Below, one piece after another: positions 1 to 20,894 of a stretch of DNA of 20,894 bases. Each line of letters starts with the position of its first letter. The first letter of the stretch is position 1. The notes below the pieces were generated by a model. That model made no database searches and had not been told where the DNA came from. It saw nothing but the letters and a program-made list of their open reading frames with translations. The stretch comes from a virus. A program made the position numbers and the translations under genes. The DNA lies in the IMG/VR virus record IMGVR_UViG_3300031885_000144, positions 1 through 20,894 of that record; one strand, given 5' to 3'.

Positions 1-492
1 TGTTCCTGTTAACCCTACTATCCGATAACTGTACTGATAAGTTTGCGCTATCATTCCATAGTGATTAATGATTCTTTGGAACATGGTATTTTGGTCATGT
101 GAATTAATATTGTGGGCTTCATCGACAACAATTAAATTAAATCTTATTTTACTAATGTCGCCATTGTCACGAATGTCACTAACCACTGATTGAGGGCTTC
201 CAAATATGATGTTTTTGCTTGTGTTCTTCTCGTTCAGGCCAGAGCAGTAAATACCACAAGTACCACCCTGGTCTTTGTAAGCTTGTGAGTTCTGTTGAAT
301 TAGTGTTGAGTTTAGGGTTAGGCATAAAGCTTTAAATCCTGCTTGCTCAATCCATAACAATACTTCAGCTATCATCAAAGATTTACCAGCACCGACTGAT
401 GCGGTCACTAGCAATGGATGCGTAGTGGCTTTTAACTTTTGTTTTAATGACTGCACAGCATTGGATTGATAGGGTCTAAGCGTTTTAATCAT
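1..492 (-). CDS. SF2 DEAD/DEAH-box helicase, N-terminal part (cut by window edge)
   Basis: Probable ATP-dependent DNA helicase or translocase for phage replication or recombination. The 164 visible residues hold a Q-motif-like LRPYQ near residue 5, Walker A (ASVGAGKS, 31-38), Walker B DEAH (VVDEAH, 122-127) and motif III-like GLTGT at 160-164. These are the first motifs of the RecA-like domain 1 of superfamily 2, and domain 2 lies beyond the left edge. The ATG overlaps the stop of the winged-helix gene by 4 bp (ATGA), so the two are probably translationally coupled. Stand-alone SF2 helicases of this kind are common beside phage Sak4/SSB genes. The superfamily call is firm; the exact role is inferred. 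Confidence 0.88.
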   Translation of the reverse strand, partial: MIKTLRPYQSNAVQSLKQKLKATTHPLLVTASVGAGKSLMIAEVLLWIEQAGFKALCLTLNSTLIQQNSQAYKDQGGTCGIYCSGLNEKNTSKNIIFGSPQSVVSDIRDNGDISKIRFNLIVVDEAHNINSHDQNTMFQRIINHYGMIAQTYQYSYRIVGLTGT

Positions 493-854
493 GTTGGATA
501 AGACGTAACAATAACTATACCATCTGTAATTGGCAAAGGATAAATCGCAGTAGGTTTATCAACTTTCTGATGTTTTTCCCATCCAGTCACAATCCAAAAT
601 TTTGAATCCGCAACCGAATATTCTTTCACTAGTTTATTGTGAATCAATGAATTCATCCATGTCTTGATATCATCAAGACTAAAGATATCGGATGGGAATA
701 TTTCAGCCTTTAATTGAATCAGTGAAACTGGGTGTACGCCATTATCATCACTAAAATTCCACAAGCCAATAAATAATAATCTTGCCATCACAGGCAATAA
801 CATAATTTGTTCACTTGTCCAAAATGATGGTTTTATCGTTCTTGCTCTTGCCAC
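489..854 (-). CDS. Phage replication winged-helix domain protein (short form)
   Basis: The 121-residue protein starts MARARTIKPSFW and continues ARLLFIGLWNFSDDNGVHP and LKAEIFP. This pattern is typical of the N-terminal winged-helix domain of phage replisome organisers (DnaT/gpO-like proteins). Those proteins usually exceed 200 residues because a C-terminal partner-binding domain follows, and here only the DNA-binding part exists. The start is GTG, preceded by GGGGAAG about 6 nt upstream, and the first 22 bp overlap the upstream small gene. It is coupled to the helicase by ATGA. It may recruit that helicase to DNA (inference). A second, larger initiator lies at 6710-7711, so the phage has two initiator-type domains. 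Confidence 0.7.
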   Translation of the reverse strand: MARARTIKPSFWTSEQIMLLPVMARLLFIGLWNFSDDNGVHPVSLIQLKAEIFPSDIFSLDDIKTWMNSLIHNKLVKEYSVADSKFWIVTGWEKHQKVDKPTAIYPLPITDGIVIVTSYPT

Positions 855-1000
855 TTAAGCTTCCCCTTTTCTTCTTCTGAAAGTAAGTCATTAATCACTG
901 ATATCAAAATATTGATTTTGTCCTCCATGATATCCATTCTTGCGTTCATGGCTTTTAAAATACGAACATTAAGAGCATGTAATTTTTCATCATGAGTCAT
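833..1000 (-). CDS. Small helical protein of unknown function (55 aa)
   Basis: I do not recognise this protein. The 55 residues begin MTHDEKLHALNVRI and end KWQEQER. It is charged and lacks Pro in its centre, with heptad-like hydrophobic spacing (I, M, I, I, L, I, V, I, L), so a single coiled-coil helix is likely. Its ATG overlaps the stop of the membrane protein upstream (ATGA), and its 3' end overlaps the winged-helix gene by 22 bp. This tight packing is the main evidence that it is a gene. Confidence 0.6.
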   Translation of the reverse strand: MTHDEKLHALNVRILKAMNARMDIMEDKINILISVINDLLSEEEKGKLKWQEQER

Positions 1001-1170
1001 TCCACATACCCCGCATTCAACTCACTTCTCAAAGCAATCAATTGCAACTGAATCGTATGAAACTTGCGGTCATAACAATATTTAATGTGCGCCAACGCAA
1101 CCCAGGACATGGCGATGGAGGCAATAAAACCCCCAACGCAGCCTGATAAGAAGATATCCATTTCACTCAT
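997..1170 (-). CDS. Small single-pass membrane protein (57 aa)
   Basis: Not a family I recognise. After MSEMD comes one hydrophobic segment (about residues 6-28, rich in Gly, Ala, Ile, Trp), then a basic stretch (KYCYDRK) and a polar helix. This predicts one membrane helix with a cytoplasmic C-terminal tail. It overlaps the 47-residue gene upstream by 8 bp and the 55-residue gene downstream by 4 bp. It could be a small membrane modulator; nothing visible shows a holin-type or spanin-type architecture. Confidence 0.6.
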   Translation of the reverse strand: MSEMDIFLSGCVGGFIASIAMSWVALAHIKYCYDRKFHTIQLQLIALRSELNAGYVE

Positions 1171-1306
1171 GAGTCACCAACAAATCACATAAATCACGGT
1201 AAAGATGCTCAATAACTTCTTCAATCTGATATACCAGCAACCCGGTTGATACAAGGTTGCTTTTGATTAATTGCTTTATCTGTTGTTCTAGTGGTGTTAT
1301 GTCCAT
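1163..1306 (-). CDS. Small helical protein of unknown function (47 aa)
   Basis: The 47 residues begin MDITPLEQQIKQLIKS and end VTHE. It is amphipathic and probably all-helical; the family is unknown to me. AAGGAA stands about 8 nt before the ATG, and the next gene starts inside its last codons. It is the first ordinary gene after the Gly-X repeat gene, whose stop lies 20 bp upstream. Position and ribosome binding site support it. Confidence 0.55.
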   Translation of the reverse strand: MDITPLEQQIKQLIKSNLVSTGLLVYQIEEVIEHLYRDLCDLLVTHE

Positions 1307-1326
1307 ATATATTCCTTGAAAATTTG

Positions 1327-1850
1327 TTAACCGTAACTGGAACTGGAACTGGAACTAGAGCCGTAACCGTAACCGTAACCGTCACCGGAACCGTCACCGG
1401 AACCGTAACCGGAACCCTCACCGTCACCGTCACCGTAACCGGAACTGGAGCCGTAACCGTAACCGTCACCGGAACTGGAACTGGAACCGGAACCGTCACC
1501 GTAACCGGAACCGTAACCGTAACCGTCCCCGTAACCGGAACCGGAACTGAAACCGTAACCGTAACCGGAACCGGAACTGAAACCGTAACCGTAACCGTCA
1601 CCGGAACTGGAACTGGAACTGGAACTGGAACTGGAACTGGAACCCTCACCGTCACCGTCACCGGAACCGTAACCGTAACCGGAACCGTAACCGTCACCGG
1701 AACCGTCACCGGAACCGTCACCGCAACCGTCACCGTCACCGCAACCCTCACCGTCACCGTCACCGTAACCCTCACCGTCACCGTCACCGTAACCCTCACC
1801 GTCACCGTGACCGGAGCTGGAACCGGAACCGTAACCGTGACCGGAGCTGT
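1327..1850. repeat. Degenerate hexamer tandem array 1
   Basis: About 87 hexamer units, written on the + strand as variants of AACCGT, AACCGG, CACCGT and AACTGG. Blocks such as CACCGT-CACCGT-AACCCT recur, which suggests growth by slippage and unequal exchange of multi-hexamer blocks. On the minus strand the units read GGTTAC, GGTTCC, GGTGAC and GGTGAG. The array coincides with the Gly-X coding part of the 180-residue gene. Confidence 0.95.
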
Positions 1851-1869
1851 CTATAACTACTGGGCCCAT
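1327..1869 (-). CDS. Gly-X dipeptide-repeat protein 1 (180 aa)
   Basis: After a short unique start (MGPVVIDSS) the protein is almost entirely Gly-X, where X is Tyr, Ser, Asp or Glu, with rare Cys, Phe and His. Serine runs occur where the Gly codon became AGT. I know of no enzymatic family like it. Composition predicts a disordered, flexible, weakly acidic and aromatic chain. The DNA is a hexamer array of mostly GGT-NNC, and several frames are open because the array lacks stops. I chose this frame because the ATG overlaps the DUF6948 stop by 13 bp, the TAA falls where the array ends, and the nearby second array gives the same Gly-X protein. No strong Shine-Dalgarno is visible, so coupling is likely. 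Confidence 0.68.
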   Translation of the reverse strand: MGPVVIDSSGHGYGSGSSSGHGDGEGYGDGDGEGYGDGDGEGCGDGDGCGDGSGDGSGDGYGSGYGYGSGDGDGEGSSSSSSSSSSSSSGDGYGYGFSSGSGYGYGFSSGSGYGDGYGYGSGYGDGSGSSSSSGDGYGYGSSSGYGDGDGEGSGYGSGDGSGDGYGYGYGSSSSSSSSYG

Positions 1870-2204
1870 ATTTTAACGTCCGCAATACTCTTTCTGGCTT
1901 TCTCAGTGGTATTGATTATTTCAATAACGTTGAAAAGTTCAACGCGGTCAACTTCCACGGGAAACTTGCATTCTTCTGGTTTTGCAACGCCATCAATTGC
2001 TAATTGCGATAAACTCGATGCACCACTCCAATACCATAGTCTTCGTGCATTTTTCATTACGATATAATCTTTATCCCTCGACAAAATCTCACCAGCAAAC
2101 ACACCTGCGCTATAGGTTCTAACAATTACATATTCAGATATAACTTCAGAAGTCATTGCTGATTTTTTTATGTAAATTTCGCCGTTTATTTCTATTTCGT
2201 TCAT
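1857..2204 (-). CDS. DUF6948 family phage protein
   Basis: 115 residues, MNEIEING to KIWAQ. The core (YVIVRTYSAGVFAGE, KNARRLWYWSGASSLSQLA, PEECKFP) matches my memory of a widespread small phage protein family, DUF6948, whose function is unknown. The family is almost always found in phage early regions. I use the ATG at 2204 rather than the open frame further upstream, which is translated repeat. AAGGA lies about 9 nt before this ATG, and the family begins here. It sits between the two Gly-X genes, whose arrays flank it. Confidence 0.78.
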   Translation of the reverse strand: MNEIEINGEIYIKKSAMTSEVISEYVIVRTYSAGVFAGEILSRDKDYIVMKNARRLWYWSGASSLSQLAIDGVAKPEECKFPVEVDRVELFNVIEIINTTEKARKSIADVKIWAQ

Positions 2205-2226
2205 TTTATTATCCTTGTTAATTTTT

Positions 2227-2490
2227 TTAGCCGGAGCCATCGTCAACGCCAGAGCCAGAGCCGCAGCCAGAGCCATGCCCAGAGCCATCACAATGGCCAG
2301 AGCCGGAGCCATTACCATAGCCATACCCAGGGCTATAGCCAGAGCCAGAGCCATCGCCATCGCCATGGCCAGAGCCATCACCACAGCCAGAGCCGGAGCC
2401 ATTACCGGAGCCATAGCAATCGCCATTACCATAGCCATTGCCAGAGCCATGGCCAGAGCCATAGCCATGTCCATCAGTAATTGCCGTCAT
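2227..2490 (-). CDS. Gly-X dipeptide-repeat protein 2 (87 aa)
   Basis: After MTAITD the chain is Gly-X to the stop, with X being Ser, His, Tyr, Asn, Asp or Cys. There are minor breaks (DCYG, YSPGYG, GHCDG, GVDDG). Codons follow GGC-NNT, unlike the GGT-NNC of the longer Gly-X gene, so the two arrays expanded separately while encoding the same kind of chain. The TAA directly ends the array. The ATG lies 13 bp after the SSB-like gene, with only a weak GAAG-type ribosome site. His and Cys enrichment could allow metal binding (inference). No known family. Confidence 0.66.
   Translation of the reverse strand: MTAITDGHGYGSGHGSGNGYGNGDCYGSGNGSGSGCGDGSGHGDGDGSGSGYSPGYGYGNGSGSGHCDGSGHGSGCGSGSGVDDGSG
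2230..2475. repeat. Degenerate hexamer tandem array 2
   Basis: About 40 hexamer units, on the + strand mainly AGAGCC, ATAGCC, ATGGCC and ATCGCC (minus strand GGCTCT, GGCTAT, GGCCAT, GGCGAT). It is purer in its first codon (GGC) than array 1. It encodes the 87-residue Gly-X protein. Confidence 0.93.
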
Positions 2491-2503
2491 AAATTATTCA
2501 CTT

Positions 2504-3064
2504 CTAAAATGGAATCCCAGAATCATCAAAAGGCAATCCAGTAACGCTATCAATCTTAGAAGCGCCAACCTTAATTGGCACGCTTGTCACGACCATTGGT
2601 GTTCCGACTACCGTTTCAAAACCACTTATGGGATGAACTTCTGAAACATAATTTCCTTGGCTAAACGAGCCATCGGCTTGGGACATACTCCACTCGCTGA
2701 TTTTGATTCCCAAAACCTTACCTTTCATGGGCATTAAGTCTGAAGTGCTTGGAGCATCCCCATGCGTGGGTTTGTGTTGCGTGAGATCGTAAATTCTTTT
2801 AAGCATATTAAGCGCGCGATCGGCCGTCTCTTTTTTCGGCTCAAAACATTTGATTTTCTGAAACACTACGCGACCTTTAAAATCCCCCTCAACAATCTGC
2901 CAAGAAATTTTGTACCAACTGCCTTTGTCAGTTTGATCAAGAATAAAATCCTTAATTATTGCGGGTGCTTGCGTTCCATCGGGTATTTGAGCAAAAGAAC
3001 CAACATGGGAAGACTCAGCATCTCCTTTAGGGGTGGAACCATCTGATAATGACCAAAAAGACAT
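2504..3064 (-). CDS. SSB-like single-stranded DNA-binding protein
   Basis: 186 residues ending in DDSGIPF. This acidic tip with a terminal Pro-Phe is the hallmark of bacterial and phage SSB proteins, where it recruits replication and repair partners. The body (about residues 20-150) looks beta-rich with an OB-like pattern, including FKGRVVFQKIKCFEP and GKVLGIKISEW. It resembles phage DUF669-type proteins encoded beside Sak4 annealing proteins. AAAGGAG lies 8-9 nt before the ATG, inside the 3' end of the Sak4 gene, and the two genes abut. The likely role is to coat ssDNA for annealing and replication. The family assignment within SSB-like groups is less sure than the role. Confidence 0.75.
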   Translation of the reverse strand: MSFWSLSDGSTPKGDAESSHVGSFAQIPDGTQAPAIIKDFILDQTDKGSWYKISWQIVEGDFKGRVVFQKIKCFEPKKETADRALNMLKRIYDLTQHKPTHGDAPSTSDLMPMKGKVLGIKISEWSMSQADGSFSQGNYVSEVHPISGFETVVGTPMVVTSVPIKVGASKIDSVTGLPFDDSGIPF

Positions 3065-3832
3065 TTATAACTCCTTTGATTGATAAAACGGGATGTATTT
3101 AGCAACGTCTTCAAAAGACATCGGGACTTCATTCGGCATATTAAATCTGTTCTTACTTACATGACTATCGTTAACGCCGGTAACAATGATTCTGTCATTT
3201 GTGGATTTAATCAACGTGCGCCCTGATTCAGTCTCAGAACTAAAGCTTTTTAACCGACAAAACCCAACCATGTCAACGTCGTCAATGTAAACCGAACGAC
3301 ACTTTTCACTGTTCATAATGATAGTGTGGATGTCATAGTCTTCAGCGTCCGGAGCCTTTATTTTAGTAGTGGTCAAGTGCGATACATAAACCACACCCAC
3401 ACCAAGCTCCTGGAATCCATCCATTAGCGCCTTAAATCCACGATGAATAGCTTCAGCCCTCAAAGTGCCAGCACCATAGCCGCCACAAGCGGAATTTAAC
3501 GTGGCAGGTTTACCGCTCTTGGCGGCTGGTTCGTCAGCAAGGATATGATTAACCACAAGCGTATCAAGCTTAGATAAGCTATCAATCACAATCGTTTTAT
3601 AAGGAAGTTCCACCCCAAGCTGAAACAGCGCCTGTGCATTTTTCCATACTTCTTTAAAACTCGTAGAAACGGGCAATGCTTCAATGCCCGATAACCCAAT
3701 CTCCTCGGTCAACAAAAACAAAGGGCTTGGAAACTGTGAAGCAAGCGTGCTTTTCCCAATACCCGGGCGACCATACAAAGTAATTCTTGGCGCTCTCACG
3801 CCAGTTTTAATGATGCTTTCGAGTATGCTCAT
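3065..3832 (-). CDS. Sak4-type RecA-like single-strand annealing ATPase (AAA_24)
   Basis: 255 residues. Walker A is GRPGIGKST (21-29) and Walker B is TIVID with Asp84; a conserved VVYVSHL follows near residue 147. This matches the AAA_24 / Sak4 family of RecA-core proteins that anneal homologous single strands in phage recombination. The immediate neighbours are an SSB-like protein downstream and a DUF7173-like protein upstream, which is a common grouping. Its ATG overlaps the upstream stop by 4 bp. Cytoplasmic; it probably works with the SSB-like protein in strand annealing. Confidence 0.85.
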   Translation of the reverse strand: MSILESIIKTGVRAPRITLYGRPGIGKSTLASQFPSPLFLLTEEIGLSGIEALPVSTSFKEVWKNAQALFQLGVELPYKTIVIDSLSKLDTLVVNHILADEPAAKSGKPATLNSACGGYGAGTLRAEAIHRGFKALMDGFQELGVGVVYVSHLTTTKIKAPDAEDYDIHTIIMNSEKCRSVYIDDVDMVGFCRLKSFSSETESGRTLIKSTNDRIIVTGVNDSHVSKNRFNMPNEVPMSFEDVAKYIPFYQSKEL

Positions 3833-4248
3833 GACGCAGCTCCTATAACCACAGACAATTTCGCAGGCTTGGCTACAATAATCGAGTCAAGAATCTTTTT
3901 ATCCTGCGCGCTGCCATATAAATACGCCTCACGAATGATTTTTTTGTTAAGTTCATATTTTTGCACTACCGATACAGGGTTGAAACAAGCAGGCAATCGC
4001 TTACCTACAACTTCAAATTCTTCTTTGTTCAAACTGTAATTAACACCAGTCTTACAAGTAACCTTGTACCGCTCAAACAAATACGTTTGTTGACCTTCTT
4101 TATCATGCCCTATCAACTCACACACCTGTTTTTCGAGCGCCTCTTTAATGCGAAGTAGTTCCGCAACCTGAAACCCAATCAATTCCAAGGCCTTAACCTT
4201 GTCAACTATGCAATCCTGCCGTACTTGTTCAGCATCTATATCAAACAT
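3829..4248 (-). CDS. DUF7173-like phage recombination-operon protein
   Basis: 139 residues. An N-terminal helical part with a coiled-coil look (LLRIKEALEKQVCELIG, about 31-47) is followed by a beta-strand region (YKVTCKTGVNYSLNKEEFE) and a C-terminal KPAKLSVV motif. The pattern matches small proteins that usually precede Sak4/SSB genes, annotated as DUF7173. Function is unknown; a recombination accessory role is inferred from position. It is the first gene of the leftward early operon, with AGGAGA 5 nt from the ATG. Confidence 0.6.
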   Translation of the reverse strand: MFDIDAEQVRQDCIVDKVKALELIGFQVAELLRIKEALEKQVCELIGHDKEGQQTYLFERYKVTCKTGVNYSLNKEEFEVVGKRLPACFNPVSVVQKYELNKKIIREAYLYGSAQDKKILDSIIVAKPAKLSVVIGAAS

Positions 4249-4263
4249 TTCATTCTCCTATCG

Positions 4264-4277
4264 CATCAAAATTGATG
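4264..4277. promoter_or_regulatory. Inverted repeat in the leftward leader
   Basis: CATCAA-AA-TTGATG is a perfect 6-bp inverted repeat just upstream of the ribosome site of the first leftward gene. It could be an operator half of the control region or a small leader hairpin; the sequence does not decide. Confidence 0.4.
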
Positions 4278-4284
4278 AGGCTTT

Positions 4285-4313
4285 AGTTTGGTTCAAATGA
4301 TTGACAATGTCAA
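4285..4313 (-). promoter_or_regulatory. Putative leftward early promoter
   Basis: On the minus strand TTGACA (4313-4308) is a perfect -35. Seventeen bp further lies CAAACT (4290-4285), a weak -10 matching three of six consensus positions. It would drive the recombination operon. The -35 shares the palindrome with the rightward promoter. Confidence 0.4.
4301..4313. promoter_or_regulatory. Palindromic operator TTGACA-A-TGTCAA
   Basis: A perfect 6-bp inverted repeat around one base. Each arm is itself a consensus -35 hexamer for one direction, so a repressor bound here would cover both early promoters. The Cro-like gene begins about 60 bp away and is the obvious candidate ligand (inference). 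Confidence 0.6.
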
Positions 4314-4329
4314 GCTTTCATCGTAAAAT
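4301..4329 (+). promoter_or_regulatory. Rightward early sigma70 promoter
   Basis: TTGACA (4301-4306), a 17-bp spacer and TAAAAT (4324-4329): a near-consensus sigma70 promoter. It reads into the leader peptide and the Cro-like gene. The -35 lies within the palindromic operator, which suggests autoregulation by Cro. Confidence 0.75.
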
Positions 4330-4354
4330 ATTTTCACCAATTAAGGAGAGGTAA

Positions 4355-4378
4355 ATGAGATATGAAGGTGATTTATGA
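4355..4378 (+). CDS. Leader mini-ORF MRYEGDL
   Basis: A seven-codon ORF with the best ribosome site of the region (AAGGAGAGG, 4343-4351). Its TGA overlaps the ATG of the Cro-like gene (ATGA), and its codons also supply the AAGGTG ribosome site of that gene. Coupled translation of Cro is the likely purpose; the peptide itself need not have a function. Confidence 0.5.
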   Translation: MRYEGDL

Positions 4379-4569
4379 AGTTAGATGATGTGCTTGCTTA
4401 CTATGGAAATTCGTACCAATTTAGGAAGCAGACTAAAATGTCGATAAACAATATTAGAAATTGGCGTCTTTTAGGCTACATACCACCATCAAGTCAAATG
4501 AAGCTAGAAAGGTTAACGGAAGGTGCTTTAAAGGCCTGCTTCGAAGATGCGGTGCGCAATGACCTATGA
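4375..4569 (+). CDS. Cro-like transcriptional repressor
   Basis: 64 residues. The start MKLDDVLAYYGNSYQF, then a helix-turn-helix (about 15-37, INNIRNW as recognition helix) and IPPSSQMKLERLTEG follow the plan of lambdoid Cro proteins. It should bind DNA as a dimer and repress early promoters. It is the first full gene after the rightward promoter, which carries a palindromic operator. No CI-type repressor is present at the usual divergent position, where a DUF7173-like gene starts instead. The ATG at 4375 has GAAGGTG 5 nt upstream. The family call is good; its operator is inferred. Confidence 0.8.
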   Translation: MKLDDVLAYYGNSYQFRKQTKMSINNIRNWRLLGYIPPSSQMKLERLTEGALKACFEDAVRNDL

Positions 4570-4750
4570 AGATGAGAGGGAGGAGTTTAGGCTGTGGCAA
4601 TCCATAAGGAAAAACCAAAGCCCATTGGAGCAATCATTTGAAAGGCTAGAGAGGATTATAGAAAATCCTTTCACCCGTGGTTATGATTCTGCTTTTCGTT
4701 TGATGGCTCAGTGTTTAATCGAATTAAAGCGCGAGGTAGAGCGAAAATGA
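4559..4750 (+). CDS. Small charged helical protein (63 aa)
   Basis: I do not recognise it. It starts MTYEDEREEFRLW and ends LIELKREVERK; it is highly charged and predicted helical. The ATG at 4559 overlaps the end of the Cro-like gene. A second in-frame ATG at 4547 would add four residues, and neither has a strong ribosome site. Its stop overlaps the start of the next small membrane protein. Confidence 0.5.
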   Translation: MTYEDEREEFRLWQSIRKNQSPLEQSFERLERIIENPFTRGYDSAFRLMAQCLIELKREVERK

Positions 4751-4869
4751 TGGATAATTTTATGGCCTGGTTTATTAGGTTTGTGCTAGTGGGGTCGTTG
4801 CTTGCGGCTACTTGTTGGCCGTTTGTGATGGTTTTTGTGATTTTACATTTTGTTTGCAAATGGTGGTAA
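4747..4869 (+). CDS. Tiny hydrophobic membrane protein (40 aa)
   Basis: The chain is almost wholly hydrophobic from residue 4 to 37, with Arg11 and Pro25 interrupting, and ends CKWW. It can form one long or two short membrane helices. It starts with ATGATG overlapping the previous stop. The short length and lack of soluble parts leave the function open; it is not a convincing holin because no lysis genes are nearby. Confidence 0.5.
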   Translation: MMDNFMAWFIRFVLVGSLLAATCWPFVMVFVILHFVCKWW

Positions 4870-4872
4870 GAA

Positions 4873-5016
4873 ATGAAGAAAGCAAAAAAAATACAGAAAG
4901 AACATGATGCATTGATTCGCCATGAACTTATGATGTTTGGTGCGCCTGTTTCTCACCCTGTGGTGAAGGAGCCAAAAGAGGTTACAAAGGATGTGGATAA
5001 AGGGGCTAAGCCGTGA
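4873..5016 (+). CDS. Small basic protein (47 aa)
   Basis: It starts MKKAKKIQKEHDALIRHEL and ends VDKGAKP. It is Lys-rich at both ends and unrecognised. It begins 3 bp after the membrane protein, and its stop overlaps the GTG start of the next gene by 4 bp. Support comes from packing and the absence of alternative frames here. Confidence 0.45.
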   Translation: MKKAKKIQKEHDALIRHELMMFGAPVSHPVVKEPKEVTKDVDKGAKP

Positions 5017-5174
5017 TTGATTCCGAAAAGCTTATCGCCTGGCTAAAGAGAGAGCGTGGTGAAATGCTTATTCTTCATGAAGCGATGGGGTGGGAATCTG
5101 CGTATGGGGCGGCTAGTATGCTTGGTGTGGTGATAGCTTATGTTGAATTGGAGGTAACGAAGAATGAGCCTTGA
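5013..5174 (+). CDS. Small hypothetical protein (53 aa)
   Basis: A GTG start overlaps the preceding TGA, with AAAGGGG about 7 nt upstream. The chain (MIDSEKLIAWLKRERGEML to VTKNEP) looks helical with an Ala/Gly-rich centre. It resembles short early-phage ORFs with an AYGAASMLGVV-like centre, but I cannot name a family. Its end overlaps the next start by 11 bp. Confidence 0.5.
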   Translation: MIDSEKLIAWLKRERGEMLILHEAMGWESAYGAASMLGVVIAYVELEVTKNEP

Positions 5175-5502
5175 TGTTTGGTTAGAGCACCCACGTTGCA
5201 CGGCGTGTGAGCGGACAGGTGAGCCTGTATTAGAGTACAGCTCAACGTATAACGTTTCAAAAATGTGGTACGTGCTATTCCCGAAACACACTAGTTTTTG
5301 CCCAATTGATAGTTGCTTAGCAAAAGACGTAATACCTATGATGCAAGAAGGTGTCCAGCTTGCAGTCGCTAATCGCAAGGAACTGGAAGCGATGAACCCT
5401 GTTAATGGCTGGGGTAGCTATGAAACTTTTCTAAAGTTCCTTAGAAACATTCTTGCAGCGTCACAAGACCACCCTGATTTAATTTGGAGGACAGACCGAT
5501 GA
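5164..5502 (+). CDS. Conserved phage protein with Cys pairs (112 aa)
   Basis: The start MSLDVWLEHPRCTAC, a middle YSSTYNVSKMW, and the end NPVNGWGSYETFLKFL follow a pattern seen in many phage early proteins of unknown function. In those proteins a CxxC N-terminus, an N-x-T-x-N-like motif and a NGWGxYE motif recur. Cys12/Cys15 and Cys46/Cys51 could bind zinc (inference). No enzymatic signature is evident. GGAGGTAACGA precedes the ATG. Confidence 0.65.
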   Translation: MSLDVWLEHPRCTACERTGEPVLEYSSTYNVSKMWYVLFPKHTSFCPIDSCLAKDVIPMMQEGVQLAVANRKELEAMNPVNGWGSYETFLKFLRNILAASQDHPDLIWRTDR

Positions 5503-5723
5503 TAGATGAAAAAGAAGCGAAAGAAATGTTGCTGGATAATGCTAAAAAGCAACTACAGGAAATCCGGCAAGCCACGGTAGATATGCGCGAAGCACTGAAA
5601 ACAAAGGATGAGGAACAGATTAAATTTGTGATTGCGACTGTGCGCCTGGTTCATGAGTTTTTGTTTATGGAAGCGCCACAGACGGCGGCTAAAGCTGTGT
5701 TGCAGAAGAAGTATGAGCATTAA
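5499..5723 (+). CDS. Small helical protein (74 aa)
   Basis: Starts MIDEKEAKEMLLDNAKK; Glu/Lys-rich helices with a hydrophobic segment (VRLVHEFLFMEAP, about 52-64). The family is unknown to me. I take the ATG at 5499 because TGGAGG stands 8 nt before it and it overlaps the previous stop (ATGA); the longer frame starting at 5484 lacks such a site. It ends the first compact gene run, and 125 bp of leader follow. Confidence 0.6.
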   Translation: MIDEKEAKEMLLDNAKKQLQEIRQATVDMREALKTKDEEQIKFVIATVRLVHEFLFMEAPQTAAKAVLQKKYEH

Positions 5724-5740
5724 CAAATTGTATTAATGAC

Positions 5741-5769
5741 TAGAAAATCGATCAAGATTTAGATAAGAT
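5741..5769 (+). promoter_or_regulatory. Possible promoter before the leader hairpin
   Basis: TAGAAA (5741-5746), a 17-bp spacer and TAAGAT (5764-5769) each match the sigma70 consensus at four of six positions. A start near 5776 would fall in the strong hairpin beginning at 5772. This is weak evidence on its own. Confidence 0.25.
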
Positions 5770-5771
5770 GA

Positions 5772-5803
5772 CGGCTGGCAGGTATGTCTGTACCTTCCAG
5801 CCG
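5772..5803 (+). promoter_or_regulatory. Strong leader hairpin
   Basis: CGGCTGGCAGGTA, a 6-nt TGTCTG loop and TACCTTCCAGCCG form a 13-bp stem with one C/A mismatch. No T-tract follows, so it is not an intrinsic terminator. It lies 46 bp before the AAGAGGT-ATG of the next gene and may be a 5' stabiliser, a processing site or a protein-binding leader. Confidence 0.65.
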
Positions 5804-5848
5804 GAGTGTATTCACACGTCGGCAATACAACCTACTCAAGAGGTCATA

Positions 5849-6232
5849 ATGCCAAAAATAATACCACAAACTCCCCCGTTGTTCACTAAAATTAACATCA
5901 AAAAGAAGACAGCAAAAAAAATTCATTTTCTTCAGAAAAGCTTTGAAAGATTCACCGCGTACTTATGCCTAAAATGTCCTGATAACCCAGAGCGACAACA
6001 AGCAATCTATCGTATGCAGGAAGCTTGTGTTTGGTTTTGTCGATCTATTGCCAATAAAGATTTTAAACCTGAAGAAATAATTATTGAGCAAGAAGGACAC
6101 CCTATTACTATTGGACCAACACCAGAAGAGATAGCAGAACAAGAAGCTGATCAGCAAGCATGGTTAAAAGCACATACATTAACGCCATCCCCAGTTAATC
6201 CTGTGGTAATTATTAAGAAACGTAAAATTTAA
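5849..6232 (+). CDS. Acb2/Tad1-hairpin-like protein (candidate cyclic-nucleotide sponge)
   Basis: 127 residues. Residues about 23-70 form two helices with CPDNPER at 43-49, then A52, E58-A59, W62 and SIANK at 66-70. This pattern (Cys-Pro-Asp-x-x-Glu-Arg ... Glu-Ala-x-x-Trp ... Ile-Ala) resembles the small helical-hairpin family that includes anti-CBASS protein Acb2, which binds cyclic oligonucleotide signals. Unlike typical Acb2 (about 90-100 residues), it has a C-terminal extension with an acidic helix and a basic KKRKI end. AAGAGGT precedes the ATG. An open frame from 5768 would translate the leader hairpin, so I reject that start. The similarity is recalled, not aligned. Confidence 0.5.
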   Translation: MPKIIPQTPPLFTKINIKKKTAKKIHFLQKSFERFTAYLCLKCPDNPERQQAIYRMQEACVWFCRSIANKDFKPEEIIIEQEGHPITIGPTPEEIAEQEADQQAWLKAHTLTPSPVNPVVIIKKRKI

Positions 6233-6245
6233 TTGGATTAAATAA

Positions 6246-6593
6246 ATGAAATTAAAAGAAAAGAAAAATTATAAGAACTTAGTTGTTTGGATTGATAAAA
6301 AAATTCCTCCGATGTGTAGTTTCGAACATTGTATATGGGGGACAATTTTAGAAAAAATAAAAGAAAAATCACGATCGGCTTTATCACTAGACGAAATATT
6401 TGAATCATTTACATTTAAAAGAAAAGAAAGATTTATGATCATTTCTGGTCTAATAAAGAAAAAAGTTATAAAAAGAGAGAAAATAAATGAACTATCACAT
6501 AAATATACATGCATAGAAAATTCTTATTACGACAGGATATATCCATCAATAACAAGAAAAGAAAGATACCAACTAATAAAAAAATTTAGTTAA
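6246..6593 (+). CDS. AT-rich Lys-rich hypothetical protein (115 aa)
   Basis: The protein is full of Lys and Ile, and its DNA is visibly more A-rich than its neighbours, which suggests a separate origin. A segment from about residue 35 to 80 (SALSLDEIFESF, then RFMIISGLIKKKVIKREK) looks like a winged-helix pattern, with a helix pair followed by a basic wing. That is only an impression. The ribosome site is weak (ATTGGAT). No known family. Confidence 0.55.
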   Translation: MKLKEKKNYKNLVVWIDKKIPPMCSFEHCIWGTILEKIKEKSRSALSLDEIFESFTFKRKERFMIISGLIKKKVIKREKINELSHKYTCIENSYYDRIYPSITRKERYQLIKKFS

Positions 6594-6616
6594 AAAATGC
6601 CCCAACCATGGGGCAT
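6591..6616 (-). terminator. Intrinsic terminator facing left
   Basis: ATGCCCC, a 6-nt loop and GGGGCAT form a 7-bp GC-rich stem (6597-6603 with 6610-6616). Read leftward it is followed by a T-tract (complement of the A run at 6592-6597). No leftward gene ends here, so it would stop antisense transcription of the early operon. Read rightward no T-tract follows. Confidence 0.5.
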
Positions 6617-6643
6617 ACTAAAACGGTAAAGCATCCTAAAAAC

Positions 6644-6661
6644 CGCACTTTGGTCAGTGCG
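6644..6661 (+). other. Short inverted repeat upstream of the initiator
   Basis: CGCACT-TTGGTC-AGTGCG is a perfect 6-bp stem with a 6-nt loop, about 50 bp before the initiator start. It may be an operator or a leader structure; there is no further support. Confidence 0.3.
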
Positions 6662-6709
6662 CATAGTTTAATGGATGCTTATTTATTGTCAATAGTTAAA
6701 GGGCAGAAA

Positions 6710-7711
6710 ATGAGTACTAATGATAAACAATATACAATCGAACAATACAAATTGAATTACCGCGCATGCATTCCTTTTTACATTCTTTTAGATCCAGATC
6801 TGTCTCTCAACGAAATACGTCTTTACGGTTTAATCGAACAACTAGAATCCTCCAGTAAAGATGTCTTTATATCAGATAGGAAATTTGCAGAAATCCTTGG
6901 TATTTCACATGAATCAAATAAAATCCAAAAAATGAAACGCAATTTAGTAAAGAAAAATTATATAAAGCGAGAATTACGCCTTGTAACAATTGGCAAAAGA
7001 AAAGCTGAAATGCATTGCTGGAACACGGCTAAAGGCCTGTTGGTAGAAAATAATACAGGCACAGTCCATGAAGGACACCCCCAGAAAGAAAATAATACAT
7101 GCACAGTCCCACAGAGACCGACCCCCCCAGTCCCTGTGGGACCGACCCCCCCAGTCCCTGTGGGACCGATATGTAATGCCCTTAATATTAAAGCCCTTAA
7201 ATCTATAACTACTACTACAGCCCACCCCCCAGCCGAACCCCAAAAATCCGTCTCCGACCCCGTAGTAGTCGTAGTATTAAATTCTCAAAAGATAACAAAC
7301 CAACTACTAACCGCTTTCCGTGATAACCCCGTAGAAACAGACAAGATAAAAACCGAAGAAGAATTTCTATCAGCATGTGAATATTCAATCGTTCATCGCA
7401 ACGATGGAAACACGGGGGATCCAATTGACGAAATGCAAAGAGTTAGGGGCATTATTAAGCTCGTTAAGTTAGGAACCTTCGAGAACCCGAAAGGGTGGAC
7501 GAATAAATCAAAGGTAAGCCAAGAGCAGATTAATGATCGAATGAGATTGCAAGAAGAGGCTTCTATCAAAAAATGGAACGAAGAAGAAAAGGTGCGTGAA
7601 GTAGAGCGCAAACGAAAAATGAAAATGCCTGTAACAATTGACCTGGTAGAACAGAAAGACGTGAAACGATTAGGAGGGGTTTTGGCTGGATTGCCGATGT
7701 TGCGACATTGA
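6710..7711 (+). CDS. Replication initiator, gpO/RepA-like, with embedded origin
   Basis: 333 residues from the ATG at 6710, which has AAAGGG 6 nt upstream. Residues about 10-110 form a winged-helix initiator domain (RACIPFYILLDPDLSLNEIRLYG, then SDRKFAEILGIS as helix-turn-helix and VKKNYIKRE). Residues 113-155 are low complexity, with a duplicated PTPPVPVGP, because they are encoded by the iteron DNA. The C-terminal half is charged and helical and probably binds a helicase or loader. Lambda O has the same plan: N-terminal winged helix, origin inside the gene, C-terminal partner domain. The frame also stays open from 6608, but that ATG sits in a hairpin without a ribosome site. Confidence 0.75.
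   Translation: MSTNDKQYTIEQYKLNYRACIPFYILLDPDLSLNEIRLYGLIEQLESSSKDVFISDRKFAEILGISHESNKIQKMKRNLVKKNYIKRELRLVTIGKRKAEMHCWNTAKGLLVENNTGTVHEGHPQKENNTCTVPQRPTPPVPVGPTPPVPVGPICNALNIKALKSITTTTAHPPAEPQKSVSDPVVVVVLNSQKITNQLLTAFRDNPVETDKIKTEEEFLSACEYSIVHRNDGNTGDPIDEMQRVRGIIKLVKLGTFENPKGWTNKSKVSQEQINDRMRLQEEASIKKWNEEEKVREVERKRKMKMPVTIDLVEQKDVKRLGGVLAGLPMLRH
7046..7110 (+). repeat. 42-bp-spaced direct repeat at the origin
   Basis: GAAAATAATACA-N-GCACAGTCC occurs at 7046-7067 and 7088-7109 with one difference in 22 bases. Each copy ends in the left arm of an iteron palindrome, so the origin seems to have grown by duplication. Confidence 0.8.
7064..7166 (+). other. Candidate replication origin: four palindromic iterons
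   Basis: Thirteen-bp palindromes lie at 7064-7076 (GTCCATGAAGGAC), 7106-7118 (GTCCCACAGAGAC, imperfect), 7130-7142 and 7154-7166 (both GTCCCTGTGGGAC). The last three are spaced exactly 24 bp apart and separated by CCGACCCCCCCA-type spacers. An AT-rich stretch follows (7167-7210). Four palindromic iterons inside the initiator gene followed by AT-rich DNA is the lambda ori arrangement. The function is inferred. Confidence 0.72.
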
Positions 7712-7712
7712 C

Positions 7713-7982
7713 ATGTACCAACCCCAACAATCTTTCCAAGACTTTGCAAAATCAAAAGGGATCCACTTACTGAAAGACGATATTGTTTTTATAAAGAAGT
7801 GTTTGCTTCTAGTGCCATACAACACAAGAAGAAGCACCCTAGAAACTTACTCGAGCCAATGGTTGTCAGGAATAGGGTGTAGTGATATCGTTCATTTGCG
7901 CCAGAACAAAGGGCGGTTTAAAGCAAATACATACCTGAGGGAGTTGGTGGAAAATGGCTATCGGAATTGTGAAATGGTTTAA
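7713..7982 (+). CDS. Hypothetical protein after the initiator (89 aa)
   Basis: Starts [19 protein letters not shown]; it is helical and polar, with [17 protein letters not shown] near residues 63-79. It begins 1 bp after the initiator stop and overlaps the cold-shock gene by 29 bp. In lambda the helicase loader P occupies this position, but P is much longer and I see no ATPase motif, so a loader role is only positional speculation. Confidence 0.6.
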
Positions 7983-8154
7983 TGATCAAAAAGGATACGG
8001 ATTTATCGAATCAGAAAATAAAGATTATTTTGTGCACTTCAAAGCGATTCAGGGCGATGGTTTTAAAACGCTGAAAGAAGGTAGCAAAGTTGAGTTTGTT
8101 TCTAAGAAGGGTTTAAAGGGCATGGAAGCGCATGAAGTGAAGGTTGTTAGCTGA
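7954..8154 (+). CDS. CspA-family cold-shock domain protein
   Basis: 66 residues, a single five-stranded cold-shock (OB) domain of standard length. It starts [22 protein letters not shown]1 is KGYGFIE (13-19) and RNP2 is YFVHFKAI (25-32). These proteins bind single-stranded RNA or DNA, melt RNA structure and can antiterminate transcription. The aromatic binding residues (W8, F18, F26, F29) are kept. A GGAG/GGTGG site lies before the ATG, within the end of the upstream gene. It may help the phage RNA leaders or antitermination (inference). The family is certain. Confidence 0.95.
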
Positions 8155-8217
8155 GTAACTATTTTTGATTTGTGTTGAATGTAGGTGCTTAAAAATCGTT
8201 TTTAGAGGGGTATTATT

Positions 8218-8496
8218 ATGGCAGTTAAAAAAGATTTATCGGAAACAAGAACATTAAAGAGAACTGGCCGAGTCGGCGAGATAGTGACAGATGATTATCG
8301 AAAGGCAAATATCAAAGCCGCAGAAAAAATTATAAAGCAAAATAAACCCGCAGGAATAATTGTTAAGTCTTTAAGTGAAAGTCGTGCAACGCCTGAATTA
8401 ACGCGAAAAAATCTTAAGACCTCAGAAGCGGATAAAATAAAAGTTGTCGCAGCCGCCAAGAATAGAATTTCCGAACTTAAAGCTAGAAAAAAATAA
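8218..8496 (+). CDS. Small basic hypothetical protein (92 aa)
   Basis: Rich in Lys, Ala and Ser, with little hydrophobic core: MAVKKDLSETRTLKRTGRV at the start and SELKARKK at the end. It could be a nucleic-acid-associated or helical protein. I know no family. AGAGGGG stands about 8 nt before the ATG. It stands apart from the cold-shock gene by 63 bp and is followed 14 bp later by the first tRNA-like element. Confidence 0.6.
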   Translation: MAVKKDLSETRTLKRTGRVGEIVTDDYRKANIKAAEKIIKQNKPAGIIVKSLSESRATPELTRKNLKTSEADKIKVVAAAKNRISELKARKK

Positions 8497-8510
8497 GCAA
8501 AGAAGCATAT

Positions 8511-8594
8511 GACAAGCTAGTAGTTCAATCGGTAGAACTGCGATATAACCAAACGTGGAAGATGCGAGTTCGAGTCTCGTCTAGTTTGTCGCCA
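8511..8594 (+). tRNA. tRNA-like gene 1 (apparent anticodon AAC, degenerate)
   Basis: A tRNA cloverleaf can be drawn. The acceptor is AAGCTAG (8514-8520) with CTAGTTT (8581-8587). Then come TA at positions 8-9, a D-arm GTTC/GAAC around AATCGGTA, and an anticodon stem GCGAT/AACGT with an A-A mismatch around ATAACCA. A 7-nt variable region and a T-arm GCGAG-TTCGAGT-CTCGT complete it. The anticodon would read AAC (Val), unusual for bacteria. The acceptor pairing continues three more base pairs outward (GAC with GTC), giving a 10-bp stem followed by GCCA. It may be a decayed or non-canonical tRNA. Confidence 0.6.
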
Positions 8595-8620
8595 GGTTAT
8601 CCGCCATTTTAGAGGTGTTA

Positions 8621-8866
8621 ATGAGTATTCTGGACGAAGCAAAGAAGATCTTAGAACACAGAGGCGCTGAATACGGGGATGTTAACGTGTCGTTTTCACG
8701 AATTGCTAAAATGTGGACAGGCTATCTCGGATGGGATATCAGCGCGCATGACGTGGCGAATATGATGATTTTGTTAAAAGTCTCGCGAATGAAGAAAAAG
8801 TATAGCGAAGATAGCGCACTCGATGTTATAGGCTACAGCGTGTGCGCTTCGAATTTGCTTGAATAA
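8621..8866 (+). CDS. DUF6378 family phage protein
   Basis: 81 residues. RGAEYGDVNVSFSRIAKMW, then WDISAHDVANMMILLKVSR and DSALDVIGYS match the DUF6378 family, a small helical phage protein of unknown function; a relation to MazG-like folds has been suggested. The ATG at 8621 follows AGAGGTGTTA, and the family starts about here. It is enclosed by the two tRNA-like elements. Confidence 0.75.
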   Translation: MSILDEAKKILEHRGAEYGDVNVSFSRIAKMWTGYLGWDISAHDVANMMILLKVSRMKKKYSEDSALDVIGYSVCASNLLE

Positions 8867-8871
8867 TTTAT

Positions 8872-8966
8872 GACAGCCCGTAGCTCAGTTGGTAGAGCAT
8901 TATCTCATAGAGCGCCGCGTTTTAGTTCGGCAGGTCGCAAGTTCAAGTCTTGCCGGGTTGTCGCCA
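8872..8966 (+). tRNA. tRNA-like gene 2 with enlarged central region
   Basis: Canonical parts: acceptor CAGCCCG (8874-8880) with CGGGTTG (8954-8960), TA, D-arm GCTC-AGTTGGTA-GAGC, and T-arm GCAAG-TTCAAGT-CTTGC. The acceptor continues two pairs outward (GA with TC) and ends GCCA, as in tRNA-like gene 1. Between D- and T-arms are 38 nt instead of about 23. A GCCG/CGGC hairpin with a 10-nt loop (8914-8931) could be the anticodon arm or a long variable arm; about 15 nt before it (8899-8913) are extra and repeat AGAGC. I cannot assign an anticodon. Confidence 0.6.
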
Positions 8967-9134
8967 TTTAACCACCCATTCATCTTCAGGCGTGCCTGGG
9001 CGGCTTACAATTGTTGGTACGTCTGCAAACCTTGCTAAATCGATGGGTGACGGCTCAAATCTAGGTTCAACTAGCTCGGGCCCCTCTTTAAGCTTTCGTT
9101 TCTCTTTTGCTACTACCGCGTTGACTTTTTTCAT
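8943..9134 (-). CDS. Hypothetical protein (63 aa) ending inside tRNA-like gene 2
   Basis: Starts MKKVNAVVAKEKRKLKEGP, with a basic N-terminus, then Pro-rich (EPRFEPSPIDLARF) and a C-terminal TPEDEWVVKWRQPGKT. AGGAG is 8 nt before the ATG. Its last eight codons, stop included, are antisense to the T-arm and acceptor of the tRNA-like gene, so the two loci converge and overlap by 24 bp. The family is unknown. A same-length frame on the other strand (8950-9141) is judged a shadow. Confidence 0.55.
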   Translation of the reverse strand: MKKVNAVVAKEKRKLKEGPELVEPRFEPSPIDLARFADVPTIVSRPGTPEDEWVVKWRQPGKT

Positions 9135-9348
9135 TTTTTAAACTCCTGTATAAAGTCGATAGTTGAGAAATTACTATATTCCAATCTGGATCGCAAAACC
9201 TGTATGTTTTATTACCGAGCACAATTAATATCCGCGGTTCACCAAAATAAACCCTGTCATTTGCAATGTTAAGCCAATAAAACGCGCCCAATGCCTCAAT
9301 GGAATTGCATTGTTGCTTTACAGTTTCATACTCATGATTCGACGGCAT
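9088..9348 (-). CDS. Hypothetical protein (86 aa)
   Basis: A cytoplasmic-looking protein, MPSNHEYETVKQQC with IEALGAFYWLNIANDRVYFGEPRI and a Lys/Arg-rich, probably disordered tail. No family recognised. Its ATG lies in the last codons of csrA and its 3' end overlaps the next gene by 47 bp. GGGG about 8 nt upstream can serve as ribosome site. Confidence 0.55.
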   Translation of the reverse strand: MPSNHEYETVKQQCNSIEALGAFYWLNIANDRVYFGEPRILIVLGNKTYRFCDPDWNIVISQLSTLYRSLKNEKSQRGSSKRETKA

Positions 9349-9529
9349 TTGGTTTACCCCATGGGTTTATTTTGCGCTTGATTGAAACTTCTTCGCGGTC
9401 AATGACGATGTTGGGTGGTGCTTCAAAGCCTAATCTTACTAATCCACCATGACCGACATCAGTTATTGTCAATATGATATCGTTCCCTATTTTTACTTTC
9501 TGCCCTTTATATCGCCCGAGAACCAGCAT
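9332..9529 (-). CDS. csrA: CsrA/RsmA-family translational regulator
   Basis: 65 residues, the normal length for CsrA. MLVLGRYKGQKVKIGNDIIL, then VRLGFEAPP and IDREEVSIKRK give the full five-strand pattern. L4 and R45 correspond to the RNA-binding residues L4 and R44 of E. coli CsrA. These dimers bind GGA motifs near ribosome sites and usually repress translation. I use the ATG at 9529 rather than the preceding TTG. The ribosome site GGAGGAGG lies in the end of the upstream gene (TGATG overlap) and offers GGA motifs for self-repression. The variation (LGRYKGQ for LTRRVGE) suggests a mobile-element paralogue. Confidence 0.9.
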   Translation of the reverse strand: MLVLGRYKGQKVKIGNDIILTITDVGHGGLVRLGFEAPPNIVIDREEVSIKRKINPWGKPNAVES

Positions 9530-9639
9530 CAAACCTCCTCCATCATTCTACGAATATCTTTAACCGCCAGGGCCATGTTTGCAAGTAGTAGCTCTATTGT
9601 TTCTAACGCGTCGCATAGTCTTTGTTGTTCTTTAGTCAT
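9529..9639 (-). CDS. Tiny helical protein upstream of csrA (36 aa)
   Basis: MTKEQQRLCDALETIELLL to IRRMMEEV: one amphipathic helix. GGGAGG precedes the ATG. Its stop overlaps the csrA start (TGATG), and its last codons form the csrA ribosome site, so its translation probably gates csrA expression. A TAATG overlap joins it to the gene upstream. Confidence 0.55.
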   Translation of the reverse strand: MTKEQQRLCDALETIELLLANMALAVKDIRRMMEEV

Positions 9640-9794
9640 TACCAGTCCTCCCTGTCTTCACGGCATTCTTCATAGCCTTTTACGAAACCATGATCGTAAG
9701 CCCATTGCAGCACCTCAATTAATTGCTTTTCGTCAAATGTTCCGTCTTCGTTTTTGCAATCTTCTATGTATTCTTTAGCTAGTTCTTCTTTCAT
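9639..9794 (-). CDS. Small acidic protein (51 aa)
   Basis: MKEELAKEYIEDCKNEDGT to CREDREDW. It is strongly acidic, with a helix-rich centre (FDEKQLIEVLQWAYDHGFVKGYEE). Such compact acidic proteins are common in phage early regions as inhibitors or DNA mimics, but no specific evidence applies here. The ribosome site is weak; the stop overlaps the next ATG (TAATG). Confidence 0.55.
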   Translation of the reverse strand: MKEELAKEYIEDCKNEDGTFDEKQLIEVLQWAYDHGFVKGYEECREDREDW

Positions 9795-9820
9795 GATTCT
9801 ATACTCGCTCTTGTTTAACC

Positions 9821-9837
9821 TGGCGCATTACGCGCCA
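9821..9837. other. Inverted repeat TGGCGC-ATTAC-GCGCCA
   Basis: A perfect 6-bp stem around a 5-nt loop straddles the stop codon of the 118-residue gene. No T-tract follows in either direction, so it is more likely a processing or stabilising hairpin than a terminator. Confidence 0.4.
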
Positions 9838-10184
9838 AGTAATTGATATGGTTTATCCCACTTTCCAATATGCAGATTAAAATAATAATTTGGAATTGAT
9901 CCGTAGTCCGAATTTTCACTAACCGTGACTTGCATTTTAACAGCGTTTACTATTTCTATTATTTTTAATAAAAAGTTCTTGGCTTTTTCGTTATTTTTCC
10001 AATTTTTTTCTATGTTAAAATGAGTGAGTTGTTCGTAGTCTGTGCCAAAATTAATACTTGACTGCATTACAGCAATTCTTAATTCCGTTGAATGCCGAGT
10101 GACGACTGAAAATTTTACGGTTGGGAACTCTTTCTTGAGTGCTTGTTTGACTTGCTTTGTTGTTGCTGCGCTAATTAATGGCAT
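9828..10184 (-). CDS. LPD29-like domain protein (118 aa)
   Basis: Starts MPLISAATTKQVKQALKKEFPTVKFSVVTRHS; the helix followed by a VKFSV strand resembles the LPD29 domain that occurs alone in phages and inside large polyvalent phage proteins. The rest (FGTDYEQLTHFNIEKNW, then IPNYYFNLHIGKW) keeps an alternating alpha/beta pattern. Function is unknown. The gene has an AAAGGATT ribosome site within a 38-bp leader nearly identical to that of the next gene upstream. Confidence 0.55.
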   Translation of the reverse strand: MPLISAATTKQVKQALKKEFPTVKFSVVTRHSTELRIAVMQSSINFGTDYEQLTHFNIEKNWKNNEKAKNFLLKIIEIVNAVKMQVTVSENSDYGSIPNYYFNLHIGKWDKPYQLLGA

Positions 10185-10188
10185 TTTC

Positions 10189-10226
10189 TAATCCTTTGTT
10201 TGTTACCCGAAGCCCAGTTGCCGCGG
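10189..10226 (-). promoter_or_regulatory. Hairpin leader, copy 1
   Basis: A 38-bp element identical at 36 positions to the copy at 10492-10529. In the leftward RNA it forms CCCG-C-GGC / GCU-U-CGGG around the loop AACUGG, followed by a single-stranded linker and the ribosome site AAAGGAUU. The AAGGAU core fits the GGA-type CsrA recognition motif. Transcript position suggests a translational control element. Confidence 0.65.
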
Positions 10227-10241
10227 GAATTTATGTAATTA

Positions 10242-10487
10242 TTATATTTGACCGTCTATAATGCTTTGTCGAGCAAAAGATATTTGATCTTTTAGCTCAT
10301 TAACTATTTCATCGACAAGATGTAGAGACAAAAACGGAATCCTTGGCTCGCCCAAAATTCGACGCAACATTTTCATTGCGTTTATTTCTGTAGCTATTTC
10401 GCCCGGATCAATTTCATACGTAAAAAAATCCACGTACTCAAGAGTATCAATCACATATTTTTTTACAAAAAGTTGTTGTTCAGTCAT
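10242..10487 (-). CDS. Hypothetical protein (81 aa), first gene of the leftward island
   Basis: MTEQQLFVKKYVIDTLEYV to SIIDGQI. It is helical and acidic, with a conserved-looking centre (PGEIATEINAMKMLRRILGEP). No family recognised. It is the first gene after the strong leftward promoter and carries copy 2 of the hairpin leader before its ATG. Confidence 0.6.
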   Translation of the reverse strand: MTEQQLFVKKYVIDTLEYVDFFTYEIDPGEIATEINAMKMLRRILGEPRIPFLSLHLVDEIVNELKDQISFARQSIIDGQI

Positions 10488-10491
10488 TTTT

Positions 10492-10529
10492 TAATCCTTT
10501 GTTTATTACCCGAGGCCCAGTTGCCGCGG
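10492..10529 (-). promoter_or_regulatory. Hairpin leader, copy 2
   Basis: The second copy of the 38-bp leader. The RNA stem is CCG-C-GGC / GCC-U-CGG around AACUGG. Compared with copy 1, one inner pair changes from G-U to G-C and the outermost C-G pair is lost, so the fold is retained. It begins a few bases after the predicted transcription start (about 10532), so the hairpin sits at the 5' end of the mRNA. Confidence 0.68.
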
Positions 10530-10538
10530 TATGTGTGT

Positions 10539-10566
10539 AGTATATCATTTATTTAGCCTGTGTCAA
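10539..10566 (-). promoter_or_regulatory. Leftward sigma70 promoter of the csrA island
   Basis: On the minus strand a perfect TTGACA (10566-10561), a 16-bp spacer and TATACT (10544-10539, five of six). It should drive the seven leftward genes down to 8943. Confidence 0.78.
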
Positions 10567-10588
10567 GTATTTGGGTATAATTATTTTA

Positions 10589-10618
10589 TAGTCACTGTGA
10601 TATTGATAATCATATAAT
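10589..10618 (+). promoter_or_regulatory. Possible rightward late promoter with operator-like palindrome
   Basis: TAGTCA (10589-10594), 18 bp, and a perfect TATAAT (10613-10618). The palindrome TCAC-T-GTGA (10592-10600) overlaps the -35, and ATCAT-ATA-ATGAT (10608-10620) covers the -10. This suits a regulated promoter for the packaging genes. The -35 is poor, so an activator would be needed. Confidence 0.4.
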
Positions 10619-10629
10619 GATATTATTAG

Positions 10630-10656
10630 AGTTATCCCCACTTTTTGTTGATAACT
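10630..10656 (+). other. Inverted repeat with near-DnaA box
   Basis: AGTTATC (10630-10636) and GATAACT (10650-10656) form perfect 7-bp arms with a 13-nt spacer. TTATCCCCA (10632-10640) differs from the DnaA-box consensus at one position. It could be an operator, an RNA hairpin at the start of the late transcript, or chance. Confidence 0.4.
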
Positions 10657-10659
10657 ATT

Positions 10660-10764
10660 TTGAAATACACGGGCTCGCTTGACGATATACACGCAATCAA
10701 TGCATACTTAGACAAAGTACAAGCATTTATTATTAACTTAAAACATCAACACGGTATTATATGA
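10660..10764 (+). CDS. Possible small protein before the terminase block (34 aa)
   Basis: From a TTG start the frame reads MKYTGSLDDIHAINAYLDK and ends KHQHGII. It looks like a genuine helical protein, and its TGA overlaps the next ATG (ATGA). No convincing ribosome site is seen, and other TTG starts at 10645 and 10648 are possible. It is weaker than its neighbours but better than random because of the codon pattern and coupling. Confidence 0.4.
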   Translation: MKYTGSLDDIHAINAYLDKVQAFIINLKHQHGII

Positions 10765-10901
10765 CATCACCTGTATCACGCTGCACTTGTTGTTCCGGTC
10801 GTAAGACTGTGCTTGGTTTGGGCGGATTGCTTAAGCCTTGTAGAGAGTGTAAGGGCGTGGGTTATGTTAGCGTTGTTGATGATAAAAAGCGAAAGAAATA
10901 A
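10761..10901 (+). CDS. Zinc-ribbon-like CxxC protein (46 aa)
   Basis: MTSPVSRCTCCSGRKTVLG, then KPCRECKGVGYV and a basic KKRKK end. Two cysteine pairs, C8/C11 and C27/C30, resemble the DnaJ-type CxxCxGxG zinc motif. Small proteins like this are common in front of phage terminase genes. Zinc binding and a DNA- or protein-contact role are inferred. Its TAA overlaps the small terminase ATG (TAATG). Confidence 0.6.
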   Translation: MTSPVSRCTCCSGRKTVLGLGGLLKPCRECKGVGYVSVVDDKKRKK

Positions 10902-11413
10902 TGACGGATTGGCATAACGGCAGTAGCGACTGGGATTTTTACAATCTAATACATCTTGATGAGATAAATCAAAAAGATGCTGCTATTCCGCGCGCGCATT
11001 ATACAACCGAGATGGCGATCAAGGTTTGCACAGTCATCTCGGTTGATGCTAGATCGCTCAAACAAATCTGTGCTAGCAATCCTGATTTTCCAGATGAAAA
11101 AATTATACATAGATGGCGCGTTTACTACCCTGCTTTTGCAAAAAACTTCAATGCTGCAAAGAAATGTCAAGCGCAAATATTAGTTGACGAAATAATTGAG
11201 CTTGTTGACGATCCCGCAAACTGCGAACCAGAAATATTGAATTGGTCCAAGTCAAGAGTGTCTGCGCGGCAGTGGCTTGCGACTAAGCTACTACCCAAAA
11301 TTTATGGCGACAAGCAGCAAGTAGAAACAGTAACTACAGAAAACACAGAATTAAAAGCTGAACTATCAGCATTGAGAGCTAAGCTAGCAGAGCAAGCAAA
11401 GAGTGAGTATTGA
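10901..11413 (+). CDS. Terminase small subunit
   Basis: 170 residues. The central part (ISVDARSLKQICASNPDFPDEKIIHRWR, broken here by me as a helix-turn-helix at about 48-75) precedes VDEIIELVDD. ARQWLATKLLPKIYGDK at about 124-140 is characteristic of phage small terminases. The C-terminus is a coiled coil (ENTELKAELSALRAKLAEQ). It recognises the packaging site and regulates the large subunit. It overlaps the large subunit gene by 11 bp. Confidence 0.85.
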   Translation: MTDWHNGSSDWDFYNLIHLDEINQKDAAIPRAHYTTEMAIKVCTVISVDARSLKQICASNPDFPDEKIIHRWRVYYPAFAKNFNAAKKCQAQILVDEIIELVDDPANCEPEILNWSKSRVSARQWLATKLLPKIYGDKQQVETVTTENTELKAELSALRAKLAEQAKSEY

Positions 11414-12941
11414 TTTAGAGCGCGAGCAACTAGCAGCAACGCTAAAAGGCTCACTACTAGAGTTTACAAAAACGTTTTACCCACTCCTCACGCAACGCCA
11501 CTTTATCTTATCAAACCCCCTGGGCCGCGAATCACACATAATTACAATCTGTAGAGCACTAACACAATGCGCTCGACTTGAGATTCCAAACCACAGATTG
11601 ATGATTAATGTCCCACCCGGACACGGCAAATCATTGCTTGTATGTATGTGGATTGCGTGGACTATAGCTAACTATCCAGACTCGCGCTTTTTGTATATAT
11701 CATATAGCAAGGACTTAGCAACATCGCACACGTCAACAATACGCGATATTGTATCACTGCCTCACTATCGCTACTTATTTGATATACACGTTAAGCACGA
11801 CTCAAAAGCAAAAGACGCGTGGAAAACAACAAGCGGCGCTGAAGTATCAGCTTTCGGAGCTGCGGGCGCAATCACCGGACGTGACGCTGGGCTGCCGGGG
11901 CTTGATAGATTTTCCGGCGGCGTTGTATGTGATGATATGCATAAGCCAACAGAGGTTCATTCTGATACAATTCGCGAATCCGTTATACAGAATTACAAGC
12001 AAACTATTAAGCAAAGACCACGTGGCGTAAACGTCCCAATTGTTTTTATTGGTCAACGACTGCATGAGGGTGACCTGCCGGCCTACTTGTTGAGTGGCGA
12101 TGATGGTTATGAATGGCATAGAGTTATACTTAAGTCACTCGACGAAAACAACAATGCGCTATATCCCGAAGCTTTTCCGCTCGCAATGCTTAAAAATAGT
12201 CAAGCTACGGATATCTACACGTTTGCATCGCAGCATCAACAAGACCCACAACCCGCGGGCGGCTCACTATTTAAACCTGACTGGTTTGTACAACTAGACT
12301 TTGAGCCGACAATTTTACTCACGTTTATCACTGCAGACACAGCAGAGACAGACAAAAGTTATAACGATGCAACGGTATTTAGCTTTTGGGGCATGTACGA
12401 GATTGAAACGCTTGGTGTCAAAACTGGACAAATGGGGCTGCATTGGCTGGATTGCGCGGAATTGCGGATAGAGCCTAAAGACCTGGAGTCAGCGTTTATG
12501 GATTTCTGGCAAGACTGCATGAGGCATTCTGTACCCCCTTTGTTAGCGGCGATCGAAAAAAAATCTACTGGCGTCACATTAGTATCAACGCTTAAAGATT
12601 TGCGGGGCATACAGATACGCGACATTGATAGAACGCGCGCATCAGGCAGTAAGACACAACGCTTTTTAGCGATACAACCGCACATCGCAGCAAAAAAGAT
12701 ATCGTTTACAAAAGGCGCGCGGCACGTAGATATGTGTACGCTACATATGAGTAAGATTACTGCTAATGATACTCACAGACACGACGATATTGCAGATACG
12801 TGCGCTGATGCTATCAAAATTGCACTAATTGACAAACTAATTAATCCAAGCACTAAACAAAATGATAAACTTGCTGCTAAACTCATGTCTAAGCAAAACG
12901 CTATCAATCGTGTTAAGGATCGAGTATATGGCCGTTTCTAA
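11403..12941 (+). CDS. Terminase large subunit
   Basis: 512 residues. ATPase: Walker A VPPGHGKS (70-77) and Walker B VVCDD (174-178), with IGQRLHEGD (216-224) as coupling motif. Nuclease (RNase H-like): first acidic residue D312 in ITADTAETD, and a later HDDIADTCADA near the C-terminus. It cuts and pumps DNA into the prohead through the portal. The start is GTG, overlapping the small subunit gene; GAGC/AAGAG sequences precede it. The end overlaps the portal gene by 14 bp. Full length for the family. Confidence 0.95.
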   Translation: MSIDLEREQLAATLKGSLLEFTKTFYPLLTQRHFILSNPLGRESHIITICRALTQCARLEIPNHRLMINVPPGHGKSLLVCMWIAWTIANYPDSRFLYISYSKDLATSHTSTIRDIVSLPHYRYLFDIHVKHDSKAKDAWKTTSGAEVSAFGAAGAITGRDAGLPGLDRFSGGVVCDDMHKPTEVHSDTIRESVIQNYKQTIKQRPRGVNVPIVFIGQRLHEGDLPAYLLSGDDGYEWHRVILKSLDENNNALYPEAFPLAMLKNSQATDIYTFASQHQQDPQPAGGSLFKPDWFVQLDFEPTILLTFITADTAETDKSYNDATVFSFWGMYEIETLGVKTGQMGLHWLDCAELRIEPKDLESAFMDFWQDCMRHSVPPLLAAIEKKSTGVTLVSTLKDLRGIQIRDIDRTRASGSKTQRFLAIQPHIAAKKISFTKGARHVDMCTLHMSKITANDTHRHDDIADTCADAIKIALIDKLINPSTKQNDKLAAKLMSKQNAINRVKDRVYGRF

Positions 12942-15093
12942 ATCCGTTCAGGATGAGCTAAAAAGAATCAAAGAGAATATATCAATCAGCTATTTTTACT
13001 TTAAAGATAACGTCAATCGCTATCACGATTACAGACGCTTTGTTTTTGACACGTCGATTAATCAAGATCAAAAAGCCGTGCTGCAATCTCAAAACAAACC
13101 CGTCATTGAGTTCAATATCCTCGAAGCTTACATATCACGATTGCTGGGTGAGTTCGCGAAACATGAGCCGTCAATTGAAGTAACCCCGAGTGAGGGCGTA
13201 CCCGTACCCACTCAAGTCATTGAAACCGTCGAAGGCTTTATTCGTCACATCGTCTACGAAGCTAACAAAAACTCAATGTCGTACGAGGTTTACAAGGACT
13301 TATTATCAGGCGGGTTTTCAGTTATCAAAGTGTGGACTGAATACGCTAGTCAAATGTCAATGAAGCAAGTCATCCGCACAGGCCGAGCTTTTGACCCCAC
13401 CATGTGCGGCTTTGACCCGATGGCACGATTCAGTCACAAGGGCGATGGACAATATAGTTTTGAGCTATACCCGCTTACTGAAACTGATTTTAAACGGCAA
13501 TTTCCGAAAGCTGATAGAGCACAAATGGGGTTTGCAAAACACTTGGAAGAGTTTAATTGGTCATATAAGGATGACAAAGGCAATAAAACCGTCCTGGTTG
13601 GCGAGTACTTCGAAAAGAAAAAGAAGCGCACGCAGATTATAGAGCTAGCAGATGGCCAGGTTATGCCCCTCAAAGCGTACGAAAAAATGCCCGAGTGGTG
13701 GGCGCAACAAGGGTATATTGAGCAAATGCCCATACCCGTGGGGGAACCGCGCTGGTCGGACTTAGAGACTATTTGCAGATACAAGCTCACGGAATGCGAG
13801 ATACTTGAGTATGAAGAAACGGACTACACATACCTACCTCACATTTTTGTTGACGGTAACTCTATCTTATTGCAACAAGGTACAAGTAATTGCACTTATC
13901 AAATGACACGGCCATACGTCTATCACGCGAAGGGCGTGCAGAATCTTAAAAACTTCTCGGGTCAAGCCCTGGCTAACTATCTCGAAAATCTAGTACAGCA
14001 TAAATTTATCGTTATGAAAGAAGCGCTACCGCAAGAAGAAGACTTCTTACAAGCGCTTACGGATATACAGCACTCTAATACTATTGTTGTTAATGCGTTT
14101 GCTGAAAACAATCCCGACAAACAAATACCAACACCTATTCGCGAAGTTGTAAACGTACCCGCACCACCCGAAGTTATGGGTGCATTCCAAGCAACCGACC
14201 CAACAACCCAAACAATCTTAGGCAGTTACGCTAGCAACTTAGGTCAAAATGATAATGACCTGTCCGGAAAAGCCGTGATTGAATCTGCAAGCGTTGGTAA
14301 TAGTGCCGCCATGCCTTACGTGACGGGCTACTTACAAGCGTGGACACAATTGGGTAACGTCATTGTTGACTTGATACCGAAGTACTTCAAAGGCAAGCGT
14401 GAAGTGCCCACGGTATCAATGAGCGGCGAAAAAGGTTATCAAAAAGTTAACGATCGCAATCAGCCATATATGAACTACCAGGCCAAAGCTTTGAGCGTCA
14501 ACATCGAAGCTGGTGTAAATTTCCAAATACAAAAGAACCAGGCTTTGCAACAAATAACAGCACTCATGCAGTCAAGCGAACAGTTCGCGCAGTTCATGAA
14601 TTCACCTCTCGGCTTACCCGTATTGGTCAAGAATTTGACAGTGTATGGCGCTGATGAGTTGCAAGAAGCGGTACCGCAATATTTGCAGCAACAACAGCAA
14701 CAGCAAGAGCAGGCTATGCAGATGCAACAAGAGCAAATGCAAAATGACCCCGCTATGTTGCGTGCTAAGGCTGAGATCATGAAGATTCAAGCAAATGCGC
14801 AGCAAGACCAGGTCGAGAATCAATTAGCGATTGCGAAACAAGCGACCGAAGACAAGCTCGCAGATGCAAAAATACTTGAAGCAGAAGCAAAGATATCCCA
14901 AGCACAAGTAGATAGCGCGATACGCTTAGAAGAAAGCAATACAAGCATTGAGCGTCACGCACTAGATGCAGCCGCAACTATTGCTAAGATTCAAGGCGAA
15001 GAACACGTGCAAATGATGAAAGAGCATGGGCATTCATTAGATGCGCGTAGGTTAGAACACGATATCGAACAATCTGAAAAGGAAAAAGAATGA
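12928..15093 (+). CDS. P22-like portal protein
   Basis: 721 residues, close to P22 gp1 (725). It starts MAVSKSVQDELKRIKENIS; FVFDTSINQDQKAVLQSQ and NKPVIEFNILEAYISRLLG, followed by HEPSIEVTP, are typical of the family. The C-terminal 140 residues are Gln-rich (a poly-Gln run near residue 587) and then a long coiled coil, matching the extended barrel of P22-type portals. I take the ATG at 12928, with AAGGAT 7 nt upstream, rather than the longer frame from 12862, which lies inside the terminase gene. It forms the dodecameric DNA channel. Confidence 0.93.
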   Translation: MAVSKSVQDELKRIKENISISYFYFKDNVNRYHDYRRFVFDTSINQDQKAVLQSQNKPVIEFNILEAYISRLLGEFAKHEPSIEVTPSEGVPVPTQVIETVEGFIRHIVYEANKNSMSYEVYKDLLSGGFSVIKVWTEYASQMSMKQVIRTGRAFDPTMCGFDPMARFSHKGDGQYSFELYPLTETDFKRQFPKADRAQMGFAKHLEEFNWSYKDDKGNKTVLVGEYFEKKKKRTQIIELADGQVMPLKAYEKMPEWWAQQGYIEQMPIPVGEPRWSDLETICRYKLTECEILEYEETDYTYLPHIFVDGNSILLQQGTSNCTYQMTRPYVYHAKGVQNLKNFSGQALANYLENLVQHKFIVMKEALPQEEDFLQALTDIQHSNTIVVNAFAENNPDKQIPTPIREVVNVPAPPEVMGAFQATDPTTQTILGSYASNLGQNDNDLSGKAVIESASVGNSAAMPYVTGYLQAWTQLGNVIVDLIPKYFKGKREVPTVSMSGEKGYQKVNDRNQPYMNYQAKALSVNIEAGVNFQIQKNQALQQITALMQSSEQFAQFMNSPLGLPVLVKNLTVYGADELQEAVPQYLQQQQQQQEQAMQMQQEQMQNDPAMLRAKAEIMKIQANAQQDQVENQLAIAKQATEDKLADAKILEAEAKISQAQVDSAIRLEESNTSIERHALDAAATIAKIQGEEHVQMMKEHGHSLDARRLEHDIEQSEKEKE

Positions 15094-15275
15094 CAACACC
15101 AAAATACAAAATCAACATGTCACACCTGGAGCAACGCCACAACATAGCTAAACTTCAACGCGATGGCTTTACAAAGGAGCAAATCAGCAAAAGCATGTAC
15201 AAGTTAACTGAAGGCGCGTGTCAAGAGGTGCGTACTGAATTAATGTCGAAACTGTACGATAGGGCGGAAAAATAA
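15090..15275 (+). CDS. Small protein between portal and scaffold (61 aa)
   Basis: MTTPKYKINMSHLEQRHNI to LYDRAEK. It is basic and helical. It overlaps the portal stop (ATGA) and the next start (TAATG). Small basic proteins at this position occur in P22-like phages without known function. Its QRDGFTKEQISKSMYKLT segment resembles a helix-turn-helix, but that is weak. Confidence 0.65.
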   Translation: MTTPKYKINMSHLEQRHNIAKLQRDGFTKEQISKSMYKLTEGACQEVRTELMSKLYDRAEK

Positions 15276-15487
15276 TGGCCAAGCTAACCGCAAAGTCTCG
15301 CAACACGATACCAAAAAAAGAATTTGGCTTGCCTGGTGAGCGAAAATATCCGATGCCCGACAAGGCCCACGCAGTAGCGGCAAAATCTCGCGCGACGCAA
15401 ATGGTTAGTGCAGGCAAACTATCGGAATCTAGCAAAGACAAGATTGATGCAAAGGCCAATAAGGTGCTTGGTAAGAAAAAGAAGTAA
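15275..15487 (+). CDS. Conserved small basic phage protein (70 aa)
   Basis: MAKLTAKSRNTIPKKEFGLPGERKYPMPDKAHAVAAK is the recurrent start; KIDAKANKVLGKKKK ends it. This pattern (Ala/Lys-rich, PGxRxYPxxDKxHA) occurs in many phage and prophage small proteins. Its role is unknown, possibly a DNA-associated internal or head protein. TAATG links it to the gene upstream, and a 55-bp gap follows. Confidence 0.7.
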   Translation: MAKLTAKSRNTIPKKEFGLPGERKYPMPDKAHAVAAKSRATQMVSAGKLSESSKDKIDAKANKVLGKKKK

Positions 15488-15542
15488 ACTTATTGCGTTG
15501 TTGTTATACTAAAAATGAAGCTGTCCAAAACCGGAGAGTATC

Positions 15543-15701
15543 ATGCCCACACTTATGAGAAAAACCATGACCGCGGTAGGCGTTAGTGTAGCTGTAGCTG
15601 GATACGGTGTTTCATTTTTTGCTAAACGAACAACTGAAGAACCCGTAAAAGAATTACCAAAGATTGAAGCAACACAAAGCGGCCAAGGCTTGACAAAATA
15701 G
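15543..15701 (+). CDS. Small membrane-anchored protein (52 aa)
   Basis: MPTLMRKTMTAVGVSVAVAGYGVSFFAKR gives a positive N-terminus, one hydrophobic helix (about 10-26) and a polar tail. CCGGAGAG stands 6 nt before the ATG. It may be an inner-membrane protein. The start and ribosome site are good; the family is unknown. Confidence 0.5.
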   Translation: MPTLMRKTMTAVGVSVAVAGYGVSFFAKRTTEEPVKELPKIEATQSGQGLTK

Positions 15702-15818
15702 GCCACTAACCCAATAATCTGTATCACTACGTCGCCACACGACAAACTGGCCGTTTCTTCGCAGCGTATAGCGTTGTTATTCACGGTGACACCGATAAAA
15801 GTCAGAGGAAGATTTTAT

Positions 15819-16550
15819 ATGACTAATAGTTTAGATACTGAAACACAGGAAAACCCTGTTGATGCGGTAGTAAGCGATGATGGTGACCAGGATAACGCGC
15901 AACAAAAAGCGTTTGACAACGAGACGGTTCAAAAGATTGTCGCGCGGGAACGACTCAAAGCTTATGAAAAAGGCAAACAGGAGGCACTCATGCAATTAGA
16001 ACAGCAAGCACAACCCGAACAGCAACAAGCACCGCAGCAGGCTCAACAAGCGCAATCGAGTCTGGGGGGAATGCAACAGATGTCACAAGATGACATTCAA
16101 AGAATGATTGCGGAGCAGATGCCTCAACATTTGCAAAACCACATTAACGAGATGCAAACGAAACAGACGGTCGACTCTTTTGTTAATAAGATGAGAGCGG
16201 CTGAAGAAAGGCATCCGGGTTTAGAAACAAAGCTTGAAGAATTGGACTATTCGACGTTATCGCCCGTTATTAAGTTAGCGAACGATATGGAGAATACAGC
16301 GGATATTATGGCTGAACTGTTAGATCACCCCATGAAAATGGGTAATTTAACAACACTTATGTATACGCAACCAAAACTGGCTCAAAAGGCTATGCAAGAT
16401 TTGAGTAATTCAATCAAGCAAAATCAAGCGGCGTTACAGTCCCACGAATCAGTGAATCAACCTATCGGTCAAATGAAACCTTCCGCAAATGCTGGGATAG
16501 ACAGTGGTGAGATGTCGGTTTCTGATTACAGGAAGATGTTTAAAGCCTGA
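15819..16550 (+). CDS. Scaffolding protein
   Basis: 243 residues, mostly helical, Gln-rich and acidic. The motif VQKIVARERLKAYEKGKQ near residue 35 is frequent in P22-like scaffolds. A Gln/Ala-rich linker (about 60-95) and a C-terminal helix region ending SVSDYRKMFKA follow. It guides coat assembly and leaves the prohead. It lies directly before the coat gene. The start at 15819 has AGAGGAAG 7 nt before it; a longer frame from 15774 has no such site. Confidence 0.85.
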   Translation: MTNSLDTETQENPVDAVVSDDGDQDNAQQKAFDNETVQKIVARERLKAYEKGKQEALMQLEQQAQPEQQQAPQQAQQAQSSLGGMQQMSQDDIQRMIAEQMPQHLQNHINEMQTKQTVDSFVNKMRAAEERHPGLETKLEELDYSTLSPVIKLANDMENTADIMAELLDHPMKMGNLTTLMYTQPKLAQKAMQDLSNSIKQNQAALQSHESVNQPIGQMKPSANAGIDSGEMSVSDYRKMFKA

Positions 16551-16609
16551 ATCGTACTGGCGTTTGCCATTGTTTATTCCGTGAATCTCACATTTTCGGA
16601 GTGTTAATA

Positions 16610-17932
16610 ATGTCAACGCCAACTAATATTCTACAAACCGTCCAACGCTATATGAAAGCTGAATTGGGCTGGTTGTTAAACTCTTTCTATGCTATTCGTG
16701 AAACAAACAAACGCTTCAAGAACTTCGAAAAAGAAGTTGGTAACTTGGGCGACACAATCACATTCGACACCACACCACGATTCATCACATACGCTGGTTT
16801 GGTTATCACACGACAACCATCTACACAGCGCGTGCAATCGTTAGTTTGCTCACAAGCATTCAACGTATCTAGTGCTTACACCGACCAACAATTCATATTC
16901 AACGTTCAAGATTATATGGACAGGTTCGGTAAAGCGGCTATGCTTGAGCTCGGTACTAAAGTTGAAGCGGACGTATTGAAAAATGCTGTATCTGGTGTTC
17001 GTATTAACGACCCACAAAACAGCAACTTCGGTTCGTTGCAAACACAATCAGGCCCATTTCGTTTCTACGGTGATGGTACTACACCAATCAACAGCTACAC
17101 CCAATTGGCTCAAATGGTTGCTAACTTCAATGACTTTGGCGCGGCTAAGGGCAAGTTGCAGTGCGTACTACCAACTGTAAGCATTCCTGCAATCGTCGGA
17201 ACTGGTTTAAACCAATTCGCAACTGCACGAAACAATGAAACTGCAATGAGCTGGGAACTTGGCCCATTTGCTGGTTGTGACTGGTATACATCTAACTTGT
17301 TACCGACTCACATATCAGGAACCATTGGGGATGCTGCTGGTCCTAACAACATCATGACCGTTGTTTCTGTTAACGACCCCACAGGTGAAAACGTAACAAC
17401 AATTACATTCACAGAACCCACTGGTTCAAATGATGCTAACGCTATTAAAGCTGGTGATTTATTCCAGTTTAATGATGGTGTTTCCGGCAAGCCAAACTTG
17501 CGTTTCTTGACTTTCATTGGTCACGAAGTATCACAACAACCCGTACAATTCAGAGCAATCGCGGACGCTGCTACCTCCCTAGGTACAGTTACTGTTTCAT
17601 TGCAAACAATTAACGGCGTTGGCTTGGTATGGTCACAGAATCAAAACCAAAACTTAAACAACGCACTTTCAGCGGGCATGACTGTAACACCGCTGCCTTC
17701 GCATCGTGCTGGCTTGATTCATTCTGGTGACCAGTTCTACCTGGCTATGCCACAACTGCCAAACGAAAGTCCTTTCACAACTGTAAGCGAACAAGATAGA
17801 GAGTCAGGTGCTTCATTGCGTCATTACTTCGGTTCTCAATTTGGGCAAAACGTTCGTGCTTATGTTCGGGACGAAATTCACGGTAGCTGTTTGGTGCCAG
17901 AAAATAGTATGCGAGTCATTTTCCCAATGTAG
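16610..17932 (+). CDS. P22-like major coat protein
   Basis: 440 residues (P22 gp5 has 430). It starts MSTPTNILQTVQRYMKAEL; GDTITFDTTPRFITYAG and SSAYTDQQFIFNVQDYMDRF with KAAMLELGTKVE match the HK97-fold coat of P22-like phages, including a central inserted domain region (about residues 240-340, beta-rich). It forms the icosahedral shell. CGGAG lies 8 nt before the ATG at 16610. Confidence 0.93.
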   Translation: MSTPTNILQTVQRYMKAELGWLLNSFYAIRETNKRFKNFEKEVGNLGDTITFDTTPRFITYAGLVITRQPSTQRVQSLVCSQAFNVSSAYTDQQFIFNVQDYMDRFGKAAMLELGTKVEADVLKNAVSGVRINDPQNSNFGSLQTQSGPFRFYGDGTTPINSYTQLAQMVANFNDFGAAKGKLQCVLPTVSIPAIVGTGLNQFATARNNETAMSWELGPFAGCDWYTSNLLPTHISGTIGDAAGPNNIMTVVSVNDPTGENVTTITFTEPTGSNDANAIKAGDLFQFNDGVSGKPNLRFLTFIGHEVSQQPVQFRAIADAATSLGTVTVSLQTINGVGLVWSQNQNQNLNNALSAGMTVTPLPSHRAGLIHSGDQFYLAMPQLPNESPFTTVSEQDRESGASLRHYFGSQFGQNVRAYVRDEIHGSCLVPENSMRVIFPM

Positions 17933-17939
17933 TTTACAT

Positions 17940-17959
17940 GCAGGGTAGCAATACCCTGC
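17940..17959 (+). terminator. GCAA-loop hairpin after the coat gene
   Basis: GCAGGGTA-GCAA-TACCCTGC: a perfect 8-bp stem with a stable GNRA tetraloop, 7 bp after the coat stop. Only AACCATCATTT follows, so there is no clear U-tract. It may partly terminate, or protect the coat mRNA 3' end from exonucleases. Confidence 0.6.
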
Positions 17960-17985
17960 TAACCATCATTTATGAGGAATTAATC

Positions 17986-18747
17986 ATGCCAGTAACAAGC
18001 GATCAATACGGTCAAAGCCCATGGGCATATGCCAACGGTTTAGGTTTAAGTAACGATGCTGCCTTACCAAACTTTGTTATAGATGTCGCCCCGGGATCTA
18101 TTTTGGATTCAACAGGCGTATATCAATTAGAATTAAATAGTCCACTAGCGGTAAACGGCTCAATAGTAGGCCTTAACGGCTTGGACCAAGGTGTACGTCT
18201 TGCAAGCAAAGTTTATTCGGTTTACTTGGTTGCTGATCCAGTTACACAACTACCAACAGGCGCAATATTATCTTTGTCAGCAACTGCACCTTTGCTTCCA
18301 TTTGGATACAGCGCATTCAAACACATTGGTTATGCGGTAACTGATGCCTCGATCAATTTCCTCAAAGGACATTGGACAGCTGGCAATAGTACTTCACGCC
18401 TGTTCATGTTTGACGCACCACAAGCCACAGCCATAACAGCAGGTGCCGCGGTTACATCAACACCCGTTGCACTAACCGCTTTAGTGCCAGCCGTAAACAA
18501 CCTGCCTGTATGGTTCGCTACTGCCGCCACTGGTTCTGCTGCAAGTCGCGTATTGTCTTTAACACCCGGCAATGCCGTTGGTACCGCAGTTAAAATAACT
18601 AGCCAAGTAGCTGCAGTAGTGGTTACTTCTAATTCACTTGTGTTATCGCAGTTGGTTAATAGTGCCCCCACTATTAATTACATGTGGTCTGCTGGTGGTG
18701 GCGATGCCGTTGCTATTAATGTTGCTGGCTTTGAGTTCCGCATCTAG
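17986..18747 (+). CDS. Probable virion decoration or head-associated protein
   Basis: 253 residues rich in Ala, Val, Thr, Ser and Leu with beta-strand periodicity. It starts MPVTSDQYGQSPWAYANGL and ends MWSAGGGDAVAINVAGFEFRI. No enzyme motif or membrane segment is visible. A beta-rich protein between coat and gp4-like genes is most likely a decoration or neck protein (inference). GAGGAA precedes the ATG at 17986. The longer frame from 17938 would translate the hairpin and is rejected. Confidence 0.65.
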   Translation: MPVTSDQYGQSPWAYANGLGLSNDAALPNFVIDVAPGSILDSTGVYQLELNSPLAVNGSIVGLNGLDQGVRLASKVYSVYLVADPVTQLPTGAILSLSATAPLLPFGYSAFKHIGYAVTDASINFLKGHWTAGNSTSRLFMFDAPQATAITAGAAVTSTPVALTALVPAVNNLPVWFATAATGSAASRVLSLTPGNAVGTAVKITSQVAAVVVTSNSLVLSQLVNSAPTINYMWSAGGGDAVAINVAGFEFRI

Positions 18748-18766
18748 TTAAAAGAAGGATTAAGCA

Positions 18767-19468
18767 ATGGCCTATTCAGCATTGAAATTAATAACTAACG
18801 CTTACTACCTATCACAGGTAGTAAGCCGAGAACTCCAAACCCTTAGCGGCACACAAGCCTCAGATGGACTAGAGCTATTAAATGCATTGCTGGATTTTAA
18901 AAGCACAGACCTGCGCTTAATCCCTTATTTTAAAAGGGATTCGTTCCCTACTATTAACGGGGTCGAAGAATACTATCGGCCCGGTTTGCTTCAAGTGGAC
19001 TCGATGACGTTTAACATCGGAACTGTCCGGTACCCAATGCGCGAAATGGCGCGACGAGATTACTTTGCTACAGGACGCGTGGATAACATCACAAACCTAC
19101 CATGGTCCTATCGGCAAGAAAGAGAATTAGGTGGTACAAGACTTTATATGTACTTCCTCCCAGGTGATGTCTATACCGTGAAAATATCCGGTAAGTTCGC
19201 CTTGGAAAATGTCACACTCATGCAAGATATGTCGTTAACATACGATGCCTATTACATAGAATACCTACGCTTTGCATTGGCAAACTATATCTGCGGTGAA
19301 TACGGCGCAACATTCCCAGACCAATCAGCTATGAAACTGCAAGAACTACAAAAGAAACTCATGGATGTTAACCCGCCTGATTTGAGAGTTCGAGGAAAGT
19401 CGTACTTTAATAGTTCACCAAGTCTAGATTGGCAGCAGGTGAATCTGGGATTGGGCTGGACGCCATAA
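18767..19468 (+). CDS. P22 gp4-like head-tail adaptor
   Basis: 233 residues (P22 gp4 has 166; other podoviral adaptors are longer). The N-terminal helices (SALKLITNAYYLSQVVS, ASDGLELLNALLDF) and FALANYICGEYGATFP match the gp4-like family. It docks on the portal ring and starts the tail machine that closes the packaged head. AAGGAT lies 8 nt upstream. The downstream gp10-like gene follows after 47 bp, in the P22 order gp4-gp10. Confidence 0.85.
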   Translation: MAYSALKLITNAYYLSQVVSRELQTLSGTQASDGLELLNALLDFKSTDLRLIPYFKRDSFPTINGVEEYYRPGLLQVDSMTFNIGTVRYPMREMARRDYFATGRVDNITNLPWSYRQERELGGTRLYMYFLPGDVYTVKISGKFALENVTLMQDMSLTYDAYYIEYLRFALANYICGEYGATFPDQSAMKLQELQKKLMDVNPPDLRVRGKSYFNSSPSLDWQQVNLGLGWTP

Positions 19469-19515
19469 ATTTGTAAGTATTGTTTAAAGTTTATCCCGAA
19501 TAATAAGGACAATCC

Positions 19516-20894
19516 ATGCCAGCACCACTAGCCCAGCAAGACATTAAAGAGCTTCCCCTAGGCCTAGTAGGCAGCAACAAGTTCGGTCGCTATAGCAAAA
19601 TCTCCGCTGAACAAACTGTAAACTTTATTATCAGTGACGATGCCCTCGTGCCCTACGCCGGGTACAAGGCCGTTGTCCTGCAATCAGCATCTTCAGAAGG
19701 ACGTGGCATTTACTCAAGCTCAAGGGGCAATTTAATGATTGCCGTTTGGGGCTCGGCCGTTTATCGCATTACGCAAGGATTGGTAGCTGATTTAGTTGGT
19801 AATCTCGGTTCATCGTCTGGTGATGTTTACATGTCAGAGAACAACAATGGCGAGATAGCTATTTCCGATGGAACCGCTAATACACTGTATGTTGTGACGT
19901 GGGCTGGCCCTGGTGGCGTTGTACTTCCTTTGCCAAGCTTTGCAACGGTAACACTTCCATTTGTCAAAAGCCCTGGATACATATCATTCCAAAACGGCCA
20001 ATTTATACTTGTTAACCAAGGTACAACGAACTGGTATTTGTCTGGATTCAATGACGCGAAAACAGTGGGTGTTAAAGGCTGGGGCACACTTGGATATCAG
20101 GTTGGCTCCTTGCAATCTAAGCCTGATACCGTGCAAGCAGCCGTTCCTATTCCTGGCGGTGGTAACAACATGCTGCTATTCGGGCACACCGTTGCCGAAC
20201 CCTGGAACTATACAGGCGGCGCGTTGTTTCCGTTTCAACGCTATTCAACCAACAACATTGACTATGGGTGTTTGAATCCTTCTAGTATTGCGGCATTAGA
20301 CAATTACATTGTTTGGCTATCGGCTAACGAGCAGTCGGGTGCAACAGTTATGATTTACTCGGGCACGTCTGCCAAATCCATATCTACCGACGGTATCGAT
20401 TTTAAGTTGGCAGGATTAACAAACCCCAATAACTGCACAGGCTTTCTGTATCGCCAAGATGGACACGTTCTTTATCAATTCACGTTCCCGGACAACAATC
20501 TTAGCTACATATACGATATTAATACGGGCGCATTCTTTACTGTTACCGATGAAAATCTTAATTACCATGTTGCTCGAAACGTAGTTTACTTTAATGGCAA
20601 TTATTATTTCGTTTCATTGAACGGCGGAAACCTTTATCAGTTTGGAACACAATATACGAACGCTGATTATGGGCCTGGTATGGTTCACGTCATTCCGAGG
20701 ATTCGCGTACTCCCACCCATGAGATTGCCTTCTCAACGCATGTTTATTCTTAAAAGCCTTGGGTTTACGATTGAGAATGGGCAGCCAAACACGATTACAA
20801 CTTACCCTGGATTAACTGAACAACAAGGGGGCGAACTGTCTACCGAGGGGGTTATCCAGATTGCCACTGAAGGCGGCGTAGTGCTTGCTACAGA
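19516..20894 (+). CDS. P22 gp10-like tail accessory / DNA stabilisation protein (3' end missing)
   Basis: 459 residues before the window edge; P22 gp10 has 472, so only a short part may be lacking. It starts MPAPLAQQDIKELPLGLVG; the beta-propeller-like body (SASSEGRGIYSSSRGNLM, PGYISFQNGQFILVN, VVYFNGNYYFVSLNGG) and RVLPPMRLP match the gp10 family. It is a hexameric tail-hub piece joining the gp4 ring to the needle and tailspikes. AAGGACAATCC supplies the ribosome site. Confidence 0.9.
   Translation, partial: MPAPLAQQDIKELPLGLVGSNKFGRYSKISAEQTVNFIISDDALVPYAGYKAVVLQSASSEGRGIYSSSRGNLMIAVWGSAVYRITQGLVADLVGNLGSSSGDVYMSENNNGEIAISDGTANTLYVVTWAGPGGVVLPLPSFATVTLPFVKSPGYISFQNGQFILVNQGTTNWYLSGFNDAKTVGVKGWGTLGYQVGSLQSKPDTVQAAVPIPGGGNNMLLFGHTVAEPWNYTGGALFPFQRYSTNNIDYGCLNPSSIAALDNYIVWLSANEQSGATVMIYSGTSAKSISTDGIDFKLAGLTNPNNCTGFLYRQDGHVLYQFTFPDNNLSYIYDINTGAFFTVTDENLNYHVARNVVYFNGNYYFVSLNGGNLYQFGTQYTNADYGPGMVHVIPRIRVLPPMRLPSQRMFILKSLGFTIENGQPNTITTYPGLTEQQGGELSTEGVIQIATEGGVVLAT

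Follow-up and report, generated by a model that had tools for sequence, protein, structure and literature searches.

Hfq combines an Sm core with a disordered acidic C-terminus that binds this core, mimics nucleic acid and autoregulates the ring; the same C-terminus aids release and is in competition with non-specific RNA (PMC5606850). In Acinetobacter Hfq, GGFGGQ repeats and an acidic tip are both needed and alter RNA affinity (PMC11617691), and Hfq condensates depend on the C-terminal domain, as cited in that paper. A simpler chain, the peptide GYGYGYG, self-assembles into amyloid-like fibrils (PMC10510724). Here we describe a phage gene pair that is reminiscent of these systems. One gene encodes DUF6948 (PF22253), which its Pfam entry lists as a 'domain of unknown function', and the other encodes an acidic protein with glycine at every second position (Gly-X), a partner absent from that entry. 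In the literature searched, we found neither a mention of DUF6948 nor an account of a phage gene pair of this kind, and we conclude that the two genes form a previously undescribed module.

The stretch of DNA analysed (the window) is the whole of IMG/VR virus record IMGVR_UViG_3300031885_000144 (positions 1 to 20,894; 20,894 nt) and represents a P22-like phage (P22 portal match, E 1.2e-79). Its Gly-X genes belong to a minus-strand operon in which a DUF7173-like gene is followed by those for Sak4, SSB, Gly-X protein 2, DUF6948 and Gly-X protein 1. By coordinate, these are:

1327-1869, minus strand: Gly-X protein 1, 180 aa, 81 hexamers mostly of the form GGT-NNC, pI 4.05, charge -26.
1857-2204, minus strand: DUF6948 protein, 115 aa, PF22253 E 1.7e-29, predicted Sm/LSm-like barrel.
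2227-2490, minus strand: Gly-X protein 2, 87 aa, upstream of DUF6948, 41 hexamers mostly of the form GGC-NNT, pI 4.28, charge -8.
2504-3064, minus strand: single-strand DNA-binding protein (SSB), phrog_9002 E 1e-19, tblastn match to annotated phage SSBs.
3065-3832, minus strand: Sak4-like ssDNA annealing protein (AAA_24), PF13479 E 1.3e-26, phrog_124 E 1.9e-31.
3829-4248, minus strand: DUF7173-like protein, first gene of the operon, PF23791 E 2.2e-5 (below cut-off).

The partner protein is a DUF6948 member by Pfam score (102.2 bits against a cut-off of 27, residues 24-107). Elsewhere in the window, the phage encodes two more nucleic-acid-binding regulators, a CsrA-family RNA-binding regulator (9332-9532, minus strand; PF02599 E 5.4e-14) and a cold-shock domain protein (7954-8154, plus strand; PF00313 E 1.9e-23). 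A perfect 24-bp tandem repeat (7116-7169, 2.2 copies) lies within the ORF at 6608-7711 and encodes PVGPTPPV-type repeats.

The period-6 arrays extend from 1361 to 1843 and from 2248 to 2468, as delimited by TRF. A preliminary description of the locus had placed hexamer-repeat genes on both sides of DUF6948, built from GGT-NNC in array 1 and GGC-NNT in array 2, with unique start codons and stops where the arrays end. All of this holds: both minus-strand ORFs are present, and each array is closed by a TAA directly after a Gly codon. The Gly slot of array 1 contains GGT (67), AGT (15) and GGC (3), and its X slot contains TCC (32), TAC (22), GAC (21) and GAG (5); array 2 has GGC in the Gly slot (30) and TCT, GAT, TAT, CAT or AAT as X. 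The description of both chains as strict Gly-X is accurate except in array 1, where 17 Gly slots hold serine and give rise to serine stretches. The NNC codons could suggest a diversity-generating retroelement; no reverse transcriptase was noticed on inspection of the window ORFs. Matches of the Gly-X proteins to Pfam TrAA12 fall below cut-off and are probably driven by low complexity.

A first search with the DUF6948 protein returned seven viral contigs and 16 phage records, and a Gly-X ORF adjoins DUF6948 in all 14 loci first examined, being weak or partly degenerate in two of them (L004 and L015). An alignment-based scan then yielded at least 571 viral-contig relatives, the best 80 of which were kept, together with 75 loci in genome assemblies of bacteria and archaea; each survey scan covers its best 80 loci, and E-values from the locus searches are not collection-wide. 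Pairing was counted in those 185 DUF6948 loci, in phages, prophages or MAG contigs, where the sequence continues for 250 nt or more past the stop codon. A Gly-X ORF lies directly downstream of DUF6948 in 180 of these by an automatic test, and in 182 once two short ORFs of 27 and 23 aa (L092 and L108), which the test had missed, are included; in another missed locus (L013) the Gly-X ORF sits upstream instead. The same test is passed by 17 of 9,981 ORFs located more than 1.5 kb away, and the adjacency is far beyond chance.

Both Gly-X ORFs of the window belong to the class defined by this survey, namely alternating-glycine ORFs directly adjacent to a DUF6948-type gene. At least two such ORFs are present in 12 of 171 surveyed loci, as in the window. 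The two arrays, which the preliminary description had taken for independent expansions, are better taken as two representatives of a single class of Gly-X genes found across phages. At one locus (L045), eight Gly-X-like ORFs, many of them degenerate, lie in a row downstream of a single DUF6948 gene. The module is spread over very many bacterial phyla and a few archaea, both in phages and in contigs that bear prophages; the loci from genomes come mainly from MAG contigs, which can carry an incorrect host label. It is also present in the cultured phages PhiPLPE (Iodobacter) and RcapNL, in Barba phages and in Pectobacterium phages. Assemblies of Neisseria gonorrhoeae also carry it (L559, L164); one N. 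gonorrhoeae record listed as a plasmid measures 2.17 Mb and seems to be a chromosome under the wrong label. Many viral contigs (L178, L183, L190, L210 and others) start or end inside or beside a Gly-X array, which suggests that assembly breaks off at these arrays and that counts of the module are too low.

The association also emerges from the opposite direction. A DNA pattern for Gly-[SYDA] arrays, built without reference to DUF6948, returned 120 stretches: 56 arrays adjoin DUF6948, 24 are too near a contig end and 40 have no DUF6948 match. About half of these 40 are poly-Gly-Ser or Gly-Ala runs within unrelated ORFs. Most of the GYGDG-like arrays among the others follow small proteins with the motifs VVVDRGWIFAGDV or VVLDRGFVYVGDV...WGTTKGLGEL, several of which share the N-terminal 'IxINGxxY' of DUF6948. 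These sister proteins lie outside the PF22253 model and are homologous to DUF6948 (hhalign probability 97.9, E 4.7e-13); the two sister families match each other with a probability of 96.3. In surveys of their own, a Gly-X gene follows the sister-family gene in 68 of 71 loci for one family and in 70 of 72 for the other. Rhodobacter phage RcapNL and 115 Barba phages of Rheinheimera are among the carriers. We conclude that Gly-X is the near-obligate partner of three homologous families, DUF6948 and its two sisters.

The two genes of the module are physically interlocked. In the window, the ATG of Gly-X protein 1 (1869-1867) overlaps the 3' end of the DUF6948 gene, where the TGG codon of Trp113 provides the TG of the start codon. 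The Gly-X start lies 12 nt before the DUF6948 end in most loci (130 loci), and the codon crossing it is TGG in every one of these 130; Trp113 is 99% conserved. The conserved tryptophan codon in the context NNA-TGG thus creates the ATG, and it leaves Glu, Gly, Ala, Val or Asp as residue 2 of the Gly-X protein. This geometry, which the window copy has in common with the 130 surveyed loci, is that expected of translational coupling.

To describe what is retained in the Gly-X tract, we compared 166 arrays comprising 5,912 hexamers. X is Ser in 34%, Tyr in 27%, Asp in 23% and Ala in less than 1%, and 93% of the chains are net acidic. The commonest Gly codon is GGC in about 130 arrays, GGT in 21, GGG in 10 and GGA in 5, and the third base is 92% uniform within arrays. 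Codon class therefore varies between arrays while the Gly-X frame stays constant, in agreement with the proposed selection on the protein. At interior Gly slots, changes at positions 1-2 occur at 0.37 times the per-site rate of synonymous changes at position 3 (95% interval 0.27-0.53, from a bootstrap over 176 arrays that otherwise takes repeat units as independent, although they spread by duplication). The Gly-X tract is under coding selection.

Close relatives reveal how quickly the tract turns over. In eight Pectobacterium/Dickeya phages whose DUF6948 genes differ by 0-12%, the Gly-X genes measure 162, 204, 222, 222, 222, 252, 258 and 270 nt, each length being divisible by six. The order of X residues differs in all except one identical pair, and the Gly slots are nearly all kept. 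The start, MSKLIKPE, is conserved, and the end is GEG in seven of the eight. Comparison of array length and substitutions among strains, and a search for frameshifts or stops in relatives, had both been suggested beforehand as ways of probing the protein-level reading; lengths change by whole hexamers and the frames stay open throughout, an outcome that favours this reading. The order of X is free, and composition and frame are constrained.

The tract is predicted to be intrinsically disordered. In phages related to prophages of gut Clostridia/Bacteroidales MAGs, it is fused to a C-terminal domain of 150 aa, and in the AF2 model of such a fusion the Gly-X tract has a pLDDT of 26-36, whereas the N-terminal helix before it (pLDDT 90) and the globular domain after it are confident. 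Among 80 fetched fusion loci (L167-L246), 52 have both the tract and the overlapping DUF6948 gene, and nearly all others start at contig ends. The fused domain features the motifs FAHGETL and WHHRLTGSCEMG; it has no Pfam family, and its AF2 model has no PDB match.

DUF6948 itself is predicted to adopt an Sm-like fold. Its AlphaFold (AF2) model has a mean pLDDT of 92.6 and shows a five-stranded bent barrel (residues 26-30, 35-44, 47-55, 85-90 and 93-98) with the Sm strand order and a long loop before strand 4. Nearly all of the top 50 Foldseek matches in the PDB are Sm/LSm proteins or chains from spliceosomal assemblies that include such proteins, the exception being a designed cage protein at rank 11. 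The Sm/LSm matches have a probability of 1.00 but modest E-values, from 6.5e-3 upwards, and query-normalized TM scores of 0.38-0.51. As a rough control, the gut-phage fusion model, which also contains a small beta domain, gave no Sm match. A Gly-x(3)-Gly-x-hydrophobic pattern at strand 2 fits the Sm1 register; the Sm2 RG or Hfq YKHA motif is not seen, and the region around Glu95 occupies its place. Profile comparison found no sequence homology to Hfq: hhalign of DUF6948 against Hfq, represented by four sequences, scored 10.2, below column-shuffled controls that reached 12.7. An HMM search of PDB chains with DUF6948 returned no Sm protein, Hfq (PF17209) has no match anywhere in the window record, and PF22253 is the sole Pfam family matched by the DUF6948 protein. 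We therefore limit the claim to a predicted Sm-like fold and do not extend it to Hfq membership. DUF6948 proteins are near-neutral (family median pI 7.6; 5.2 in the window), which counts against the model set out below; the conserved residues Arg29, Arg54, Arg55, Trp57 and Trp59 are candidate nucleic-acid contacts.

These features can be brought together in a tentative model, to which we assign somewhat less than an even chance, in which an Sm-like core and an acidic disordered Gly-X tail act as separate proteins of one module, similar to Hfq and its C-terminal domain. DUF6948 would fold into a small Sm/LSm-like barrel, would probably form oligomers and would bind RNA or ssDNA via its conserved basic and aromatic residues. 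The Gly-X protein would be its disordered partner, composed of a short N-terminal docking segment and an acidic, Tyr-rich Gly-X tract, and both proteins would be made from the same message through coupled translation. The tract may do in trans what the disordered acidic tail of Hfq does in cis, namely compete with nucleic acid for the core and speed its release, and its Tyr/Ser/Gly stickers could cluster the complexes, possibly condensing them. If composition and length matter and X order does not, the array would be free to turn over by gain and loss of whole hexamers. The broader reading, which we hold more hesitantly, is that of a widespread phage ribonucleoprotein-type system, a 'split Hfq', in which a separate, hypervariable, acidic and disordered Gly-X protein controls an Sm-like ring in trans. 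Under that reading, the partner would have escaped annotation because low-complexity filters hide it.

A different emphasis, unlikely in our estimation, makes the Gly-X protein the principal actor: it would self-associate through Tyr and Gly/Ser stickers and form a compartment for replication or assembly, anchored by DUF6948 as its client. The composition (about 40% Gly, with Tyr, Ser and Asp) and a turnover indifferent to X order are in keeping with a sticker-and-spacer chain, and both the fibrils of GYGYGYG and the C-terminus-dependent Hfq condensates introduced above provide precedents. The high Asp content would oppose fibre stacking, however, and Gly-X chains of only 23-27 aa exist; the disorder that AF2 predicts for the tract says nothing on condensation. 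Genomic location also bears on this question. A search with three Pfam models (RecT, Erf and AAA_24) detected an annealing protein in 17 of 35 phage records, and where found it usually lies near the pair, within 5 kb in 13 of the 17 (4.7 expected, p 3e-5). The pair thus tends to the early recombination region, without a tie to Sak4 or SSB. This bears out the siting by recombination genes given in the preliminary description for about half of the records, the other half having no annealing protein detected and the genes near the pair differing between phages. SSB and Sak4 as specific partners are rejected in general, since nearby genes vary; what stays constant beside the Gly-X gene is DUF6948 or one of its sister families.

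This variability of neighbouring genes would also suit a self-contained accessory cassette for host interaction (anti-defence, superinfection exclusion or toxin-antitoxin-like), as would the occurrence across a great many phyla, in phages and in contigs with prophages, and the presence of a fast-evolving Gly-X protein beside a conserved DUF6948. We regard such a role as distinctly improbable, given that the pair is often found near early recombination genes and that Pfam and PHROGs scans matched no known defence or toxin family. A silk-like structural or adhesive part of the virion is very improbable: the alternation is fibroin-like and the pair sits between tail genes in Pectobacterium phages, but there it is opposite in strand to the tail genes and on the same strand as the Erf/SSB genes, and no conserved structural neighbour was seen. 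A non-functional hexamer expansion, DNA-level element or frame artefact can be dismissed, for even though period-6 arrays expand easily and leave several frames open, codon classes differ in the same frame, Gly slots are under purifying selection, the start geometry is fixed and pairing holds in about 97% of loci.

The pair is very strictly conserved and recurs across hundreds of viral contigs as well as assemblies drawn from many bacterial phyla. It offers a natural experiment in how a disordered chain retains function under shuffled sequence order, and, if the Sm reading is true, a fold at the heart of RNA biology would gain a phage branch.

Among known structures, PDB 3by7, an Sm-like protein of putative cyanophage origin from a marine metagenome, has an Sm/LSm-like fold and is among the top Foldseek matches of DUF6948; the HMM search of PDB chains gave no sequence match between the two. 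The Gly-X gene of phage ctOK67 is annotated as 'lamprin', and 'hypothetical protein' also occurs as an annotation of such proteins in phage records. The lamprin label probably reflects low-complexity similarity, the gene being no lamprin homologue in any tested sense. Instead of the GXY triplets of collagen-like proteins or the GAGAGS blocks of fibroin, the Gly-X proteins have a dipeptide period with mainly Ser, Tyr and Asp as X and 0.6% Ala. Their Gly, Tyr, Ser and Asp/Asn composition is common to prion-like low-complexity chains and Gly-Tyr peptides (PMC10510724), from which they differ in their dipeptide period, phage origin, obligate partner and acidity. Hfq of E. coli and Acinetobacter is the closest counterpart. 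Neither sequence similarity to Hfq nor an Sm2 motif was seen in DUF6948, but the module, like Hfq, combines an Sm-type barrel, here predicted, with a disordered, Gly-rich, acidic tail that contains aromatic residues and varies in length. In contrast to Hfq, this tail is a separate protein encoded by an overlapping gene, is built on the Gly-X dipeptide and has its acidic residues spread along the chain.
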